Made by a program: the position numbers and the translations under genes. The notes under the pieces are model-generated. The model had not been told where the DNA came from, made no database searches, and saw nothing but the letters and a program-made list of their open reading frames with translations. From the IMG/VR virus record IMGVR_UViG_3300032249_000373, positions 1 through 64,000 of that record: a DNA stretch of 64,000 nt. One strand, written 5' to 3'. Each line of letters opens with the position of its first letter. Positions within the stretch are counted from its first letter, which is position 1. Source of the DNA: a virus. Shown in pieces: positions 1-64,000 of this stretch.

Positions 1-127
1 CTAACAATTCTTTTGCTCTTTCTGTATTGTTATATAGCCATGGATCGTCATCTGAGTTAATTGTTGTAAGGACGGAATCAAGTGCATTAATCATATCGTC
101 TAAATCTTCTTTAATATAACCTAACAT
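1..127 (-). CDS. Hypothetical early protein, 3' end cut by window edge
   Basis: The reading frame starts at ATG 127 and runs off the left edge, so only 42 residues are visible, beginning MLGYIKEDLDDMINALDSV. The visible part is acidic and probably helical, with no motif I recognise. Its start shares a base with the stop of the upstream gene (TAATG), and an AGGAGA-type ribosome site lies just upstream inside that gene, so the two are translationally coupled in one operon. Function unknown. It is probably real because of the coupling and the good ribosome site. Confidence 0.7.
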   Translation of the reverse strand, partial: MLGYIKEDLDDMINALDSVLTTINSDDDPWLYNNTERAKELL

Positions 128-291
128 TAGTTCTCCTCATCCCACCAGTATTTGACTATTGTATTTAAAGTAGTGTGAATTGCACAATCACAATCCCCAC
201 CGTTCATATTTTCCATGTATTCAAGATGTTGTTCGTTGTCCATATACATCTCATTGACTAGTTCATCAATCGTTCTCATTGTTTGGGTCAT
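127..291 (-). CDS. Hypothetical 54-residue early protein, leaderless start
   Basis: A complete small acidic protein (starts MTQTMRTIDELVNEMYMD, ends WWDEEN) with one CDC motif near residue 34. No family recognised. The ATG lies 6 nt after a TACAAT -10 element that has a TTGCAT -35 at 17-nt spacing, so transcription should begin at or next to the start codon and the message would be leaderless. The stop overlaps the start of the next gene, making a two-gene or longer operon that continues off the window. Confidence 0.72.
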   Translation of the reverse strand: MTQTMRTIDELVNEMYMDNEQHLEYMENMNGGDCDCAIHTTLNTIVKYWWDEEN

Positions 292-297
292 ATATTA

Positions 298-326
298 ATT
301 GTAGCCGAAATCGTGGAAAAATGCAA
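298..326 (-). promoter_or_regulatory. Sigma70-like promoter for a leaderless operon
   Basis: On the minus strand TTGCAT (326-321), a 17-nt spacer and TACAAT (303-298); the first codon of the downstream gene is at 291, about +1. The palindrome TTACGTAA (331-338) sits 4 nt upstream of the -35, as it also does at the promoter near 4093-4121. Confidence 0.7.
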
Positions 327-381
327 CTTCTTACGTAATCGTAAACTGTGTTTAATATCACATTGTCGAAAAATTTTCTTG

Positions 382-455
382 CGATTCCAACGGGACTTGA
401 ACCCGTAGCCTCCACCGTGACAGGGTGGCGATCTAACCAATTGATCTATGGAACC
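382..455 (-). tRNA. tRNA-Asp (anticodon GTC)
   Basis: The minus strand folds as a full cloverleaf. The acceptor GGTTCCA pairs with TGGAATC with one G-T pair. The D arm GATC/GATC, the anticodon arm CCACC-CTGTCAC-GGTGG with anticodon GTC (plus-strand 421-419), a five-base variable loop and the T arm ACGGG-TTCAAGT-CCCGT are all present. The discriminator is G73, as expected for aspartate. The 3' CCA is not encoded (GCAA follows), so it would be added after transcription. It lies just downstream of the DUF932 gene and its 3' hairpin and is probably co-transcribed. Confidence 0.95.
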
Positions 456-459
456 TTAC

Positions 460-483
460 GAGCAGTTTTAATTCTTGCTCAGG
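460..483 (-). repeat. Conserved 3' hairpin element, copy 1
   Basis: Minus-strand CCTGAGCAAG then AAAACTGCTC: stem GAGCA/TGCTC with an A-rich 3' side of the loop. It lies 12 nt after the DUF932 stop codon and just before the tRNA. Four more copies occur at 1688, 2229, 2783 and 5640. Confidence 0.75.
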
Positions 484-494
484 AATTTTTTTAG

Positions 495-1511
495 TTATGC
501 AATCTGCAAAGTGCTTTGCACAATCTTTAGCAAACGATTTTTTTCTGCGTTGATAGCAGGGTCAAAACCACTTGCTGATGCTAGGATAGATTCGTTAGAA
601 CCACCACGAGCAGAACGGTACCAGTCAAGGCGTTCTGTTAGTGCATTGAAAGCACCCCACGCATTACCAGCAATCATACCATTAAACTCGCCTGTGTAGA
701 TGTCGTTGATAACATCTACCTTGTTTTCCCATTTCTTGAAAGCACCCTTAGAATCTTTTTCTGGCTTAGGGTATGCAGCAAGAATGATGTCATTGAATTG
801 CTTAGCACTGATTTCTGTTTCAATCATAGCCTTAGCCATGAGGTCAAAAGAATCCATGTACTTATGAGCAAGACCAAGAGTCTCACGAGCAACGGCAACC
901 TTACCAGAAGCGGTCTGAGTGTGGCGAATCTTGAAAGATTGCTTGACACCATTCTTTTTCTTAGTTGTGTTTAGTGCAAGGTTAAGAGTGTTAGCGCACA
1001 CAACACGAACAGGTGTAATGCTTGCTTGAATAGCGATTGAGCCGTCATGTGATGTGTTGATAAGTAAATAAGTCTTTACCTTATCTGCAACACCGTTAGG
1101 GTCTAGGACAGTTTCACGCTCTAGTGCTAATGCACCGAATACGACACGACCACCCTTGATTGAGCCAGCCGTTTCCCAACGACCTCCACCGTCAAGAATG
1201 TTGTCACCGAATGAGAATAAATCTTCATTCTGCATAACATGATAACGCTCACCTACGACACCAAGAATGTCTGTCTGTGTGTTATCTGTTGGATTGGTAC
1301 GCAAAACATACTGGTATGCTTTGTCGCTTGTTAAGTGTGATGGGGTTTCCAAATCTTCCAGACGAACATTCCAACCGTTAAGGCTTGCAGCCTCTAACAT
1401 TTCTGATGTTGTTTTTTCTTCTGTAAATACGGTACCCAATCCATGCCAAGCAGGTTCACGAAATGATGCGAATGATGCCTTACCATTTTGTGATTCTAGT
1501 TCATGTGCCAT
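495..1511 (-). CDS. DUF932 / phage-plasmid-like protein (TIGR03299 type)
   Basis: A 338-residue protein recognised as the DUF932 family from its N-terminus (FASFREPAWHGLG, then TEEKTTSEML), the central VRVVCANTLNLAL segment with a preceding ITP, the IRHTQ motif, and the terminal GNAWGAFNALTERLDWYR. This family is common in actinobacteriophages and plasmids; its biochemical role is unsettled. The start at 1511 is chosen over longer in-frame options because AGGAG (1523-1519) is correctly spaced and the family begins there. A phage-type early promoter (box at 1559-1566, -10 at 1543-1548) lies 30 nt upstream. The tRNA-Asp follows downstream. Length is normal for the family and nothing is broken. 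Confidence 0.9.
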   Translation of the reverse strand: MAHELESQNGKASFASFREPAWHGLGTVFTEEKTTSEMLEAASLNGWNVRLEDLETPSHLTSDKAYQYVLRTNPTDNTQTDILGVVGERYHVMQNEDLFSFGDNILDGGGRWETAGSIKGGRVVFGALALERETVLDPNGVADKVKTYLLINTSHDGSIAIQASITPVRVVCANTLNLALNTTKKKNGVKQSFKIRHTQTASGKVAVARETLGLAHKYMDSFDLMAKAMIETEISAKQFNDIILAAYPKPEKDSKGAFKKWENKVDVINDIYTGEFNGMIAGNAWGAFNALTERLDWYRSARGGSNESILASASGFDPAINAEKNRLLKIVQSTLQIA

Positions 1512-1542
1512 GAGTTTTCTCCTTTTTGTTGTTGTTAATACA

Positions 1543-1566
1543 ATCATACACGAATGGGCTGACAAA
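1543..1566 (-). promoter_or_regulatory. Early promoter with TTTGTCAG box (P1)
   Basis: Minus strand: TTTGTCAG (1566-1559), exactly 10 nt, then TATGAT (1548-1543). A poor -35 (TTTGCA) precedes it at 18-nt spacing. It drives the DUF932 gene. One of eight promoters with this arrangement. Confidence 0.75.
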
Positions 1567-1687
1567 TGCAAATCGGTATAGTTAGACATAGGGCAATTCG
1601 GACATTTTTCTTGTGATCTTAAACACATGCTCGTAACTTGACATTGACTGGTCAGCCGTGTCGAAAAATTTTTCAAGGGATTGAGCG

Positions 1688-1711
1688 GAGCAGTTTTTAA
1701 ACATGCTCAGG
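1688..1711 (-). repeat. Conserved 3' hairpin element, copy 2
   Basis: Minus-strand CCTGAGCATG, then AAAAACTGCTC. Stem GAGCA/TGCTC. It lies 18 nt after the stop of the upstream gene (1730). The motif TCGAAAAATTTTT follows at 1661-1673. Confidence 0.75.
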
Positions 1712-1729
1712 TTTATTAGTAGCCCCCTA

Positions 1730-2152
1730 CTAAATATCTACTCTGTCAACACTGGATGACAGGTATGCAATTTCTTCACCATATGAAACTGAATCAAAAT
1801 CAATTTCATGAATTGCATTAATTGCTTCTTCTTCATTACGTGCATTGACTGTAACTGAATATTGAACTGTAACTTCCAATTCAAATTCTTTTGTTAATTC
1901 AAAACCGCAAATGTTTGCAATCTCTTCTGCAACACCTTCATCAAAAGTGCCATTCTCTAGCGCTTCTAAGGTCCACTCTTGCATTTCATTACGCATACGG
2001 TTGCGCTCTGCAGCCTCGCCGTATGAACGTTGCGTTACTTCTTGAATGTGCTTTTCTAATTGGTTAATACGATTTTTGTTTTCCACTAACTGTGACTCAA
2101 GAAATTCTCTTGTCATGTAGTGCTTTGCGGTTTCTGTTGTTACCTGGTCCAT
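1730..2152 (-). CDS. Hypothetical 140-residue early protein
   Basis: No family recognised. The N-terminal half (about residues 15-75) is strongly charged and looks coiled-coil. The C-terminal half alternates hydrophobic residues (ELEVTVQYSVTVNARNEEEA), like a small alpha-beta domain followed by an acidic tail. It has its own early promoter at 2185-2214, with both TTGACA and a TTTGTCAG box, and ends 18 nt before a conserved 3' hairpin, so it is a one-gene unit. The start follows AGAGGG at moderate spacing. Confidence 0.85.
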   Translation of the reverse strand: MDQVTTETAKHYMTREFLESQLVENKNRINQLEKHIQEVTQRSYGEAAERNRMRNEMQEWTLEALENGTFDEGVAEEIANICGFELTKEFELEVTVQYSVTVNARNEEEAINAIHEIDFDSVSYGEEIAYLSSSVDRVDI

Positions 2153-2184
2153 GGGGGCCCTCTTTCTGTTAGTTGTTTAATTTA

Positions 2185-2214
2185 ATTATACTGGGTACCA
2201 CTGACAAATGTCAA
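2185..2214 (-). promoter_or_regulatory. Early promoter with TTTGTCAG box and TTGACA -35 (P2)
   Basis: Minus strand: TTGACA (2214-2209), 18-nt spacer, TATAAT (2190-2185). The TTTGTCAG box (2208-2201) lies inside the spacer, 10 nt from the -10. It is the only one of the eight boxed promoters that also has a perfect -35. Confidence 0.82.
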
Positions 2215-2228
2215 GATCCCCTTACGGG

Positions 2229-2252
2229 GAGTAGTTTATACACATACTCAGG
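2229..2252 (-). repeat. Conserved 3' hairpin element, copy 3 (compensated stem)
   Basis: Minus-strand CCTGAGTATG, then ATAAACTACTC. The stem is GAGTA/TACTC: both sides changed relative to the other copies while pairing is kept. It lies 58 nt after the stop at 2311 and is followed by a second small hairpin, CCCC-GTAA-GGGG. Confidence 0.75.
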
Positions 2253-2310
2253 TGTCTTGTCTCAGGCATACCTACGCATCATGGCATAGGGCTTAGCAGA
2301 AACAAATTAT

Positions 2311-2733
2311 TTAGAGATAACGAGATACCGCTTGATAGGTAGAAGTAGAAACTACTTCCTCGTCTGTCATCTTTAGAATACGAATAGCGTTAGAGATTTC
2401 CTCTTTCTGCTCACGATAGTTATAGACAGAAAATGTCTCAAAGTCTTTCTCAGGCTCTTTAGGCAAGTCCTTGTCTGAAACTGTTAGGTCAAAGTCAATG
2501 TTAAGACTATTGTTCCATGAGCGATAGTTAGTGCGGAAGTTTTCTGCCTTACTGATGTTAGCAAGAGCATAGTCCTGCACTTCCTTCTGCCATGCCTTGC
2601 GTAGCAATTCGTATCGTGCTTCGTTGGCTTCTTGTGATGTGTAGTCAAGTTCTAGTTTATCTAGTGACTTTTGTAGTGCCTCAATTACTCGTTGAGTAGG
2701 TATCTTTACTGAGATTGCTTTTTGTCTTGCCAT
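2311..2733 (-). CDS. Hypothetical 140-residue early protein
   Basis: No family recognised. The N-terminus is basic (MARQKAISVKIPTQRVIE), followed by a long helical, charged stretch (about residues 15-75) and an acidic central part (SDKDLPKEPEKDFETF). The last 40 residues (EEISNAIRILKMTDEEVVS) look like a short helical domain. A small adaptor or nucleic-acid-associated protein would fit, but nothing proves it. No clear boxed promoter is visible directly upstream, so it may be read from the promoter at 3045-3068 through the gene at 2839-3003. Confidence 0.82.
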   Translation of the reverse strand: MARQKAISVKIPTQRVIEALQKSLDKLELDYTSQEANEARYELLRKAWQKEVQDYALANISKAENFRTNYRSWNNSLNIDFDLTVSDKDLPKEPEKDFETFSVYNYREQKEEISNAIRILKMTDEEVVSTSTYQAVSRYL

Positions 2734-2782
2734 CTTTTATTTTCTCTTTTCTTTGGTGGTTTAATTGTTAGGGGGTTGTGTT

Positions 2783-2808
2783 GAGCAGTTTTAGTAGTCA
2801 TGCTCAGG
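2783..2808 (-). repeat. Conserved 3' hairpin element, copy 4
   Basis: Minus-strand CCTGAGCATG, then TAAAACTGCTC. Stem GAGCA/TGCTC with a loop two bases longer than in the other copies. It lies about 30 nt after the stop at 2839. Confidence 0.75.
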
Positions 2809-2838
2809 ACTAAGTTACTATCTAACTGGCTTGTTAGA

Positions 2839-3003
2839 TTACTTAGCCGTCCAAGTTGTGTATCGGTGTGAGCCATTGACATCTAACTTTACACGAACAT
2901 TACCATTTGGTTGTGGGTTAATCTCTACGATTGTTCCTGTGACCTTTGACTTCTGTGTTGTGTATGTGTCGCCTACCTTGTATGTTGCTGTTGCTACTGA
3001 CAT
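2839..3003 (-). CDS. Small beta-rich early protein, 54 residues
   Basis: The start at 3003 is preceded by AAAGGAGAAAC, an excellent ribosome site, and is preferred over a longer in-frame extension that would overlap the promoter. The sequence (ATYKVGDTYTTQKSKVTGTI) followed by alternating hydrophobic residues suggests a single small SH3- or KOW-like beta barrel, similar in style to the 76-residue protein at 5223-5453, but no named family is recognised. A boxed early promoter lies at 3045-3068 and a CRP-type palindrome at 3115-3130 lies further upstream. Confidence 0.82.
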   Translation of the reverse strand: MSVATATYKVGDTYTTQKSKVTGTIVEINPQPNGNVRVKLDVNGSHRYTTWTAK

Positions 3004-3044
3004 TGTGTTTCTCCTTTTGTTTAGTGTGTTTTGCTTATGTATTA

Positions 3045-3068
3045 AGTGTAACATTTCCTACTGACATT
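3045..3068 (-). promoter_or_regulatory. Early promoter with TGTCAG box (P3)
   Basis: Minus strand: AATGTCAG (3068-3061), 10 nt, TACACT (3050-3045). The box varies in its first two bases but the spacing is exact. Confidence 0.68.
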
Positions 3069-3114
3069 ATCAACATTTTTCCTAGATTTCTCACTATTTG
3101 AGACGCTTAGGGTA

Positions 3115-3130
3115 TGTGATTTATGTCACA
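3115..3130. promoter_or_regulatory. CRP/GlxR-type palindrome, perfect
   Basis: TGTGA-TTTATG-TCACA, a perfect match to TGTGA-N6-TCACA. Its centre is about 84 bp upstream of the predicted start of transcription from P3. The upstream flank TGAGACGCT (3099-3107) is also found before the site at 5568. Confidence 0.65.
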
Positions 3131-3146
3131 TTGGACAGATTGAGGG

Positions 3147-3212
3147 TTATTGTCCACCTGCTATGATTAGTATGATTAGTAACCCTATTACTGTTGCTAT
3201 TACCATTTCCAT
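3147..3212 (-). CDS. Predicted 21-residue membrane peptide
   Basis: Minus strand: GAGGAAAA ribosome site, then ATG and the peptide MEMVIATVIGLLIILIIAGG plus a final Gln and TAA. Almost the whole peptide is one hydrophobic helix with no charge after residue 2. It starts 6 nt after the stop of the GP88 gene, so the two would be co-transcribed. Two similar peptides occur in neighbouring operons (4439-4504, 6738-6797). No family can be assigned at this length; a chance frame is possible but the ribosome site and recurrence argue for a real gene. Confidence 0.5.
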   Translation of the reverse strand: MEMVIATVIGLLIILIIAGGQ

Positions 3213-3218
3213 TTTTCC

Positions 3219-3941
3219 TCATTTCTTAGTTGCAGAAAAAATTATGTCACTCTTAGAGTATACACACAATGAGCAAGAAACGCAAGCCGAGCCCTTTGTG
3301 CTTATGAGTGGTATCTGCTTATTGTTTTCAGGACACTTAGCCCCAGGTCTATTGGTCAATGCCTTTAAGTCTGCTTGTCCTATTAGAAAGTTTTTAGCAA
3401 GGTATGCTAATTTAATTCCATGATCTGTTTTTAATTCCACACCTGTATCTTTATTCTCGCTATCTGTGGAATAGTATAGTGAAAGATTTTCAATACCCTT
3501 CAACATTAGGGCAGCACTCTTAACTCTCGTGTATACCCAGAATTGAATATCAGGATTATTAAGGATGACATGCTTCCATGCGAATGTATAAGTATCGTTA
3601 AAGAAATCGCCGTCCCAATGAATACGGAATAGCATAGGGGCTTCACGCTTTACGCACTCAGCCTTGAAGTCTTTTATCATATCTTCAAGCAATGCTTCAA
3701 TGGTATCGTGATCAGCGTCCTTAATTAATTCCCAATTGTGCAATAAGTTTTTCTTTACTGTTGGGAATACCTTTTCCAATTTGCCTGCATAGCAAACACT
3801 CTCGCAGACAGACGTTGCACCAGGACATGAATAGTTTTTTCCTGCTGGTAATCCGAAAGTGTTAGCGATACTTGCTTGTTTTCCATTTGGTGTAACTGCA
3901 TTTGCTACTTTCCTATCTTTGCTTCTTAGTAGTTTAGTCAT
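3219..3941 (-). CDS. GP88-like protein (Gene product 88 family)
   Basis: A 240-residue protein that I recognise as the actinophage gene product 88 family. The diagnostic segments are KVANAVTPNGKQASIANTFGLPAG, here abbreviated to its parts KVANAVTPNG and ANTFGLPAG, then CPGATSVCESVCYAGK, RIHWDGDFFN, and a C-terminal cysteine cluster (CPENNK, then CVSCSLC). The N-terminal CxxxxxCxxxC and the C-terminal cysteines suggest metal or Fe-S binding; no activity is established. The start at 3941 follows GAGAG; longer in-frame options overlap the promoter P4. The gene follows a 46-residue leaderless gene by 5 nt and also has its own promoter at 3967-3990. Confidence 0.88.
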   Translation of the reverse strand: MTKLLRSKDRKVANAVTPNGKQASIANTFGLPAGKNYSCPGATSVCESVCYAGKLEKVFPTVKKNLLHNWELIKDADHDTIEALLEDMIKDFKAECVKREAPMLFRIHWDGDFFNDTYTFAWKHVILNNPDIQFWVYTRVKSAALMLKGIENLSLYYSTDSENKDTGVELKTDHGIKLAYLAKNFLIGQADLKALTNRPGAKCPENNKQIPLISTKGSACVSCSLCVYSKSDIIFSATKK

Positions 3942-3946
3942 GGTGG

Positions 3947-4087
3947 CTACTCTCTTTCTTTCTTTAATTCTAACATAAGGGACTGACATTTTTTTCTATC
4001 GTATTTTTTCTTATTGGGTACGGCAGAGGCAGCGTTAGACCTACGTAATTCCATAAGCCTACGTAATTCCTCTTTGGTTTTCTTCAT
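3947..4087 (-). CDS. Small basic protein, 46 residues, leaderless
   Basis: MKKTKEELRRLMELRRSNAA followed by a Lys/Arg-rich helix ending LKKERE. It is highly charged and probably helical, so nucleic-acid binding is conceivable, but no family is recognised. Its ATG lies 5 nt after a TAAGAT -10 with a TTGACA -35 at 17-nt spacing, so it should be leaderless. The coding sequence contains a 13-bp direct repeat (complement of CCTACGTAATTCC, near 4043 and 4061) that encodes two ELRR units. Its 3' half contains the promoter P4 and the ribosome site of the GP88 gene, which begins 5 nt after its stop. Confidence 0.65.
   Translation of the reverse strand: MKKTKEELRRLMELRRSNAASAVPNKKKYDRKKCQSLMLELKKERE
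3967..3990 (-). promoter_or_regulatory. Early promoter with TGTCAG box (P4), inside a gene
   Basis: Minus strand: AATGTCAG (3990-3983), 10 nt, TAGAAT (3972-3967). It lies within the 46-residue gene and would give the GP88 gene a separate message. Confidence 0.65.
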
Positions 4088-4092
4088 ACTTA

Positions 4093-4121
4093 ATCTTAAC
4101 AGAATCCTGGGAAAATGTCAA
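4093..4121 (-). promoter_or_regulatory. Sigma70-like promoter for leaderless gene
   Basis: Minus strand: TTGACA (4121-4116), 17 nt, TAAGAT (4098-4093), with the ATG at 4087. TTACGTAA (4125-4132) sits 3 nt upstream of the -35, matching the arrangement at 298-338. Confidence 0.75.
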
Positions 4122-4159
4122 ATCTTACGTAAACACGACACGCCCGACTGCGTTCGAAA

Positions 4160-4192
4160 ATTTTGTGCGGGGAAGCACACAAAATCTTTTTT
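4160..4192. terminator. Intrinsic terminator-like hairpin
   Basis: ATTTTGTG (4160-4167) pairs with CACAAAAT (4178-4185) around a 10-nt loop, flanked by T-runs in both directions. It lies 10 nt after the stop of the minus-strand operon ending at 4195 and could act in either direction. Confidence 0.65.
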
Positions 4193-4194
4193 AG

Positions 4195-4437
4195 TTAATC
4201 AGCATCCTCAGTAAAAACATACAACGGAATTAAATCAGTGTAAGAATACTGAGTAACTTCCTTTTCACCAAATTCGTTTTCGGTTTGGATGTCATAGTTA
4301 TCTCCTGTTGAATCACTTTCAATAAAAATAACTTCAACAATGTCTTCACCGATCTTGATTAAATCACCAAGCATAACCTGGTCTGGTGTTAAGTTATCAG
4401 CGTGTAATAATTCCATAGAATTCATTGTAACAGTCAT
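4195..4437 (-). CDS. Hypothetical 80-residue early protein
   Basis: The start at 4437 is chosen because it sits 1 nt after the stop of the upstream membrane peptide, giving coupling; a longer in-frame start would overlap that gene. The N-terminus (MTVTMNSMELLHADNLTPDQ) leads into GDLIKIGEDIVEVIFI, a pattern like a small beta barrel, then an acidic loop and YSYTDLIPLYVF. This type of sequence is common among small actinophage proteins of unknown role. It is the last gene of the 5453-to-4195 operon and is followed by a terminator-like hairpin. Confidence 0.8.
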   Translation of the reverse strand: MTVTMNSMELLHADNLTPDQVMLGDLIKIGEDIVEVIFIESDSTGDNYDIQTENEFGEKEVTQYSYTDLIPLYVFTEDAD

Positions 4438-4438
4438 T

Positions 4439-4504
4439 TTAACGGGTCCCCGCAAGTGCTATAAAAAACAAAAGAAAACCTGCAACGATAAAGAATTCCA
4501 CCAT
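4439..4504 (-). CDS. Predicted 21-residue membrane peptide
   Basis: MVEFFIVAGFLLFFIALAG plus Thr-Arg: one hydrophobic helix with a basic C-terminal residue. The ATG overlaps the upstream stop (TAATG) and its stop is 1 nt from the next start, so it is embedded in a coupled operon. The coupling makes it more credible than its size alone would. No homology can be claimed. Confidence 0.55.
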   Translation of the reverse strand: MVEFFIVAGFLLFFIALAGTR

Positions 4505-4824
4505 TATTCAAGCCCCAATCCTAATTCAAATCCTAGGTCCTCGTTATAGTCTTCAACGTTTTCAGGCAACCATGGATGCAAGTGGTGTTGCTCAATGATA
4601 GCCCACACTGGAGCGCAGGTTTCATTCTTGTAGTAAATACCGTCTGGCATCTCAATAGTTTCATCCCACAATTCCTGGTGTGCAAAATCAATTGCAGCAA
4701 TGCATACTGGTACCATGCTTAGTGGTACTGGTGGATAGTGATTACCCTGCAAGTGATAACCAATAGCCTGTTCAAGGCTTATGTCAATGTTTTCTGCTAG
4801 ATCCATCGCTGTGTTGTATCCCAT
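4504..4824 (-). CDS. Hypothetical 106-residue early protein
   Basis: No named family recognised. The N-terminal half (MGYNTAMDLAENIDISLEQA) is helical, the middle (YPPVPLSMVPVCIAAIDFAH) carries several prolines and a cysteine, and the C-terminus is acidic (ENVEDYNEDLGFELGLGLE). Aromatic and histidine residues are frequent (EQHHLHPWLPE). Its start overlaps the stop of the gene upstream and its stop overlaps the start of the membrane peptide, so all are made from one message driven by the promoter at 5497-5520. Confidence 0.85.
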   Translation of the reverse strand: MGYNTAMDLAENIDISLEQAIGYHLQGNHYPPVPLSMVPVCIAAIDFAHQELWDETIEMPDGIYYKNETCAPVWAIIEQHHLHPWLPENVEDYNEDLGFELGLGLE

Positions 4825-5042
4825 TATCGTGTTACCACCATTCCTGTTTTGTAAAAAGTTTTTGTGTGCATCTTGCCTGAAGGTTCAGAAAGATTAACTG
4901 TTGCGTATTCGTTAGCAAATCCGTGGTCAATAAACTTTTGATAAACTTCCACGGCAGATAAAGCATCTGAGTAGCGACCAACCCATTTAGGTGTAGGGGC
5001 TGAGTCATAGGTAACTGTTACTGAGTATAGGTATTCGTTCAT
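4824..5042 (-). CDS. Hypothetical 72-residue early protein
   Basis: MNEYLYSVTVTYDSAPTPKW followed by a helix (YSDALSAVEVYQKFIDHG) and a final beta-rich segment (ATVNLSEPSG, then MVVTR). The arrangement suggests a small alpha-beta fold. No family recognised. Both ends overlap neighbours in TAATG junctions. Fourth from the end of its operon. Confidence 0.82.
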   Translation of the reverse strand: MNEYLYSVTVTYDSAPTPKWVGRYSDALSAVEVYQKFIDHGFANEYATVNLSEPSGKMHTKTFYKTGMVVTR

Positions 5043-5218
5043 TATGCATTCTCCTTATAAAATTCGTTCATGATACTTTCAGCATACCATTCGGTGTATT
5101 CAGTTTCAAGCGACACGCCCTTAGCGCACTCACAAAAATCTGTATCGTATTCACCATGATTATTGCCCCAAAATAGGACACCCTCATCATAGCAATCCAT
5201 GCAATCCCAAGTGTTCAT
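5042..5218 (-). CDS. Small cysteine-rich protein, 58 residues
   Basis: MNTWDCMDCYDEGVLFWG then FCECAKG at about residues 29-35: two CxxC/CxC pairs that could hold one zinc ion, with a DnaJ-like CxxCxxxG first pair. A similar CxxCxxxG plus CKC protein is encoded at 8164-8262. Zinc binding is inferred from spacing only. It is too short for the usual gene-length cut-off, but it fills the gap between 5223 and 5042 exactly, with a TAATG junction to the next gene. Confidence 0.72.
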   Translation of the reverse strand: MNTWDCMDCYDEGVLFWGNNHGEYDTDFCECAKGVSLETEYTEWYAESIMNEFYKENA

Positions 5219-5222
5219 TTAT

Positions 5223-5453
5223 TTACCCCTTTACCTTTACTGCGACTACCGCATAAAAATCATTCCACCGCTTTGGTGAAACTGAGTATCCTGTATAAGT
5301 AGGCTTAACAAGAATACGATACGCTTGGTATTCATTTCCATACCATGCATCATGAGGCGTTGCCTCTTTAATTTCTCCCTCAATGCCACGAGACTTTGAG
5401 CGATACTGTTTTCCTACGAGTAGGCTATCTATTGTATAGGTTAGTGCTGACAT
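5223..5453 (-). CDS. Small beta-barrel-like protein, 76 residues
   Basis: First gene of the 5453-to-4195 operon. Sequence pattern LLVGKQYRSKSRGIEGEIKE then AYRILVKPTY and NDFYAVVAVKVKG indicates a compact beta-rich fold, SH3- or KOW-like, resembling the 54-residue protein at 2839-3003. Function unknown. AAAGGCGG lies a suitable distance before the start. The boxed promoter P5 is 45 nt upstream, with a CRP-type site and a DnaA box behind it. Confidence 0.82.
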   Translation of the reverse strand: MSALTYTIDSLLVGKQYRSKSRGIEGEIKEATPHDAWYGNEYQAYRILVKPTYTGYSVSPKRWNDFYAVVAVKVKG

Positions 5454-5496
5454 TATGTCCGCCTTTCTTTTTCTTTAATTAACTTATTACTATGTA

Positions 5497-5520
5497 ATCC
5501 TATCATGGCAGGCTGACAAA
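5497..5520 (-). promoter_or_regulatory. Early promoter with TTTGTCAG box (P5)
   Basis: Minus strand: TTTGTCAG (5520-5513), 10 nt, TAGGAT (5502-5497). No convincing -35 hexamer. It drives the six-gene operon 5453-4195. Confidence 0.75.
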
Positions 5521-5567
5521 TGTATAGTTACTAGCGAGTAATCTTAAATACTGAGACGCTCAACCTA

Positions 5568-5583
5568 TGTGATAAATCTCACA
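5568..5583. promoter_or_regulatory. CRP/GlxR-type palindrome, perfect
   Basis: TGTGA-TAAATC-TCACA. Centre about 85 bp upstream of the predicted P5 start. TGAGACGCT at 5552-5560 precedes it, as at the 3115 site. Confidence 0.68.
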
Positions 5584-5592
5584 AATCTAGCC

Positions 5593-5601
5593 TGTGGATA
5601 A
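5593..5601 (-). other. DnaA box (TTATCCACA), perfect
   Basis: Plus-strand TGTGGATAA, followed 5 nt later by a degenerate copy (TGTGGAGGA). It lies 10 bp beyond the CRP-type site at 5568. Confidence 0.6.
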
Positions 5602-5639
5602 CCCTGTGGAGGACACGCCCGAACGGGTCGAAAAAATTT

Positions 5640-5663
5640 AAGCAGTTTTAGATCATGCTTAGG
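5640..5663 (-). repeat. Conserved 3' hairpin element, copy 5 (compensated stem)
   Basis: Minus-strand CCTAAGCATG, then AAAACTGCTT. The stem is AAGCA/TGCTT: the outer pair changed on both sides relative to copies 1, 2 and 4. It lies 23 nt after the stop at 5686, followed by TCGAAAAAATTT (5628-5639). Confidence 0.75.
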
Positions 5664-5685
5664 ATTTTGCTTAGCCTCTGCAGTG

Positions 5686-5871
5686 CTAAGACTTTGTTAA
5701 AATTCCATCAACGCAAGCATCATAGAATTTATTTTCATCAAATCTAGGATTATCAGAAGCAAACCATTCGCTAAATTCAAAAACTAATTGGTCAAAATCA
5801 TTTGAGTCAATGTCATCAACAAATTTATTTAGAATTTTTGCAGTTTCTACATAGTCTTTACGTGTCATCAT
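5686..5871 (-). CDS. Hypothetical acidic 61-residue early protein
   Basis: MMTRKDYVETAKILNKFVDD, then an acidic helical body (FDQLVFEFSEWFASDNPRFD) and DACVDGILTKS. The pattern 'ETAKILN...FVFEFSEWFASDNPRFDE' is common in small actinophage proteins of unknown function. The start directly follows the upstream stop (TAA then ATG), and a second ATG immediately follows, so the true start could be 5871 or 5868. Last gene of the operon driven from 6479-6502; followed by the conserved 3' hairpin copy 5. Confidence 0.82.
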   Translation of the reverse strand: MMTRKDYVETAKILNKFVDDIDSNDFDQLVFEFSEWFASDNPRFDENKFYDACVDGILTKS

Positions 5872-6024
5872 TTAGTAAGTTTCCACTTTCTCTACATCTG
5901 CGACATTATCTAAACGCCATGTGTTGTTTACAATTTCAATAACTTTTTCAAATGAGTGGGCCTCATACGCAGGGTATGAGACCTCACCATTTACATTACG
6001 CACTGAAAGTTTTACGCCATTCAT
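5872..6024 (-). CDS. Hypothetical 50-residue early protein
   Basis: Starts MNGVKLSVRNVNGEVSYPAY and ends VADVEKVETY: a small alpha-beta protein with a central helix (FEKVIEIVNNTW). No family recognised. It fits exactly between its neighbours: its ATG overlaps the upstream stop (TAATG) and its stop abuts the next ATG. Such tight packing in a coupled operon supports it. Confidence 0.75.
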   Translation of the reverse strand: MNGVKLSVRNVNGEVSYPAYEAHSFEKVIEIVNNTWRLDNVADVEKVETY

Positions 6025-6230
6025 TAGTCGGCCACCTTTAGAATTGCATAGGACCCGCCTGCGTTAATTTCATCTAGTGCAGATTTAATTCGTGGTGCAA
6101 GTAAATCCTTGAGCATTGACTCAAGCATGATTACACGCATTGACTCCTCTAATGCTAACAGTTGTGCACCGATTGGATGAGTTTCGTCTACTTCTGTCAC
6201 GAAGTGTAGTGAGTGAGGTACTTTTACCAT
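6024..6230 (-). CDS. Hypothetical 68-residue early protein
   Basis: MVKVPHSLHFVTEVDETHPI followed by a long amphipathic helical region (LLALEESMRVIMLESMLKDL) and a short C-terminal strand (SYAILKVAD). Could be a small coiled-coil oligomer. Family not recognised. AGGAAAAC is a serviceable ribosome site. Second gene of the operon starting at 6446. Confidence 0.8.
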   Translation of the reverse strand: MVKVPHSLHFVTEVDETHPIGAQLLALEESMRVIMLESMLKDLLAPRIKSALDEINAGGSYAILKVAD

Positions 6231-6248
6231 TTTTAGTTTTCCTATTCT

Positions 6249-6446
6249 TTAGTTTGAGTTAGTGAGTGTACGAGTGCCACGAATTGTGCCACTAATTCCA
6301 AGAGAGTCGCAAGCGACTTTAACAGATACGCCAACAGGTAATTGTGTTGGGTATTGTGATACGAATTGAGCAACCTGACCTCGTGATGAGAAGTTGATTT
6401 TTTTGGTAGAACCTGAAAAGGTTTCTAGTGTAACAGTGTAAGTCAT
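6249..6446 (-). CDS. Hypothetical 65-residue early protein
   Basis: MTYTVTLETFSGSTKKINFS with SRGQVAQFVSQYPTQLPVG and a C-terminal GTIRGTRTLTNSN: short strand-helix-strand pattern. Function unknown. AAGGAAGT precedes the ATG. First gene of its operon, with the boxed promoter P6 33 nt upstream and a CRP-type palindrome behind that. Confidence 0.8.
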   Translation of the reverse strand: MTYTVTLETFSGSTKKINFSSRGQVAQFVSQYPTQLPVGVSVKVACDSLGISGTIRGTRTLTNSN

Positions 6447-6478
6447 TGAGTGACTTCCTTTCTTTAAGTGATAAGACT

Positions 6479-6502
6479 ATCCTATCACGGGGGGCTGACA
6501 AA
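6479..6502 (-). promoter_or_regulatory. Early promoter with TTTGTCAG box (P6)
   Basis: Minus strand: TTTGTCAG (6502-6495), 10 nt, TAGGAT (6484-6479). It drives the operon 6446-5686. Confidence 0.75.
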
Positions 6503-6511
6503 TTGGGGCAC

Positions 6512-6564
6512 TTATTCGCTAGGCTCACTGTGATACTGGTCACATTTATTTGCTAGGCTCATTG
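6512..6564. repeat. 19-bp direct repeats flanking a CRP-type site
   Basis: TTATTCGCTAGGCTCACTG (6512-6530) and TTATTTGCTAGGCTCATTG (6546-6564) differ at two positions and flank the palindrome at 6529-6544. Confidence 0.75.
6529..6544. promoter_or_regulatory. CRP/GlxR-type palindrome, perfect
   Basis: TGTGA-TACTGG-TCACA, centred about 64 bp upstream of the predicted P6 start and overlapping the end of the first 19-bp repeat. Confidence 0.68.
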
Positions 6565-6597
6565 CCTTGTCTGTCCTTATTTAATTGTTATACTAGA

Positions 6598-6626
6598 AGT
6601 ATAGCAAAGAAATGTCAAAAAGTCAA
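6598..6626 (-). promoter_or_regulatory. Second, sigma70-like promoter upstream of the 6446 operon
   Basis: Minus strand: TTGACT (6626-6621), 17 nt, TATACT (6603-6598). It would give a long leader through the 19-bp repeats before the first gene at 6446. A 16-codon frame (starts MSLANKCDQY) lies in that leader but I do not call it a gene. Confidence 0.55.
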
Positions 6627-6647
6627 ATCCTAACACGGCGTGTCGCA

Positions 6648-6663
6648 TGTGAGTTACACCACA
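6648..6663. promoter_or_regulatory. CRP/GlxR-type palindrome, one mismatch
   Basis: TGTGA-GTTACA-CCACA: a single mismatch to the consensus found perfectly at five other places in this region. Confidence 0.45.
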
Positions 6664-6670
6664 TCTATCC

Positions 6671-6691
6671 TGTGGATAAGCCTGTGGATAA
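6671..6691 (-). other. Two tandem DnaA boxes (TTATCCACA), perfect
   Basis: Plus-strand TGTGGATAA at 6671-6679 and 6683-6691, same orientation, 12-bp period. TTTTTTCGAAAATTTTT follows directly. Confidence 0.65.
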
Positions 6692-6704
6692 CTTTTTTCG
6701 AAAA

Positions 6705-6730
6705 TTTTTCAGGGGATCAATCCTGAAAAA
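6705..6730. terminator. Intrinsic terminator-like hairpin, bidirectional
   Basis: TTTTTCAGG (6705-6713) pairs perfectly with CCTGAAAAA (6722-6730) around an 8-nt loop. It lies 7 nt past the stop of the last gene of the operon 7546-6738. Confidence 0.7.
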
Positions 6731-6737
6731 CTTTTTA

Positions 6738-6797
6738 CTAACTATGAATTGCAATAACAAAAGCAAAACAAGTAATTGCGATTAGAATAACTAACAT
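6738..6797 (-). CDS. Predicted 19-residue membrane peptide
   Basis: MLVILIAITCFAFVIAIHS: a single hydrophobic helix. It has a GAGGAAAA ribosome site, its ATG overlaps the upstream stop (TAATG) and a terminator follows, so it occupies the last position of a coupled operon. Third peptide of this kind in the region. No homology can be claimed at this length. Confidence 0.55.
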   Translation of the reverse strand: MLVILIAITCFAFVIAIHS

Positions 6798-6886
6798 TAG
6801 TTTTCCTCAATTTCATTTAGTAAATCCCAAAGTATTGGCTCTAACTCTAACGCAACTGCATCAAGTTTTTCTTGAAGTGTTTTCAT
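6797..6886 (-). CDS. Hypothetical 29-residue peptide
   Basis: MKTLQEKLDAVALELEPILW then DLLNEIEEN: one amphipathic acidic helix. It lies exactly between coupled neighbours: its ATG follows the upstream stop TAA directly, and its own stop overlaps the next ATG. Function unknown; its position in the coupled operon is the main support. Confidence 0.55.
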   Translation of the reverse strand: MKTLQEKLDAVALELEPILWDLLNEIEEN

Positions 6887-7030
6887 TTATTCCTCAATCT
6901 GTCTTTGATAGTAGTCAATTACATGAAAGTCTAATTGTCTCTCAAGTGGCATAGCCTTTAGCCATGAATAGGCAGACTCAAAATCATCTGCCTCTACATC
7001 TACATACAACTCAAAATTAAATACTGGCAT
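6887..7030 (-). CDS. Hypothetical 47-residue early protein
   Basis: MPVFNFELYVDVEADDFESA, then a helix (YSWLKAMPLERQLDFHVID) and an acidic end. The strand-helix arrangement with E/D-rich N-terminus resembles the C-terminal half of the 140-residue protein at 1730-2152 (ELEVTVQYSVTVNARNEEEA) in style only. Excellent AGGAGG ribosome site. TAATG junction with the gene upstream. Confidence 0.72.
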   Translation of the reverse strand: MPVFNFELYVDVEADDFESAYSWLKAMPLERQLDFHVIDYYQRQIEE

Positions 7031-7194
7031 TATTTAACCTCCTTGTATAAAAAGTCCCAAGCCTTACGGCATAACACGATAGATTTGCAGTTATCGCAAC
7101 AGATAACTCCATGAGGGTTAAGGTCTAGGTCATAGACATCTATTGTGGTAGTAACCGCACCACACACGGATTTAATTGGTACATAGGTACTCAT
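7030..7194 (-). CDS. Small cysteine-rich protein, 54 residues
   Basis: Contains CGAVTTT, then VICCDNCKSIVLCRKAWDF at about residues 31-47, a CCxxC...C cluster that could bind a metal ion. The C-terminus (DFLYKEVK) is basic. It follows directly on another CxxC protein in the same operon. Zinc binding is an inference from cysteine spacing; no family recognised. ATGA junction upstream and TAATG junction downstream. Confidence 0.72.
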   Translation of the reverse strand: MSTYVPIKSVCGAVTTTIDVYDLDLNPHGVICCDNCKSIVLCRKAWDFLYKEVK

Positions 7195-7373
7195 CTTGTA
7201 AGTCCTTCCTTTCCATAAGTGTTAATAAAATCAGGGAGAGCCATAACGCCCTTGTAGTCTTTACATCTAGGGCAAAATCTATTCCACCCGTCAAATAGTG
7301 TTATGCAGAAAGCGCAGATGTTATCCATAGCGCATAAGCCTTGCTCATCTATAAATTGCATAGTGTCGTTCAT
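7191..7373 (-). CDS. Zinc-ribbon-like small protein, 60 residues
   Basis: ICAFCITLFDGWNRFCPRCK at about residues 18-37: two CxxC pairs 12 residues apart, the classic spacing of a zinc ribbon. It ends YGKEGLTR. The start at 7373 is supported by GGAAGGTG and by the ATGA-type overlap with the upstream gene; a longer in-frame start lies inside that gene. Second gene of the operon 7546-6738. Confidence 0.82.
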   Translation of the reverse strand: MNDTMQFIDEQGLCAMDNICAFCITLFDGWNRFCPRCKDYKGVMALPDFINTYGKEGLTR

Positions 7374-7546
7374 GCTGACACCTTCCAATCTGTCCAAGCA
7401 GGGAATTGTTCTGGGTCACTATCATAGTAGTAACGCTCAATGTTGCTATCGCAAATCATGCATAGTGTGAATTGCTCATCTCCAATTTCTGAGATAGCAG
7501 AAACAAGAGGCTCGTGCCACTTGCATAGTGTGTTTAGTGTAGTCAT
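7370..7546 (-). CDS. Small cysteine-pair protein, 58 residues
   Basis: MTTLNTLCKWHEPLVSAISE, then LCMICDSNIERYYYD: C-x3-H early and CxxC in the middle, compatible with one zinc site. The aromatic C-terminus reads FPAWTDWKVSA. First gene of a six-gene operon; AAGGTAGGTC is an acceptable ribosome site and the boxed promoter P7 is 56 nt upstream. Function unknown. Confidence 0.75.
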   Translation of the reverse strand: MTTLNTLCKWHEPLVSAISEIGDEQFTLCMICDSNIERYYYDSDPEQFPAWTDWKVSA

Positions 7547-7601
7547 TTTGACCTACCTTTCTTTAAGGGATTTCTGTACCCTTGTTTTTCTTTATACTGT
7601 A

Positions 7602-7625
7602 AGTATAGCAGGGGGGTCTGACAAA
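7602..7625 (-). promoter_or_regulatory. Early promoter with TTTGTCAG box (P7)
   Basis: Minus strand: TTTGTCAG (7625-7618), 10 nt including a C-run, TATACT (7607-7602). It drives the operon 7546-6738. Confidence 0.78.
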
Positions 7626-7657
7626 TTGGAGGGGACAAAAGGTATCAAAACGGACAT

Positions 7658-7673
7658 TGTGAGATTAGTCACA
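7658..7673. promoter_or_regulatory. CRP/GlxR-type palindrome, perfect
   Basis: TGTGA-GATTAG-TCACA, centred about 70 bp upstream of the predicted P7 start. Confidence 0.7.
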
Positions 7674-7693
7674 TGTGTTTCATGTCACATAGG

Positions 7694-7727
7694 TTATCCA
7701 CACATGAATGGTCAGACCTGTGGATAA
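7694..7727. other. Two opposed DnaA boxes (TTATCCACA), perfect
   Basis: TTATCCACA at 7694-7702 (plus) and TGTGGATAA at 7719-7727 (minus orientation), 16 bp apart, midway between the divergent promoters P7 and P8. Confidence 0.68.
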
Positions 7728-7744
7728 CTTTTTTCGACATCCCC

Positions 7745-7760
7745 TGTGACGGAAATCACA
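7745..7760. promoter_or_regulatory. CRP/GlxR-type palindrome, perfect
   Basis: TGTGA-CGGAAA-TCACA, centred about 74 bp upstream of the predicted P8 start on the plus strand. Confidence 0.7.
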
Positions 7761-7796
7761 AAAATACTTTACCGACACGCCCGAAAAACAGGCTAA

Positions 7797-7820
7797 TTTG
7801 TCAGTGGTAGGTGCTAGAAT
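7797..7820 (+). promoter_or_regulatory. Early promoter with TTTGTCAG box (P8), plus strand
   Basis: TTTGTCAG (7797-7804), 10 nt, TAGAAT (7815-7820). The same architecture as the minus-strand early promoters, divergent from P7; it drives the three small genes at 7857-8262. Confidence 0.78.
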
Positions 7821-7856
7821 ACTATGTATAAAGATTAACAAAGAAAGGTGTTCCCA

Positions 7857-8003
7857 ATGAATACACTAGAAAGACTAAGAGCAGAGCAACAGGCTCGCTA
7901 CGCTAAAGAGCGTGAGGCTAACAAGGCTAAGATTGAGGCTATGTTTGCCAATAACTCTCGCCCACTAAACAATGCCCACCTATTAGGAAAGGAGGAAAAC
8001 TAA
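7857..8003 (+). CDS. Small charged helical protein, 48 residues
   Basis: MNTLERLRAEQQARYAKERE followed by NKAKIEAMF and a GKEEN end; strongly charged and helical, likely coiled-coil. AGAAAGG lies upstream of the ATG. First of three coupled plus-strand genes under the boxed promoter P8. Function unknown. Confidence 0.75.
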   Translation: MNTLERLRAEQQARYAKEREANKAKIEAMFANNSRPLNNAHLLGKEEN

Positions 8004-8167
8004 TGAAAACCAATTTTGAGATTACACAAGAGATTAACACTCTTGCTACTAAGCACTATGGTGATGTATCACTGTCATGGGTTTGGGGTTGTGCACAAGC
8101 ACTACTAACCGCACAACAGTTAGAGTTAATTCTAAACATGCTACTAGAGAAAGAGGCTAGTCAATGA
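8003..8167 (+). CDS. Hypothetical 54-residue protein
   Basis: MKTNFEITQEINTLATKHYG, then DVSLSWVWGCAQALLTAQQL and a helical end. GGAGGAAA provides a strong ribosome site and the ATG overlaps the upstream stop (TAATG). The body is probably two helices with a short aromatic turn. No family recognised. Confidence 0.75.
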   Translation: MKTNFEITQEINTLATKHYGDVSLSWVWGCAQALLTAQQLELILNMLLEKEASQ

Positions 8168-8262
8168 GCGCAATGTACGCACACACTTGTGAAACTTGTG
8201 GGGATACAGGTATCATCATTTTTGATAAAAACGAGACCCGCATAGACCCTTGCAAATGTTAG
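8164..8262 (+). CDS. Tiny CxxCxxxG protein, 32 residues
   Basis: MSAMYAHTCETCGDTGIIIF ... DPCKC. The CxxCxDTG motif with a terminal CxC is a half-zinc-finger of the DnaJ type and matches the style of the 58-residue protein at 5042-5218. ATGA junction with the gene upstream. Real because of the coupling, the conserved-looking motif and the boxed promoter; role unknown. Confidence 0.65.
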   Translation: MSAMYAHTCETCGDTGIIIFDKNETRIDPCKC

Positions 8263-8275
8263 AATAAATCGGTGG

Positions 8276-8336
8276 CACTAGTGTTAGAATTATTGACGGC
8301 ACTAGTGCTAAGATCTTTGCACGCACCCCACTAGTG
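8276..8336. repeat. Three CACTAGTG palindromes, possible operators
   Basis: CACTAGTG at 8276-8283, 8300-8307 and 8329-8336, spaced 24 and 29 bp. The first two are each followed immediately by a -10-like hexamer (TTAGAAT, TAAGAT). They lie in the 200-bp gap between the plus-strand early genes and the gene at 8467. The second is embedded in the 10-bp palindrome GCACTAGTGC. Confidence 0.55.
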
Positions 8337-8454
8337 TGCTCACTAATTAAATTATTTATTCTACACAAAAGTATGTATCATACACTTATACAAAATATTC
8401 AGATTTTGGCAAAAGTGGTTTTTATAAAATTTTTCAGATTTTGACGGGGTAGGG

Positions 8455-8460
8455 TATAAT
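8455..8460 (+). promoter_or_regulatory. TATAAT -10 element, leaderless gene
   Basis: TATAAT ends 6 nt before the ATG at 8467. TTGACG lies 8 nt upstream and TTCAGA at 16-nt spacing, so the -35 is uncertain. Confidence 0.6.
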
Positions 8461-8466
8461 AATCAT

Positions 8467-8607
8467 ATGGCCATACTAGATAACGTAGATAACAATAAAT
8501 ATCCACTATTTGAGACAGAAGCATCTTCTCTGGAGATAAAGGTTTTTTCAGATACATGTTGCAATGGGTGTACTTGCCAAAGCCCATTTGCTCATATAAA
8601 AGAATAA
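8467..8607 (+). CDS. Small cysteine-rich protein, 46 residues, leaderless
   Basis: MAILDNVDNNKYPLFETEAS, then FSDTCCNGCTCQSPFAHIKE. The CCxxCxC cluster near residues 31-37 could bind a metal ion. The start codon is 6 nt downstream of a TATAAT, so the message should be leaderless. It is convergent with the minus-strand gene ending at 8610, leaving 2 nt between stops. Family not recognised. Confidence 0.65.
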   Translation: MAILDNVDNNKYPLFETEASSLEIKVFSDTCCNGCTCQSPFAHIKE

Positions 8608-8609
8608 GA

Positions 8610-9323
8610 CTACTTCTTATCTCTTTCTCTTTGCATTTGTCTGTAGGATCCTTGTCCTATAATCTTTGTTAAAATTTTTGAACGTGAATTAGTAAACATT
8701 TTTTCAAATTTGTCATTATTTGATAATATCTCAAAATTATATTTTGTTCTCTTAAATGGAATGTATTGGACAAAAGCAGATCCTCTTTCAATAAAAACAT
8801 CTTTGTCTTTTGTGTGTAGCATTATTTGTGGATTAACCTCATGATGAACATCTGTGTCAATAATTCCAGGGACTATAGAAAAGTCTTTATTAAAATCAAA
8901 AAATATAGGTAGTTGTAAAACAGAATATCCCTTTGGAGTAATAATTTTCCAAGGACATTGTGCTTTTATTATTGCAACACACTCAGATCCAAGTGGTTCT
9001 GGAACCATGTGATCTAAAAGTTGTTGTTTCGGGTGCATAGACCAATTAAGGTCATTATTTAAACCAGTTTTCCAAAATAACTCATCTGTTTCTGACTGAT
9101 AATGAAGAAGAGAATCTGACCACATTGGAATAATAAAACCTTGAGAAAAATAATCTGGAAAAGAAGGACAGGTTCTAATATTTGGAAAATTATTAAATTT
9201 TTCTGGAACAGGTAAAGATTTCCACCAAGAAGGAATAAATGATTTAGCAGGTCTTGGTTTACACTCTTCAATAGACTCTAGTCCAGGGAACGTAGATACT
9301 ATTTTTATGCTATTGTTTTTCAT
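8610..9323 (-). CDS. Paralogous family protein A (PKGYS / IPFKR family), 237 residues
   Basis: One of four related proteins in this window. Shared landmarks in order: N-terminal PSWWKSLP (about residue 32), a cysteine before PSFPDYFSQGFIIP, then TPKGYSVLQLP, GIIDTDVHHEVN, ERGSAFVQYIPFKR and a charged C-terminus. Similar proteins occur in cyanophages and other environmental phages; I know no function. The IPFKR and PKGYS motifs are best conserved in the copies at 16423-17139 and 17813-18559. It follows the DUF6171-like gene by 3 nt in a two-gene operon that probably starts leaderless at 9524. Confidence 0.82.
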   Translation of the reverse strand: MKNNSIKIVSTFPGLESIEECKPRPAKSFIPSWWKSLPVPEKFNNFPNIRTCPSFPDYFSQGFIIPMWSDSLLHYQSETDELFWKTGLNNDLNWSMHPKQQLLDHMVPEPLGSECVAIIKAQCPWKIITPKGYSVLQLPIFFDFNKDFSIVPGIIDTDVHHEVNPQIMLHTKDKDVFIERGSAFVQYIPFKRTKYNFEILSNNDKFEKMFTNSRSKILTKIIGQGSYRQMQRERDKK

Positions 9324-9326
9324 ATA

Positions 9327-9524
9327 CTACCATTTTCCCACAGGACATTTTGCATTAGCAAGCATTGACTTAGCAGCCATAAAGCAACCACACTTCTTGC
9401 ATGTTTGGGTCTTTGGTCTAAAGAAATCACAGCCTTTACAAATTTCTAATCTATGTGCTGCAACTTCTTCAGGGCTTCTAGGAGATCCATTAAATAGATC
9501 CCAAGGTCTTACGTCATCACTCAT
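9327..9524 (-). CDS. DUF6171-like zinc-ribbon protein, 65 residues
   Basis: HRLEICKGCDFFRPKTQTCK followed by KCGCFMAAKSMLANAKCPVG and KW. The pattern CxGCxFF...TxxCxxCGCFM..K..LA...CP.GKW is a widespread small phage protein resembling DUF6171. The five cysteines in CxxC arrangements suggest zinc binding. The ATG is 7 nt after a TATAAT (9537-9532), so this is probably a leaderless message. In many phages this gene sits next to tail-fibre or glycosyltransferase genes, as here. Confidence 0.85.
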   Translation of the reverse strand: MSDDVRPWDLFNGSPRSPEEVAAHRLEICKGCDFFRPKTQTCKKCGCFMAAKSMLANAKCPVGKW

Positions 9525-9531
9525 ATATTCT

Positions 9532-9537
9532 ATTATA
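9532..9537 (-). promoter_or_regulatory. TATAAT -10 element, leaderless gene
   Basis: Minus-strand TATAAT ends 7 nt before the ATG at 9524; no clear -35. Confidence 0.6.
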
Positions 9538-9656
9538 GCCTATAAGAGAACTTAAATCCAGTATTAGACATTATTGAGTATAGGGGTAACACTCATGTGT
9601 TGTCTAGTGTTGGTTTGTCTACTCTATTTTCGGCTCAACCTAAATACCGTTTTTTT

Positions 9657-9665
9657 TGGTACACT
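9657..9665 (+). promoter_or_regulatory. Extended -10 (TGGTACACT), leaderless gene
   Basis: TGGTACACT ends 6 nt before the ATG at 9672, after a T-tract. Confidence 0.6.
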
Positions 9666-9671
9666 TGATAT

Positions 9672-10550
9672 ATGAAGAAATCTATATATGTTTCAATATC
9701 TTGTTTAGGGATTGACAGCCAGTTGCGAACGACTTTAAATACATTATTAAATAATACTTCTAGTGAAACAAAACTGTCAATTGGCATATCTTTTTGCGGA
9801 GACAAAAACTTTGCAAATGAAATAATTAAAGATTTTACCGACGAAAGAATCAAAACGACATATTACGATGCACTTAACAATCTTGGCATAGGCCTAGGAA
9901 GGCTATCTGCTGCATCAATGTATGATAACGAAGACTATTTTTTACAAATAGACGCTCATACATATTTCCCGACTGGATGGGACCAATACTTAATTAATAG
10001 GTTTGAAGATATAAAATATAAAAACAACAATAAGAAAATAGTTTTAAGTGGGTATCTTGGCTGGTATAACGAAGACTCCTTTTTTGATTATCTTGGATAT
10101 ACAAAATGGATAAAGAATAGGTTTATAATAAATAATGACACAATTCCATATTGGGAGTGTGATGTTTTAAATGCTGAACAAGAAGAAGATCTTGATAAAA
10201 ATGGCTTTATAGGCTTAGATAAAATAGTTGCAATGTTCATGTTTGGAGACTCAGAGTTTGCAAAAAATATATGTATTCCAGACTGGGTTTTATTTTGGGA
10301 AGAGGAAATAGTACAAAGTATAGAATTAATAAAAAATGGATTTGACTTAATCTATCCAGGCAAGAAAACTCCATTTTATCATTACTATAGTACAAACAAT
10401 CTGGATAGGCAAAGGTCTATAGATTTTTTACAATTAAACGGACTAACAAAAGAACAATACTACAACATGATGCGTGATAACTTTAGGGGATATTGCGATA
10501 AAAATGATATACTGTTTTATGAAAAAACACTAGGATTTTTGTTAAATTAG
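9672..10550 (+). CDS. GT60-like glycosyltransferase (GlcNAc-transferase type), 292 residues
   Basis: GT-A fold pattern with an N-terminal IYVSISCLGID strand, GLGRLSAASMYDNEDYFLQI leading to DAHTYFPTGWD at about residues 93-103 (a DxH/DxD variant that binds the sugar nucleotide and metal), and VLFWEEEIV near residue 203. These three are the hallmarks of the PF11397/GT60 family, whose studied members add GlcNAc to hydroxyl amino acids of proteins. The gene stands next to tail-fibre and other surface genes, so glycosylation of virion fibres or a host surface glycan is likely; the acceptor is not known. The ATG is 6 nt after a TACACT -10. Confidence 0.8.
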   Translation: MKKSIYVSISCLGIDSQLRTTLNTLLNNTSSETKLSIGISFCGDKNFANEIIKDFTDERIKTTYYDALNNLGIGLGRLSAASMYDNEDYFLQIDAHTYFPTGWDQYLINRFEDIKYKNNNKKIVLSGYLGWYNEDSFFDYLGYTKWIKNRFIINNDTIPYWECDVLNAEQEEDLDKNGFIGLDKIVAMFMFGDSEFAKNICIPDWVLFWEEEIVQSIELIKNGFDLIYPGKKTPFYHYYSTNNLDRQRSIDFLQLNGLTKEQYYNMMRDNFRGYCDKNDILFYEKTLGFLLN

Positions 10551-10560
10551 TTTTAAATAA

Positions 10561-10569
10561 TGATATAAT
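10561..10569 (+). promoter_or_regulatory. Extended -10 (TGATATAAT), near-leaderless gene
   Basis: TGATATAAT ends 9 nt before the ATG at 10579; no -35 match. Confidence 0.6.
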
Positions 10570-10578
10570 AATCTCATT

Positions 10579-10866
10579 ATGACCACTACCGATTGGGCTC
10601 AATTTATTCTTGCATTGCTCTCAATTGGAGTAATTATAGTTAGTTCAATTCGCTGGTATATAAAAGTTCAAATTAAACCTATAGCAGAAGCCGTAGAAGA
10701 TATCAGAAAAGAAACTAAAACAAACGGCGGTACGTCAATGCGTGATGAAATTAAACAAATTAAAGTTGAGCAAGAAAATGCTAGAGATAAAAGAAAAGCA
10801 ACTAGTGATAAACTAGATCATATGTATGATTTATTTGTTGAGTATGTATCTAAGAATTCTAAATAA
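10579..10866 (+). CDS. Holin-like membrane protein (DUF2746-like), 95 residues
   Basis: One strong transmembrane helix at residues 6-28 (WAQFILALLSIGVIIVSSIR), then a charged coiled-coil tail (IRKETKTNGG, IKQIKVEQENARDKRKATSD). This organisation matches DUF2746-type actinophage proteins, often called putative holins. The gene encoding the secreted lysin is 7.7 kb away on the other strand, so lysis assignment rests on topology alone. It is likely transcribed from its own extended -10. Confidence 0.65.
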   Translation: MTTTDWAQFILALLSIGVIIVSSIRWYIKVQIKPIAEAVEDIRKETKTNGGTSMRDEIKQIKVEQENARDKRKATSDKLDHMYDLFVEYVSKNSK

Positions 10867-11089
10867 CTACTATATATAATATATAAGATATCTTTAAAAA
10901 CTTAACTACAGTATATTCTTTTCTTATATATATTTAAGTATACACCAAAAGTTTTTTGTTTTAACCTTTAATACCCTGGCTTATTATAACTTTTTATAAC
11001 AATTTAGTATATAACTTTTTGTTACCACATAAATAACGTTTTGTTATACTTTTATGTATACTGGTATAAATTAATGTTATAATGTGAGT
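10867..11089. other. AT-rich non-coding gap
   Basis: About 220 bp of extremely AT-rich sequence with alternating TA tracts and repeated TTTTTGTTA/TTTTATAAC words (10985-11050). No gene is visible in either strand. It could be an easily melted region or a promoter-rich spacer; TGGTATAAA (11062-11070) and TGTTATAAT (11075-11083) are the only recognisable signals. Confidence 0.6.
11075..11083 (+). promoter_or_regulatory. Extended -10 (TGTTATAAT) placing a hairpin at the 5' end
   Basis: The predicted start of transcription, about 11090, coincides with the first base of the hairpin at 11090-11139. Confidence 0.6.
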
Positions 11090-11139
11090 GCTGGCACCCT
11101 AAGTTCTACCCCCACCCCACTGCGCTTAGGGTGTTCAGC
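11090..11139 (+). ncRNA. Strong hairpin, possible small RNA or 5' leader
   Basis: GCTG-g-CACCCTAAG (11090-11103) pairs with CTTAGGGTG-tt-CAGC (11125-11139) around a C-rich 21-nt loop. An extended -10 lies 7 nt upstream and a second promoter (TGATATACT, 11146-11154) lies just after it, driving a leaderless gene. No T-run follows, so it does not look like a standard terminator. Confidence 0.5.
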
Positions 11140-11145
11140 ATTAAC

Positions 11146-11154
11146 TGATATACT
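11146..11154 (+). promoter_or_regulatory. Extended -10 (TGATATACT), leaderless gene
   Basis: TATACT ends 6 nt before the ATG at 11161. Confidence 0.62.
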
Positions 11155-11160
11155 GTATTG

Positions 11161-11904
11161 ATGAAATTAGAAAAAAATGAAATTATAGTTTATTGGTGTC
11201 CGTCTGAGTCTGTTATAGATCAAGAAGCCATGTCTTTGTTAGATATGAAGCCAAAACCCTTTATGTCAGATTTTTTAAAAAAAAGAAAAAAAGAAATTGT
11301 TCCTTATCTTGGAGATAAGTTTGGTTCTGGATATCATGTATGTACCGCTCTTCATGAACTAGTTAATAACACATACATTATAAATTCCCCAGTTTCTGTA
11401 GATGTTTCTTTATCTGACGAAGGGTATGTTGATAGGAACAGTTTTGGTCATAACTGGTTTAAAGAAAGAAGTCAGTCTTTTAATAATTCACTTTCCTTTG
11501 ATTTTGGAGTATCTTATGCACTATTTTCAGAAGAGCCACTAGAGGTTAGCCTAACACCCCCTTACATGCATAAATGCTCTCAATCAAATACTGGATTTTT
11601 ATCTTCAGTAAAATGGGACATTTCCTCGTGGTTTAGACCTTTTATTTTTATATATCATATGTGGGATGGAGAAAAATCTATGTCTTTTGTTGAAAATGAG
11701 CCTATAGGGTATTTTCATTTTCACACAGATAAAAAGATAGTATTTAAAGAGTTTAAAATGAATGAAGCCATTACACAGCAACTTATGGCGTGTACTGGTC
11801 ATAAAAATGTAATACCCTGGCAAAAGATGAACCAGTTATACTTAAGGTTTAATCGTGGAATGAAGAAAAGGGTACTTTTAGAAATCAAAAAAAATCTAGT
11901 TTAG
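11161..11904 (+). CDS. Divergent member D of the paralogous family, 247 residues
   Basis: Starts MKLEKNEIIVYWCPSESVID. Landmarks follow the same order as proteins A-C but are diverged: a cysteine before ALHELVNNTYIINSPVSVDV (compare the C...GY segment of the others), LTPPYMHKCSQSNTGFLSSV (compare PKGYS...HPLNR), PFIFIYHMWDG, and ENEPIGYFHFHTDKKIVFKE (compare RGTP..Q.IPFKR). I group it with the family on this pattern, with less certainty than the other three. Function unknown. ATG 11161 is chosen over an in-frame TTG one codon earlier because it sits 6 nt after the -10. Confidence 0.72.
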   Translation: MKLEKNEIIVYWCPSESVIDQEAMSLLDMKPKPFMSDFLKKRKKEIVPYLGDKFGSGYHVCTALHELVNNTYIINSPVSVDVSLSDEGYVDRNSFGHNWFKERSQSFNNSLSFDFGVSYALFSEEPLEVSLTPPYMHKCSQSNTGFLSSVKWDISSWFRPFIFIYHMWDGEKSMSFVENEPIGYFHFHTDKKIVFKEFKMNEAITQQLMACTGHKNVIPWQKMNQLYLRFNRGMKKRVLLEIKKNLV

Positions 11905-11911
11905 CAATTTA

Positions 11912-11920
11912 TGGTATAAT
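11912..11920 (+). promoter_or_regulatory. Extended -10 (TGGTATAAT), leaderless gene
   Basis: Ends 8 nt before the ATG at 11929. Confidence 0.62.
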
Positions 11921-11928
11921 CTAGTATT

Positions 11929-12345
11929 ATGTGCTCTCCTTCAATTGAAAAACTAGGTGCCTCACCAGCCAATATACAATGGACTGTGGTCCGTGGAGAT
12001 AATGCAAACCTTAAAGTAGAATTTTTTGAAGACGACGAAGTTACCCCATATGACACAGGCGCTTGGGTTTTTTCAGCAACAGCCTATGATCCTTCATCTG
12101 ACGTTTTAGATGAACTAGTTGTTGAGACATATGAGGATGGTGTTGTATATATTCTTGCCGACAAAAATATTACTCAAAACTGGGGCGGTACAAAATATAA
12201 GCCTATTGTTGCAGAGTTAAGATTTGACCTTACCGCCACAATTCCTGGAGATGGAGTATCTGGAGGAGGAGGAGACCTTGAAACTGTATGGACTCCTGTT
12301 GTTGGAACAATATGCGTTCTTGGAGATGTTAGTGGAACGCTATGA
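11929..12345 (+). CDS. BppU-N-like beta-sandwich virion protein, 138 residues
   Basis: The segment NIQWTVVRGDNANLKVEFFE followed by TGAWVFSATAYDP is the pattern of the N-terminal domain of baseplate upper / fibre-anchoring proteins (RGD/KGDT..F.V.F.DD..... W.....). The gene at 19801-20214 is a clear second copy of the arrangement and 13194-13550 a third. It probably anchors fibre subunits to the tail. ATGA junction with the next tiny gene. Confidence 0.72.
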   Translation: MCSPSIEKLGASPANIQWTVVRGDNANLKVEFFEDDEVTPYDTGAWVFSATAYDPSSDVLDELVVETYEDGVVYILADKNITQNWGGTKYKPIVAELRFDLTATIPGDGVSGGGGDLETVWTPVVGTICVLGDVSGTL

Positions 12346-12422
12346 TAGTTAAAGTAACTTCAAATAAAGCAAATCTTCCATCTGCAGTTAAAGTTGGAAC
12401 AAATATCTATAAAGTAAAGTAA
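12342..12422 (+). CDS. Tiny protein after the BppU-like gene, 26 residues
   Basis: MIVKVTSNKANLPSAVKVGT then NIYKVK. It overlaps the upstream stop (ATGA). The related gene pair at 19801-20435 also places a small protein directly after the BppU-like gene, which supports translation here. Function unknown. Confidence 0.5.
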   Translation: MIVKVTSNKANLPSAVKVGTNIYKVK

Positions 12423-12431
12423 AATAGATCC

Positions 12432-13169
12432 ATGGCAACTAACATGGAACCACCTCAACCATTAAAGAAAAAAAACTATTTAGACGCTGTAAAGTCTACT
12501 ACTCCACAAGAACTAGATAAGCAGTATATTGCCGTACCTGGTCTTCAGGGTGAAACTGGCCTTCAAGGACCTAAAGGAGATAAGGGTGACAAGGGTGATC
12601 AGGGACCACAGGGACCAAAAGGTGATCAAGGTAAGACTGGTCCCCAGGGAGAGCGTGGAGAGCCTGGTAAGGGAGGAGAAGGCTATGACTCGCCATCTGG
12701 ACAGTATCCAGGTTGGGCATATTACCAAAACAAAATAGATAAGCCAACTCTTTTAGGACCCCAAAGAGGAGATGATGGATGGGTATCTCTTAATTTTTAT
12801 GCAGATCTTGAGTCATCTAATCAAGAGTATATTATAAAAAATACAAACCAACTTTGGTTATCCGATATGAACATTTTTAATTTTAAGGCATTAAGGCTAG
12901 GTGCTAAGGTTGATATAAGATATGATTTTACAATAACTACTGAGTCAAACTATACAGAGTTATGGCTTAGAACATTTAATGAGAAATATTTTAAGTCTCC
13001 AACATCTTATGTAGCAAACCTTAAATACCAGTATTCTTACGATATGTCATTTTTTCAAACATTATATATTGATGACCAAAGAATTAAGTCCTATGGGGCA
13101 AGACCGCAAGCAAGAACAGACTCAGAAAGCAACTTACTGTTAAAAGGCATCTATATTTCAGTTTGTTAA
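12432..13169 (+). CDS. Collagen-like fibre protein, 245 residues
   Basis: Three parts: a N-terminal anchor (about residues 1-36, with TPQELDKQYIAVPG), about 15 Gly-X-Y triplets at residues 37-85 (such as GPKGDKGDKGDQGPQGPKG) that should form a collagen-like trimer, and a 160-residue globular C-terminus starting near YDSPSGQYPGWAYYQNKID that is probably the receptor- or carbohydrate-binding tip. Phage collagen-like proteins are usually tail or head fibres. No good ribosome site precedes the ATG, only ATAGATCC. Confidence 0.82.
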   Translation: MATNMEPPQPLKKKNYLDAVKSTTPQELDKQYIAVPGLQGETGLQGPKGDKGDKGDQGPQGPKGDQGKTGPQGERGEPGKGGEGYDSPSGQYPGWAYYQNKIDKPTLLGPQRGDDGWVSLNFYADLESSNQEYIIKNTNQLWLSDMNIFNFKALRLGAKVDIRYDFTITTESNYTELWLRTFNEKYFKSPTSYVANLKYQYSYDMSFFQTLYIDDQRIKSYGARPQARTDSESNLLLKGIYISVC

Positions 13170-13178
13170 TGGTATAAT
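13170..13178 (+). promoter_or_regulatory. Extended -10 (TGGTATAAT)
   Basis: Overlaps the end of the previous gene by position and precedes GCAGGAGGAATA and the ATG at 13194. Confidence 0.6.
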
Positions 13179-13193
13179 AAAGCAGGAGGAATA

Positions 13194-13550
13194 ATGGCAT
13201 TTCCAGGTACTTATAATTTTAGTTATTATCGTGGGGACACGTATCAATTTGTAATCCGTCCAAAAAATTCAAATGGAACTACTTTTGCACTAGACGCTTA
13301 TGCAGGAAATGCAGCCTTCACCATAGCAAATGTCCGTGGAAGTACAGGAACTCAGATTTCAGGAACAGCCACGGTAGATACAGCAAATGACATTATCACA
13401 TGCACGATAACTGGAGCAACTGGTAGAGGCCTTGTTGGAGGAACAACCTATGTGTATGATGTTCAAATTAATAACGGTGCTGGAGTTATTTTTACATTAC
13501 TTACGGGATCGATTACAGTAACAAATGATATCACTGGAGCGGTAGTTTAA
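13194..13550 (+). CDS. Beta-sandwich virion protein, BppU-N-like, 118 residues
   Basis: MAFPGTYNFSYYRGDTYQFV followed by two sets of small beta strands; RGDTYQF and LLTGSITVTNDIT correspond to the start and end of the BppU-N-like domain also seen at 11929 and 19801. Strong AGGAGG ribosome site. Likely a fibre-anchoring or decoration subunit. Its stop overlaps the next ATG (TAATG). Confidence 0.72.
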   Translation: MAFPGTYNFSYYRGDTYQFVIRPKNSNGTTFALDAYAGNAAFTIANVRGSTGTQISGTATVDTANDIITCTITGATGRGLVGGTTYVYDVQINNGAGVIFTLLTGSITVTNDITGAVV

Positions 13551-14113
13551 TGCCAGATGTTGTTTTATCAAATGATGATCTAACCGTTTTGGCTGGCCCA
13601 TCAACAGTTGAACTACTTGTTGATATTGGTCCAACTGGAACTCGTGGTAGTAAATTTTTTGTTGGTATTGGAAATCCAAACTCACTTTCTGGATTAGGTC
13701 AAATACTAAATGATATGTATATTGATACAGCACCTGGTCCAAACTATGGATATTTATACCAATATATTTCAACACCTGGTGGTTCTTCATGGGTTGAGGT
13801 TTTACGTGTGAACCCAACAATTTATTCTAAATTACACACAGTAACTTTTGCTTCAGGAACAAGCGCATATGCTGGAAATGGATCTGTAGTTATTCCAATA
13901 ACAGATATATCTACTTCTGCTGGACTTACCGCCGAAAACTTTAATGTTCAATATTCAATCCAAAATACAAAACCACTAGCATCTTCTCTTTCATCTGTTC
14001 AGATATCTGGAACAGATTTAGTTATAAATCTTGAGGCTTCCGAATATGATGGAACTTGGGGTGCCTTTGATGCAGAGGTTTCAGTTCACATTTTTGTATC
14101 GGTTATGATATAA
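13550..14113 (+). CDS. Fibre protein, 187 residues
   Basis: Residues 1-35 (LTVLAGPSTVELLVDIGPTG) include a short collagen-like seed (GPTGTRG), followed by FFVGIGNPNSLSGLGQILND, a pattern common in phage tail-fibre neck regions, and a C-terminal beta-rich domain (TVTFASGTSAYAGNGSVVIP). Probable minor tail or fibre protein translated with the upstream gene. Exact role unknown. Confidence 0.75.
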   Translation: MPDVVLSNDDLTVLAGPSTVELLVDIGPTGTRGSKFFVGIGNPNSLSGLGQILNDMYIDTAPGPNYGYLYQYISTPGGSSWVEVLRVNPTIYSKLHTVTFASGTSAYAGNGSVVIPITDISTSAGLTAENFNVQYSIQNTKPLASSLSSVQISGTDLVINLEASEYDGTWGAFDAEVSVHIFVSVMI

Positions 14114-14114
14114 T
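14106..14114 (+). promoter_or_regulatory. Extended -10 (TGATATAAT)
   Basis: Overlaps the stop codon of the previous gene; the ATG at 14132 follows CGAGGTGA. Confidence 0.6.
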
Positions 14115-14131
14115 GAACGAGGTGAAATGAC

Positions 14132-14656
14132 ATGGCAGCAGAATCAATAGGAGCACTATACTCCACAAAAATTCCAGGGTATGCAGACAATGCTGATATT
14201 CAGGCTGCATTTAAGTTATATCATTATGGCTCAACAGATTATAATACTGCAAATGCTAATACTGCAAGTTTAGTAAATCCATCTATTGCATATACACTAA
14301 ATGATCTTCAAGGGCAAATTACCAACCTTGATCCAACAGGCTCTGTTTCAAAATCCATAATTGATGCAAAAGGAGATTTGCTTGTAGGTTCTGCAAACGA
14401 TTCAGTAGATAATTTATCTATTGGAAGCAATAATTATGTTTTAACAGCAGATTCAACTCAGACACTTGGATTAAAATGGGCAGCACTTCCAACAGCAAGT
14501 ACAAGTGGAGCAGGAGTAGTTCAACTAACAGACTCAACTTCTTCAACATCAACATCAACCGCTGCAACGCCAGCATCAGTTAAGTCTGCATACGACTTGG
14601 CATCTGCAGCAGCAGAGGCTGGAATTCCAGTCACATTAATGATGATGGGTGGATAA
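14132..14656 (+). CDS. Tail fibre protein with fibre repeats, 174 residues
   Basis: Contains IIDAKGDLLVGSANDSVDNL and GSNNYVLTADSTQTLGLKWA, a module that recurs at 20913-22841, and TAATPASVKSAYDLASAAA, the repeat found in lambdoid side tail fibres (PF03406 type). The gene ends shortly after that repeat with TLMMMGG, so it may be a short fibre shaft. CGAGGTGA is the ribosome site. Confidence 0.78.
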   Translation: MAAESIGALYSTKIPGYADNADIQAAFKLYHYGSTDYNTANANTASLVNPSIAYTLNDLQGQITNLDPTGSVSKSIIDAKGDLLVGSANDSVDNLSIGSNNYVLTADSTQTLGLKWAALPTASTSGAGVVQLTDSTSSTSTSTAATPASVKSAYDLASAAAEAGIPVTLMMMGG

Positions 14657-14662
14657 AATGTA

Positions 14663-14671
14663 TGTTATAAT
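14663..14671 (+). promoter_or_regulatory. Extended -10 (TGTTATAAT)
   Basis: Followed by a 47-nt leader with AGAGGAGAAA before the ATG at 14719. Confidence 0.6.
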
Positions 14672-14718
14672 TAGCATAGATTCGGTGCAAGTGCACAGAA
14701 ATAGAGGAGAAAAAATAA

Positions 14719-15051
14719 ATGCCAACAACATATAAGGTGCTAGGACAGTCAGCACCAGCAAATACATCAGAGGCAACACTTTATACTGTGCCTTCTTTAA
14801 CGCAAGCAGTAGTTTCAACAGTTGCAGTAGCAAATTTAACTGGTACTGCAGCAAATGCATCAGTTAATGTTTGCATCAACGGTGCTGCTTCTTCAAATGC
14901 AAATACATTTTTAAAGACTGTTTCAATTCCAGCCTTGTCAACAGTTACATTTACTGTTGGTATTACAATGGGTGCAGCAGATCTTATCAGAGTCACATCT
15001 GGAACTGGTAACGCACTATCATTCCAAGCATTTGGAAGCGAGATTTCCTAA
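14719..15051 (+). CDS. Small beta-sandwich virion protein, 110 residues
   Basis: MPTTYKVLGQSAPANTSEAT, then alternating hydrophobic residues and short Ser/Thr/Ala loops typical of a virion beta-sandwich (ASVNVCINGAASSNANTFLK, ending FQAFGSEIS). This length and sequence type are frequent in phage head-fibre or decoration proteins. It precedes the FN3 fibre gene by 2 nt. Exact position in the particle unknown. Confidence 0.7.
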   Translation: MPTTYKVLGQSAPANTSEATLYTVPSLTQAVVSTVAVANLTGTAANASVNVCINGAASSNANTFLKTVSIPALSTVTFTVGITMGAADLIRVTSGTGNALSFQAFGSEIS

Positions 15052-15053
15052 TC

Positions 15054-16025
15054 ATGGCAATACGCAGTAATGGATCAATTCAAGCAACAGCAGCAGGAGC
15101 ATCATTTCCACCAAAGACTGTTCCTGGACTAATAGCAACAATTACAGTTGCTACAACTTCAACAACTGCTGCAACTATTACGTGGGCAGCACCTGCAAAC
15201 GTTGGTAGCGGTTCAATTACTGGGTATACACTAGACCGTAGTACAAATGGTTCTTCTTGGACAAATATACTTACAAACTCTAATGTAACAACAACGTCTG
15301 CAACAGGTTTAACAAATGGAACAACATACTATTGGCGTGTTGCTGCAGTTAACGAAGTTGGTACAGGATCTTTTAATCAGGCAGTAGCCCTTCACAAGTT
15401 CGGTCTTGGAACATTTACAACACAAGACTATACATCAGGTGCAACTTGGACATGTCCTGCTGGAGTAACATCAGCAAATGTTACTGTTGTTGGTGGCGGT
15501 GCAGCAGGCTCCAGCGCTGCAGGTGGCGGAGGAGCAAGACCAAGATATTATGAAAATATAGCCGTAACACCAGGAGTTGGTTATAGTATTGTAATTGGAG
15601 CAGGAGCAACACAAGGTAGTTCTTCAGATGGAGGAACAACTTCTTTTGCAACAAATTACACTTCAGCAGGAGGCTCTTATAGTAATAGCGGAATTCACAT
15701 GGTTGGCAATGATGTTGGTCCAATCGCTGGTGCCACACTTGGCTTCCTTGGATGGCGGCAAGGCACAACCATTCCAATGGATACAATGGGTATCGGATGG
15801 AGAACTTCAGGTGGTGGTGGACGTGGAACAGCAACTAGCGGTTCAGAAACTTGGGTTCAAGTAGGAACAGGCGGAAGTAATTCAGGTGCTGGAGGACTTA
15901 ACTATATTGCAGGACAGACTTCTGCACCAGGTTATGCAGCAAGTGGCAATGGAAATGGTGGCGGTGGCGGTAGTCCAGGCGGTGCTGGTACTGGTGGACT
16001 AGTTAGAATTACATATTATGTTTAA
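15054..16025 (+). CDS. FN3 plus glycine-rich receptor-binding fibre, 323 residues
   Basis: Residues about 22-115 form a fibronectin type III domain (ATITWAAPANVGSGSITGYT, then TTYYWRVAAVNEVGTG). From about residue 130 (TSGATWTCPAGVTSANVTVV) the sequence becomes a glycine-rich domain with many GG/GGG runs, as in the tips of several tail fibres and adhesins that contact the host. The pairing is typical of a tail fibre or bacterial-surface-binding tip. It is followed by a small tail-fibre-assembly-type gene, as is usual for the last gene of a fibre operon. Confidence 0.82.
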   Translation: MAIRSNGSIQATAAGASFPPKTVPGLIATITVATTSTTAATITWAAPANVGSGSITGYTLDRSTNGSSWTNILTNSNVTTTSATGLTNGTTYYWRVAAVNEVGTGSFNQAVALHKFGLGTFTTQDYTSGATWTCPAGVTSANVTVVGGGAAGSSAAGGGGARPRYYENIAVTPGVGYSIVIGAGATQGSSSDGGTTSFATNYTSAGGSYSNSGIHMVGNDVGPIAGATLGFLGWRQGTTIPMDTMGIGWRTSGGGGRGTATSGSETWVQVGTGGSNSGAGGLNYIAGQTSAPGYAASGNGNGGGGGSPGGAGTGGLVRITYYV

Positions 16026-16037
16026 AGGAGAAAAATA

Positions 16038-16400
16038 ATGTCAAGTTCATTTTCAGAAAATTTGTACGCAGTTATAGGTAGTGAAAACATTGTATTAAAT
16101 ATAATTGTCATTGATGCATCTTTAACTGCTGAAGAAGTTGAAAATTTATTGTTATCTCTTGGTGAAAATCTAACATTCGTAAACATTTCTGAAATTGAAG
16201 GAGTTGCTGGAGTTGGTTATGAATACTCTGATGGAAAGTTTACTCCACCAAACCCAGAGCCAGGTACATCAAACTATGTTTACGAAAGTCAAACAAATTC
16301 TTGGATACCAGCAGTTCCATATCCAGAAAATGAACCAGAAAACAAGTATGACTATCATGCTGGTGAATGGGTCATTAGTCCATCATTAAAAATAGTATAA
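16038..16400 (+). CDS. Fibre-associated protein, tail-fibre-assembly-like, 120 residues
   Basis: ENLYAVIGSENIVLNIIVID, then GYEYSDGKFTPPNPEPG and ENKYDYHAGEWVISP. The I.N.IV.D...... GY.Y..GKF.PP....... pattern is seen in many small proteins downstream of phage fibre genes. It may be a fibre chaperone or a small structural subunit. AAGGAG ribosome site; follows the FN3 fibre gene by 12 nt. Confidence 0.7.
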   Translation: MSSSFSENLYAVIGSENIVLNIIVIDASLTAEEVENLLLSLGENLTFVNISEIEGVAGVGYEYSDGKFTPPNPEPGTSNYVYESQTNSWIPAVPYPENEPENKYDYHAGEWVISPSLKIV

Positions 16401-16422
16401 ATAAAATTATTTTGGGGGTAGT

Positions 16423-17139
16423 ATTATTTTTAAAAAAGATAAAAAACTTATTTTTTTACCATTTGATGAGTACGTATCACAATATGGAGAAAAACCAAAT
16501 CCATCATATAAAAATATACCTGAATGGTATAAAGAAACGCCAAGATATAGGTATGGAAACAAGTTTGATGTAGATGATGATGGAATTTCAAATATTGGAT
16601 TAAAGTTTTGTTTGCCATTTTTTGATTCACTCTCTGCTGGATATATGATAAAAACACACTCAGATGTTTTTGTTAAAACAGATGCAGATGGAAACAAAAT
16701 GATAAAGACTGCAGGAACTTATAATATTGTTGAAACTAGAAATAGAGGCATAGTTTCATCCATCCCTGTTCCAGAAAATTATACAAAATTTGATTTTGTT
16801 TGGCAATTAAGTATTGGAACAAAAACACCAAAAGGATATAGTCTTTTGTATACCCACCCACTTAATAGACTTGATCTTCCGTTTTTTACATCAAGTGGAA
16901 TAATAGACTCAGACACATTTAATGATGCAGGTGGATACGGATTTTGTTTAGATAAAAACTTTAATGGGCTTATACCAAAGGGAACTCCAGTAATGCAAGT
17001 TATCCCAATAAAAAGAGAAACATGGAGTCATGAAGTTTCTGATGAGTTTTTAGATCCAAAGTTAAAAAGAATGGACCCAAGATCAAAGTTTTTTGGTTTT
17101 TATAAAAAACATAATTGGTCAAGAAAAGATTATAAATAA
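16423..17139 (+). CDS. Paralogous family protein B, probable ATT start
   Basis: Family landmarks: IPEWYKETP (near residue 33), FCLPFFDSLSAGYMI, TPKGYSLLYTHPLNRLDLPF, GIIDSDTF, KGTPVMQVIPIKRE. Reading back in frame, homology to the N-termini of proteins A and C extends to the codons ATT ATT at 16423-16428, just after GGGGGT, with no ATG, GTG or TTG until TTG at 16612, which would remove the conserved first 63 residues. I therefore place the start at 16423 (or 16426), an unusual ATT. Full length is then 238 residues, as in its paralogs. It overlaps the next gene by one base. Confidence 0.72.
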   Translation: MIFKKDKKLIFLPFDEYVSQYGEKPNPSYKNIPEWYKETPRYRYGNKFDVDDDGISNIGLKFCLPFFDSLSAGYMIKTHSDVFVKTDADGNKMIKTAGTYNIVETRNRGIVSSIPVPENYTKFDFVWQLSIGTKTPKGYSLLYTHPLNRLDLPFFTSSGIIDSDTFNDAGGYGFCLDKNFNGLIPKGTPVMQVIPIKRETWSHEVSDEFLDPKLKRMDPRSKFFGFYKKHNWSRKDYK

Positions 17140-17810
17140 TGCCATTAGAGAACTATATAAGTAGTTATAATCCAAATACCATATGTATTGGGTGGGTTTC
17201 TCCAGGCAATGTTGAAAATATTTTTTGCAAAAGTTTGTCTACAGCAATTTTACAAAATCCAGAAATTATTACAGATATTGTTACTGTAGATGGAAATGTT
17301 TTAACAGTTGTAAGAAACGTATTAATAGATACATTTTTAAAAAACACAAGCACAGAATGGCTATTAATGATTGACTCAGATGTTGGGTTTTCTTCAAAAG
17401 ATATACATGAGTTATTAGAGGTTGCAAACCAGGAAAAGGCAAAGGTAGTATCTGGATTATTATTTCTTCAAAGAGCAGCCTGGGATTCACCAGTTTTAGA
17501 GCCAGGAATAGTAAAATTTGTAGATAAGCATAATATTGAAACAATTTGGAATTTTGAAAAAGAATCTATCTTTGAAATAGATGGTGGATCTCTTGGATTT
17601 GTTTTGGTCCATAGAGATGTTTTACTTGATATGAATGATGAAAGAAGTTTTCCTTGGTTTTTTCAAAATGAAGAAAATCAAGTCTGGCAAGGAGAAGATA
17701 TTACATTTTTTAGAAGAGTTAAAGAAAAAGGATATAAAGTTTTTGCAACATCAAAAACAAATCTTTATCATGTAAAAAAGTTTGCACTAAACAAAAACAT
17801 GTATAATTAA
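17139..17810 (+). CDS. GT-A fold glycosyltransferase, 223 residues
   Basis: Begins with NTICIGWVSPGNVENIF; the nucleotide-sugar DxD lies in WLLMIDSDVGFSSKD (about residues 74-88), DGGSLGFVLVHRDVL is the acceptor-side motif, and WQGEDITFFRRVKEKGYKVF (about residue 183) is the catalytic-base segment. This is the usual layout of family 2-like transferases. It overlaps the ATT-start family gene upstream and is convergent with another family member, so it probably acts on the same surface structure. Substrate unknown. Confidence 0.8.
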   Translation: MPLENYISSYNPNTICIGWVSPGNVENIFCKSLSTAILQNPEIITDIVTVDGNVLTVVRNVLIDTFLKNTSTEWLLMIDSDVGFSSKDIHELLEVANQEKAKVVSGLLFLQRAAWDSPVLEPGIVKFVDKHNIETIWNFEKESIFEIDGGSLGFVLVHRDVLLDMNDERSFPWFFQNEENQVWQGEDITFFRRVKEKGYKVFATSKTNLYHVKKFALNKNMYN

Positions 17811-17812
17811 AA

Positions 17813-18559
17813 TTATTTAAAGTCTTTTCTTTTCCATATTTTTTTAGAATATCTTGATATTTCTAGTCTAAGTAACATATCTTCATCTGTTGACTCTGAT
17901 GAATCTTTTACATTCTTTGTCCAAGAATCTCTTTTAAAAGGAATTATTTGTGCAATAGGGGTTCCACGTTTTAAAATTCCTGTAAAATTATTTTTTAATA
18001 AAAAGGGGAAATTAATAACGCCGTTATATATGTCTGTCTCTACCACAGCAGAAAGAGTGTGAAATGGAAGATCTGTTCTGTTTAGTGGGTGAGTTATAAG
18101 GCAACTATAACCTTTTGGTGTTTTAATAGAAAAATTATTAATAAACTTATACGGTATTTTATAGAACTCAGACCCTACTTCAACATTATATACTTGTCTT
18201 TCATCGTGTAGATCAATAGGACCTGGAACCCCATTTCTCCAAATAATTTTTGGACCAATCTTTCTGTCTAACAACATTACAGATTCTTCAGGGCTACGTT
18301 CTGATATTTCAACATCACAATTTAACAGTATAAAGTATCCAAGGCTAAGTGAGTCTCTAAATGGAAAACATTTCTTAATAGTAAAAGATGTATTTCCATC
18401 ATCTAATAGTTTTACCTTTTTAAATCCAGGAGGAACTGGCTCCATAGACTTAAACCATTCAGGAAGCAAACTAACACACGGCTCTGGAGGTAAAACAGTA
18501 TTGCTGTTAAAACCTCTAGATGTGTCTAATAAAAAAGATATTTTATTATTTTTTAACAT
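17813..18559 (-). CDS. Paralogous family protein C, 248 residues
   Basis: Best match to protein B: LLPEWFKSMEP, KKCFPFRDSLSLGYFILLNC, TPKGYSCLITHPLNRTDLPF, VVETDIYNGVINFPFLLKNN, KRGTPIAQIIPFKRDSW. The C-terminal IWKRKDFK mirrors WSRKDYK in protein B. Function unknown; comparable sequences occur in cyanophages. It is convergent with the glycosyltransferase and lies downstream of the lysin gene. Confidence 0.82.
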   Translation of the reverse strand: MLKNNKISFLLDTSRGFNSNTVLPPEPCVSLLPEWFKSMEPVPPGFKKVKLLDDGNTSFTIKKCFPFRDSLSLGYFILLNCDVEISERSPEESVMLLDRKIGPKIIWRNGVPGPIDLHDERQVYNVEVGSEFYKIPYKFINNFSIKTPKGYSCLITHPLNRTDLPFHTLSAVVETDIYNGVINFPFLLKNNFTGILKRGTPIAQIIPFKRDSWTKNVKDSSESTDEDMLLRLEISRYSKKIWKRKDFK

Positions 18560-18581
18560 TTATAACCCCACCAATCAATCA

Positions 18582-19127
18582 TTACCTAGGAAATTTATTC
18601 ATCCACATTTTAGTTCTAGGAGTTATGCCTTTCCAAGAAGACCAATCTTCTCCACCCCTAGACATGTAGTATGCAATCTCAGCATTTTTGACGGGATTGA
18701 ATAATTCAGCGTTAGAATCAAGATCAAACTTATTTCGTCTATCTGGACCCAAGTTGTCAATCATATTAATCTGAAACATCCCGTAAGATGAGTCCCCTGT
18801 TTTATGGTTTCCGTTAAATGCTAAAGGACGACCATTAGATTCTTTCTTAGCAATAGCCCAAGCCACTACTAAATCATTACCTCTAAACCCAACAAGGTAA
18901 AGAAGGTCTTTTAGTTCAACATCTGTAAGATGTGTTTTATTTTCATAACGTTCTAACATTTTTGCTTTAGAAACAACAAAAGCCACCTTGTGGGTGGCAG
19001 CAGGGTTTTCAGCCTGTTTAATTAGTAAATTATTTTCCGTATTTGATGCACTAGCAAAGTTGCTAAATGGTGCTACAACCCCAACCAATGCTAGGATTCC
19101 AATCCAAGCCTTTTTATCTCTTCTCAT
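18582..19127 (-). CDS. Secreted lysozyme-like endolysin, 181 residues
   Basis: Residues 1-27 (MRRDKKAWIGILALVGVVAP ... FASA) form a classical signal peptide with an A-x-A cleavage site. Residues about 80-170 read as a lysozyme-like/soluble transglycosylase domain: AWAIAKKESNGRPLAFNG with the likely catalytic Glu, then SSYGMFQINM and ISRG-like AYYMSRGGEDWSSWKG. It should cut peptidoglycan and be exported by the host Sec system, so it may not depend on a large-pore holin. TAGGAGG precedes the ATG. Its leader holds a terminator-like hairpin. Confidence 0.85.
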   Translation of the reverse strand: MRRDKKAWIGILALVGVVAPFSNFASASNTENNLLIKQAENPAATHKVAFVVSKAKMLERYENKTHLTDVELKDLLYLVGFRGNDLVVAWAIAKKESNGRPLAFNGNHKTGDSSYGMFQINMIDNLGPDRRNKFDLDSNAELFNPVKNAEIAYYMSRGGEDWSSWKGITPRTKMWMNKFPR

Positions 19128-19152
19128 AATAAAAACCTCCTAGAGACTAAAA

Positions 19153-19172
19153 ATGCTACTTGTTAGTAGCAT
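19153..19172 (-). terminator. Terminator-like hairpin in the lysin leader (attenuator?)
   Basis: Minus strand: ATGCTACT, loop AACA, AGTAGCAT, then TTTTTAG. A perfect 8-bp stem plus T-run, positioned between the promoter and the ribosome site of the lysin gene, 26 nt before its ATG. Confidence 0.65.
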
Positions 19173-19178
19173 GTATTA

Positions 19179-19208
19179 ATTATAACATGAATTTGGCTTC
19201 AAAGTCAA
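19179..19208 (-). promoter_or_regulatory. Lysin promoter, extended -10 with -35
   Basis: Minus strand: TTGACT (19208-19203), 18 nt, TGT-TATAAT (-10 at 19184-19179). Two direct copies of TTTTGGTAAC (19211-19232, plus strand) lie just upstream. Confidence 0.72.
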
Positions 19209-19254
19209 ACTTTTGGTAACATTTTGGTAACTTTTTAATTTTCATGCGGGAAAG

Positions 19255-19263
19255 TGGTATAAT
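19255..19263 (+). promoter_or_regulatory. Extended -10 (TGGTATAAT), leaderless gene
   Basis: Ends 10 nt before the ATG at 19274. Confidence 0.62.
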
Positions 19264-19273
19264 AATAAGTACT

Positions 19274-19801
19274 ATGGCTACTGGTGCAACTACTAATTAT
19301 GATCTTCCTTATCCCGTTTTAAGTGACCCCGTAAATGTTCACGAGGACATTCAATCACTTGCAGAACGACTAGAAGATATACTTTCTAATGTTGGTATTC
19401 CGTTTGTTTCTTTAGAAGTTAGAAATGTAACTGGTGCCACAATTGCTAAAGGTACTCCAGTGTATATATCTGGGTATTCAACAAAACCAACAATTGCAAA
19501 ATGTGATTCAGACGATTTAACAACATTCCCAGTTGCTGGAATAACCCAGTCAGCAATTTCAACTGCAACAGATGGAGTTATTATTGTTTCTGGAGTATTT
19601 GAAGGAATCAACACTTCTTCATATACCGCTGGAGAAATACTATATGTTGCAAATGGTGGAGGACTTACAGACACAATTCCAGCAGGGGGATCTGGTGCTG
19701 TAGCAGTAGTTGCTAAATCAAATGCTTCAACTGGAATTATTATTGTTGGACAGCCAAAAGGCAATGGAACATGGGGATCAATGAAAGCAGGTTTAGCATA
19801 A
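19274..19801 (+). CDS. Tail fibre / baseplate-associated protein, 175 residues
   Basis: The start MATGATTNYDLPYPVLSDPV followed by NVHEDIQSLAERLEDIL is a frequent N-terminus of actinophage tail proteins. The rest (VRNVTGATIAKGTPVYISGY ... GEILYVANGGGLTDTIPAGG) is the repeated beta-structure of phage fibre proteins (the 'KGTPVY' and 'LYV' pattern). The start at 19274 is preferred over an upstream ATG because it lies 10 nt after the -10, whereas the upstream one would precede the start of transcription. Confidence 0.78.
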   Translation: MATGATTNYDLPYPVLSDPVNVHEDIQSLAERLEDILSNVGIPFVSLEVRNVTGATIAKGTPVYISGYSTKPTIAKCDSDDLTTFPVAGITQSAISTATDGVIIVSGVFEGINTSSYTAGEILYVANGGGLTDTIPAGGSGAVAVVAKSNASTGIIIVGQPKGNGTWGSMKAGLA

Positions 19802-20214
19802 TGGCAATTTATAGAGGTCAAGGCGCATCTACATATGACATTGGAGAGGCCCCACCATTTGTTAATTGGACTATTGTAAAAGGAGATACAGCATCCTTTT
19901 TGGTTTATCTAACAGATGATGCAAGACAGCCTTTAACCATTTCTGATTGGACAATAGAGGCAGAATTTAAAAGACCAACTACTCCAGTTGATCCTCAAAT
20001 AATTACAGATTCTGCAACAATACTTTTTACAATCAATCCAACACAAGACCTAGCCGATGAAGACGGAGAGTTTAAAGTTAACCTAACTGCAGCACAAACT
20101 GCACAGTTAAGAACAAATGACATATTTGACATTGAACTGCGTCTTCCCCAGAATACCCTTGTATGGACAGTTGCTCAAGGTAAGATCACCCTGCTTGAGG
20201 ATGTTACAAACTAG
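19801..20214 (+). CDS. BppU-N-like beta-sandwich virion protein, 137 residues
   Basis: APPFVNWTIVKGDTASFLVY followed by LTDDARQPLTISDWTIEAEF is a good match to the N-terminal domain of baseplate upper proteins; the C-terminus VWTVAQGKITLLEDVTN is also typical. Compared with 11929-12345 the order of strands is the same. Probably an adaptor that attaches fibres to the tail. TAATG junction with the gene before and TAGTG with the gene after. Confidence 0.78.
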   Translation: MAIYRGQGASTYDIGEAPPFVNWTIVKGDTASFLVYLTDDARQPLTISDWTIEAEFKRPTTPVDPQIITDSATILFTINPTQDLADEDGEFKVNLTAAQTAQLRTNDIFDIELRLPQNTLVWTVAQGKITLLEDVTN

Positions 20215-20435
20215 TGGCAACTGTTACTATAAATAATAACAATCCCATTACTACAAAAGTCATTGAAAGAGTTTCTTTTCCAAAGGCAGAGATTGTTGAT
20301 TTAAACCGTGGTATAAGAATAAATTCAGTACTACCATTTAGAATAAGATTCACAGCAATACAAATACCAAGTGCTATTGGAAATGTCCCAGCAATTCCTT
20401 TACAGGTAATTGGTTTTTCTAACTATATACTTTAA
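20214..20435 (+). CDS. Small virion-associated protein, GTG start, 73 residues
   Basis: Starts at a GTG that overlaps the upstream stop (TAGTG): VATVTINNNNPITTKVIERV, then DLNRGIRINSVLPFRIRFTA. Translational coupling explains the weak initiation signal. The corresponding position after the first BppU-like gene also holds a very small gene (12342-12422). Function unknown, probably a small structural protein. Confidence 0.7.
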   Translation: MATVTINNNNPITTKVIERVSFPKAEIVDLNRGIRINSVLPFRIRFTAIQIPSAIGNVPAIPLQVIGFSNYIL

Positions 20436-20441
20436 AATATA

Positions 20442-20450
20442 TGATATAAT
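20442..20450 (+). promoter_or_regulatory. Extended -10 (TGATATAAT), leaderless gene
   Basis: Ends 6 nt before the ATG at 20457. Confidence 0.65.
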
Positions 20451-20456
20451 TCAAGC

Positions 20457-20897
20457 ATGGCTAAAATATCAATTTCAAGCGTAAAGGCCCTGTTTCAGAC
20501 AGGCGATAGACCAACTCAAGCAAACTATGAGGATTTAATTGACAGCGCATCTGCAAGATCAACAGATCTTGGTTCAGACGGTAATAATGAAGTAACAATT
20601 ACTGGCATTGAAAATAGCACAATCTTTGATAATTTTACTGCTTCAGAGTGGAGATCAGTTAAGTATGTGATCTCACTAAAAAAGAGTACTGGAAATAAGT
20701 ACTATACAACAGAGTTAACCATAGTCCCTGACGGTACAAATGATAACGTCAGTGAATATGGAACAGTAGACAATGATGGGAATATTGGCACCGTTAGCGT
20801 CTCTAGGGCAGGCGGCACAGTTAATCTAACTGTAGTTCCAGTGGTGGGTCAGACCCCGATTACCTTACGCTACATGCGTACTGGTTTGAAGGCTTAA
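20457..20897 (+). CDS. Fibre protein, 146 residues
   Basis: The N-terminus KISISSVKALFQTGDRPTQA followed by NYEDLIDS is a common fibre-anchoring segment. The C-terminal half (WRSVKYVISLKKSTGNKYYT ... VSVSRAGGTVNLTVVPVVGQ) is a beta domain that also ends the 642-residue fibre at 20913 (YSAAKYIVQMKKGADIEVIE). The shared C-terminal domain suggests that the two form related tips or assemble together. Confidence 0.75.
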   Translation: MAKISISSVKALFQTGDRPTQANYEDLIDSASARSTDLGSDGNNEVTITGIENSTIFDNFTASEWRSVKYVISLKKSTGNKYYTTELTIVPDGTNDNVSEYGTVDNDGNIGTVSVSRAGGTVNLTVVPVVGQTPITLRYMRTGLKA

Positions 20898-20912
20898 CCA
20901 AGGAGATAATAA

Positions 20913-22841
20913 ATGGCAACAGTAACAAAAGACTTTAGAGTAAAGGCTGGATTAGTAGTTGAGGGCGCAACCGCAACCGTTGAAGGTCACGATATTCTTA
21001 CAAAGAAAATTGCAGATGCAAAAGGTGATTTACTAGTTGGTACTGCAGATAATGCAATATCACGCCTTGGCGTTGGTAGCAATAATTATATTTTAACAGC
21101 AGACTCAAACGAAGCAACAGGTGTTAAGTGGGCAGCCCCACAAGCAGTTGGTTCATTTGAATCAAGCATTGTTTTTGAAGGTGCTACAGCAAATGACTTT
21201 GAAACAACAATTGCAGTAACAGACCCAACAGCAGACCGCACAATAACATTTCCAGATGCAACTGGCACAGTAGCACTTACTTCAGATGTTACAACACACG
21301 CAAACCTTACTGAAGCACATGGCGCAACAGGCGCTGTAGTTGGTACAACTAACACACAAACACTAACTAACAAAACTTTAACATCACCAAAGATTAATGA
21401 AGATGTTGCACTTACTGCAACTGCTACAGAACTTAACTTAATAGATGGTTCAATAGCAGGAACTGTTGTAAATAGCAAAGCAGTAGTTTATGGTTCAGCA
21501 GGAGAAGTAAATGCTACAACATTACAAATTGCTGGTACATCAATTACGGCATCTGCTGCAGAACTTAACTATGTTGACGGTGTAACTTCAGCAATCCAGA
21601 CTCAATTAGATAACAAGGCTTCATCTTCAGACCTTACAACTCACGGCAACCTTACAGAAGCACACGGTGCAACTGGTGCAGTAGTTGGAACAACAAATAC
21701 ACAGACTCTTACAAATAAGACACTTACAAGCCCAGTAGTTTCAGGACTTGCACTTTCAGATTCAAGCGTTGTTTTTGAAGGATCTTCAGCAGATAACAAT
21801 GAAACTACACTTACAGTAACAAACCCTACAGCAGATCGCACAATCACTTTGCCAGATGCTACAGGTACTGTTGCTCTTACAAACAACAAGTTGGATGTAT
21901 TTGCAGCAACTTCTTCTGCAGAACTTATTTCAGTTATCTCTGATGAGACTGGTACTGGAGCACTTGTTTTTGCTAATACACCAACACTTGTAACACCAAA
22001 CATTGGTGCAGCAACTGGAACATCTTTGGTTCTTTCAGGGGACCTAACAGTTAACGGTACAACAACTACAATTAACTCAACAGAAATCACAGTTGACGAC
22101 AAGAACCTTACACTTGGTTCAGTAGCATCTCCAACAGATGCAGGCGCTGACGGTGGTGGTATTACTCTTAAGGGTGCTACAGACAAGACATTCTCATGGA
22201 TTGATGCAACTGATTCATGGACATCTTCTGAGCACCTAGACTTGGCAACAGGCAAGGTACTAAAGATTAATGGAACTGAAGTTCTATCAGCAACACAGTA
22301 CACTGGAAATGCTGCAACAGTAACAAATGGTATTACTACAGCAAGCAAGATTTCAGCACTGGCTGCAACATCTTCTTCAGAACTTGCAGGAGTCATCTCA
22401 GATGAAACAGGAACTGGTGCTCTAGTATTTGCTAACACACCAACTCTTGTTACTCCAGCAATCGGAGCAGCAACAGGTACAACTCTTGTTCTTTCTGGTG
22501 CACTAACTGCAACAGCAATTACACTTGATAACACATCTGTAGGATCTGCAACAGCAACTGCTGGAACATCAGCAACTACAATTGATACCTGGTCAGCAAC
22601 AACATATTCTGCTGCTAAGTACATTGTTCAAATGAAAAAGGGCGCTGATATTGAAGTAATTGAAGTTCTTGTTGCAGTTACTGGAGAAAATGTTTACCTA
22701 ACAGAGTATGCCAACGTACAAAGCAACACAGAACTTGGAACAACAAATGCTGTTTATTCAGCAGGAAATGTTCTTCTACAGGTAACTGCTGCAGCAGCAG
22801 ATACTGCTGTTAAGATCCATAGAACTTATATCGAAGCATAA
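20913..22841 (+). CDS. Large repetitive tail fibre, 642 residues
   Basis: The N-terminal MATVTKDFRVKAGLVVEGAT anchors the shaft. Then come repeated modules: ADAKGDLLVGTADNAISRLG, two copies of NLTEAHGATGAVVGTTNTQT, two of SDETGTGALVFANTPTLVTP, and a PTADRTITLPDATGTVAL unit also seen twice. The C-terminal domain (about residues 555-642) is shared with the gene upstream. Such repeats are the shaft of a trimeric fibre. AAGGAG is the ribosome site. Repeats at DNA level make this a hot spot for recombination. Confidence 0.82.
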   Translation: MATVTKDFRVKAGLVVEGATATVEGHDILTKKIADAKGDLLVGTADNAISRLGVGSNNYILTADSNEATGVKWAAPQAVGSFESSIVFEGATANDFETTIAVTDPTADRTITFPDATGTVALTSDVTTHANLTEAHGATGAVVGTTNTQTLTNKTLTSPKINEDVALTATATELNLIDGSIAGTVVNSKAVVYGSAGEVNATTLQIAGTSITASAAELNYVDGVTSAIQTQLDNKASSSDLTTHGNLTEAHGATGAVVGTTNTQTLTNKTLTSPVVSGLALSDSSVVFEGSSADNNETTLTVTNPTADRTITLPDATGTVALTNNKLDVFAATSSAELISVISDETGTGALVFANTPTLVTPNIGAATGTSLVLSGDLTVNGTTTTINSTEITVDDKNLTLGSVASPTDAGADGGGITLKGATDKTFSWIDATDSWTSSEHLDLATGKVLKINGTEVLSATQYTGNAATVTNGITTASKISALAATSSSELAGVISDETGTGALVFANTPTLVTPAIGAATGTTLVLSGALTATAITLDNTSVGSATATAGTSATTIDTWSATTYSAAKYIVQMKKGADIEVIEVLVAVTGENVYLTEYANVQSNTELGTTNAVYSAGNVLLQVTAAAADTAVKIHRTYIEA

Positions 22842-22860
22842 TTAGGGACGGGAGTCAACT

Positions 22861-23313
22861 GTGGCAACAACTAATAGAGACTTTAAAGTAAAGCATGGGC
22901 TATCGGTAGCCGAAGGCGGTACTTTTGGTCAAGCAGTCACAGTTGGCACCCCAACTGAAAATACACACGCAGCAACAAAACTTTATGTAGATAGCCTTGA
23001 CCTTCTTGTTGAAACTGCATCAGCAGCACCAGCAGGTGCCGTAAATGGTCAATTATTTATTGACACAATAGAGAATAGACTTGCCTTTTACTATAATGGT
23101 CAGTGGAACACTGTTGCACTGCTAAATGACACAATTGAAATAGCACAACACATCCACGATACAGCAATTGATGGAACTGGTTTGATTGTTTCAACTTTTA
23201 AAGATGCAGGTTTTTATAATGAGGCTGGCGCTACAGAAGATGCTGGTTTTTATAATACTAACAGTTGGTCTGTCACATATGATGGCGGAATTGCAACAGA
23301 AGTATTTAATTAA
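22861..23313 (+). CDS. Fibre protein, GTG start, 150 residues
   Basis: VATTNRDFKVKHGLSVAEGG matches the N-terminus of the previous fibre (ATVTKDFRVKAGL), and ATKLYVDSLDLLVETASAAP plus NGQLFIDTIENRLAFYYNGQ are typical fibre-shaft motifs. The C-terminus carries a short internal duplication (KDAGFYNEAGATEDAGFYNT). Starts at GTG after GGACGGGAG. Likely a second short fibre made with the large one. Confidence 0.75.
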   Translation: MATTNRDFKVKHGLSVAEGGTFGQAVTVGTPTENTHAATKLYVDSLDLLVETASAAPAGAVNGQLFIDTIENRLAFYYNGQWNTVALLNDTIEIAQHIHDTAIDGTGLIVSTFKDAGFYNEAGATEDAGFYNTNSWSVTYDGGIATEVFN

Positions 23314-23317
23314 AAAC

Positions 23318-23326
23318 TGATATAAT
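23318..23326 (+). promoter_or_regulatory. Extended -10 (TGATATAAT)
   Basis: 30 nt before the ATG at 23356; CTGGAGGAG provides the ribosome site. Confidence 0.6.
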
Positions 23327-23355
23327 ATGATCATACACCACTGGAGGAGTAAATA

Positions 23356-24735
23356 ATGGCAACAAGAATGCAACAGCGTAGAGGTACCGCATCACAGTGG
23401 GTTTCCTCTAATAGCGGTAATGGTCCAATCCTAAATGCTGGAGAAATCGGCTGGGAATCAGACACGAATAAATTTAAAGTTGGAGATGGAGTTTCCTACT
23501 GGCTAGACCTAGACTACTTTGCCGACATTAACTCAACAGTTAACCCAGCATTTGGTTCAAGCATTACATTTGAAGGTTCTACAGCAAATGATTATGAGAC
23601 AGTCCTTGCAGTAACAGATCCAACGGCTGATCGTACAATTACACTTCCAAACGTAACAGGAACAGTTATTACAACTGGAAACCTTTCAGACATTACAAAT
23701 ATTGGAGTATTTACTTCAACTATTACAATGGAAGGATCTACAGCAAATGACTTTGAACTTACACTATCTTCTGGAGATCCAACTGCTGACCGTACTATAA
23801 CATTCCCAGATGAAACTGGAACAGTTCAACTTAGAGTTACAGATGTATCTGATACAGAAATTGGCTACCTAAATGGTGTTACTTCTGCTATTCAAACACA
23901 GATGGATACTAAGGCTCCACTTGCTTCTCCAACATTTACAGGTACAGTAACAATTCCAGCAGGTGCAAGCATTTCAGGTTTTGCACCACTTGCAGCACCT
24001 GCACTAACTGGAGATGCAACAGCCGTTAACCTAACAATATCTGGAAACCTAACCGTAAATGGAACTACAACAAACATTAACTCAACCAACCTAGTTGTTG
24101 AAGATAAGAACATTGTTCTTGCTGATGTTGATACACCTACAGATACAACTGCTGATGGTGGCGGTATCACATTAAAGGGTACAACAGATAAGACACTTAA
24201 CTGGGTAGATGCTACAGATGCTTGGACTTCATCAGAAGACTTCAATCTATTAACTGGTAAGGTCTATAAAATTGCAGGAACCTCAGTTCTTTCAGGTACA
24301 ACACTTGGTTCTGGAGTTACAGCATCTTCTCTTACATCCGTAGGAACAATCACTTCTGGTACATGGACTGGTACAGCAATTGCAATTGCAAATGGTGGTA
24401 CAGGTGCAACTACAGCAATGACTGCAGCAACAGCACTTCTTCCATCACAGACATCAAATTCTGGTAAGTATCTTACAACTGATGGTTCAGGAACACTTTC
24501 TTGGGGTACTGTAACAGGATACTCAGCACCAACACTTGGATCAACATCTATCGCATCAGGTGAAACAGTAACAACAATTACTGGTCTAACACTATCTGGA
24601 GCAACACTTACTGGAACATTGACTGCTGGGGGTTCTGCTGGAACTAACGGACTATATCTACAGTCAACTGGAAGTGGTGTTAAGTGGGCATCTGGTGGAG
24701 CATCATTTAGTGAATTAATGTTAATTGGTGCATAA
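23356..24735 (+). CDS. Tail fibre with trimeric tip anchor, 459 residues
   Basis: MATRMQQRRGTASQWVSSNS followed by LNAGEIGWESDTNKFKVGDG is the standard N-terminal motif of fibre/tropism proteins (RMQ.RRGT..QW... AGEIG.E.DT..FK.GDG). The shaft shares modules with the 642-residue fibre, for example VNGTTTNINSTNLVVEDKNI and DGGGITLKGTTDKTLNWVDA. Ends ASFSELMLIGA. Last gene of the fibre block; an intrinsic terminator follows. Confidence 0.82.
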   Translation: MATRMQQRRGTASQWVSSNSGNGPILNAGEIGWESDTNKFKVGDGVSYWLDLDYFADINSTVNPAFGSSITFEGSTANDYETVLAVTDPTADRTITLPNVTGTVITTGNLSDITNIGVFTSTITMEGSTANDFELTLSSGDPTADRTITFPDETGTVQLRVTDVSDTEIGYLNGVTSAIQTQMDTKAPLASPTFTGTVTIPAGASISGFAPLAAPALTGDATAVNLTISGNLTVNGTTTNINSTNLVVEDKNIVLADVDTPTDTTADGGGITLKGTTDKTLNWVDATDAWTSSEDFNLLTGKVYKIAGTSVLSGTTLGSGVTASSLTSVGTITSGTWTGTAIAIANGGTGATTAMTAATALLPSQTSNSGKYLTTDGSGTLSWGTVTGYSAPTLGSTSIASGETVTTITGLTLSGATLTGTLTAGGSAGTNGLYLQSTGSGVKWASGGASFSELMLIGA

Positions 24736-24785
24736 CACTTTAACTAATTAAAAGTACTCAACCTAAACTTAAGGTTGATAAGTTA

Positions 24786-24813
24786 AAAACTCCGAATAAA
24801 ACGGAGTTTTTTT
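24786..24813 (+). terminator. Intrinsic terminator after the fibre block
   Basis: AAAACTCCG (24786-24794) pairs with CGGAGTTTT (24802-24810) around a 7-nt loop, followed by a T-run of seven. It also fits an A-run on the opposite strand. Confidence 0.88.
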
Positions 24814-24826
24814 CTTTGTAAATTTA

Positions 24827-24835
24827 TGATATAAT
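24827..24835 (+). promoter_or_regulatory. Extended -10 (TGATATAAT) for the reductase gene
   Basis: A leader of about 50 nt follows, with AGAAAGG before the ATG at 24894. No cobalamin-riboswitch-sized leader is present. Confidence 0.62.
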
Positions 24836-24893
24836 TAAGACCACTTTGGAAAACTCAAAGTACTCATCTAAATTTGCTTAGAAAGGTAAATAA

Positions 24894-26924
24894 ATGTCAG
24901 AAGTTTTTTCGTTTCGTCTATCAGAAGAATTTGTAAATAAATATAATAATACTCCAGCACCATTTGGATTCTCAGATGCTGGGTCTAACTCATTAGGAGA
25001 GATTACATTTATTCGTACATATTCTCGTGTTAAGGAAGACGGTACAAAAGAACGATGGCATGAAGTATGTCGCCGTGTAATTGAGGGTATGTATTCAGTA
25101 CAGAAGAATCATGCTAAAGATAATCGTCTACCATGGAATGATAATAAAGCACAGAAGTCTGCACAAGAAGCATTTCAAAGAATGTTTGAACTAAAGTGGA
25201 CACCACCAGGCCGTGGCCTATGGGCATTTGGAACTCCAATGACTATGGAAAAGCGTAACTCAGCATCACTACAAAACTGTGCAATGGTTTCAACAAGAGA
25301 CATTGATCGTAATGACCCAGGGGCTTTATTTGCTTGGGTAATGGATGCATTAATGTTGGGTATTGGAGTTGGGTTTGATACCCTTGGACAAGACAAGCAA
25401 ATGTCTATTTATTCTCCTACTGAACCAGCATCTATTTACGAAATTCCAGATACTCGTGAAGGTTGGGTAGAATCAGTTCGTATTTTGATTAACTCTTTCT
25501 TAAGACAGAATCAGCCTATTCAAGAATTTAATTATGACCTTATCCGTCCTCTAGGTGCCCCTATTAAGGGCTTTGGAGGCGTTGCAAGCGGTCCAGCACC
25601 ACTTATTGACCTCCATACACGTATTCGTAATGTAATTGGCTCTAGGGCTGGAGAAGTGTTAGATAGTCGTGCAATTGTAGATATTGTTAACCTTATTGGA
25701 ACATGTGTTGTTTCTGGAAATGTTCGTCGTTCTGCTACTCTTGCACTTGGAACACCAGAGGACGATGGTTTTATTAATCTTAAGAATCCAGAAGTATTTC
25801 CAGACCGTAACTCTTATGACCCAGAAAAACCAGGGTGGGCTTGGATGTCAAACAATTCTATTTCAGCAACTGTTGGAACAAAATATGAAGACTATGTAGA
25901 TTTAATTGCAGATAATGGAGAACCAGGTTTTATCTGGCTAGATGTTGCTAGAGATTACGGTAGATTAAAAGATGCACCAGATTATAAAGATTCAAGAATC
26001 ATGGGATTTAATCCTTGTGCGGAGCAACCATTAGAATCATATGAACTATGTACACTTGTAGAAGTGCACTTAAATCGTCATGAATCTAAGGAGGACTTCC
26101 TCAAGACATTGAAGTTTGCATACCTTTATGGAAAGACCGTAACCCTTATGCCAACCCATTGGCAACAGACAAATGGTATTATGCAGAGAAACCGTCGTAT
26201 TGGAACTTCTCTTACTGGTATTGCTTCGTTTGCTGACAATAGTGGACTTCCAGCACTGCGTGAGTGGATGGATGAAGGGTATAACAAGATTCGTCACTAT
26301 GACCACAAGTATTCAGAATGGCTTTGTGTTCGTGAATCAGTTCGTGTAACAACAGTAAAGCCATCAGGATCTGTATCACTATTATCTGGTGCAACTCCTG
26401 GAGTTCATTGGGGTCCTGGTGGAGAGTTTTATCTTCGTGCTATTCGTTTTGGAAATACAGATCCAATGCTTCATTTATTTAAAGCAGCGGGATACAAAAT
26501 TGAAGCAGATCTTGTATCAGCAAATACATCGGTAGTTTATTTTCCAGTTGCATCAGGACATAAGCGTGCTGAAAAGCAAGTAAGCCTATTTGAAAAAATT
26601 GGTTTAGCAGCAACTGCTCAGAAGTACTGGTCTGATAATGGTGTTTCTGTAACTCTATCATTTGACAAAGAAACAGAAAAGCAGTTTGTGGCCCCAGCAT
26701 TAAATATGTACGAAGGACAACTAAAGGCAGTGTCTTTTCTTCCGATGGGAAATAAAACTTATCCACAGCAACCATATTCTGAGATTTCAAGAGAACAATA
26801 TAATGCTTATGTTGGAACAATTGGAAAAATTGATTGGTCTGCAATTTATGACGGTAAAGATAATTTAGACGCTGAGTCTGAAAAATACTGCTCAACTGAT
26901 GCATGTGAGATTAAATTATATTAA
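24894..26924 (+). CDS. nrdJ: Adenosylcobalamin-dependent ribonucleotide reductase (class II, monomeric)
   Basis: A 676-residue monomeric class II reductase that makes deoxynucleotides from ribonucleoside triphosphates. Landmarks: WTPPGRGLWAFGTP, SLQNCAMVSTRD with the first active-site Cys (about residue 128), FNPCAEQPLESYELC (about 370) with the thiyl-radical Cys and its partner, VKPSGSVSLLSGATPGVHWG, and the C-terminal CSTDACEIKLY redox pair. All catalytic cysteines are present and no intein or frameshift is visible. It frees phage DNA synthesis from oxygen-dependent enzymes and needs host B12. Its position inside the virion genes, after a terminator and with its own promoter, is unusual. 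Confidence 0.93.
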   Translation: MSEVFSFRLSEEFVNKYNNTPAPFGFSDAGSNSLGEITFIRTYSRVKEDGTKERWHEVCRRVIEGMYSVQKNHAKDNRLPWNDNKAQKSAQEAFQRMFELKWTPPGRGLWAFGTPMTMEKRNSASLQNCAMVSTRDIDRNDPGALFAWVMDALMLGIGVGFDTLGQDKQMSIYSPTEPASIYEIPDTREGWVESVRILINSFLRQNQPIQEFNYDLIRPLGAPIKGFGGVASGPAPLIDLHTRIRNVIGSRAGEVLDSRAIVDIVNLIGTCVVSGNVRRSATLALGTPEDDGFINLKNPEVFPDRNSYDPEKPGWAWMSNNSISATVGTKYEDYVDLIADNGEPGFIWLDVARDYGRLKDAPDYKDSRIMGFNPCAEQPLESYELCTLVEVHLNRHESKEDFLKTLKFAYLYGKTVTLMPTHWQQTNGIMQRNRRIGTSLTGIASFADNSGLPALREWMDEGYNKIRHYDHKYSEWLCVRESVRVTTVKPSGSVSLLSGATPGVHWGPGGEFYLRAIRFGNTDPMLHLFKAAGYKIEADLVSANTSVVYFPVASGHKRAEKQVSLFEKIGLAATAQKYWSDNGVSVTLSFDKETEKQFVAPALNMYEGQLKAVSFLPMGNKTYPQQPYSEISREQYNAYVGTIGKIDWSAIYDGKDNLDAESEKYCSTDACEIKLY

Positions 26925-26933
26925 GCCGTATCC

Positions 26934-26942
26934 TGCTATAAT
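26934..26942 (+). promoter_or_regulatory. Extended -10 (TGCTATAAT)
   Basis: Before GATAGGAG and the ATG at 26960. Confidence 0.6.
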
Positions 26943-26959
26943 AAGGGGATAGGAGAATA

Positions 26960-29900
26960 ATGTCTAGCCCATCAAATTTGTACGCAGAAAAAGTTTTCAG
27001 TGAACACCCAATGGCTCTTTGGGCACTAGACGATAAACTTGATTATGTTAGTCTTATTTCAGAGGCTCAAAGAAATATTCTTACACTTTGGGATAAAACA
27101 GGATGTACTCTTTCTTCAGGTACTGGACTAACTGGTGAGCCATTTCCAAATAGTTATACTACAAAGGTTAGTTGTAGCATACCAGTTGGGGCTACAAACG
27201 AGGCTATATTAAAAAGTCCAGAAATCATGAATTTTCAGGATCTAGATTTAGAACTTGGAACATTTTGTATTGGAACACATTTTTATTCTGGAAGCGTTTA
27301 TCTAGAGTCAGTATCTATAGGATATGAATATACAGATACTACAACTTCACAAGTTGTACAAAACTTAAAAACATTTAATACCTCAATATCAAACCAGTGG
27401 GCTTTTATATCTGAAACATTTGAGATTCCCAATGAAAGCACAAACTTTAAATTAGTAATAAAAATTGTTACAAACACTGGTGGAGACAACATAAATGACT
27501 ATGAGTTTTACTTTAATGGAATATCTTTGGGTCAATGGTCTGAAGAGTTTAATGTAGTTTCTCTAGGTGTATCCTCAGAAACTTTTCCAGCAGAGATTGA
27601 ACTAACAACAACTAGCAGAGTTATTCCAGCACCAGCGTATGGAATATCTTCTGACACAGGATACTATCTTGTAAATGATAATTCTTTAGTAGCAAAAAAT
27701 ACTGGAGTTCCTTTAGTCTTTGGTGCATCAAATGTTACAAAGTTATCTCCAAACACAGGGGGAGACCCTTCTTTTATATTTCCTGGAAAAGGTTTCTTGC
27801 ATGAAAATGGAAGGCATAGCGATTACACTGTAGAGTTTTGGGCAAGAATTAATTCAGACTCTAATGACCCTAAAAGAATTTTTGGACCAATAGGAAGTGA
27901 AGATGGTCTTTATGTAGAGGGTGGATTCTTAACTCTTTTAATTGGCGGAAAATTTAGTTCTCATTTTGTTGGGGAATGGTTTAGACCAATGTTAATTCAT
28001 ATTAGGTTAATTACTGACAATGCCACAGTCTTGATTAATGGAGAGCAAGTAATATCCTTAGACTTTATTACATCAAGCATATCTTTGCCATCAATAAATG
28101 GAGAGGATTGGATTGGCTTTTATGCTTATAATAATGTAAACCCAATAGAGATTGATTGTGTAGCAATATATTCATACCAGGTTCCAAATGTTGTAGCAAA
28201 AAGAAGGTATGTTTATGGTCAAGGAGTAGGATCATCAGAAAGCATTGATTCTGCATACAGTGGAACCTCTGCATTTATAGATTATTCTTTTGCAGACTAC
28301 ACAGCAAACTATAACTACCCAGATTTTGCACAGTGGCAACAGGGAACATTTGATAATCTTTCAACAACTGCAACAGCCCTAACAACTCCTCAGTATTCTT
28401 TGCCAACAATATTTACTGGAACAAAAACATTGCAAGAACTATATGATGACTCAGATATTCTATATCAAAACCTTGCTAGTGGAGATTTAGGGACAGATGC
28501 TCACTTTATATCATTAAATGCAGACTCAACTTGGAATAATGATGGAGCATATATTAACTTTGGAAACTTTAATATTTTAAACTCACAAGTTGCATCTTTG
28601 TATGGAGTATTTCAGGTAAATAATCAGGGTAGTGGAACAAACGAAACAGAAGAAATACTATTTAAGATATATAATCAAAGTACAGGAAACTACTTTTCTA
28701 TTAAGGTAGATGGACTAGAAATCGTGTACTCTTTATATTACTCAGGAATATCTCAAGAAATATATCGTACAGATGAGTTTGAGGTTGAAGAACTTTTTGC
28801 TGCTGGAATTAATATTCAAACACTTGTAAACACTTTTGGTGGAAACCTTGCAACATTCTTTGGTAATCAAAACTCCTTAAGCCTTTATGTTGGTGGAGAT
28901 AACTCTGGATCTAAAACCTTTAAAGGATATATTTTTTCTATTGGATTTTCAACAGAACTAAACTCAAACTCAATATCTAATTGTTTTGATGAAAGTGGAA
29001 TTGCAATTATTGATACTTACACTGGAAGTGGAGTTGAGTCATCTGAAAATGCATTAGCATTATTGTCACATACAGCAAGTTATACTCTTTTGCCAACATA
29101 TGCGTATGGAAGTTTGTTCTTAGACATAGGTGTTTCTGGATATTGGGAAGACTACATGCCATTATCTTATTTTGCAAAGTTTGTTCAAAATGATCTAGGA
29201 AATTCTTTTTATGACTTAGACTTTTTACAGTTCAATATTGGTTATCCCTCACCATCAAGCCTGCTTGAGGCAGAGACAACTGGATCTTGGACATATGAGG
29301 AGTTGGCTAGTTCATATTCTTTGCCAACACAAAGAACATACCAGCAACTAGATAACTCTTTGCTTACTGGTTGGAATAACTATCAAGACCTTAAAGAAAA
29401 GGCTTTAAAGTATTATGAGTATAATACTGAAGGAGCAGCAGTTAGAAGTTATGTTACTTTTCAGTATATTGCTGACGGTGCAAATTTATCACAAGATAAT
29501 TTTACAACAACTGTTACTGCAAAAGAAAATGCTGTTGTTGATGTTTCAGAATATTCTTCTTGGTCAACTACAAAGTTTGAGGTTGTTGACAATACAATAA
29601 TTTATCCAAGAAAAGATGTTGACTTTAATAGTTTAGCAATTGTTTATCATCTTGATTTTAATATTCGTGGAATACTAACAAAACCAGTTTTGCTAAGAAA
29701 ACTTGAACTTGCATCCCAGGCATTAAATGACAATTCCTTTAATCCAGTAGGAACAAGGTTTGGAACAGACCTATTCCCGTATAAGCGCTCTGGACTATAT
29801 TATGATTATAAGTCAAAGAACCCATTTAGTATTTATAAGGGAAGTACTCCATACCTATACATGAATAGAACATCTGGAATACAAGTTCGTGGAGATTTTG

Positions 29901-30604
29901 ATTCAAACTTTGATCGTGGAATTTCAATACCAATTAATCAATCTCTTGCAGAAAACTATAGAGTAAGCGCAATGCAGTCTTGGATAAGGTATGACCAAGA
30001 ATCATTTACAGCAACATCAATTCCTTTATTTGAAATAATACACAAGGCAGATACTATTGTTTTCTTTGTTGTAGCCAATGATGAAACTGGTCAGCGTGGC
30101 AGGGTTTATGCTAAAAATAAATCAGATAACTCAGATTTTCAGGGAATATCGTACTACCTTAATGGAACGCTTGTAAGAGAACCAGTCTTGACAATTAAAG
30201 AATGGTCAGCGCTAGGCATTAATTTTGGAGAATCAGTAAACTTTGATCTATTTATAGGATCAATTAATCTAAATAGCCCAGCATTGTTTAATAATGTTGC
30301 ATACTATCAAGCCAACAACCTTCAACAGGTACAATCTAAGATTAATAGACCTTGGCTTAAAGTTAAGCAGGAAGGTATTACAAACAGAAACTGGTCTTTT
30401 TGGCTAAATAATTATACTTGGGAAGGCGTTTTAGTTATTTCTGCATCAGCCTTGTATGGAGTTAACGCTCAAGATGTATATAAAACCTATATTGGAACTA
30501 ATAAGATTATTATTGATGATGAGTCAGGTATGATTTTTGATGCAGATAAGATGAAAATATACAATGACACTACGTGGTCAATATCTGTAGGCTCGCCAGT
30601 GTAA
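26960..30604 (+). CDS. Large tail protein with LamG-like domain, 1214 residues
   Basis: Starts MSSPSNLYAEKVFSEHPMAL followed by WALDD, a segment seen in many actinophage minor tail proteins. About residues 280-430 (FIFPGKGFLHENGRHSDYTV, EFWARI, then WFRPMLIHIRLITDNATVLI) form a concanavalin/LamG sandwich that usually binds sugars. The rest is beta-rich and repetitive with no further family recognised. Likely a tail-tip or capsid-decoration protein. It comes first in the virion module, before the portal gene, and has its own promoter and an AGGAG ribosome site. Confidence 0.78.
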   Translation: MSSPSNLYAEKVFSEHPMALWALDDKLDYVSLISEAQRNILTLWDKTGCTLSSGTGLTGEPFPNSYTTKVSCSIPVGATNEAILKSPEIMNFQDLDLELGTFCIGTHFYSGSVYLESVSIGYEYTDTTTSQVVQNLKTFNTSISNQWAFISETFEIPNESTNFKLVIKIVTNTGGDNINDYEFYFNGISLGQWSEEFNVVSLGVSSETFPAEIELTTTSRVIPAPAYGISSDTGYYLVNDNSLVAKNTGVPLVFGASNVTKLSPNTGGDPSFIFPGKGFLHENGRHSDYTVEFWARINSDSNDPKRIFGPIGSEDGLYVEGGFLTLLIGGKFSSHFVGEWFRPMLIHIRLITDNATVLINGEQVISLDFITSSISLPSINGEDWIGFYAYNNVNPIEIDCVAIYSYQVPNVVAKRRYVYGQGVGSSESIDSAYSGTSAFIDYSFADYTANYNYPDFAQWQQGTFDNLSTTATALTTPQYSLPTIFTGTKTLQELYDDSDILYQNLASGDLGTDAHFISLNADSTWNNDGAYINFGNFNILNSQVASLYGVFQVNNQGSGTNETEEILFKIYNQSTGNYFSIKVDGLEIVYSLYYSGISQEIYRTDEFEVEELFAAGINIQTLVNTFGGNLATFFGNQNSLSLYVGGDNSGSKTFKGYIFSIGFSTELNSNSISNCFDESGIAIIDTYTGSGVESSENALALLSHTASYTLLPTYAYGSLFLDIGVSGYWEDYMPLSYFAKFVQNDLGNSFYDLDFLQFNIGYPSPSSLLEAETTGSWTYEELASSYSLPTQRTYQQLDNSLLTGWNNYQDLKEKALKYYEYNTEGAAVRSYVTFQYIADGANLSQDNFTTTVTAKENAVVDVSEYSSWSTTKFEVVDNTIIYPRKDVDFNSLAIVYHLDFNIRGILTKPVLLRKLELASQALNDNSFNPVGTRFGTDLFPYKRSGLYYDYKSKNPFSIYKGSTPYLYMNRTSGIQVRGDFDSNFDRGISIPINQSLAENYRVSAMQSWIRYDQESFTATSIPLFEIIHKADTIVFFVVANDETGQRGRVYAKNKSDNSDFQGISYYLNGTLVREPVLTIKEWSALGINFGESVNFDLFIGSINLNSPALFNNVAYYQANNLQQVQSKINRPWLKVKQEGITNRNWSFWLNNYTWEGVLVISASALYGVNAQDVYKTYIGTNKIIIDDESGMIFDADKMKIYNDTTWSISVGSPV

Positions 30605-30606
30605 TC

Positions 30607-30615
30607 TGGTATACT
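30607..30615 (+). promoter_or_regulatory. Extended -10 (TGGTATACT), leaderless gene
   Basis: Ends 7 nt before the ATG at 30623. An in-frame GTG at 30617 would precede the transcript. Confidence 0.62.
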
Positions 30616-30622
30616 TGTGGTT

Positions 30623-31021
30623 ATGGATTCTTTATTTAGCCCAAAAACTGGCAAACCAATTGTTGAAAATGTACGACGTAAGGTCATTGATAAGCATTAT
30701 GACTGGGGTCTATACGTATATAAGAAGTCAAACGGAAAGTGGTTTACTGACGGAACGGGTTCTGTATTAAACATCCCCGCTCAAAAAGGTGACATCTCAA
30801 AGATTGCAGAACTAAAAAGGGCTGCAGTATTTAATGGTGACGACGGAGAAGGCACAGCCCATTTTGTTCCTGGACTAACTAGAATATCAGAAGAAGAATA
30901 TTCAGAACAAAAAGATAGAATGAGACAGGGTTTAATCCCAAATGTTAATGACCTAGGCGCAATCGCCGATGCACAAAAAACACTAAACACACACGGAAGG
31001 GATGCGTACGAAAGTGACTGA
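30623..31021 (+). CDS. Portal-adjacent conserved protein, 132 residues
   Basis: MDSLFSPKTGKPIVENVRRK followed by HYDWGLYVYKKSNGKWFTDG and TGSVLNIPAQKGDISKIAEL. Similar sequences precede the portal gene in actinophages of this type; function is unknown. It may be a small head-associated or packaging protein. The ATG at 30623 is chosen from the -10 position; the end overlaps the portal start by 20 nt. Confidence 0.75.
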   Translation: MDSLFSPKTGKPIVENVRRKVIDKHYDWGLYVYKKSNGKWFTDGTGSVLNIPAQKGDISKIAELKRAAVFNGDDGEGTAHFVPGLTRISEEEYSEQKDRMRQGLIPNVNDLGAIADAQKTLNTHGRDAYESD

Positions 31022-32621
31022 TGATGATGATAACTTCCAGTATGTAAGAGCAAGCCTAAACACTCAAGAACAAGAAGAAAGTAAATTTAATTTAAGTGAC
31101 CCATTTAATAAAAATTGGGAAGAGTTACAAAAATACTCTGGTCTAGATCAAAACTTTCGTCGCCGTGTGGCAAGACAAGTAAGCAAAGCAATAACGCCAA
31201 ATGAAGCGTACCTAGATTCTGCAAATGCAGTTCCATCTGGAGTGGATGCTGGATCAAAAGCCCTTAATCCTGGAACAGTATACAGAAACGGATACGGTCT
31301 ATTTGACGTAATCACACCACCATACAATATGTATGAACTTGCAAATTTTTATGATACATCTTTTGCTAACCATGCAGCCATTGATGCAAAGGTAGAAAAT
31401 ATCGTAGGCCTTGGATATCGTTTTGATATTGCAGATAGAACTGCACTTAGACTAGAGATGTCAGAAGATGCGTCAGCAACTGACAGAGCAAGAAACAGAA
31501 TTGAAAGAGCAAAAATTGAATTGCGTGACTGGCTAGAAAACCTTAATGATGATGATAGTTTTACAAAAATTATGGAAAAGGTTTATACGGATGTTGAGGC
31601 AACTGGTAATGGTTTTATTGAAGTCGGTAGAACAATAAAGGGAGAAATTGGCTATATTGGTCACATTCCAGCAACCACTGTTCGTGTTCGTAGACTTAAT
31701 GATGGATTCCTTCAAATTATTGGGCAGGCAGTTGTTTACTTTAGAAATTTTGGGGCTAATAATCCAAATCCAGTAACAGCAGACACTCGTGCAAATGAAA
31801 TTATTCATATCAAGTCTTACTCTCCACTAAATACCTACTATGGAATTCCAGACATTGTTTCTGCAATGCCATCTTTAATTGGAGATCAACTAGCGTCAAG
31901 ATACAACATTGACTACTTTGAAAACAAGGCTGTGCCAAGATACATTATTACCCTAAAGGGTGCAAAACTATCTGGTGACGCTGAAGATAAGATGTTTAGA
32001 TTCCTTCAAACTGGATTAAAGTCTCAGTCCCACAGAACTCTTTACATTCCACTTCCTGGAGATACTGATCAAAACAAGGTTGAGTTCAAGATGGAGCCAA
32101 TTGAAAACGGCATCCAAGATGGATCATTTAAAGAGTATCGTAAACAAAATCGTGATGATATTTTAATTGCCCATCAAGTACCTATCTCAAAATTAGGTGG
32201 ATCAGAATCTGGACTTGCTGCAGCGCTTTCTCAAGACAGAACATTTAAAGAACAGGTTGCTCGTCCTGCACAACATCATCTTGAAAAGGTTGTTAATAAG
32301 ATCATTAAGGAAAAGACAGATGTTCTTGAACTTAAGTTTAATGAACTAACTCTTACTGATGAGATTGCACAGTCTCAAATTCTTGAAAGATATGTTAAGA
32401 CTCAGGTTATGACTCCAAATGAGGCTCGCACAGCACTTGATTTGCCACAAAGAAAAGACGGGGATGTTCCATTTGTAATGACTCCAAGACAGGCAACAGA
32501 TGCTAGAGCAAACCTTGCTGGTAATCGTCAAAGAGATACAGAAAGAACAAATAGTCAATCAGATGGCGCTGCAACTCTTGATGGACGCAATCCACAAGGA
32601 GAGGGAAGAGCGTCTCAATAA
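31002..32621 (+). CDS. Portal protein, 539 residues
   Basis: Forms the dodecameric DNA channel at the unique capsid vertex. Recognised from PPYNMYELANFYDTSFANHA (portal clip/wing start), VENIVGLGYRF, VEATGNGFIEVGRTIKGEIG, HIKSYSPLNTYYGIPDIVSA, YNIDYFENKAVPRYIITLKG, DGSFKEYRKQNRDDILIAHQ and SKLGGSESGLAAALSQDRTF. These are the conserved segments of phage portal family PF04860-type proteins. The C-terminal 60 residues are a hydrophilic tail. GGAAGGG precedes the ATG. No terminase gene is present upstream in this window. Confidence 0.92.
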   Translation: MRTKVTDDDDNFQYVRASLNTQEQEESKFNLSDPFNKNWEELQKYSGLDQNFRRRVARQVSKAITPNEAYLDSANAVPSGVDAGSKALNPGTVYRNGYGLFDVITPPYNMYELANFYDTSFANHAAIDAKVENIVGLGYRFDIADRTALRLEMSEDASATDRARNRIERAKIELRDWLENLNDDDSFTKIMEKVYTDVEATGNGFIEVGRTIKGEIGYIGHIPATTVRVRRLNDGFLQIIGQAVVYFRNFGANNPNPVTADTRANEIIHIKSYSPLNTYYGIPDIVSAMPSLIGDQLASRYNIDYFENKAVPRYIITLKGAKLSGDAEDKMFRFLQTGLKSQSHRTLYIPLPGDTDQNKVEFKMEPIENGIQDGSFKEYRKQNRDDILIAHQVPISKLGGSESGLAAALSQDRTFKEQVARPAQHHLEKVVNKIIKEKTDVLELKFNELTLTDEIAQSQILERYVKTQVMTPNEARTALDLPQRKDGDVPFVMTPRQATDARANLAGNRQRDTERTNSQSDGAATLDGRNPQGEGRASQ

Positions 32622-32643
32622 TTGAGAAATCTCTTAAAACATT

Positions 32644-32652
32644 TGGTATAAT
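32644..32652 (+). promoter_or_regulatory. Extended -10 (TGGTATAAT), leaderless gene
   Basis: Ends 10 nt before the ATG at 32663. An in-frame ATG at 32651 overlaps the -10 and cannot be used from this promoter. Confidence 0.62.
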
Positions 32653-32662
32653 GGATAACGAT

Positions 32663-33961
32663 ATGTTAATCAATAAAGCACACTGGACAACAGACAAGGA
32701 TAGCGTCCGTCTGTCAATGCCTATTGGCAAGGTAGATGTAGAACGCAGAATGGTCTCTGGCTTTGCAACTCTTGACAATATTGATAAGCAAGATGATATT
32801 GTTACAACTGAGGCAAGTCTTCAGGCATTTAAAAATTTCCGTGGCAATTTAAGAGAAATGCACCAACCTTCAGCGGTAGGAAAGATTGTCTCATTCAAAG
32901 AAGATAAGTATTTTGACCCTAATTCAAAGAAGTTTTATAGCGGAGTTTATGTATCTGCATACGTATCAAAGGGTGCACAAGATGCCTGGGAGAAAGTTTT
33001 AGATGGCACATATAGTGGTTTTTCTATTGGTGGCAACATTAAGTCTTGGGATGATGCATATAATGCAGACATGGACAAGGCAATTCGTATTATCAAGGAT
33101 TATGATCTTTATGAACTATCTCTTGTAGATAGCCCAGCAAACCAATTTGCAAGCATTATCTCTGTTGAAAAGGTTAATGGACAGAATGTTATTTCTGGAG
33201 CATCAGTAGATGCAGTAATTGAAAATGTTTTTTACGATTCTGAAAACGGTATTGTATTAGTATCTGACTCAGAAACAGCAGAAAGCCCATTAAGTGGTAA
33301 GAACATGGAAAATATTGGTTTTGTAGAAAAAAGTGATGACGAAAAAGCAAACATGATAAAGTTCTTAGTTGATAGTGCTAAAGGCATTAGTACAATTAAG
33401 ATTACCAAGGAGGTAAATAAAATGACAGAAGCAACAGAAGCAGTATTAGATGCTGTAGTTGAAAATGTTGAAATTACTCCAGAGGCACAGCCAGCAGAAG
33501 TAGAAACTCCTGCAGTCGTTGAAGCATCAGCAACAGATACTGTTGTTGAAAAGTCAGACGATGGTGGTGCAGTTCCTTCTGCTCCAGTAGTAGAAGAAGA
33601 GAGCGTTGTTCCAGCAGTTGAAGCCGAACTTGCTGTAGCAAAATCAGATGAATCAATTGTAGATGCAGTTGCTGAAATCAAGAACTCTCTTACTAATGCC
33701 TTTGGCGATCTTGCTGCAACCATTAAGTCTCTTAATGAGCAGGTTGAAGCACTTAGCAAGTCCGTTGACGCTGTGTCTACAGAAGTAACACAAGTCAAAG
33801 GTCAGTTCAATGAGTTTGGAAAGAGAGTAGATGCCGTTGAGCAAGATACCGCTTTCCGCAAGTCTGGCGATCTAGGCGAGATCGTGCAGTTTGAGCCTGT
33901 AAAGGTTCAGAAATCCCTATGGGGCGGACGTTTCCTCAAAAATTCCGACCTATTTAATTAA
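32663..33961 (+). CDS. Prohead protease fused to scaffold (XkdF-like), 432 residues
   Basis: N-terminal about 190 residues form the protease domain: VERRMVSGFATLDNIDKQDD, VTTEASLQAFKNFRGNLREM (the HQP motif with the catalytic His follows), GVYVSAYVSKGAQDAWEKVL, TYSGFSIGGNIKSW with the likely catalytic Ser, and LYELSLVDSPANQFASI. This matches XkdF/U35-type phage proteases. From about residue 255 the protein becomes an acidic, Ala/Val/Glu-rich scaffold with a coiled coil (LAATIKSLNEQVEALSKSVD). A second, in-frame start with a perfect Shine-Dalgarno lies at 33422. Confidence 0.87.
   Translation: MLINKAHWTTDKDSVRLSMPIGKVDVERRMVSGFATLDNIDKQDDIVTTEASLQAFKNFRGNLREMHQPSAVGKIVSFKEDKYFDPNSKKFYSGVYVSAYVSKGAQDAWEKVLDGTYSGFSIGGNIKSWDDAYNADMDKAIRIIKDYDLYELSLVDSPANQFASIISVEKVNGQNVISGASVDAVIENVFYDSENGIVLVSDSETAESPLSGKNMENIGFVEKSDDEKANMIKFLVDSAKGISTIKITKEVNKMTEATEAVLDAVVENVEITPEAQPAEVETPAVVEASATDTVVEKSDDGGAVPSAPVVEEESVVPAVEAELAVAKSDESIVDAVAEIKNSLTNAFGDLAATIKSLNEQVEALSKSVDAVSTEVTQVKGQFNEFGKRVDAVEQDTAFRKSGDLGEIVQFEPVKVQKSLWGGRFLKNSDLFN
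33422..33961 (+). CDS. Scaffolding protein, nested in frame in the protease gene, 179 residues
   Basis: AAGGAGGT (33407-33414) lies 8 nt before an in-frame ATG at 33422 (MTEATEAVLDAVVENVEITP). This is by far the strongest ribosome site in the gene, in the middle of it. The product would be the acidic disordered part plus the coiled coil and the C-terminal capsid-binding helix. Nested protease/scaffold genes are known from lambda C/Nu3 and others. That the internal start is used is inferred from sequence. Confidence 0.78.
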   Translation: MTEATEAVLDAVVENVEITPEAQPAEVETPAVVEASATDTVVEKSDDGGAVPSAPVVEEESVVPAVEAELAVAKSDESIVDAVAEIKNSLTNAFGDLAATIKSLNEQVEALSKSVDAVSTEVTQVKGQFNEFGKRVDAVEQDTAFRKSGDLGEIVQFEPVKVQKSLWGGRFLKNSDLFN

Positions 33962-33987
33962 CAATATATTCACTAGGAGGTGAAATA

Positions 33988-35154
33988 ATGTCAGAACAAG
34001 ATAAAGATATAGCCAAGAACTATCCAGGTTCAGGTGGCTCAGGAGCAGAACTTAACTCCCAGGGTTCACTCGTATCAGGTGGTGTTGGTGGTGCTACAGG
34101 TCTAGACTCAGCAGCAGCGTCTGTTGGATCACAACTTGGTAACACAGCAACAGCAAACTTCGGTGTAACAACTGGAGCAAATGCTGTAAACCCAACTGGA
34201 GTTGCAGGAGGTATTCTTGCACCAGAACAGGCTCGTCGCTTCATCGACTACGTGTGGGATGCAACAGTACTCGCCAAGGATGGTCGTAGAGTTACGATGC
34301 GTGCTAATACAATGGAAATCGAAAAGGTTAACGTTGGAGAGCGTGTTATTCGTGCAGCAGCGCAGGGTAGTCCAAACTACACAAACGCTGGTGCAACATT
34401 TACAAAGGTAGAACTTACTACAAAGAAGATTCGTCTTGATTGGGAAGTTTCTACAGAATCACTAGAAGACAATATTGAAGGTGGAGCACTTGAAGATCAT
34501 CTAGTTCGCTTGATGACAAATGCATTCGCAAACGATATTGAAGACCTTGCTATCAATGGTGATGGCGCAACAGGTGACTTCTTGTCAATTATGCAAGGTT
34601 TCGTAAAGCAAACTACAGATTCTGTATATTCAGGAGGACAGTATGTAAACGACGCTCATGAGTCAGTCGTTACTGTCGCTAATGATGCTTGGACACCAAC
34701 AGTAATGCAGAACATCATTCTAGCAATGCCACGTAAGTATCGTGCAGTTAAGTCGAACCTAAAGTTCTACGCTGGTACAGATGCTTTCCAGGGTATCGTT
34801 TCAAATAACGGTACACTAGGCGATGCAATCGCAGAAGCATTTGCTGGTCGCCCAGCAGGTACACCTGCAAACCGTCAAGATTACCTTGATGGAAACGCAC
34901 AGACAATTGGTAATGCACGTACAACTCGTGTATTAGGAATTGATGTAATGGAAGTTCCTTACTACCCAGATGGTTTCGTCGACTTGACATTCCCATCAAA
35001 CCGTGTATGGGGATTCCAGCGTGATATTACTGTAAACCGTGAATACAAGCCAAAGAAGGATACAATTGAATACACAGTATTCGTCCGCTTTGGTATTCAA
35101 TGGGAAGAACTAGATGCAGTTGCTTATGCAGATGCAAACTCTACTTCTGAGTAA
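33988..35154 (+). CDS. Major capsid protein (HK97 fold), 388 residues
   Basis: The first 70 residues are glycine/serine/alanine-rich and probably disordered. The body starts near GVAGGILAPEQARRFIDYVW, with RRVTMRANTMEIEKVNVGER, the E-loop region RLDWEVSTESLEDNIEGGAL, VTVANDAWTPTVMQNIILAM and the C-terminal NREYKPKKDTIEYTVFVRFG. These segments match HK97-fold capsid proteins of actinophages. The strong TAGGAGGTGA ribosome site and a terminator directly after the gene fit a high-level product. Confidence 0.88.
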   Translation: MSEQDKDIAKNYPGSGGSGAELNSQGSLVSGGVGGATGLDSAAASVGSQLGNTATANFGVTTGANAVNPTGVAGGILAPEQARRFIDYVWDATVLAKDGRRVTMRANTMEIEKVNVGERVIRAAAQGSPNYTNAGATFTKVELTTKKIRLDWEVSTESLEDNIEGGALEDHLVRLMTNAFANDIEDLAINGDGATGDFLSIMQGFVKQTTDSVYSGGQYVNDAHESVVTVANDAWTPTVMQNIILAMPRKYRAVKSNLKFYAGTDAFQGIVSNNGTLGDAIAEAFAGRPAGTPANRQDYLDGNAQTIGNARTTRVLGIDVMEVPYYPDGFVDLTFPSNRVWGFQRDITVNREYKPKKDTIEYTVFVRFGIQWEELDAVAYADANSTSE

Positions 35155-35174
35155 TAATCATAAATAATTGAATT

Positions 35175-35206
35175 AGGAGGGCGGTGTAACAACTGCCCTC
35201 CTTCTT
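35175..35206 (+). terminator. Intrinsic terminator after the capsid gene
   Basis: AGGAGGGC (35175-35182) pairs with GCCCTCCT (35195-35202), followed by TCTTC. Confidence 0.82.
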
Positions 35207-35213
35207 CACATTC

Positions 35214-35222
35214 TGGTATAAT
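35214..35222 (+). promoter_or_regulatory. Extended -10 (TGGTATAAT) for the connector operon
   Basis: Directly after the terminator; AGGAGG and the ATG at 35242 follow. Confidence 0.62.
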
Positions 35223-35241
35223 AACATAGGAGGATACAATT

Positions 35242-35574
35242 ATGACAATTGAAGAATTAGTTACAAAAACAGTTTTTGAGTTAAAGTCCTATGCCAAAAA
35301 GAATAATATCAATCTAGATGGGGCAACAACAAAAATGCAGATATTGGAAACAATAGGCAGTTTTATTCCAGACCCTAACAAAGAAGTTGTTACACCAAGC
35401 AAAACAAACGAAAAGATTGCAATACATTCAACTAAAAGTATACATTGGGTAAAAGTTGGCCAACTAACCCCAGGTTATAATATTGTAACCAAAGAAGCAT
35501 CAGAAAAATGGCTAACACGTAAGCAGGTCCGCATTGCGACACCTGAAGAATTAGCGAGTTATTACGGTAAATAA
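35242..35574 (+). CDS. Head-tail connector-region protein, 110 residues
   Basis: N-terminal helix (MTIEELVTKTVFELKSYAKK) resembling a SAP/Rho-N-type helical domain, and a C-terminal segment WVKVGQLTPGYNIVTKEASE ... WLTRKQVRIATPEELASYYG that recurs in small proteins right after actinophage capsid genes. Function is not known; position suggests a neck or capsid-stabilising role. TAATG junction with the next gene. Confidence 0.75.
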   Translation: MTIEELVTKTVFELKSYAKKNNINLDGATTKMQILETIGSFIPDPNKEVVTPSKTNEKIAIHSTKSIHWVKVGQLTPGYNIVTKEASEKWLTRKQVRIATPEELASYYGK

Positions 35575-36551
35575 TGGAAATATTACGTAAGCCACCATAC
35601 CCATTGTCTGTATCTTATACAGTACCAGAACCATCTACAGAATACATTCTTGTAATTGAGGACCTACTAGAACAAGTAGAGTCAGAGATCATCCTTCAGT
35701 CAAATCAAAAATCCGTAATAACATATGAACTAACTGGAGAATATACACAGTACGACAAGTCATACCCAGTCACAGTTTACGAAAGCATTACAGTTTCTGG
35801 AGTTCAAGATGTTCGTGGAGATATTGTAGTAGAAGATAATCTAGATATAACAAGACCATATGTGGATCCAGCAACTTTAGGAACAACTCCTACGGAAATA
35901 ACAGAATATACAGAACATGAAAAACTTGCAAGAGCGATAATTGACTCAGTTACTGGTGGATTTTATTATAAGAGATCTTACCTAGAGATTGTTGGACAGG
36001 GAACTGATTATGTACCTCTTTGGGACAAGACGCATAAAATTTTAACGGTACACGAAAATGCAGAATTAGTATACGACTCATCTGAAAATCCAAAGGCAAT
36101 TGGAGTATATAACTATTTAATAACCAAAGATAAGAGTGCTATAACAAAAGACCCTCTTGAATTGACCGATGGATTAAATCGTGCAGAAAGAAAACCAGCA
36201 AGAATTCCTTTAGCATACTCCGACTCAATCTCTATGTTTGATACAGAAGACAGTGGAAATGTACAGACAGTAAGTGCTGGTGTTGGGTTTGCAGAGGGAA
36301 CCGACTACATATTCTTACTAGAGGTTGGACATAAAGTTGTTCCATATGATATTCAAGATGCAGCAAAAATGCTTATTAATGACATTAAGTGCGGAAAATT
36401 AGATTATTATAAGAGATATGTAAAAGCCTACAGCACTGAGCAGTTTAAAATTGAGTATGATAAAAGACTGCTTGATGGAACTGGCAACATATTAGTAGAT
36501 AAAATTTTAGACAAATATAAGAATAATATTTCCAAGCCCTGGGTGTTGTAA
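35574..36551 (+). CDS. Head-tail connector (adaptor-like), 325 residues
   Basis: The C-terminal third (VVPYDIQDAAKMLINDIKCG ... STEQFKIEYDKRLLDGTGNI) is helical and resembles adaptor (gp6-like) connectors; the N-terminal two-thirds is beta-rich (KSVITYELTGEYTQYDKSYP). Its place as second gene after the capsid fits the first neck ring. Named by position and pattern, not by a strong family match. Confidence 0.68.
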   Translation: MEILRKPPYPLSVSYTVPEPSTEYILVIEDLLEQVESEIILQSNQKSVITYELTGEYTQYDKSYPVTVYESITVSGVQDVRGDIVVEDNLDITRPYVDPATLGTTPTEITEYTEHEKLARAIIDSVTGGFYYKRSYLEIVGQGTDYVPLWDKTHKILTVHENAELVYDSSENPKAIGVYNYLITKDKSAITKDPLELTDGLNRAERKPARIPLAYSDSISMFDTEDSGNVQTVSAGVGFAEGTDYIFLLEVGHKVVPYDIQDAAKMLINDIKCGKLDYYKRYVKAYSTEQFKIEYDKRLLDGTGNILVDKILDKYKNNISKPWVL

Positions 36552-36997
36552 TGGATCTATGTGAAGAGACAGACTTCATGTATCCAATGAAGGCAGATGT
36601 TTACTATCCACTAGTTGAGCAGGGAACTTATGGAAATGTTAAAAAAACTTGGGTTTTTAATAAGACAGTGGTTTGTAATTTTTCAAAAGATGGCACGGTA
36701 GATGAAGAAGTAAAGCCAAATGTAAACATAATATTAAAGAAAGTCTTAGTGGGAAGAACAAAGAAAGATATTCGTTTTTCTGAAGAGAATATACCAGATG
36801 CAATAACAAACGTTATTGTTACAAATATTAGAACAAAAAACGATGTTCCTCTATATGTAGAGACTTCTGGAACAAGGGCTGGAAAGTCAACAATATATGA
36901 GATTGAATCTCAATCACCAATCATAGGTCCATTTGGAGATCCAGACTACTATGCCTTAGTAATCCGCCGTTCAGAGAATCAGGCATCAGATATCTAA
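36551..36997 (+). CDS. Head closure / stopper-like protein, 148 residues
   Basis: MKADVYYPLVEQGTYGNVKK and WVFNKTVVCNFSKDG form the beta-rich core common to head-closure proteins, with VGRTKKDIRFSEENIPDAIT downstream. Fits the third neck position (stopper) in order after the capsid. Overlap of one base with neighbours at both ends. Named by synteny. Confidence 0.68.
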   Translation: MDLCEETDFMYPMKADVYYPLVEQGTYGNVKKTWVFNKTVVCNFSKDGTVDEEVKPNVNIILKKVLVGRTKKDIRFSEENIPDAITNVIVTNIRTKNDVPLYVETSGTRAGKSTIYEIESQSPIIGPFGDPDYYALVIRRSENQASDI

Positions 36998-37674
36998 TGA
37001 AACTAGCAATCAATAGCAGACAGTTTAGAAAAGATATGGACAATATAGTTGAATACTCTTTTGGATACCTAGATGGAGTTCAAATTGGAAAAGTTGAGTT
37101 CTTTCATAATCTTGGCTTAAACATTTCAGAAATGCTACAAAAATATATTGACTCAAATGCAAGGGTAAATCCACAAGCACTAAACCATATATATGAATGG
37201 TATCAAGTGGGAAGTCCAAACGCAAGACTATACGATATAAAATATACAGTAAGCAATCTAGGACTATCATTTGTAACAAACTTTAAACAATCATCATCAT
37301 TGAAAGATGGATCAAACGTACCTTTCTATGAGAAGGCAAGAATAATGGAAGAGGGAATACCAGTAACGATTACACCAAGAAATTCTGATGTGCTTGTATT
37401 TGAAGAAGGCGGAGAAACAGTATTTACTAAAAATAGTGTAAATGTAGATAATCCTGGCGGAGACGCAACAACAGGAGCATTTGAAAAAGTAATTGATTCC
37501 TTCTTTACAAAGTACTTTACACAAGCATTTTTAAGATCAAGTGGTATATCACAATATTTAGAAAACCCTATATTATATAAAAAGAACCTTACATCAGGAA
37601 AGAAATCTGGAAGATCAAAAGGAAGAGATGTAGGATATAGATGGATAGCAAATGCGGGGTTACTAGATGGCTAA
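36997..37674 (+). CDS. HK97-gp10-like neck or tail-completion protein, 225 residues
   Basis: An N-terminal helical part (QFRKDMDNIVEYSFGYLDGV) and a C-terminal motif VFTKNSVNVDNPGG ... GAFEKVIDSFFTKYFTQAFL that recurs at this position in long-tailed actinophages. It probably forms part of the ring that joins head and tail. The very C-terminus is basic (KKSGRSKGRDVGYRW). Named by position and pattern. Confidence 0.68.
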   Translation: MKLAINSRQFRKDMDNIVEYSFGYLDGVQIGKVEFFHNLGLNISEMLQKYIDSNARVNPQALNHIYEWYQVGSPNARLYDIKYTVSNLGLSFVTNFKQSSSLKDGSNVPFYEKARIMEEGIPVTITPRNSDVLVFEEGGETVFTKNSVNVDNPGGDATTGAFEKVIDSFFTKYFTQAFLRSSGISQYLENPILYKKNLTSGKKSGRSKGRDVGYRWIANAGLLDG

Positions 37675-38275
37675 TACAGATTTATTAAATACTCCATTAT
37701 TATGGATAAACAAGTATCTACAATCAAAACTAAGTGAGAGCCTAGGATATGTAACCCCGTTTTTTCCACCTTCACCATTTAATCTTGACGACCTTACAGA
37801 AAAATGGATGATACTAAATAATGTCAACACCCCAGTAAGCAATGGAGTTGCCTGTACCTGGGATAGACTTGTTAAAATGAACAAGGGAAAGTTCCCACAT
37901 ATTAAGTCTGAACAAATATTGTATTATTTTTATGGTCTTGGAGAAGACTCAATCCCCACTATGATCCAGACACAGGAAGCCGTCTTGAGACTTCTTGACC
38001 GTGGAGACGAGTCTGCAGAAGAATTAAATGCCTGGTGTGCCAACCGAAAGGTGCAATTAGACGATGGAACTACTGTAGATAATATGTTCCTATTTCATAA
38101 TTTTAAGGTATACCAACTAGAAGAAACCAGAGATATTATTGACTTTGGAACAGCCCGTACTTATGGTGGAAACAAGATTATTATTGACTTTGAGTACCAC
38201 CAAAAGACAGCACTAACAAACCATGACTGGGTACCAGAGGCAAAACTCTCTGATGCAAATAAAATAATCATATAA
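37667..38275 (+). CDS. Tail terminator-like protein, 202 residues
   Basis: Starts MANTDLLNTPLLWINKYLQS and contains WDRLVKMNKGKFPHIKSEQI, LYYFYG and VYQLEETRDIIDFGTARTYG, then GGNKIIIDFEYHQ. Alpha-beta pattern expected for the tail terminator that caps the tail tube. Overlaps the previous gene by 8 nt; directly precedes the tail tube gene, as in most siphoviruses. Confidence 0.68.
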   Translation: MANTDLLNTPLLWINKYLQSKLSESLGYVTPFFPPSPFNLDDLTEKWMILNNVNTPVSNGVACTWDRLVKMNKGKFPHIKSEQILYYFYGLGEDSIPTMIQTQEAVLRLLDRGDESAEELNAWCANRKVQLDDGTTVDNMFLFHNFKVYQLEETRDIIDFGTARTYGGNKIIIDFEYHQKTALTNHDWVPEAKLSDANKIII

Positions 38276-38280
38276 AACAA

Positions 38281-38289
38281 TGTTATAAT
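38281..38289 (+). promoter_or_regulatory. Extended -10 (TGTTATAAT) for the tail tube gene
   Basis: A leader of about 60 nt with GGAAGAGGTG precedes the ATG at 38354. Confidence 0.6.
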
Positions 38290-38353
38290 TATGGCTGAGG
38301 AAACAAAAAACGCCAAAACAACTTAATATCTATTTTAAGGAAGAGGTGAATAA

Positions 38354-38992
38354 ATGGCATATAGTCGTGGAACATCGACCAACATTATCGTTGGTGCAGC
38401 AGCGCTTTTCGTTGCAGATACAACCCTAACGCCAGGTACAATGGCCGCTTTTGTAAACGGTGAATCATACAAAGAAACTTTGGCTGATAACGCTGCTTAC
38501 GACAACGTAGGTTATACCATGAACGGTCTTGAAATGCAGTTCCAACCAGACTTCGGTGAAGTCCAGGTAGACCAGATTCTTGACGTTGCTAAACTTTATA
38601 AGCAGGGTATGCAGGTTAATCTTGCAACTGCTTTTGCTGAGGCTACTCTAGAGAACTTGCTTCTCGCATTGGCAGCCAACTCAGATGATCTATCTGGAAA
38701 CAAGTTGACATCAACAGGAAGAACATTAAATCTTTCTGCAGGTGACATCGGTGAGTGTCCAGTAGAGCGTGCTATCTGTGCTGTTGGACCAGGAACAGGT
38801 GATTGTGCAGACTCTCCATACATTGAGCGTGTCTACACAGCATACCGTGCTTTGTCTATTGAAAATGTAACAGTATCAGCAAAGCGTGATGAGGCTTCAA
38901 TGTTTGAAGTTTCATTCCGTCTACTACCAGAGGACGCTTCTGGATCATACGGTAAGATCGTTGACCGTACTTGGGCATCAAACTCAATTTAA
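38354..38992 (+). CDS. Major tail (tube) protein, 212 residues
   Basis: AYSRGTSTNIIVGAAALFVA, then YKETLADNAAYDNVGYTMNG followed by GLEMQFQPDFGEVQVDQI and a C-terminal TVSAKRDEASMFEVSFRLLP. This is the repeating beta-sandwich of tail tube proteins in actinophages. Strong ribosome site, own promoter and a terminator directly after it fit a product needed in hundreds of copies. Directly followed by tail chaperones and tape measure, the standard order. Confidence 0.87.
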   Translation: MAYSRGTSTNIIVGAAALFVADTTLTPGTMAAFVNGESYKETLADNAAYDNVGYTMNGLEMQFQPDFGEVQVDQILDVAKLYKQGMQVNLATAFAEATLENLLLALAANSDDLSGNKLTSTGRTLNLSAGDIGECPVERAICAVGPGTGDCADSPYIERVYTAYRALSIENVTVSAKRDEASMFEVSFRLLPEDASGSYGKIVDRTWASNSI

Positions 38993-39008
38993 TATAAACT
39001 GACAACTG

Positions 39009-39039
39009 GCCCACTCCCTTAACTGGGGGTGGGCTTTTT
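39009..39039 (+). terminator. Intrinsic terminator after the tail tube gene
   Basis: GCCCACTCCC (39009-39018) pairs with GGGGGTGGGC (39025-39034), with one G-T pair, followed by TTTTT. Confidence 0.88.
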
Positions 39040-39044
39040 GTTTG

Positions 39045-39053
39045 TGGTAAAAT
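39045..39053 (+). promoter_or_regulatory. Extended -10 (TGGTAAAAT), leaderless gene
   Basis: Ends 7 nt before the ATG at 39061. Confidence 0.58.
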
Positions 39054-39060
39054 TGATAAG

Positions 39061-39762
39061 ATGGCAACAAGAATATATAAATCCGACATTATTACATTAA
39101 TGGATGGTGAACAGATAGAAATTTATCCTCTCAAGATTAAGTATCTTAGAGAGTTTATGGAAGCATTTCATTTAATAAAAGAATCAAAAAATGATCTTGA
39201 ATCAATATCCTATTTGTCAGAATGTGCAAGAATCGCTATGCAACAGTATAAACCAGAAATTGCAAAGACAATTGAAGAACTAGAAGATCATGTAGACTTA
39301 CCAACAATATATAAAATAATTAATATCGGTGGCGGTATTAGCGTTAATGGAGAAGTAGATGAACCAGTAAAGGAACAAGCCTTAAAAGAAGATACTATGG
39401 GTAGTGGCTGGGATGAGTTAGATTTAGCAAAACTAGAGTCTGAGATATTTTTGCTTGGTATCTGGAAAGACTATCAAGAACTAGAGGCAAACCTTTCAAT
39501 GCCTGAACTAGTTGCAACAATTGGATCTATTAGAGATTTAGACTATCAAGAAAAGAAATTTCTTGCAGCAATTCAAGGTGTAGATTTAGACGGGGAAACA
39601 AATAAAGATAAAGGTCAAAAAGAATGGGAAGACATGAAGGCTAGAGTATTTAGCAAGGGTCAAACCAGTGATAGCAACGATGTCCTGTCTTTACAGGGTG
39701 CAAATGCACAAAAAGCAGGGTTTGGTATAGGGATGGGTCTTGACTACGAAAACCTAATGTAA
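39061..39762 (+). CDS. Tail assembly chaperone, long form, 233 residues
   Basis: Lies between the tail tube and tape measure, the position of the chaperone pair (G and GT). N-terminal domain (residues 1-100): SDIITLMDGEQIEIYPLKIK, YLREFMEAF, then IAMQQYKPEIAKTIEELEDH and VDLPTIYKIINIGGGI. The C-terminal extension (residues 115-233: WDELDLAKLESEIFLLGIWK, ELVATIGSIRDLDYQEKKFL) matches the T-type domain that contacts the tape measure or tube. The next gene repeats the N-terminal domain alone. I see no slippery sequence joining two frames. Confidence 0.8.
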   Translation: MATRIYKSDIITLMDGEQIEIYPLKIKYLREFMEAFHLIKESKNDLESISYLSECARIAMQQYKPEIAKTIEELEDHVDLPTIYKIINIGGGISVNGEVDEPVKEQALKEDTMGSGWDELDLAKLESEIFLLGIWKDYQELEANLSMPELVATIGSIRDLDYQEKKFLAAIQGVDLDGETNKDKGQKEWEDMKARVFSKGQTSDSNDVLSLQGANAQKAGFGIGMGLDYENLM

Positions 39763-39773
39763 TAGGCTGTTTA

Positions 39774-39782
39774 TGCTATAAT
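39774..39782 (+). promoter_or_regulatory. Extended -10 (TGCTATAAT)
   Basis: Followed by GAGAGGAAG and the ATG at 39808. Confidence 0.6.
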
Positions 39783-39807
39783 TGAGGTAACTTACTGAGA
39801 GGAAGTT

Positions 39808-40137
39808 ATGACTACAACAGTTCACGAAGAAAAAATAATTACCCTGATTGATGGAACAAAGATCAAGGTAAGACCTCTCAAGATCTCACTTTTACGTAAA
39901 TTTATGAAGAAGTTTGAGGGCTTGGGGGCAGTCCAAAATGATAACGATAAGTCTATGACACTTTTAATTGAGTGTGTAGCAATCGCTATGGAGCAGTATA
40001 AGCCAGAGTTGGGGGAAAGCATTGAAAAACTTGAAGATGTAATTGATCTTCCTACAGTTTATTCAATCATTGAGGCAGCATCTGGAATTAATCTTTCAGA
40101 TACCGCTTTACTTGCTTTAGCACAAGAAGAACTATAA
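39808..40137 (+). CDS. Tail assembly chaperone, short form, 109 residues
   Basis: Clear paralog of the N-terminal domain of the previous gene: EKIITLIDGTKIKVRPLKIS, LLRKFMKKF, then IAMEQYKPELGESIEKLEDV and IDLPTVYSIIEAASGI. It ends where the long form gains its C-terminal extension. This supplies the G-type short chaperone as a separate gene with its own promoter and ribosome site. Tape measure follows by 20 nt. Confidence 0.82.
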   Translation: MTTTVHEEKIITLIDGTKIKVRPLKISLLRKFMKKFEGLGAVQNDNDKSMTLLIECVAIAMEQYKPELGESIEKLEDVIDLPTVYSIIEAASGINLSDTALLALAQEEL

Positions 40138-40157
40138 CGGTTTAAGGCTAACGGTTA

Positions 40158-43100
40158 ATGGCTGGAGATACAAATAGCAATATTTTTATAAATATTGATA
40201 CTTCACAAGCAATGGCGCAACTGCGTTTACTTGAGAAGGAACTAACAGCCCTTAACCGTTCCTTAATCGTTGGAACAAAGGCTGCAGCAGCAGCCCAAGC
40301 AAAATACGCACAATCACTTCTACACAACGTAAATGCCACTGGTCAGTGGACAGCATCAATGACAAGAATGAGCACTGCCTCTGAGCAGTTTGCTACAAAC
40401 CTAGATAGACAAAGACTATCACTTAAAGAATATTTTAGATATGGTGCAGCATCTACCAAGACATTTGGAAAGATGTTTGGTCGTGAGTTTGACACTATTG
40501 AAAAACTTGTAGATAAGCGTGTAAAGACTCTACAGCAACAGTATGTTCAATTAGGACGTGATGCCCAGGGTGCAATGAACTCTATGAAGTTCACTCCAAA
40601 GTCATTGAACATGCAAAACTTAACTACACAGTTAATGATGGCAACGCAGCGTCAGCAAATAATGAATAAACTTATTGATGATGGATCTACAAAACTTTTA
40701 AACTTTGGTAAAAATACACAGTGGGCAGGTCGCCAACTTATGGTTGGTTTTACAATTCCACTTATGCTTTTTGGTGCTCAGGCAATAAAGGTATTTAAAG
40801 AAATTGAAACACAAACTATTAGATTTAAAAAGGTTTACGGAGATATTTTTACAGATCAAGGAGCAACGGACGCTGCCTTAAAAAATATTCGTGCACTGGG
40901 AGATGAATATACAAAATATGGACTTAAGGTTTCTGACACAATTAAGATGGCTGCAGATGCAGCAGCAGCAGGTTTTTCTGGCAAGGGATTAGAGCAACTT
41001 GTAGAACAAACAAATAAACTTGCAGTACTTGGTGGAGTTACACAAGAAAAAGCATTAGAGACAACCATTGCACTTAAGAATGCTTTTCAGATTGACACTT
41101 CAGCAATGGCTGGAACAATTGACTTCCTTAACGCAGTAGAAAACCAAACAGTTGTAGCCCTTGAAGATTTAACAGAAGCAATTCCAAAGGTTGCACCAGT
41201 TATTCAGCAACTCGGTGGTGATGTAAAAGATTTAGCATACTTCATGGCTGCAATGCAAGAAGGTGGAATTTCTGCAGCACAAGGTGCTAACGCACTCAAG
41301 TCAGGACTTGCATCTTTAATTAACCCAAGTAATGCTGCATCTAAAGCAGCAGCAGCCGTTGGAATCAATATTAAGGGAATTGTTGAAGCCAACCAGGGAA
41401 ATCTAAGAAACACGGTGACTGGATTTGCACAGGCACTACAACCACTAACTGACCTTGAGCGTTCAAGAGTTATTGAAAAGGTTTTTGGTAAGTATCAGTT
41501 TGCTAGAATTTCTGCACTTTTAAATAACTTAGGAAGAGAAGGAACTCAGGCTGCTCGTGTTCTTCAACTTACTAATGCATCAGTAGAAGAACTTGCAATC
41601 TTGAGCCAACGAGAATTAAAGACTCAAGCAGATTCACCAATGAACAAGTTGGCAGCATCTATAGAAAAACTTAAGGTTTCTATTGCTCCAATTGGAGAGT
41701 TGTTTGCTAAAGTGTTTACTCCAGTAATTGAATTTATTGGAAGAATGGCTGACAAGTTTAATAATCTTCCAGAAGGAATAAAGAAGGCTATTGGAATTAT
41801 AACTGTTGTAGTTGGTGGATTAGGACCTATATTCTTAATGACATTTGGTTTGCTTGCAAATGCCGTGGCAAACTCGGTTAAGGGCATTCAGGTTCTTCGT
41901 AAAGGCTATCAGCAACTTGCAGCGGGATCAACTGATGCAGCATTAAAGACACAATATTTATCACAAGAAGAATTAGAAAATATTTCTATAAGTAATGCTC
42001 TTTATTCTAAGCACCAACAACTCTCTTCAGCATATGCACTAGAAGCATCAGCGTTAGCATCACTAACAAGTGTTTACTCTAAGGCTAACGCTTCTATGGG
42101 AGCCTTTGCAGCAAGTAATCCAGGAATGTTTATGCCAAGAGGAGGATTACTACTTCCAAAGAAATTTGCGGGAGGAACAACATCTGTTCCAGGACCAAAG
42201 GGAGCAGGAGATGTAATTCCAGCAATGCTATCACCTGGAGAATCCGTTATTCCAGTAAAGCAAACACAAAAGTATTCAGGGTTTATTAATCAGATTATTC
42301 AAGACAAGGTTCCAGGATTTTTTGCTGGAAGAGTTGGAGCCTTGCCATCATCTCCAAATATTGTAAGAGGCTCATCTGCAAGAGGACCTATTGGACCTAT
42401 GGCTCCAGTTATTCCAATTGGAGCAAGGCCAATTTCACCATCACTCCCTGGAATTAGGTATTCTCAAGAAGGAGACAAGGTTCGTGTTTTTGCTGGTGAT
42501 ACATCTTTCCTAATTCCACTAAAAGATATTAGTACATTTAAAGTTAAACTTGAAGAAAATGAAGCATGGATGAAGTCACCAATCCATGGAAGTGGAAATA
42601 AAAATGTAAGAAAAGATAATACAGAACAAGCACTAATTAAAGCAATTACAAGACCACTAAGTGGAGGTAAAAAGCCTTCACTACGTGAACAATCAGAAAT
42701 TATTAAACCAGGAGATATATATACTCGTCTTCCAAAAGCAGGTGCACAAAGAAAGAGTAATCAAAACCAAGATATTGCAGATAAGAGATTTAGGGCATTA
42801 GTTAAATCAAAAAATCCTCATCTTGCAAAACTACAAAATTATTTACAAAATGAAGAAAAGGTTTATCTTGAAAGAGTATTAGGTCCAGATGTTGTACAGT
42901 CTTTAAAGGGTTTTGATGCTAAGAAACTAACCCCAAGTCACATTAGAGAAGTGAGATCTCAGAATCGCACACCTGAAGATTGGGCACCAAGTAAAATTGC
43001 AAGAGACTGGGCATGGTTTAACTCTGCACTAAGAGGAACTAAATTTGGAAAAGTTAAGGGTGGGCATCCAGTAAATGCTGCACAAGCAAGAGAACTTCTT

Positions 43101-46100
43101 GATAATCTAAAAATGACTCCATTTGAAAACCTTCCAAATGATAAAAAGGCTCTTCAAACTGTACTTGAATATAGATTAAATCGCCAACCTTCATATTACG
43201 ATGACTTTAGATTTATAGACAATGCAATGATGAAGGTTAATCCAGTAAAGTTGGCTGGTGGAGTTGTTTCTCTTGGAATGCCAATTCCATTTAAAAAGGT
43301 ACAAGCACAACGTGCAATGGCAGAAAAAATAGATGCACAAATTAAGGAAAGTAGATTTAAGAATCTTCCTGTTACAGACACTGGAAGAAAAATACAAAAA
43401 CTTGGTGGATTTAGCGTTGGTTCAATTTCAAGAGCGGTCAATGGAGTTTATCAATTACCAAATGGTAGAACTGTAGTTTACAAGGCTGTAGAAAGTGAAG
43501 AGGCTGCTTTAGCAGAAATGCGAATGTCTACCTTAATGAGAAAGGGTAGCGAACTTGATACTCCATCAAATCAATCAATTAAGGTTATTGCAGATCCAAC
43601 AGACTTAAGTAAACAAAGAAAAGTCCTTGTTATTGAATCAGACTATAACCCAAGATTTGCTAATCCAACTGGAGAGTTTACACCAAAACAATTTATTAAA
43701 CAAACCCTAGCCTCTGGTATTCGTGGAGATAAGGATCTTAAGACAGACAATGTTAGTGGTAACGATGTAGTAGATATGAGTAATGCTGGAGTATTCCCGA
43801 CTGCATCAAATAGAGTTAAATATGCAGATGAGATGAAGTCAGTAGAAGAGCAACTTTTAATAAACTTTGGAGCAGTAAAGGGTGGAGCATCAAAAGACTT
43901 TTCAAGATCTGTTCAAGGAATTGCTGCAGAAATGGGTTTTACAAAATTTAAAAACGCAATGCTTAAAGAAATTGAAGAATCTATTCCTAGATATAAAGCA
44001 ACAATTGATACATTTAAGTTAAACCCAAGAGAAAGAGAACTTTACGATGCTGTAGTTGCTCGTTTAGAAGATGCTAAAAAAGCAGACTGGAAGAAGATTT
44101 ACAATGCTGCTGTTGGTGATATTCCAGCATATGCAAATGGAATTGTTTCAGTCCCTGGCCCAAAGGGTGCTGGAGATATTCAGCCTGCAATGCTTTCACC
44201 AGGTGAAGCGGTAATTCCTGCAAAACAATCTGAAAAGTATATGCCACTTATTCGTTCAATGATTGCAGATAATGTTCCTGGGTATGAAGCATCAAATGTT
44301 GAATGGGATGGTAGCCCAAGATCACTAAGACCAGGTGGAAAATATGCAGGACCAACTCCTACACCAGGTATGGATTCTTGGGGAGATCCAATTAAAGAAC
44401 CTACACCAACAAAGACAAGATTAAAAAATGCAATTACTTCAGTTGTAAGAGACAAAGATATTAATGCAGTTAAAAACTTTGCAGCAGAAGCAACAAAGGC
44501 TGGTAAAGAAACCAAAATTGCAGGAAAAGCAATGGAAGGTGTAAGAAAGGCTGGCTCTCGTGTTACAGCATCCTTTACTGGTACTGAAAAAGCAGTAGAT
44601 GGAACAACGGATGCACTTGGAAAAGATAAGACTCGTGGATTCCGTGGATTTTTATCAGGGTACGGAAACGTATCTCAAACAGTTACAAATGAAGATGGAA
44701 CTACAAGAGCAGCAACCGCTGCAGAGCGCACCAATGCACGTCAAATGAACAGAATGAACTTTACACAAAAGATGATGCCTATGCAGATGGCTGGAATGAT
44801 GATTCCAATGGCTGCAGGTATGGTTGCTCAAAAAAATCCAGATGGTGCTATAGCAAAGAACATGGATGCAATTATGATGTTGTCTATGTTAACCATGCTT
44901 TTGCCAATGCTTAATAGTCCACTTAAATTACTTGCAGCAACTGCAGTTGGTCTTACTATTGTGTTTAAGATGCAGTCAGCAGCAATTAAAAAGAATATGA
45001 TTGAAGGACAAAAGCAAGCAGAAGCAATGAGCATGACAACCAAAAATCTTGAAGAACTTGGCAAGATCACTGGAAGAGTTTCTATAACTCAAACTGCTGC
45101 AGCAAAAAGAGCAGGAAGAAACACTGATATTTCTCCAGTAAGCATGGACTTTGGATCTAATATTATATCTAGTAGCGAATTTGGCAAAAACCTTAAAAAG
45201 ACATTTAATAGCGCAATAGTAGACCTAGGAGAAGGAGCAGCAGTTAACTCACTAGTTAATCAACTAGGAACTGCAGTATCTCAAGGAGTTTTAAATTCAG
45301 AGCAAGCACAATCAATTGCGATTGCACTTACAAGAGATTTAAAAGATGCAAGACTTGAGGTTAATGTAAGAGGAAGATTAATTCAACTTCTTGGTCCTAA
45401 TGGAAAAAATGTTTTAGATAATCCACTACAAGTACAACTTGAATTAGTTACCACTGGAGAAAAGGTAGCACAGGCTGCAATTGAAAACCTTAATAAAGTT
45501 GCAAGACAACAAAAGGGTATTAATACTATAGGAGAAGGTTTACAACTAGCAGGAGGAACAGTTGGCGGTGCTTTAATTGGAGCAAGAGCAGGAAGCCAAG
45601 CAGCAAGTATGGTTGCTGGAAGAGGATTAATTGCACAAGAAATGGCAATGACTGGCGCTAAGGGTGCAGGAGTTCTAGGCAGAGTAGCATCAGGAGTAAG
45701 AGTAGCACGAACTGCAGGACTTGTTGCTAGTGGAGCAGCAACGGCAACAGGAGTTGGAGCACCTTTTGGAGCAGTTGGTGCAGCAATTACAGCAGTTATT
45801 ACTGGCGGTATTGATCTAGCAATTAGAAACTGGCAAAAGGGTAAAGAAAAAGCAGTAATAGCAAAAGCAGCAGGTGTAGTTCAAGGACTTGTTTCACAAA
45901 ATATAACTGCTTCACAAGGAAGTATAGACGCATTAACCTCAATCTTTGATACATCAATTGCAAATCTTGAGTTAAAGAAAAAGACTTTAAAGACAGACAA
46001 AGAACGAGCAGCAGTTGATTTAGAAATTGCTGGACTAGAATCTAAAAAGCAGTCTGGTCTACAAACATTAAGACAAAAACAAGCAAAGATGCTTGAAGAT

Positions 46101-49100
46101 GTTTCTTCAAACTATGATCAAGTTTCAGGTGCAGACTTTCTTGAAAAAATTAGTCCATTTGGTTCTGGCCGTGGACAAGTTCGTGATAAATATATGGAAG
46201 CATTTGCAGTTGGAATGCAAGATAAGTTTAAAGATAATGCACCACTTAAAGCACAGGCTGCAGCGCTTCAGTCACAACTTGACCAAATTGGTGATGATAA
46301 GGTAACACTTGAGATTTCAACCTTAGTTACTTCAGATGTTTTAACTCCTGGCGAGGCATCTGTATTAGTTAGCACTTTAACCAAGACTGGCGGAGACATA
46401 AAGAAAAATCTAAATGCACTTGTGTCAGTTCAAGGAACAGAAGGCGTTCAAAGATTATCTACAATTCTAACAATGCTTCCCAATGAAGATAATCAAAAGA
46501 CCCTTGTTCTTGCTGTTAGAAACCTAAATAAAGCAGATGCAGATGCAACATTTAGTTCAATAGAAGAACTTGGAAAAATTCCAGATTATATTGGAATTAA
46601 GTTAGAAATTGAAACAGAAAAAAATGATCTGCCAAGAATTAAAGCACGAGGAAAAGAAATTGAAGCACTTAAAAAGCAATTCCCTAATGGACAAGTTACA
46701 CTTAAGACTCTTGTTAAGATGCAAGAAGAAGCAGGTGGAGTTGGTAAAAACCTTACTCTAGATTCTGCAATCAAGCAGTGGAGCGAGATAAGCAAACTTG
46801 ATAAGAATGTTCAACTTCAAGCAATTTTAACTATTGGTTCTATTGAATATAGCGATAGTTTTGATAAAATATTAGATAGAGAATTAGAGGCTGACTTCTT
46901 AGAAAGAAACCCTAAATTCCGTGCAACTGCTGGAAGAAGCAGAACTGGTGAAAGATTAGCAACTACAAAGGTAGATCCAAAGGAAAAAGCAAAAGCCCTT
47001 GCAGAATTTAAAAAGAATGCAACAAATATAGAAAAAGCAAAAACAGAAGCACTAAATAAAATAAGAGAAGAACTTTTCCCAACAGCCCCTGTTAGTGGAG
47101 CAGTTGTTCCTGGCGCTACAACTCCAAAGGGTGATGGCCCAACAAGAGATGATTCATTCCTAAACGATCTTGCTCAAAGACTTAAGTTAGTTAAAGAGGG
47201 TGGATTCAATGCTCTTAAGCCATTAGAATCTTTAAGAAAATTCCTTAAGGATGGCGGTAAGGATTCAATAAACCCAGGCCTTGATGCACAGGCTGGAGCA
47301 ATTAAACAAATAGAATCAGCAGCAAAGACTGCTGGAATTTCTATTGATAAAGACTTCATGGAAATTATTAGAGGCTTAGATGCAGAACAGTTTAAGTTGT
47401 GGTCAGAAACATTATTTGACATTGGCAAGAATGGAAGAATAACAGCGCTAAAGGATGACTTTGTAACCATTAATGAAGGATTCCGCAAAGCAACAATTGG
47501 TGGATATATTCAAGATGTAAAGGATGCAAGTAAAGAAATTGAAAACCAAGTTACAGCGCATCAACTTTTAACAAAAGAAGGATATAACTCACTTGAAATT
47601 CAAAAGATATTACAGAACGCAACTCTAACTGCAAAGATTGCTGCACAAGGAGGACTAAAAGCCACTAAGGAAGAACAAGCAGAGTTAAACAAAGAAATAG
47701 AAAAGACTATTAATCTTAATTATCAACTAAGTATGACTAAACTTGGTGATAATATTTCAGAGACAAAGATGCAGGTTGAGGCATTTAAGAGGCTTACTGC
47801 TGCTGGGGTAAAGCATGAAGTTATTCTTGAAATATTAAAGGATAAGAATAATGCTTTTGCAATTGCTTCAGCCGATGCAACTGTAAATACTAAAGATAAG
47901 TTTGGTGATTTAATAAATAAGACTAAGGAGTATTCTGATCTTCTTGAGTTAATTGCAAAACAAACAAAAACTTTTGAACAAAAAACACAAGATGCTATTG
48001 ATGCAAACATTGGTGCACTTGACCTACAGGCTAAGACATTACAGAATCAGTTTGATTTAGCAAACTTTGAATTAAAGGCAAAGATAGTTGTTGCAGAAGA
48101 TGCTGTTCAAAAGGTAAATGATGATATTCAAAAACAGCAAGATAAGATTGATAAGATTAATTTTGAACTTAAGTACGACTCAAAGATTGGTCAAAATCTT
48201 CTTGATGACATCCAGGAAAATATTAACGATGCCCAAAGAAAAATGGAGATTGATTTTGATAGACCACTTCAGGCATTGTCTGATAGATCAGCGGTATTGT
48301 CAAATGACCTAACTTTAATTGATAAGGCTACAGAAGCAATCAATGAGAAATATGATGCTCAAGAAAAGGCATTACAGACAATATCTGAACTTAATCAAGA
48401 AATTGCTGCACAAGAGCAAAAGAGAATTTCTCTTGCTGACGCATTGTCTCAGGGTGACATCTCTGCAGCAGCACAACTAGCAAATGAAATGAGATCTACT
48501 GCAGCAGATGCAGCAAATCGTAGATCTGGAGAATTTCTTGCAGCAGCAAGAAAGGCTGAAACAGAGGCCCTTGTATCTTCAAGTGGTATGACAAAGGCAC
48601 AAATTGAAGCAGAACAGTTTAGAATTAGCCAGCAGTCTTATGCTCTTGAACAACAAAGAAAAACTATTCAATCACAGATTCTTTCATTAGAGGATCAAGT
48701 TTATAATATAACAGAATTAAGAGAAGTAAAACTTTTAGCAATTAGAGATGTTGAAACTGTAATTGATGGAATTAAGGCAAATCAATTATTTAATGCACAA
48801 CAAGTATTAGATAGATTACAGAATGAACTTGATGCTAATCAAAAAATACTTGATGCAAAACTTCTTGCAATTGATAAAGAAAAACTAGGATGGGAATCTA
48901 TACAGATTCAACTTGATGCTTATAAACTTAAGTTAGAAGAAATTAATAATGGCCCACTTAAGACTATGAAAGATATTGTTAATTCAATCACTGCAGCACT
49001 TTCACAAATTAATAATGCTAAGTATTCACCAACAAGTCCATTTGTCCCACCTGCTGCAAGTACTGCAACACCTGCACAGGTTACAGCAGCAACTGATGCA

Positions 49101-49706
49101 GCAAACGCAGCAGCAGATGCATCTGACGCAGCAAACAAAAAGGCAGAAGAAGAATTAAATGCACAACTTGCAGCACAAGCAAAGGCTGATGCCGAAGCAG
49201 CAGCAACAAGTGCAGCACTAAAGAAAGCAATAGAAGATGCAAAGAAAGCAATTGCAGATGCAGCAAAGGCAGGAGAGCCAGCATCCAAGGCCTACATGGC
49301 TCAACAAAAAGCAGAGCAAGAGAGACTTTTAGCAATTGAAAAGCAAAAAGCACAATATGCAGCAATGGCAGCAGGATATGCATCAAGAGGTCGGCAGGCA
49401 GGCTATGCAAGTGGTGGAATGGTCAAGCCTAAGTATTTTGCGGTAGGTGGAAAAGCAAGAGGAACCGATATTATTCCAGCAATGCTTACCCCTGGCGAAT
49501 TCGTAATGAGTAAATATGCAGTTGACTCATATGGTGTTGATAAAATGAAGGCTATTAATTCTGGCTCATACGAAGGCGAGAAGGTGTATAATTATAATCT
49601 AAACGTCAATGTTAAATCTGATGCAAATCCAGAGGATATTGCAAGAGTTGTTATGACACAAATTAGACAAGTTGACTCACAGAGAATTAGGACACAGAGG
49701 GGCTAA
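40158..49706 (+). CDS. Tape measure protein with embedded kinase-like region, 3182 residues
   Basis: Sets the tail length and is injected with DNA. N-terminal coiled coil; TP901-type core (about residues 190-520: GFTIPLMLFGAQAIKVFKEI, AADAAAAGFSGKGLEQLVEQ, AQGANALKSGLASLINPSNA); hydrophobic segments near 545-570 and 1575-1605; long coiled coils from 1900 to 3000; C-terminal tail from about 3086. The repeat 'GPKGAGD..PAMLSPGE.VIP..Q..KY' occurs near residues 675 and 1333 and in variant form near 3096. Between the first two repeats, about residues 1085-1330, is a kinase-like stretch (VYQLPNGRTVVYKAVE, GDKDLKTDN, VVDMSNAGVF). Very long for the family. Confidence 0.9.
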   Translation: MAGDTNSNIFINIDTSQAMAQLRLLEKELTALNRSLIVGTKAAAAAQAKYAQSLLHNVNATGQWTASMTRMSTASEQFATNLDRQRLSLKEYFRYGAASTKTFGKMFGREFDTIEKLVDKRVKTLQQQYVQLGRDAQGAMNSMKFTPKSLNMQNLTTQLMMATQRQQIMNKLIDDGSTKLLNFGKNTQWAGRQLMVGFTIPLMLFGAQAIKVFKEIETQTIRFKKVYGDIFTDQGATDAALKNIRALGDEYTKYGLKVSDTIKMAADAAAAGFSGKGLEQLVEQTNKLAVLGGVTQEKALETTIALKNAFQIDTSAMAGTIDFLNAVENQTVVALEDLTEAIPKVAPVIQQLGGDVKDLAYFMAAMQEGGISAAQGANALKSGLASLINPSNAASKAAAAVGINIKGIVEANQGNLRNTVTGFAQALQPLTDLERSRVIEKVFGKYQFARISALLNNLGREGTQAARVLQLTNASVEELAILSQRELKTQADSPMNKLAASIEKLKVSIAPIGELFAKVFTPVIEFIGRMADKFNNLPEGIKKAIGIITVVVGGLGPIFLMTFGLLANAVANSVKGIQVLRKGYQQLAAGSTDAALKTQYLSQEELENISISNALYSKHQQLSSAYALEASALASLTSVYSKANASMGAFAASNPGMFMPRGGLLLPKKFAGGTTSVPGPKGAGDVIPAMLSPGESVIPVKQTQKYSGFINQIIQDKVPGFFAGRVGALPSSPNIVRGSSARGPIGPMAPVIPIGARPISPSLPGIRYSQEGDKVRVFAGDTSFLIPLKDISTFKVKLEENEAWMKSPIHGSGNKNVRKDNTEQALIKAITRPLSGGKKPSLREQSEIIKPGDIYTRLPKAGAQRKSNQNQDIADKRFRALVKSKNPHLAKLQNYLQNEEKVYLERVLGPDVVQSLKGFDAKKLTPSHIREVRSQNRTPEDWAPSKIARDWAWFNSALRGTKFGKVKGGHPVNAAQARELLDNLKMTPFENLPNDKKALQTVLEYRLNRQPSYYDDFRFIDNAMMKVNPVKLAGGVVSLGMPIPFKKVQAQRAMAEKIDAQIKESRFKNLPVTDTGRKIQKLGGFSVGSISRAVNGVYQLPNGRTVVYKAVESEEAALAEMRMSTLMRKGSELDTPSNQSIKVIADPTDLSKQRKVLVIESDYNPRFANPTGEFTPKQFIKQTLASGIRGDKDLKTDNVSGNDVVDMSNAGVFPTASNRVKYADEMKSVEEQLLINFGAVKGGASKDFSRSVQGIAAEMGFTKFKNAMLKEIEESIPRYKATIDTFKLNPRERELYDAVVARLEDAKKADWKKIYNAAVGDIPAYANGIVSVPGPKGAGDIQPAMLSPGEAVIPAKQSEKYMPLIRSMIADNVPGYEASNVEWDGSPRSLRPGGKYAGPTPTPGMDSWGDPIKEPTPTKTRLKNAITSVVRDKDINAVKNFAAEATKAGKETKIAGKAMEGVRKAGSRVTASFTGTEKAVDGTTDALGKDKTRGFRGFLSGYGNVSQTVTNEDGTTRAATAAERTNARQMNRMNFTQKMMPMQMAGMMIPMAAGMVAQKNPDGAIAKNMDAIMMLSMLTMLLPMLNSPLKLLAATAVGLTIVFKMQSAAIKKNMIEGQKQAEAMSMTTKNLEELGKITGRVSITQTAAAKRAGRNTDISPVSMDFGSNIISSSEFGKNLKKTFNSAIVDLGEGAAVNSLVNQLGTAVSQGVLNSEQAQSIAIALTRDLKDARLEVNVRGRLIQLLGPNGKNVLDNPLQVQLELVTTGEKVAQAAIENLNKVARQQKGINTIGEGLQLAGGTVGGALIGARAGSQAASMVAGRGLIAQEMAMTGAKGAGVLGRVASGVRVARTAGLVASGAATATGVGAPFGAVGAAITAVITGGIDLAIRNWQKGKEKAVIAKAAGVVQGLVSQNITASQGSIDALTSIFDTSIANLELKKKTLKTDKERAAVDLEIAGLESKKQSGLQTLRQKQAKMLEDVSSNYDQVSGADFLEKISPFGSGRGQVRDKYMEAFAVGMQDKFKDNAPLKAQAAALQSQLDQIGDDKVTLEISTLVTSDVLTPGEASVLVSTLTKTGGDIKKNLNALVSVQGTEGVQRLSTILTMLPNEDNQKTLVLAVRNLNKADADATFSSIEELGKIPDYIGIKLEIETEKNDLPRIKARGKEIEALKKQFPNGQVTLKTLVKMQEEAGGVGKNLTLDSAIKQWSEISKLDKNVQLQAILTIGSIEYSDSFDKILDRELEADFLERNPKFRATAGRSRTGERLATTKVDPKEKAKALAEFKKNATNIEKAKTEALNKIREELFPTAPVSGAVVPGATTPKGDGPTRDDSFLNDLAQRLKLVKEGGFNALKPLESLRKFLKDGGKDSINPGLDAQAGAIKQIESAAKTAGISIDKDFMEIIRGLDAEQFKLWSETLFDIGKNGRITALKDDFVTINEGFRKATIGGYIQDVKDASKEIENQVTAHQLLTKEGYNSLEIQKILQNATLTAKIAAQGGLKATKEEQAELNKEIEKTINLNYQLSMTKLGDNISETKMQVEAFKRLTAAGVKHEVILEILKDKNNAFAIASADATVNTKDKFGDLINKTKEYSDLLELIAKQTKTFEQKTQDAIDANIGALDLQAKTLQNQFDLANFELKAKIVVAEDAVQKVNDDIQKQQDKIDKINFELKYDSKIGQNLLDDIQENINDAQRKMEIDFDRPLQALSDRSAVLSNDLTLIDKATEAINEKYDAQEKALQTISELNQEIAAQEQKRISLADALSQGDISAAAQLANEMRSTAADAANRRSGEFLAAARKAETEALVSSSGMTKAQIEAEQFRISQQSYALEQQRKTIQSQILSLEDQVYNITELREVKLLAIRDVETVIDGIKANQLFNAQQVLDRLQNELDANQKILDAKLLAIDKEKLGWESIQIQLDAYKLKLEEINNGPLKTMKDIVNSITAALSQINNAKYSPTSPFVPPAASTATPAQVTAATDAANAAADASDAANKKAEEELNAQLAAQAKADAEAAATSAALKKAIEDAKKAIADAAKAGEPASKAYMAQQKAEQERLLAIEKQKAQYAAMAAGYASRGRQAGYASGGMVKPKYFAVGGKARGTDIIPAMLTPGEFVMSKYAVDSYGVDKMKAINSGSYEGEKVYNYNLNVNVKSDANPEDIARVVMTQIRQVDSQRIRTQRG

Positions 49707-50342
49707 ATGGCTACAGCAGCGTATTTGACAGGTAGACGTAGGTATCAGCGCCCACAAGCCCTACTGTGGTCTGAGAACCCTGGCACACTCGTTAATGGGG
49801 TATACCTACCAGACGGCTATGAAGTACAAGGTAACTTTGCAGGGTCTACAGATCCAGATCTAGTTAATCAATTTCTCATTCTTTCAGACCATAATCGTGG
49901 GGAACTAAATTTTACACCAATAAGAATAGAGCAAAGACAAAGAACTATCAATGGACGTATGCGTTCATACCACATAGCAGACAAACTAACAATGTCTGTT
50001 TCCTGGAGTAACTTGCCATCAAGGTCATATTTTCAAGATGCAGGGTTTTTGTCTACTGGCTTATCTCCTGACAAAAATACAACTGGAGAGTTTACCTCAG
50101 ATGGTGGAGCAGGTGGAGTAGAACTGCTTGATTGGTATGAAAACCACACAGGACCTTTTTGGATGTTTCTAGCATATGACAAGTACTCAAACTTTGGTAA
50201 CGATGACGCAGCCTATGGCCATCTTGCACAATATAATCAAATAATGCAGGTTTATATAACAGACTTTAATTACTCTGTTGTAAAGCGTGGTGGGTCAAAC
50301 CACGATCTCTGGAATATTTCGGTATCGCTGGAAGAGGTCTAA
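49707..50342 (+). CDS. Distal tail-like minor tail protein, 211 residues
   Basis: Directly after the tape measure, so in the distal-tail position. Recognisable segments: TGRRRYQRPQALLWSENPGT, FTPIRIEQRQRTINGRMRSY, SWSNLPSRSYFQDAGF and TGPFWMFLAYDKY with VYITDFNYSVVKRGG. The beta-rich N-terminal half resembles distal tail proteins. It starts on the heels of the tape measure stop (GGGGCTAAATG). Confidence 0.75.
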   Translation: MATAAYLTGRRRYQRPQALLWSENPGTLVNGVYLPDGYEVQGNFAGSTDPDLVNQFLILSDHNRGELNFTPIRIEQRQRTINGRMRSYHIADKLTMSVSWSNLPSRSYFQDAGFLSTGLSPDKNTTGEFTSDGGAGGVELLDWYENHTGPFWMFLAYDKYSNFGNDDAAYGHLAQYNQIMQVYITDFNYSVVKRGGSNHDLWNISVSLEEV

Positions 50343-53300
50343 ATGTTTGTTAGTGAGACATTAAAGACACATTTAGAAACATCTTCAACAGTACACTTAC
50401 AGTCATTAGTTTTGGCTGAGTGGAATATGAATATGCCAGATAATATATTTAAACTTGGAAACTACAGATATAGACCAACTGGATCAGATGTTCAATACCG
50501 AACACTTCCTTTAACATTTGATAGCCTAGATGAAGGAAATTACTATACAGGTGCAACAGATGCCGATGTTGTTGTAGATGGAGGGTTTGATAACTCTGGA
50601 GTCCCACAACTTTTTACATCAACTAAAGAAAAAATGAAAATGATATATTCTTTAGAAGACTGTGTAAAACCTTTTAGGCCAAGATCTGGAATTAACAAGG
50701 CATCATATTTTGGCAATAAATATTTTGCAAACTCTGGTGTATCTCTTGCAGAAAGACCAAGATACTACATGGCCTCAAGATATGACCAGTTTAAATATTG
50801 GTCATCATTTAGAACAGAGAATAATACTGAAAGAGGAATTGCAAAGAATGTATCTAATGGATTAAATTATATTGATGATGCTGTTCCTTTTGTAGTTTAT
50901 AAGGAAAAGGTTCCAGCAAACAGACTTGTAGTAAAAATGCAAACAAATGTTGGAACTGCAGACCTTGGAAATTTTATAAAAGATGGAAAAGTTTTTTCAG
51001 ATCCGCTATACGGTACAACAAATAAAACAACTCCAATTAGATGGAAGATTCAATACCTGAATGAAGACAATTGGGTTGATGCTTATTCTTTTGACGAAAA
51101 TTCTGTTCGTGATGGCGGATCTCCAATTATTCCAGAAGATGGTTATGTTGAATTAGAATACGGATTAAAAATTCCAGATGCATATAAGGATTCATATACC
51201 TTTATTGAAAAAATAGCATCTATAACACTATTGCCAGAGCAGTCGTTAAATGGAGATGGCTATCTCGTTGTTGAAAATACCAATGATCGTGGAACCTTGT
51301 ATATTTGGAATGGTCTGGATGAAGAGTACGACTCTTTTGTTCCTGAGTATGGATGGATGCTTGGAACTGGAGTTTTAAACCGTTCATCAAAACTTATTAC
51401 AGACCTAACAAGCCCAGATCTATTTACTAATGATGCACAAAACCAGACTACATATAGAGAATTTGCATATCTTCGTGGCATAAGAGTTGTTGCAGAAACA
51501 ATGAACAAATTTGATTCAACCTTTGATTTAATTGAGATGTCTCCTAGACTAATTGTAAATATATCAGACAAGGTTGTTGATTTTAATATTAAGAAGATTT
51601 TATCTGACATAGGAACTACATCTCTTCCAGTTGGACAGTTGCTTGCGTCTACTGGAACCCTATCTCTTTTTGACGACGATCAAGCATTTAATGAAAACAA
51701 CACATCTAGTGTTGTTGCTAAATATATTAGAAAAAATATAAAGTTTCTTTTTTATGAATCAATCTTAGATGTTGCAGGAGATGAGTATTCAGTTCCAATT
51801 AAAACCTTATACTCAGAAGGATTTCCTCAAGCAGATGTAACTGCAGCAAAGTTGTCAATAGAGTTAAGGGACTTTTATTTCTTTTTAGAATCAATGCCTG
51901 CTCCTAGACTCCTTACAACACAGACATCATTAAGTTATGCAATATCAATGCTTCTTGATTACGTTGGATTTAGCAACTATACATTTAAACGTGTAGCAGA
52001 TGAGTCAGATCCCATAATTCCATATTTTTTTGTTGCTCCAGATCAAAATGTTGCAGAAGTTTTAAATCAATTAGCGGTATCAACTCAAAGTGCAATGTTC
52101 TTTGATGAATACAACAACTTTGTTGTAATGAGTAAAGATTATTTAATGCCAACGGCAACTCAGAGAGAAATAGATTTTGTTTTATCTGGATCAAATAATC
52201 AAACTGACTCTGGCGTTGTAGAAAATTCTACTTCTGGAAATCTTCCTAATATTATTGCTATCGCATCACAAGATAAAAAGATTTATAATGATGGAAAAAT
52301 TAACTACACAACTAGATATATTCAAAGATCTTACGGATCAATACGCCAATCAACAATGATTGATAAAGAAAAAACTTGGATATATAAGCCATCTCTTTTA
52401 TGGGAAGTTGCAGGAACAGAAAATACAAAAACAATAAACGAACTTGCTTCAAGGCAGGGGAGTTATGTATTAGGGGCAATGCCATTAAACTCAGACCTAG
52501 TTGGAACGGCACCAGTTGTAGCAGGAAATGTTCTTACAAATAATATAATTGATCTTGGAGAAAATGTTTATTGGCTAACAAGATATAACGGATACCTATA
52601 CTCTAATGGAGAGGTAATTAGATATGATGCTTCAGAGTTTGATATCACTGGAATTGGCAAGGTTTGGATTAGCAGCAATCAAGAATATCAAAAGTATTTT
52701 TCATCAATACCGTTTAACGGTAAGATATATCCTACGGGACTTGTAAGAATTTATGCAACACCAAACTATGAAACAGTAGATGGAATAACAAGACTACAGA
52801 ACGGTGCTGTTGTTGACCATGGACGTGGACAGTTTGGAACTCAGATAGTTTCACATTCTGCTGGAATAAATAATTATTGGACAAATAACGATAATGTTCG
52901 TGGATTAAACATGAAGTCTCAGTATCTATTTAGTACAAAGTTAGATACTGATCTTGCCTCTACACTTCCTGCAACTACTGTTGCAGCAGCAGGAGTAAGC
53001 AATGCAGTTGCAAAACAATCAACAAGAAACAGCATTATAAAGAATTTTATGGCTACAAGTTATTTAAGTGAAACAGAAGTAAATAATTTACCATCAACCC
53101 AAACAGGAACAATTCAGTCATCAGCATTGGTTTTTAATGGTCCATCATTTAAGACAACAGAAACTCCACTAAACTTTGTATCTTATGTATACAAAAATTT
53201 AGATAATGCCTATAGGCATTTTGGAACAAGGCTAAGAATTATTGGCAAAATTGAAAACAATACAACTAGAACACAGTCTCCAAATGGAAGCGTTACGTAC

Positions 53301-54665
53301 TATCAGTTATCTGGAAACCAACCAGACCAGAATATAAATATAGGTGGTGGTTCTGGAGGACTAGCATTTTTGTTAAATCCAGAAACAAACAATGGATATT
53401 ACTTTGAAATTGTTGCACTTACTGAAGATAATATAAACTCATATCTTAAGGTTGATGAAAATAATAATGCACAATTTTCAGTAAATAACGTTGTATTCTA
53501 TAAAATTAAAAAAGACTCTTCAAACTCAGATGCAATACCAGTAAAACTTTGGGGAGGACTATCAAAGATTATTGTTGATGATGGAAAGTTTACTGGTCAG
53601 CAAAGACTTGCGGGAGAAGAAAATTCAACGGTATATGATTTATCAGTAGAATATATTGACATAGGTAATACTAGAAGATTCTATCTATATATAAATAACC
53701 AATTAATAAAGGTTGTAGACGATACAGATCCTTTGCCAACATATAATAATATGGCTTTATTTGTGCGTGGATCATCAAAGTGTATGTTTGAAAATATATA
53801 CGCTCTATCTAAAAACTACAGCCAAAACACAGTGTTTACTGTAAATGAAACTTTGGGTCAGGTGTTTGGAGATAAAGAGATTGATGTTACAGAATCCTTT
53901 AGAAAGTATGCAATGAGCGGTGTTGTTCAGTCAACATATCTATCTGGAATTAGTGCACAGCAACCACCAAAGTATGACATGTATTTTGAAGAGTTTGGTT
54001 CTATTATGCGTGAATGTGAATATTTTGACATTAAGTATGATCGTGCATACCCAGCACTTTACGCAAAACTTTCACCAACATTTAATAATATAAAAGGATA
54101 CACAACATCTGGATTTTATGCAGACTCATATGGTGCAGAATTTTTAATATTTAATTCAACAGACAAAGCCTTAAACCTAGATGAAACAACTGGAAACTTT
54201 TTAAGAATTCAGGGAATTACATTTACACAAGATACAACGCATGAACTAACCGTAGATGAATTCTTCAAGAAACGTGGCAATCTATCTGACCCAGAACTAG
54301 TTGGAAGCACACTAACATACTCTCCATTGGTTGAAAAATCAAGATATGATGAAATAAAGTTAAGTAGACTAACATATGGAAAAAATGAGTTTAGTATTGA
54401 TAGTCCTTATATTCAAACACAAGATGATGCAGATGCAATGATGAACTGGATTATAAATAAGTTAATGGTGCCTAAAAAATCTGTTGGAATGAACATATTT
54501 AGCATTCCAACTTTACAACTTGGAGACATCGTAACGATAAACTACAAAGATTCTTCTGGTTTAGATTTAGTTTCTAAAGATTCTTCTAGGTTTGTAGTTT
54601 ATAATATAGAGTATCAAAGATCAGAAAGTGGACCAAACATGACAATCTATTTGAGTGAGGTTTAA
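50343..54665 (+). CDS. Tail hub / baseplate protein, 1440 residues
   Basis: Starts MFVSETLKTHLETSSTVHLQ, a common opening of actinophage minor tail proteins after the distal tail gene. The middle (AKLSIELRDFYFFLESMPAP ... VAPDQNVAEVLNQLAVSTQS, FFDEYNNFVVMSKDY) is the hub-type domain of tail-associated proteins; about residues 900-1150 contain a LamG-like sandwich (GGSGGLAFLLNPETNNGYYF, FYLYINNQLIKVVDD). The C-terminal IPTLQLGDIVTINY and VYNIEYQRSESGPNMTIYLS again fit a hub. No lysin motif is visible. Confidence 0.78.
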   Translation: MFVSETLKTHLETSSTVHLQSLVLAEWNMNMPDNIFKLGNYRYRPTGSDVQYRTLPLTFDSLDEGNYYTGATDADVVVDGGFDNSGVPQLFTSTKEKMKMIYSLEDCVKPFRPRSGINKASYFGNKYFANSGVSLAERPRYYMASRYDQFKYWSSFRTENNTERGIAKNVSNGLNYIDDAVPFVVYKEKVPANRLVVKMQTNVGTADLGNFIKDGKVFSDPLYGTTNKTTPIRWKIQYLNEDNWVDAYSFDENSVRDGGSPIIPEDGYVELEYGLKIPDAYKDSYTFIEKIASITLLPEQSLNGDGYLVVENTNDRGTLYIWNGLDEEYDSFVPEYGWMLGTGVLNRSSKLITDLTSPDLFTNDAQNQTTYREFAYLRGIRVVAETMNKFDSTFDLIEMSPRLIVNISDKVVDFNIKKILSDIGTTSLPVGQLLASTGTLSLFDDDQAFNENNTSSVVAKYIRKNIKFLFYESILDVAGDEYSVPIKTLYSEGFPQADVTAAKLSIELRDFYFFLESMPAPRLLTTQTSLSYAISMLLDYVGFSNYTFKRVADESDPIIPYFFVAPDQNVAEVLNQLAVSTQSAMFFDEYNNFVVMSKDYLMPTATQREIDFVLSGSNNQTDSGVVENSTSGNLPNIIAIASQDKKIYNDGKINYTTRYIQRSYGSIRQSTMIDKEKTWIYKPSLLWEVAGTENTKTINELASRQGSYVLGAMPLNSDLVGTAPVVAGNVLTNNIIDLGENVYWLTRYNGYLYSNGEVIRYDASEFDITGIGKVWISSNQEYQKYFSSIPFNGKIYPTGLVRIYATPNYETVDGITRLQNGAVVDHGRGQFGTQIVSHSAGINNYWTNNDNVRGLNMKSQYLFSTKLDTDLASTLPATTVAAAGVSNAVAKQSTRNSIIKNFMATSYLSETEVNNLPSTQTGTIQSSALVFNGPSFKTTETPLNFVSYVYKNLDNAYRHFGTRLRIIGKIENNTTRTQSPNGSVTYYQLSGNQPDQNINIGGGSGGLAFLLNPETNNGYYFEIVALTEDNINSYLKVDENNNAQFSVNNVVFYKIKKDSSNSDAIPVKLWGGLSKIIVDDGKFTGQQRLAGEENSTVYDLSVEYIDIGNTRRFYLYINNQLIKVVDDTDPLPTYNNMALFVRGSSKCMFENIYALSKNYSQNTVFTVNETLGQVFGDKEIDVTESFRKYAMSGVVQSTYLSGISAQQPPKYDMYFEEFGSIMRECEYFDIKYDRAYPALYAKLSPTFNNIKGYTTSGFYADSYGAEFLIFNSTDKALNLDETTGNFLRIQGITFTQDTTHELTVDEFFKKRGNLSDPELVGSTLTYSPLVEKSRYDEIKLSRLTYGKNEFSIDSPYIQTQDDADAMMNWIINKLMVPKKSVGMNIFSIPTLQLGDIVTINYKDSSGLDLVSKDSSRFVVYNIEYQRSESGPNMTIYLSEV

Positions 54666-54666
54666 A

Positions 54667-55170
54667 ATGACAGTATCTCCAGTTCCACAAACTCCGTCAA
54701 ACGCAACAGTAGTAACGGCATACTCTACACCCCCAACAAAAACTGCGCCAATAGACACTGTTCTTTTTGATGATCAGTCTATGTCTGTAGAAATTATGAC
54801 AGATTTAATATTTGAAGATATTGGTGGTCATGAGTTGCTCAGTGTTTCTAGAAACGACATTATAAATGGCCAAAGAGTGTCTTATTCACCAATTAAAAAT
54901 CTTGGATTGGTACAGCAAAGATATAACCCAAATAATATTTTAAGGCTACAGTCTACCTCAGATACATATTTTGCTAACTTTGCAATTAAGTTTGAAGAAA
55001 AGGTTCCTCTTGAAGGAAACGGTGTTAATGGTGAAAATGTTTATATTGAAGAGGAAACTGGAGATTTAATTATTGAGACTGTTAATATGAATAATGATGA
55101 ACAGATAGAGGTTCAAATCGCCATAAATGGTACAATATATGAAGCGAACTTTGGAGAAACTGTATCATGA
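54667..55170 (+). CDS. Minor tail protein, 167 residues
   Basis: MTVSPVPQTPSNATVVTAYS, then FEDIGGHELLSVSRNDIING and a beta-rich end (NNDEQIEVQIAINGTIYEAN). EDIGG.E....R.D.I.G is a typical segment of a minor tail protein between hub and fibre genes. The start at 54667 follows the hub stop by 1 nt; the next gene overlaps its stop in an ATGA junction. Role unknown beyond being a tail component. Confidence 0.72.
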   Translation: MTVSPVPQTPSNATVVTAYSTPPTKTAPIDTVLFDDQSMSVEIMTDLIFEDIGGHELLSVSRNDIINGQRVSYSPIKNLGLVQQRYNPNNILRLQSTSDTYFANFAIKFEEKVPLEGNGVNGENVYIEEETGDLIIETVNMNNDEQIEVQIAINGTIYEANFGETVS

Positions 55171-56321
55171 TTACAAATAAAGGTAAGAGTATAATCGGAA
55201 AATATATGCTAGGGCAGGCTCCTGCCTATGCTTCATATCTTGCAGTTGGCTGCGGTCCCCAGCCATTACAGACAGAAGATATTGCCGATGATTTTGCAAC
55301 AAAAACAAACCTAGATTTTGAGATGTTCAGAGTACCAATTTCCTCTAGAGGTTTTATAAATGAAAACGGTATAGATAAGATAGTCCTAACAGCAGAACTA
55401 CCAACAGAAGAAAGATATGAAATAACAGAAGTAGGTCTATACTCTGCAGGATCAAACCCATCTGCTGGTGCTAATGATAGCAAGACAGTATTTTCTTTTG
55501 CACAGGGAGAATCTTGGGTTCATCATACCGCCAACGCAGCAACTGCAATACCAACAATTTCTACTCCTTTAGATGATCCAGAAGATGATAATGTAATTGC
55601 AATCGATAATGTGTTTCAAACAAATGCAGATAATTCTATTTTTTATAAAACAAATAGGCTTGAAAGATATGAGCGTGCAAGGTTTTTAAATAATACTATC
55701 TTGATTCAGGGAGACGATTCAGATTTAAGTTTAGATGGTGGTGGATCTGGTGGAGTTGACCATATTGTTATTGAGCCAGGATCAAACCATATACACTTAA
55801 CTGCACCAAATGTTGATTTTTCTAAAAACTCTCCAACAGATGAACTAAGATTTGCATTTTCTTTAGTTAATAAAGATGGAGACTCTGTAGCAGTTCCAGA
55901 CACAATTAGAATATTAGTTGATTTTGCTGGCACTGATGTTGCAGAACCAAATGTGTATGCAAGATTTGAAGTTGATATTGAAAATGGTTTTGATGGATAT
56001 GACTTTGAAACAAATAGATATTTTGTAGTAAAGAAACAACTGCAAGAACTTTATACAACTCAAAACTTTACTTGGGAAGCAGTTACCGTAGTTAAAATTT
56101 ATGCTTGTGTTATTGACACTGGTGTTAGTGGAGGACCACTTCCTTCATCTGATTACTATATTGCTTTAGATGCAATGAGACTTGAAAATATTGCAACAAC
56201 AAACCCACTATATGGATTAACTGGTTATTCAGTTATTAAAAATGATACTGCTACAACTATTATCAAATCACCAAATACAAGTAACTATATTGAGTTTAGA
56301 TTTTCTATTGGTGTAACCTAA
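55167..56321 (+). CDS. Tail-collar/fibre-type minor tail protein, 384 residues
   Basis: MITNKGKSIIGKYMLGQAPA then YASYLAVGCGPQPLQTED, a N-terminal module widespread in actinophage fibre-anchoring proteins, with RYEITEVGLYSAGSNPSAGA. The C-terminal 200 residues (HIVIEPGSNHIHLTAPNVDF ... RFEVDIENGFDGYDFETNRY) form a carbohydrate-binding-type beta sandwich. Likely joins fibres to the tail tip. Overlaps neighbours on both sides. Confidence 0.75.
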   Translation: MITNKGKSIIGKYMLGQAPAYASYLAVGCGPQPLQTEDIADDFATKTNLDFEMFRVPISSRGFINENGIDKIVLTAELPTEERYEITEVGLYSAGSNPSAGANDSKTVFSFAQGESWVHHTANAATAIPTISTPLDDPEDDNVIAIDNVFQTNADNSIFYKTNRLERYERARFLNNTILIQGDDSDLSLDGGGSGGVDHIVIEPGSNHIHLTAPNVDFSKNSPTDELRFAFSLVNKDGDSVAVPDTIRILVDFAGTDVAEPNVYARFEVDIENGFDGYDFETNRYFVVKKQLQELYTTQNFTWEAVTVVKIYACVIDTGVSGGPLPSSDYYIALDAMRLENIATTNPLYGLTGYSVIKNDTATTIIKSPNTSNYIEFRFSIGVT

Positions 56322-56746
56322 TGGCTGATGCAAATATTAAAAAAACAAGAATTTTAAAATCAGCATTACCACCAGTTGATTTTGATACTCTAAAATATAA
56401 CACAAGATATAGAGTTATTTCTGAAGATAAAAACAGAACATCACACTGGTCTCCAATATATAACTCCAATGGTACTAATGTAGTTGGAACAACTGGCGCA
56501 CTTTCAATAAGTGAGGAAATAATTACAGCGGTATGGGGAGACGAAAACCTTCATCCAGCATATGATGTATTTGTTAGTTTTGATGGAAACTCATTTTTTT
56601 GGCACGGTACATCGGCAGTTCATTCATATTCTTTTTTAAATGAAGGAACAGCAACTGTACGTGTAAAAATACAACTAGCGTCATCTAAAAAGCAAATAAA
56701 GGCAGGATTAGGAATCTTTGATTCTGGATCACAACCTTTGATATAA
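56321..56746 (+). CDS. Small tail protein with FN3-like pattern, 141 residues
   Basis: NIKKTRILKSALPPVDFDTL followed by YNTRYRVISEDKNRTSHWSP is the pattern seen in small FN3-like actinophage tail proteins. TAATG overlap with the previous gene. No enzymatic residues. Probably a fibre spacer or accessory. Confidence 0.72.
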   Translation: MADANIKKTRILKSALPPVDFDTLKYNTRYRVISEDKNRTSHWSPIYNSNGTNVVGTTGALSISEEIITAVWGDENLHPAYDVFVSFDGNSFFWHGTSAVHSYSFLNEGTATVRVKIQLASSKKQIKAGLGIFDSGSQPLI

Positions 56747-56747
56747 T
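56739..56747 (+). promoter_or_regulatory. Extended -10 (TGATATAAT)
   Basis: Overlaps the stop of the previous gene; TAGGAGG and the ATG at 56765 follow. Confidence 0.6.
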
Positions 56748-56764
56748 CTAATAGGAGGAATAAA

Positions 56765-57205
56765 ATGGCAAAAGTACCACTACCAGAAAGAGGACAACCT
56801 CTTGATGTTACATATATTTATCAGTTAGCAGAGGCTGTAAATGACCTTTCTACTTCTATTTCTGATGCAACATATAACTATACAGATGTTGACGTAGTTG
56901 GAGCAGAAAAAAAGAGTTTAAAAACTTCAGACACAAAGTTTGTTGGAAAATATAAATCAATTGCAAATAACGAAACAGTAACTGCAGGTCAGGAAAAGTC
57001 TTACTCTGTAACATTTTCTAACTTCAAGTTTCCTCCAATTGCTACTGCATCAATTGTAAATATCAGTGGTACGACTGCTGGATCAAACACAAGTGTTGTA
57101 ATAACTTCTATTACAACTTCAGAGGTTCAGTTTATCGTAAAGTTTGGAACTTCTGGAACCGCATCAGTTGGTGTTAATGTGATTGCAATTGGTGTACCAA
57201 ACTAA
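56765..57205 (+). CDS. Tail fibre protein, 146 residues
   Basis: KVPLPERGQPLDVTYIYQLA followed by EAVNDLSTSISDATY forms an N-terminal helix-turn typical of a fibre anchor (the 'PERGQPLDV.Y' opening is widespread). The rest is a single beta-rich domain (ITSITTSEVQFIVKFG, then VGVNVIAIGVPN). Last gene of the virion module; replication genes start next. Confidence 0.75.
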   Translation: MAKVPLPERGQPLDVTYIYQLAEAVNDLSTSISDATYNYTDVDVVGAEKKSLKTSDTKFVGKYKSIANNETVTAGQEKSYSVTFSNFKFPPIATASIVNISGTTAGSNTSVVITSITTSEVQFIVKFGTSGTASVGVNVIAIGVPN

Positions 57206-57206
57206 C

Positions 57207-57395
57207 ATGACATGTAAAAGATGCGAAGGAAAGATGTTTGTTGATAGAATACATTCAAACATAGATCACCTAGAAACATATTGTGTAAAGTGTGGAAATA
57301 GAAAGTTTTATCATCCACCTAGCGAATCTGCGGAGGGAAAATGGCTACTGCAAAAGGAAAAATTCAGAGCGAAGCATATAATAGCGAACCTGTAA
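57207..57395 (+). CDS. Zinc-ribbon protein, 62 residues
   Basis: MTCKRCEGKMFVDR ... ETYCVKCGNRKFYHPPSES: two CxxC pairs 20 residues apart, a one-domain zinc ribbon, then a basic helix (WLLQKEKFRAKHIIANL). Such proteins often assist transcription or replication, but none can be named. The start at 57207 is chosen because the earlier in-frame Met would lie in the fibre gene. Overlaps the next gene by 55 nt. Confidence 0.78.
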   Translation: MTCKRCEGKMFVDRIHSNIDHLETYCVKCGNRKFYHPPSESAEGKWLLQKEKFRAKHIIANL

Positions 57396-57883
57396 TTCCT
57401 GGCGGTAAAAAGATTTGGTTCCTTAATGGAGACTTAGTAAGACTTCATCACAGTTCTAGATCAACAGGTATGGTAACTGTTTATAATATTAACAAAGATA
57501 GATTAGAGACTTGTCTACGTTCTGACTTTAGAAAAAATAGAAAAAGAGCATATACAATTGCAGAGACTGCTAAGTTAGTTAATCGTCATAGAAAATATAT
57601 GCCAAGATTAATAAAACGAGGAGTCATTCCTCCACCAGTTGGATCTAGCATTGATGGTAAAACAGGTTTTCAAATAAGAGCATACTACTCAGAAGACCAC
57701 GTTAGAGAGATTTGTGCTATACTTTCAACTATACATATTGGACAGCCAAGAAAAGATAAATTAATAACAAACAACATGACTCCTACAAGCCAAGAGTTGA
57801 CAAGGCGAATGGGAGACGGTATACTTACATATACGAAGACAGAAGATGGACGATTTATTCCAGTGTGGAGTGAATCTATTTAA
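57341..57883 (+). CDS. Helix-turn-helix DNA-binding protein, 180 residues
   Basis: Residues about 70-98 (YTIAETAKLVNRHRKYMPRL ... IKRGVIPPP) form a MerR/excisionase-type winged helix-turn-helix, with a wing (KTGFQIRAYYSEDHV) and a following helix. The N-terminal 60 residues (IWFLNGDLVRLHHSSRSTGM) look like a small beta domain. It may regulate the replication or late genes; its place at the junction between virion and replication modules fits that. GCGGAGGG ribosome site. Confidence 0.78.
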   Translation: MATAKGKIQSEAYNSEPVIPGGKKIWFLNGDLVRLHHSSRSTGMVTVYNINKDRLETCLRSDFRKNRKRAYTIAETAKLVNRHRKYMPRLIKRGVIPPPVGSSIDGKTGFQIRAYYSEDHVREICAILSTIHIGQPRKDKLITNNMTPTSQELTRRMGDGILTYTKTEDGRFIPVWSESI

Positions 57884-57901
57884 TTATTGAATGGGTGGAT
57901 A

Positions 57902-58108
57902 ATGGAAAACGACAACACAAAGGTATCTGTAACACTTGGATATACACTTAATCTAGGAAATTTTCAGTCACTACGCCTTGATTTGGGTATTGTAGATTCA
58001 AAGCGTGAAGGCGAAAATGTAGATGAGGCTTTTAGTCGTGTCTATAAGTTTGTAGAAGATAAACTTACAGAGAAGATTCAAGAAGCAAAATCTGAAATCT
58101 CAGAATAA
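57902..58108 (+). CDS. Hypothetical 68-residue replication-region protein
   Basis: Begins MENDNTKVSVTLGYTLNLGN, then FQSLRLDLGIVDSKREGENV and a helix (FSRVYKFVEDKLTEKIQEAK). This short strand-helix arrangement is found next to actinophage helicase genes; function unknown. The ATG at 57902 has a GGGTGG site 4 nt upstream and is preferred to the in-frame TTG at 57887. TAATG overlap with the next gene. Confidence 0.75.
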   Translation: MENDNTKVSVTLGYTLNLGNFQSLRLDLGIVDSKREGENVDEAFSRVYKFVEDKLTEKIQEAKSEISE

Positions 58109-58416
58109 TGGCTGATCGCAAAGACCGAATGGCTTTGCTCAGTAGGTTTAACAAGTTTTACTTGCAACGGTATGAGCAGAAGTCTAACATGAATCTAAAC
58201 GTTGAGCAGTGGGCTGCTGATGCCCTTGTAGAGTCATACGGAATTGCTCAGTGCTATGATATTCTTGAATATTATTTTAGTATTGCACAAGAACCTTCAT
58301 GGAATTATTTTGCATATAATGCAGAAAAGATTATTAACGGAAAAGCAGAAGTAGAGCAAGATAAAAAAGAACGTGAAGAACGTAGAAAATTAGCAAGGGA
58401 GTGGTTGAGTGAATAA
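58108..58416 (+). CDS. Hypothetical helicase-adjacent protein, 102 residues
   Basis: All-helical and charged: MADRKDRMALLSRFNKFYLQ, NLNVEQWAADALVESYGIAQ, CYDILEYYFSIAQEPSWNYF, and a final charged helix (QDKKEREERRKLAREWLSE). The position just upstream of a DnaB-like helicase, with an 8-nt overlap, suggests a helicase loader or accessory, but there is no ATPase motif. Named by context only. Confidence 0.72.
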   Translation: MADRKDRMALLSRFNKFYLQRYEQKSNMNLNVEQWAADALVESYGIAQCYDILEYYFSIAQEPSWNYFAYNAEKIINGKAEVEQDKKEREERRKLAREWLSE

Positions 58417-59629
58417 TACAGAAGCAAAGTTAATGTCTGCGGTATTACAAGATAAACAAATTCACGTACTGCTTCAAGCAAACGTTGAGACATTGCTAAG
58501 AACGCATAACGATGTCTGGAACTTTATTCGTTTGTATTCTGAAAATAATCAATGCTTGCCACCAGCAGAACTAGTTACAGAAAAGTTTAGAGACTTTGAA
58601 CCAGTTCCAGGTATTGGAGCAACAAAGCATCACCTAGCAGAACTACAAACAGAATATATTAATGATAGCCTAAAAGATATTTTACGCAATGCTGCAGGAG
58701 AAGTGCAAAGCGGTAATGGTGGAGAAGCACTTGAGCACCTAATTACAAAGACATCAGAACTAAAAAAGAATACTTCTGCAATTCGTGATATTGATGCAAC
58801 AGATCTTGAGTCTGCAGTTGCATACTATGAAATGGTTCAGAAACAAAAAGAAACTGGTCAGATAGGAATTAAAACAAACCTTCCAGGATTTGACAACTAT
58901 CTTCCATCTGGAATTATGCCAGGACAATTAGGTGTATTTCTTGCTTACCCAGGAATAGGTAAGTCTTGGATGGCTTTATACTTTGCAGTTCAGGCATGGA
59001 AGCAAGGCAAGTCACCACTTATTATTTCTCTTGAAATGTCTGAGACAGAAGTTCGTAATCGTATTTTTGCAATTATGGGTGAGGGACTTTGGTCACATAG
59101 AAAATTATCCAATGGTGAAGTTGAGATTGATATGCTTAAGAAATGGCATGCTAACAAGGTCGCTGGTCGCCCAGAGTTTCACATTATCTCAAATGATAGT
59201 GGTGGAGAAGTAACACCTTCCGTTATTCGTGGAAAGATTGATCAGTACCGTCCAGACTTTGTTGTTGTTGATTACCTGCAACTTATGTCACCAAACCAAA
59301 AGGCTGACTCTGAAACGGTACGAATGAAGAACCTTTCAAGAGAACTTAAACTAATGTCTATTGGTGAAGAAGTACCTATTATCGCTATCTCATCTGCAAC
59401 ACCAGATGATGTAAAGGATCTATCAAGTCCTCCAACACTTGGACAAACTGCTTGGTCTAGACAGATTGCATATGATGCTGACTGGGTTATGGCACTTGGT
59501 CGTGCAACTAATAGTGATATTATTGAATGTGTTTTCCGTAAGAATCGTAATGGTTTTATGGGAGATTTCTTAGTTCAGGTAGATTTTGATAAAGGTTATT
59601 ACAGGTATAAAGACTATGAAGACAAATAA
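58409..59629 (+). CDS. dnaB: DnaB-like replicative helicase, 406 residues, GTG start
   Basis: RecA-fold ring helicase that unwinds DNA at the fork. The N-terminal 140 residues are helical. Walker A is AYPGIGKSW at about residue 178, the SLEMSE segment at about 208 and Walker B VVVDYLQLM at about 283; IAISSATPDD and the C-terminal FRKNRNG segment complete the RecA core. It begins at GTG within the end of the previous gene, and its stop is directly followed by the primase start. All main catalytic residues are present. Confidence 0.88.
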   Translation: MNNTEAKLMSAVLQDKQIHVLLQANVETLLRTHNDVWNFIRLYSENNQCLPPAELVTEKFRDFEPVPGIGATKHHLAELQTEYINDSLKDILRNAAGEVQSGNGGEALEHLITKTSELKKNTSAIRDIDATDLESAVAYYEMVQKQKETGQIGIKTNLPGFDNYLPSGIMPGQLGVFLAYPGIGKSWMALYFAVQAWKQGKSPLIISLEMSETEVRNRIFAIMGEGLWSHRKLSNGEVEIDMLKKWHANKVAGRPEFHIISNDSGGEVTPSVIRGKIDQYRPDFVVVDYLQLMSPNQKADSETVRMKNLSRELKLMSIGEEVPIIAISSATPDDVKDLSSPPTLGQTAWSRQIAYDADWVMALGRATNSDIIECVFRKNRNGFMGDFLVQVDFDKGYYRYKDYEDK

Positions 59630-59630
59630 T

Positions 59631-60542
59631 ATGTATACACAAGAACAGATTAAGCGTGTTCTTGTTGGTTCTGGGGTTGACATTGAAGCAGAGTTTGGCA
59701 ATGACTTTATAATCTTTTGTCCATATCACAATAACAATAGAACACCTGCTGGTGAAGTTGCAAAAGATAGCGGATTATTCTTTTGCTTCGGCTGTCAGAC
59801 AACAAAAAACTTAGAAGAATTAATTATGCACATGTCTGGAAGAACATATTTTGAGGCAGTTCGCTATATTAAAAGTAAAGAAACAGAGCACGACATTGAA
59901 AAGTTGGTTAATAAAACACTGGTTGCACCACCAGAGTTTACTCCATATGATGAATTAATATTGAAGCGTTTGCATAATCAACTACTAGCACAAGAAAAAC
60001 CTAAGAACTATCTTAAGTATAGAAAGATTAACAGTTCTTCATTTACAAAGTTTTCACTTGGCTATTCAGAAAAACAAGACTCAATAACTATACCAATGCA
60101 TTCACCAGATGGCATGTGTCTTGGGTTTGTTGCAAGAACAATTGAAGGTAAAGATTTTAAAAATACACCAGGATTACCAAAGGGTAAAATATTATTTAAC
60201 CTGCACAGAATTAAATCATCTGGTACAGTATATTTAGTTGAATCATCTTTTGATGCTATTCGACTAGACCAAGTAGGTTTCCCAGCAGTTGCTACTCTGG
60301 GGGCTAATGTATCTAATTCTCAAATTAGATTGTTAGAAAAGTACTTCACAAACGTTGTACTAATTGCAGATAACGATGAGGCTGGTAATATAATGAAAGA
60401 TAAGTTAGTTGAAAAACTTGGATCTTTGGTTACTACTATCAGGCTTGATAAAAAATACAAAGACATAGGTGATATGGAAGATGAAGAAATTAAGAACTTA
60501 GAGTTCCAGTTTGACAAATCTATATCTGCTATGCTAAACTAA
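59631..60542 (+). CDS. dnaG: DnaG-like primase, 303 residues
   Basis: Makes RNA primers. N-terminal zinc site: CPYHNN (about residue 30) and CFGCQ (about residue 53), with a His in the usual place. Catalytic TOPRIM core: VYLVESSFDAI (about residue 200) and VLIADNDEAGNI (about residue 243). The protein is shorter than bacterial DnaG because the helicase-binding domain is missing, typical of phages. The start MYTQEQIKRVLVGS is favoured; an in-frame ATG 5 codons earlier inside the helicase gene is possible. Confidence 0.87.
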   Translation: MYTQEQIKRVLVGSGVDIEAEFGNDFIIFCPYHNNNRTPAGEVAKDSGLFFCFGCQTTKNLEELIMHMSGRTYFEAVRYIKSKETEHDIEKLVNKTLVAPPEFTPYDELILKRLHNQLLAQEKPKNYLKYRKINSSSFTKFSLGYSEKQDSITIPMHSPDGMCLGFVARTIEGKDFKNTPGLPKGKILFNLHRIKSSGTVYLVESSFDAIRLDQVGFPAVATLGANVSNSQIRLLEKYFTNVVLIADNDEAGNIMKDKLVEKLGSLVTTIRLDKKYKDIGDMEDEEIKNLEFQFDKSISAMLN

Positions 60543-60566
60543 TATAACAACACGAAGGAGAAAAAT

Positions 60567-61223
60567 ATGAGTATTGTAAAGGGACTGAAGAACATTGAAA
60601 CCCTACTCGAAAAGCCAAAGTATGATGAAAATGCACCAAAGGTTAAGTGGTTAAAACTTGCCGATGGACAATCAGTAAAGATCCGATTCATTGAAGAGTT
60701 GGACGAAGATTCTGCAAACTATAATGCAGAGCGTGGACTTGCACTAGTTGTTAAGGAGCACACAAATCCAAAGGACTACAAGCGCAAGGCTGTAGATACA
60801 ATGGAAACAGAAGGTCGTGACTGGGCAGAAGAGATGCATCGCAAGGATCCAAAGGCTGGCTGGAGAGCACGCCTTCGTTTCTACTGCAACGTTCTTGTAG
60901 ACGACGGCATTGAAGCACCATATGTTGCAATCTGGAACATGGGTATTAGCAAGCAGTCATCATTTAATACAATTCGTGAGTATGCTCTTGAAACAGGAAG
61001 CATCTCTAACGTGCTATGGAAGTTAAAGCGTAATGGTCAGGGAACTGAAACTAATTACACACTAATTCCATCAGCACCAGATAAGGAACCATTTAATTGG
61101 GGAGACATCAAGCCTTATCCACTAGAGTCTGCACTACGCAAGATTCCATATGCAGAACAAGAAGCGTTCTATTTGGGGTTTGACACTCCATCTGTAACTT
61201 CATCTACCAACACAGATTGGTAA
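60567..61223 (+). CDS. ssDNA-binding protein (gp32/gp2.5-like), 218 residues
   Basis: KVKWLKLADGQSVKIRFIEE is the first OB-fold strand pair, RLRFYCNVLVDDGIEAPYVA the second; EYALETGSISNVLWKLKRNG and NYTLIPSAP follow. The C-terminus is flexible and ends in Asp-Trp with an acidic patch (STNTDW), similar to gp32/gp2.5-type proteins whose acidic tail recruits partners. Genes for helicase, primase and polymerase flank it, which supports the call. AAGGAG ribosome site. Confidence 0.8.
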   Translation: MSIVKGLKNIETLLEKPKYDENAPKVKWLKLADGQSVKIRFIEELDEDSANYNAERGLALVVKEHTNPKDYKRKAVDTMETEGRDWAEEMHRKDPKAGWRARLRFYCNVLVDDGIEAPYVAIWNMGISKQSSFNTIREYALETGSISNVLWKLKRNGQGTETNYTLIPSAPDKEPFNWGDIKPYPLESALRKIPYAEQEAFYLGFDTPSVTSSTNTDW

Positions 61224-61224
61224 C

Positions 61225-64000
61225 ATGAACTACGTAGGCTTACACGTACATACCCATTACTCACTATTTGACGGCGTAGCAACTCCAAAAGAGTATGTTG
61301 ACCGTGCTAGTGCTTTAGGCATGCCAGCAATCGCAATCACAGACCATGGTACGTTGTCTGGTCATCGTGAGATGTATCGCATGGCTAAAGAAAAGGGTAT
61401 TAAGCCAATTCTAGGTCTAGAAGGATATATGTGTGCAGACATATCTGATACAAGAGATAAGTCTGAAAGAGAAGGTCAACAAGATCTTGTCTATAACCAC
61501 ATTATCCTTCTAGCCAAGAATAAACTAGGTTTAGAAAACCTTAACAAGATTAGTGAATTATCATGGACAGATGGTTTCTTTAAGAAGCCAAGGTTTGATT
61601 TTGATATTCTACAAAAGTATCGTGAAGGTATTATTGTAACTTCTGCTTGTCCAAGCAGTGTTATTGTTAAAGCATTAGAAGAAGAAGAGTTTGCTCTTGC
61701 CAAGAAGTATATTCAGTGGTTTAAAGATAACTTTGGTAGTGACTACTACATTGAAGTAATGCCACACAATGATGCACAAATAAACAAATACCTAATAGAA
61801 CTTGCAGATGAGTTTAGTATCAAGGTTGTTGTTACCCCAGATTGTCACCATGTTGATCAGTCACAAAGAGAAGTTCAAGAGTTTAAGTTGTTACTTAACA
61901 CACATGGGAAAGTAAACAAAGAAGCAACATATGAAAAGTCAAAGAAGCAACCAGATATGATGAAACGACTTGACTATCTATATGGAGAAGATCGCCAGAT
62001 AACATTTAATAAATTTGATATCCACTTATTGTCTTATGAAGAGATGAAGGCAGCGATGGAATTGCAGGGTATTGACAGACCTGATATCTATGCTAACACA
62101 CTACTATTAGCAGATACAGTAGAAGACTATGAGATACAAGATGGACTAAACTTATTGCCAGTTCAATATAAAAGCCCAGATAAGGAACTTGCTAAGATTG
62201 CTCTAGAAGGTTTGCAGTTAAAGGGTTTGTCAGAAAATAAAGAATATCTAGATAGGCTTGACGAAGAACTAAAGATTATTAAAGATAAAAAGTTTGCACC
62301 ATACTTCCTTGTTGTTCAAAGCATGATTTCTTGGGCTAAGAAGGAAGGAATTATGGTTGGTCCTGGTCGTGGATCTGCTGCTGGTTCATTGGTTTGTTAC
62401 TCACTTGGAATTACAGATATTGATCCAATTAAGTATGGTCTTCTGTTCTTCCGATTTATTAATCCAGAACGTAATGACTTTCCAGATATTGATACAGATA
62501 TTCAAGATAACAGACGTGATGAAGTTAAAGACTATCTTGTTAGACAATATAGACACGTTGCATCTATTGCAACATTCCTTGAATTTAAAGACAAGGGTGT
62601 TGTGCGAGATGTAGCCAGAGTTTTAGATATTCCATTAACAGATGTAAACAAGGTTTTAAAGTTGGTAGATACTTGGGATGAATATTGTTCATCAAGGACT
62701 GCTGCTTGGTTTAGAGAAAAGTATCCAGAGGTGGAGGTTTATGGTGAACAATTACGTGGTCGTATTCGTGGTACTGGTATACACGCTGCTGGTGTGGTCA
62801 CTAGCAAAGATCCGATTTTTAGGTTTGCTCCAATGGAAACGAGATCTAGTCCTGGGTCTGATGAACGTATACCTGTGGTTGGTGTCGACATGGAAGAGGC
62901 TGAACGCATCGGGCTTATAAAAATTGACGCACTTGGTCTTAAAACATTAAGTGTTATTCAAGATGCAGTTGCAATGATTAAAGAAAATCATTACAAGGAT
63001 ATTGATTTAGATTCTCTTGATCTTGCAGATGCAAAGGTTTACGAAATGCTTTCAGATGGATATACAAAGGGTGTATTTCAGTGTGAAGCAACACCTTACA
63101 CAAATCTTTTAGTTAAGATGGGTGTTAAGAATTTTAATGAACTTGCCGCATCAAATGCATTGGTTCGTCCTGGTGCTATGAATACTATTGGTAAAGATTA
63201 TATTGCTCGTAAACATGGCAAGCAAAATGTATCTTATACGCACCAGATTATGAAAGAGTTTACGGAGGATACTTATGGCTGTGTTCTTTACCAAGAGCAA
63301 GTTATGCAAGCATGCGTACACCTTGGACAAATGTCCATGTCGGAAGCAGATAAAGTTAGAAAAATCATTGGAAAGAAAAAAGATGCTAAAGAGTTTGATG
63401 TATACAAAGAGCAGTTTGTCAAAGGTGCTTCTGCCTATATTACTCCCAATCAGGCTCTTGATCTATGGCATGACTTTGAAGCGCATGCGGGATACTCATT
63501 CAACAAGTCTCATGCGGTTGCTTACTCTACGCTCTCGTATTGGACGGCGTGGTTAAAGTATTACTACCCTCTTGAGTTTATGTTTGCATTGCTTAAGAAT
63601 GAGAAAGACAAGGATGGTCGTACAGAATATCTAATTGAGGCAAAGCGTATGGGTATTCCTATTAAACTTCCTCATATTAATGACTCTGACTTTGATTTTA
63701 AAATTGAGGGTAAGGGAATCAGGTTTGGATTAACTGGTATTAAGTTTATATCAACAAATATTGCAGAAAAGTATATTGCTGCTAGACCATTTAAGTCATA
63801 CAAAGAACTTGAAGAGTTTACTTTTACAAAAGGCAATGGAGTAAATAGTCGTGCACTTAATGCTTTACGTGTAATAGGTGCTGCAACTTTTGCTGATCAA
63901 CCAAGAAATGATGCTGAGATTAAAGAAAATCTATATGAATACTTAAACCTTCCAGAATTCAATATTACAATCCCTTCTCATTATTATGCATTTATTCAGG
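61225..64000 (+). CDS. dnaE: DNA polymerase III alpha subunit (DnaE-like), 3' end cut by window edge
   Basis: An uninterrupted frame of 925 codons to the window edge. N-terminal PHP domain: NYVGLHVHTHYSLFDG and ITDHGT, then CHHVDQ around residue 208. Polymerase palm: MVGPGRGSAAGSLVCYSLGI (about residue 377), FPDIDTDI (about 419; two catalytic Asp) and IGLIKIDALGLKTL (about 563; third Asp). Then GVFQCEA, LVRPGAMNT, QEQVMQACVHLGQMSMSEAD and GYSFNKSHAVAYS. It is the replicative polymerase of this phage and starts 1 nt after the SSB gene stop. Confidence 0.93.
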   Translation, partial: MNYVGLHVHTHYSLFDGVATPKEYVDRASALGMPAIAITDHGTLSGHREMYRMAKEKGIKPILGLEGYMCADISDTRDKSEREGQQDLVYNHIILLAKNKLGLENLNKISELSWTDGFFKKPRFDFDILQKYREGIIVTSACPSSVIVKALEEEEFALAKKYIQWFKDNFGSDYYIEVMPHNDAQINKYLIELADEFSIKVVVTPDCHHVDQSQREVQEFKLLLNTHGKVNKEATYEKSKKQPDMMKRLDYLYGEDRQITFNKFDIHLLSYEEMKAAMELQGIDRPDIYANTLLLADTVEDYEIQDGLNLLPVQYKSPDKELAKIALEGLQLKGLSENKEYLDRLDEELKIIKDKKFAPYFLVVQSMISWAKKEGIMVGPGRGSAAGSLVCYSLGITDIDPIKYGLLFFRFINPERNDFPDIDTDIQDNRRDEVKDYLVRQYRHVASIATFLEFKDKGVVRDVARVLDIPLTDVNKVLKLVDTWDEYCSSRTAAWFREKYPEVEVYGEQLRGRIRGTGIHAAGVVTSKDPIFRFAPMETRSSPGSDERIPVVGVDMEEAERIGLIKIDALGLKTLSVIQDAVAMIKENHYKDIDLDSLDLADAKVYEMLSDGYTKGVFQCEATPYTNLLVKMGVKNFNELAASNALVRPGAMNTIGKDYIARKHGKQNVSYTHQIMKEFTEDTYGCVLYQEQVMQACVHLGQMSMSEADKVRKIIGKKKDAKEFDVYKEQFVKGASAYITPNQALDLWHDFEAHAGYSFNKSHAVAYSTLSYWTAWLKYYYPLEFMFALLKNEKDKDGRTEYLIEAKRMGIPIKLPHINDSDFDFKIEGKGIRFGLTGIKFISTNIAEKYIAARPFKSYKELEEFTFTKGNGVNSRALNALRVIGAATFADQPRNDAEIKENLYEYLNLPEFNITIPSHYYAFIQ

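Follow-up and report, generated by a model that had tools for sequence, protein, structure and literature searches.

A TGTCRG box fixed ten nucleotides upstream of the −10 suggests that aquatic actinophages plug their first genes into host-cell regulators

The middle promoters of bacteriophage T4 have a good −10, which is preceded by a TGn in about half of the cases, and a box that is common to many promoters of the phage, i.e. the MotA box wwwTGCTTtA, at a distance of 12 ± 1 nt from the −10 (PMC2988021). The Pho box is composed of two 11-nt direct repeats (PMC4415409), and WhiA recognises GACAC irrespective of its orientation (PMC3781837). Among the bacteria of lakes, actinobacteria belong to the most abundant, and the start of gene expression in their phages is the gap that is addressed here.

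The window, i.e. the whole stretch of 64,000 nt that was analysed, represents bases 1–64000 of a virus record of 105,870 bp. Its left 8 kb contain short, mostly leftward genes, including a DUF932 gene (495–1511) and a GP88 gene (3219–3941). The rest of the window encodes ribonucleotide reductase, portal, capsid and replication proteins in the same order as in Streptomyces phages of the Stanwilliamsviridae, with a capsid identity of ~44%, and visual inspection of the ORF lists revealed no integrase. A WhiB-family gene is located at 84.8 kb, and a WhiB-like protein is encoded in 21 of the 22 large records of the group that shares the box described below. WhiB is a key indicator of actinophages (PMC10202952), so that its presence points to an actinobacterial host. 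The phage appears to be a ~106-kb aquatic actinophage, and the group as a whole appears to infect actinobacteria. The genes preceded by the box are probably early, a label that is based on their position and gene type.

Eight promoters had been proposed at 1.5–7.8 kb by a sequence-only reading, each with a box at a constant distance from the −10. All eight boxes were found, the distance is exactly 10 nt in every case, and all of them sit 26–56 nt upstream of an ATG. Six have the sequence TTTGTCAG, and two, at 3068 and 3990, have the sequence AATGTCAG. On the minus strand, the DUF932 gene is preceded by the promoter at 1543–1566 (box 1566–1559, −10 TATGAT 1548–1543, TTGCAT at −35 with a 3/6 match and a spacer of 17), and the gene 1730–2152 by the promoter at 2185–2208 (box 2208–2201, −10 TATAAT 2190–2185, TTGACA −35). 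TTTGTCAG boxes combined with an extended −10 are found upstream of the minus-strand genes 5223–5453 (promoter 5497–5520, box 5520–5513, −10 TAGGAT 5502–5497), 6249–6446 (promoter 6479–6502, box 6502–6495, −10 TAGGAT 6484–6479) and 7370–7546 (promoter 7602–7625, box 7625–7618, −10 TATACT 7607–7602), and, on the plus strand, upstream of the divergent gene 7857–8003 (promoter 7797–7820, box 7797–7804, −10 TAGAAT 7815–7820). The two AATGTCAG promoters, again on the minus strand and with an extended −10, belong to the gene 2839–3003 (promoter 3045–3068, box 3068–3061, −10 TACACT 3050–3045, TTGATA −35) and to the GP88 gene (promoter 3967–3990, box 3990–3983, −10 TAGAAT 3972–3967, no −35).

The −10 had been described as TAnnAT throughout, which holds for six promoters; the hexamers at 3050–3045 and 7607–7602 end in CT, and all eight conform to TAnnnT. 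Likewise, only one good TTGACA −35 had been recognised: the perfect hexamer is that of promoter 2208 (spacer 18), but the TTGATA of promoter 3068 also matches at 5/6 positions, with a spacer of 17. Two features had gone unmentioned, i.e. the TGn in six of the eight promoters and five perfect sites of the CRP type, which precede five of the boxes.

Nine copies of the pattern WWTGTCAG-N10-TAnnnT are present in the window versus 0.41 expected, and none of 100 shuffles reached nine. The ninth match (5431–5454, minus strand) is formed by the ATG TCA G start codon of the gene 5223–5453 and lies inside that gene; we judge it to be a start-codon coincidence. A search of the full 105,870-bp record yielded six copies of the strict TTTGTCAG form, all at 1.5–7.8 kb, and none of the reversed control. 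Chance as the source of the motif is ruled out by the shuffles, the expectation and the gap controls.

The box is common to this phage and hundreds of other lake and aquatic phages. In 79 viral loci bearing GP88, a TAnnnT is present at gap 10 for 233 of 256 distinct TTTGTCAG boxes, at gap 9 for one and at gap 11 for none. Over all fetched loci, several of which are fragments, 461 non-redundant TGTCAG sites have gap 10, versus 1–8 at each of the gaps 7–9 and 11–13; these counts were thinned by similarity (75–80%), and the remaining sites are still related by descent. Single-base changes at gap 10 revealed that TGTC and the final G are nearly fixed, and that the fifth-place A may be replaced by G (TGTCGG, 76 sites); besides TGTCAG, TGTCGG is the only enriched variant, apart from a weak enrichment of TGTCTG and TGTCAC. 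The logo of 203 sites reads A(A/T)(A/T)TGTCAG(T/A)SS ... TGnTAtAaTT. Each of the 22 large records (97–119 kb) contains 4–16 copies, the majority of them clustered together and sharing a strand, compared with 0–2 of the reversed pattern. A Shine–Dalgarno motif and a start codon follow within 46 nt in 81% of the cases versus 33% of random positions, in line with the predicted enrichment upstream of genes, and in GP88 upstream regions, which were picked by gene and not by motif, box and −10 are kept in 66 of 73 loci. An upstream enrichment, of about six-fold, was also seen for DnaA boxes. A scan of genome contigs retrieved two MAG contigs, labelled as a cyanobacterium and as Phycisphaerae, which are probably phage contigs in mixed bins.

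The core promoter elements were quantified for 712 box promoters. An extended −10 is present in 465, and a TTG at spacer 17/18 in 213, i.e. 30% versus a background of ~1.5% per position, leaving about two thirds of the promoters without a −35 TTG. A trade-off between −35 and extended −10 was not significant (p=0.23). A fixed gap, a missing −35 and an extended −10 would together be required by a protein that docks onto sigma or RNA polymerase. A special promoter class in which the box takes over from the −35 is well supported by these features, and also by the enrichment upstream of genes and by the conservation across deep relatives. We infer protein binding at the box, and an activating role for this protein.

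Conversely, the box could serve as an operator within the −35/−10 spacer, at which a phage or host repressor shuts the promoters, e.g. early genes later in infection. A location within the RNA polymerase footprint and the TTG in about a third of the promoters would fit a repressor, but a steric block has no need for an exact 10-nt gap, and strong promoters under repression should have retained the −35. The operator gains weight in a second group of phages (L063, L356, L420 and others), which have a G+C content of ~45% and no CRP sites. In L063-type phages the box adjoins a full TTGACA, forming the dyad TGACA-NN-TGTCA; the left half of this dyad is, however, not conserved in the main group. The box is absent from the lake actinophage DSL-LC01, which has an ATPase akin to the one in L063. 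All 22 box phages share a conserved helix-turn-helix protein (57341–57883 in the window), which would fit a repressor, but Streptomyces and Rhodococcus relatives have it as well, and those examined are devoid of the box, which weakens its candidacy as a dedicated box reader of any kind. Overall, an operator is the main rival explanation but appears rather unlikely, and activation is clearly favoured over repression.

Compared with T4 middle promoters, the box promoters share a short box that replaces the −35 around −30, a retained −10 with TGn, and many copies per phage. They differ in the motif and its register, WWTGTCRG at exactly 10 nt, so that the analogy with MotA drawn by the sequence-only reading holds for the logic and not for the sequence and spacing. 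The MotA-type TGCTTT shows no peak at gaps 8–12 (8–15 sites at each), whereas TGTCAG peaks at gap 10 only. In addition, T4 uses phage MotA together with AsiA (sigma appropriation), whereas the phages described here have CRP sites upstream.

An identical register is found in the Pho promoters of E. coli, the targets of PhoB, in which the proximal half-site TGTCA-Y is located 10 nt before the −10 hexamer. In MG1655, the arrangements are TGTCAC-GGCCGAGACT-TATAGT for phoA, TGTCAT-AAATCTGACG-CATAAT for phoB and TGTCAC-CTGTTTGTCC-TATTTT for pstS. A two-repeat Pho box was nevertheless rejected, because a distal TGTCA at the −11 positions is missing from the logo of 203 sites; moreover, TGTCAG is preferred here over TGTCAT and TGTCAC. 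The PHO box of Streptomyces, GTTCACC, is unlike the box. The WhiA/WhiB promoters of Streptomyces resemble it in having an asymmetric monomer site with TGTC/GACA, and the phages encode WhiB, but the core differs: the other strand of the box reads CYGACA(A/T) and not GACAC, and its orientation is fixed. The stoperators of cluster A mycobacteriophage L5 are also asymmetric, contain TGTCA and are present in many copies per phage, with the site GGTGGMTGTCAAG. They were discarded as an explanation, because TGTCAA at gap 10 (14 sites versus a background of 12) is not enriched and the GGTGG flank is missing from the logo. The best reading of these comparisons is that the box promoters may work like T4 MotA and E. 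coli PhoB promoters, while belonging to neither class on the features compared.

Perfect TGTGAN6TCACA sites occur five times in the window versus 0.15 expected, all at 3.1–7.8 kb and each upstream of a box promoter. Measured from the site centre to the last base of the −10, the distances are 77.5 bp for the site at 3115–3130 (promoter 3068), 78.5 bp for 5568–5583 (promoter 5520), 57.5 bp for 6529–6544 (promoter 6502), 63.5 bp for 7658–7673 (promoter 7625, with an adjoining imperfect second site) and 67.5 bp for 7745–7760 (promoter 7797). Sites with one mismatch are located at 1612–1627, 76.5 bp from the −10 of promoter 1566, and at 347–362, 56.5 bp from the last base of a TTGCAT-N17-TACAAT promoter (−10 at 303–298, minus strand). 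A further one (6648–6663) has its centre 57.5 bp from the −10 of a class A promoter, TTGACT-N17-TATACT with TGn and without the box (6598–6626, minus strand), which is arranged in tandem with box promoter 6502.

In the relatives, the distances between CRP site and box in 155 non-redundant pairs peak at 16, 26, 36, 46 and 57 nt, with a period of 10.2–10.5 bp (Rayleigh R=0.79, n=139). Judged from the sequences, such 10-bp steps represent helical phasing and would place the sites on one DNA face. The class I CRP promoters are alike in the consensus TGTGAN6TCACA and in upstream sites at helically phased 10-bp steps; the difference is that the sites reported here belong to probable early promoters of phages. 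Relative to E. coli lac, their phase is shifted upstream by ~3 bp. Box-less class A promoters (ACGGCGTGTCG-N-CTTGACTTTT-N-TGnTAnnnT) have the same CRP distances as box promoters, and therefore CRP appears to act on RNA polymerase, probably as an activator of these promoters. The possibility that CRP compensates for a missing −35 was dismissed, because CRP sites are slightly commoner where a −35 is present (odds ratio 1.6). A cNMP-binding domain was detected in none of the 22 phages by a search that gave hits in Corynebacterium glutamicum and in nine further genomes used as controls, which makes the host CRP the likely binder.

The same 22 phages lack an OmpR-type DNA-binding domain, and no sigma region 4 scored over the cut-off; a phage-encoded CRP, OmpR-type regulator or sigma factor was therefore rejected at this cut-off for the 22 records. 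No MotA or AsiA was recognised among the proteins in a general Pfam scan. The box itself is found in multi-box loci without detectable homology to the early module of this phage. These loci, and the lack of the tested regulator families in the phages, favour a host factor over the phage regulator that had been proposed from the sequence. Further evidence comes from the distribution of the box. In the capsid tree, the Streptomyces phages fall between two sets of box phages, and a single box clade is rejected (AU p=0.005). LukeCage encodes DUF932 and GP88 homologues at 48–49% identity without the box, which was also not found in the cultured Streptomyces and Rhodococcus relatives examined. The early gene module has, however, been exchanged between box lineages, e.g. 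with 82% identity at gene 2311 in G017, the capsid protein of which is 42% identical, and thus the capsid tree alone is not decisive on host versus phage factor. Taking tree, LukeCage, non-homologous loci and regulator families together, it is somewhat more probable than not that the factor belongs to the host.

A phage-encoded, MotA-like activator, expressed early from class A promoters or delivered with the virion, could also read the box. Class A TTGACT promoters do lie beside box promoters, one of them in tandem, and the module exchange could have brought a phage-specific system along. The WhiB-like protein would be a candidate, as members of its family contact sigma-A region 4 (PMC10245118); its gene is, however, far from the early region. 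Box clusters in loci without homology to the early module argue against such an activator, as does the finding that, among the proteins tested, no DNA-binding protein is unique to box phages. We regard a phage activator as rather improbable. It is quite improbable that the box is a core promoter element that the host RNA polymerase reads directly via sigma-A, RbpA or CarD. The rigid coupling to the −10 and the occurrence in different phages would agree with such an element, but the class A promoters of these phages do without it and, to our knowledge, no RNA polymerase contact reads the bases at −28 to −23 specifically.

The reading that we prefer, with a probability of roughly 50%, is that these are sigma-A extended −10 promoters at which a sigma-contacting, probably host-encoded activator replaces the −35, with help from the host CRP. 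The core promoter would consist of an extended −10, TGnTAnnnT, and the box AWWTGTCRG, fixed between about −30 and −23, and the box would be the contact site of an activator placed where sigma region 4 would otherwise meet the −35. By docking onto RNA polymerase, this activator would make a consensus −35 dispensable. It would most likely be a host protein, because these genes are probably transcribed at a time when no phage protein is present yet. Host CRP/GlxR, bound upstream on the same face at a distance of one or more helical turns, would help to recruit RNA polymerase in the manner of class I promoters. More tentatively, with less than even confidence, the TGTCRG motif may be a previously undescribed −25 box of aquatic actinobacteria that is read by a host activator or by RNA polymerase and has been adopted, together with host CRP, by different phage lineages for the control of their earliest genes, so that phage take-over would hinge on nutrient signals of the host.

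The several hundred promoters represent a ready set for identifying the box factor. The sequence data suggest that these phages may plug their first genes into host-cell regulators. If this is true, early transcription in a large phage group would use global regulators of the host, i.e. CRP and a further factor, rather than strong constitutive promoters like those of T4, and infection would be tied to the carbon and nutrient state of the host.

Upstream of the box (TGTCAG or TGTCGG, exactly 10 nt before the -10), the promoters of the relatives carry further recurrent elements. AAAATGTCCGATTTG prefers distances of 20-21 and 30-31 nt from the box, i.e. two positions about 10 bp apart, while CGACACGCCCG and GAGCGTCTCA recur at fixed places, 24 and 40 nt upstream, respectively. 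DnaA boxes are also enriched upstream of the box promoters of the relatives, about six-fold and with no clear phasing seen there. The window has five DnaA boxes of the TTATCCACA type interspersed among its early promoters (5593-7735), raising the question of whether they may serve an origin or regulation.

A possible phage regulator is the HTH_17/MerR-like protein encoded at 57341-57883, which is conserved in all 22 box phages as well as in Streptomyces and Rhodococcus relatives.

About 25 early promoters of the lake actinophage DSL-LC01 (OQ999401.1, 22-39 kb) share GATTCTAAAG(A/T)TGTTATAATAGAATC, in which the arms GATTCTA and TAGAATC flank the -10. These promoters form another uniform class, which is operator-like.

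A tRNA-Asp(gtc) gene (381-455) closes the early region and shares its strand. Two phage contigs of the box group (L209 and L210) were found inside MAGs labelled as a cyanobacterium and Phycisphaerae, placements that are probably binning errors.

Phages with capsid proteins of about 40% identity share early genes (1-8200) at 70-82% identity, so the early module is swapped between phage lineages.
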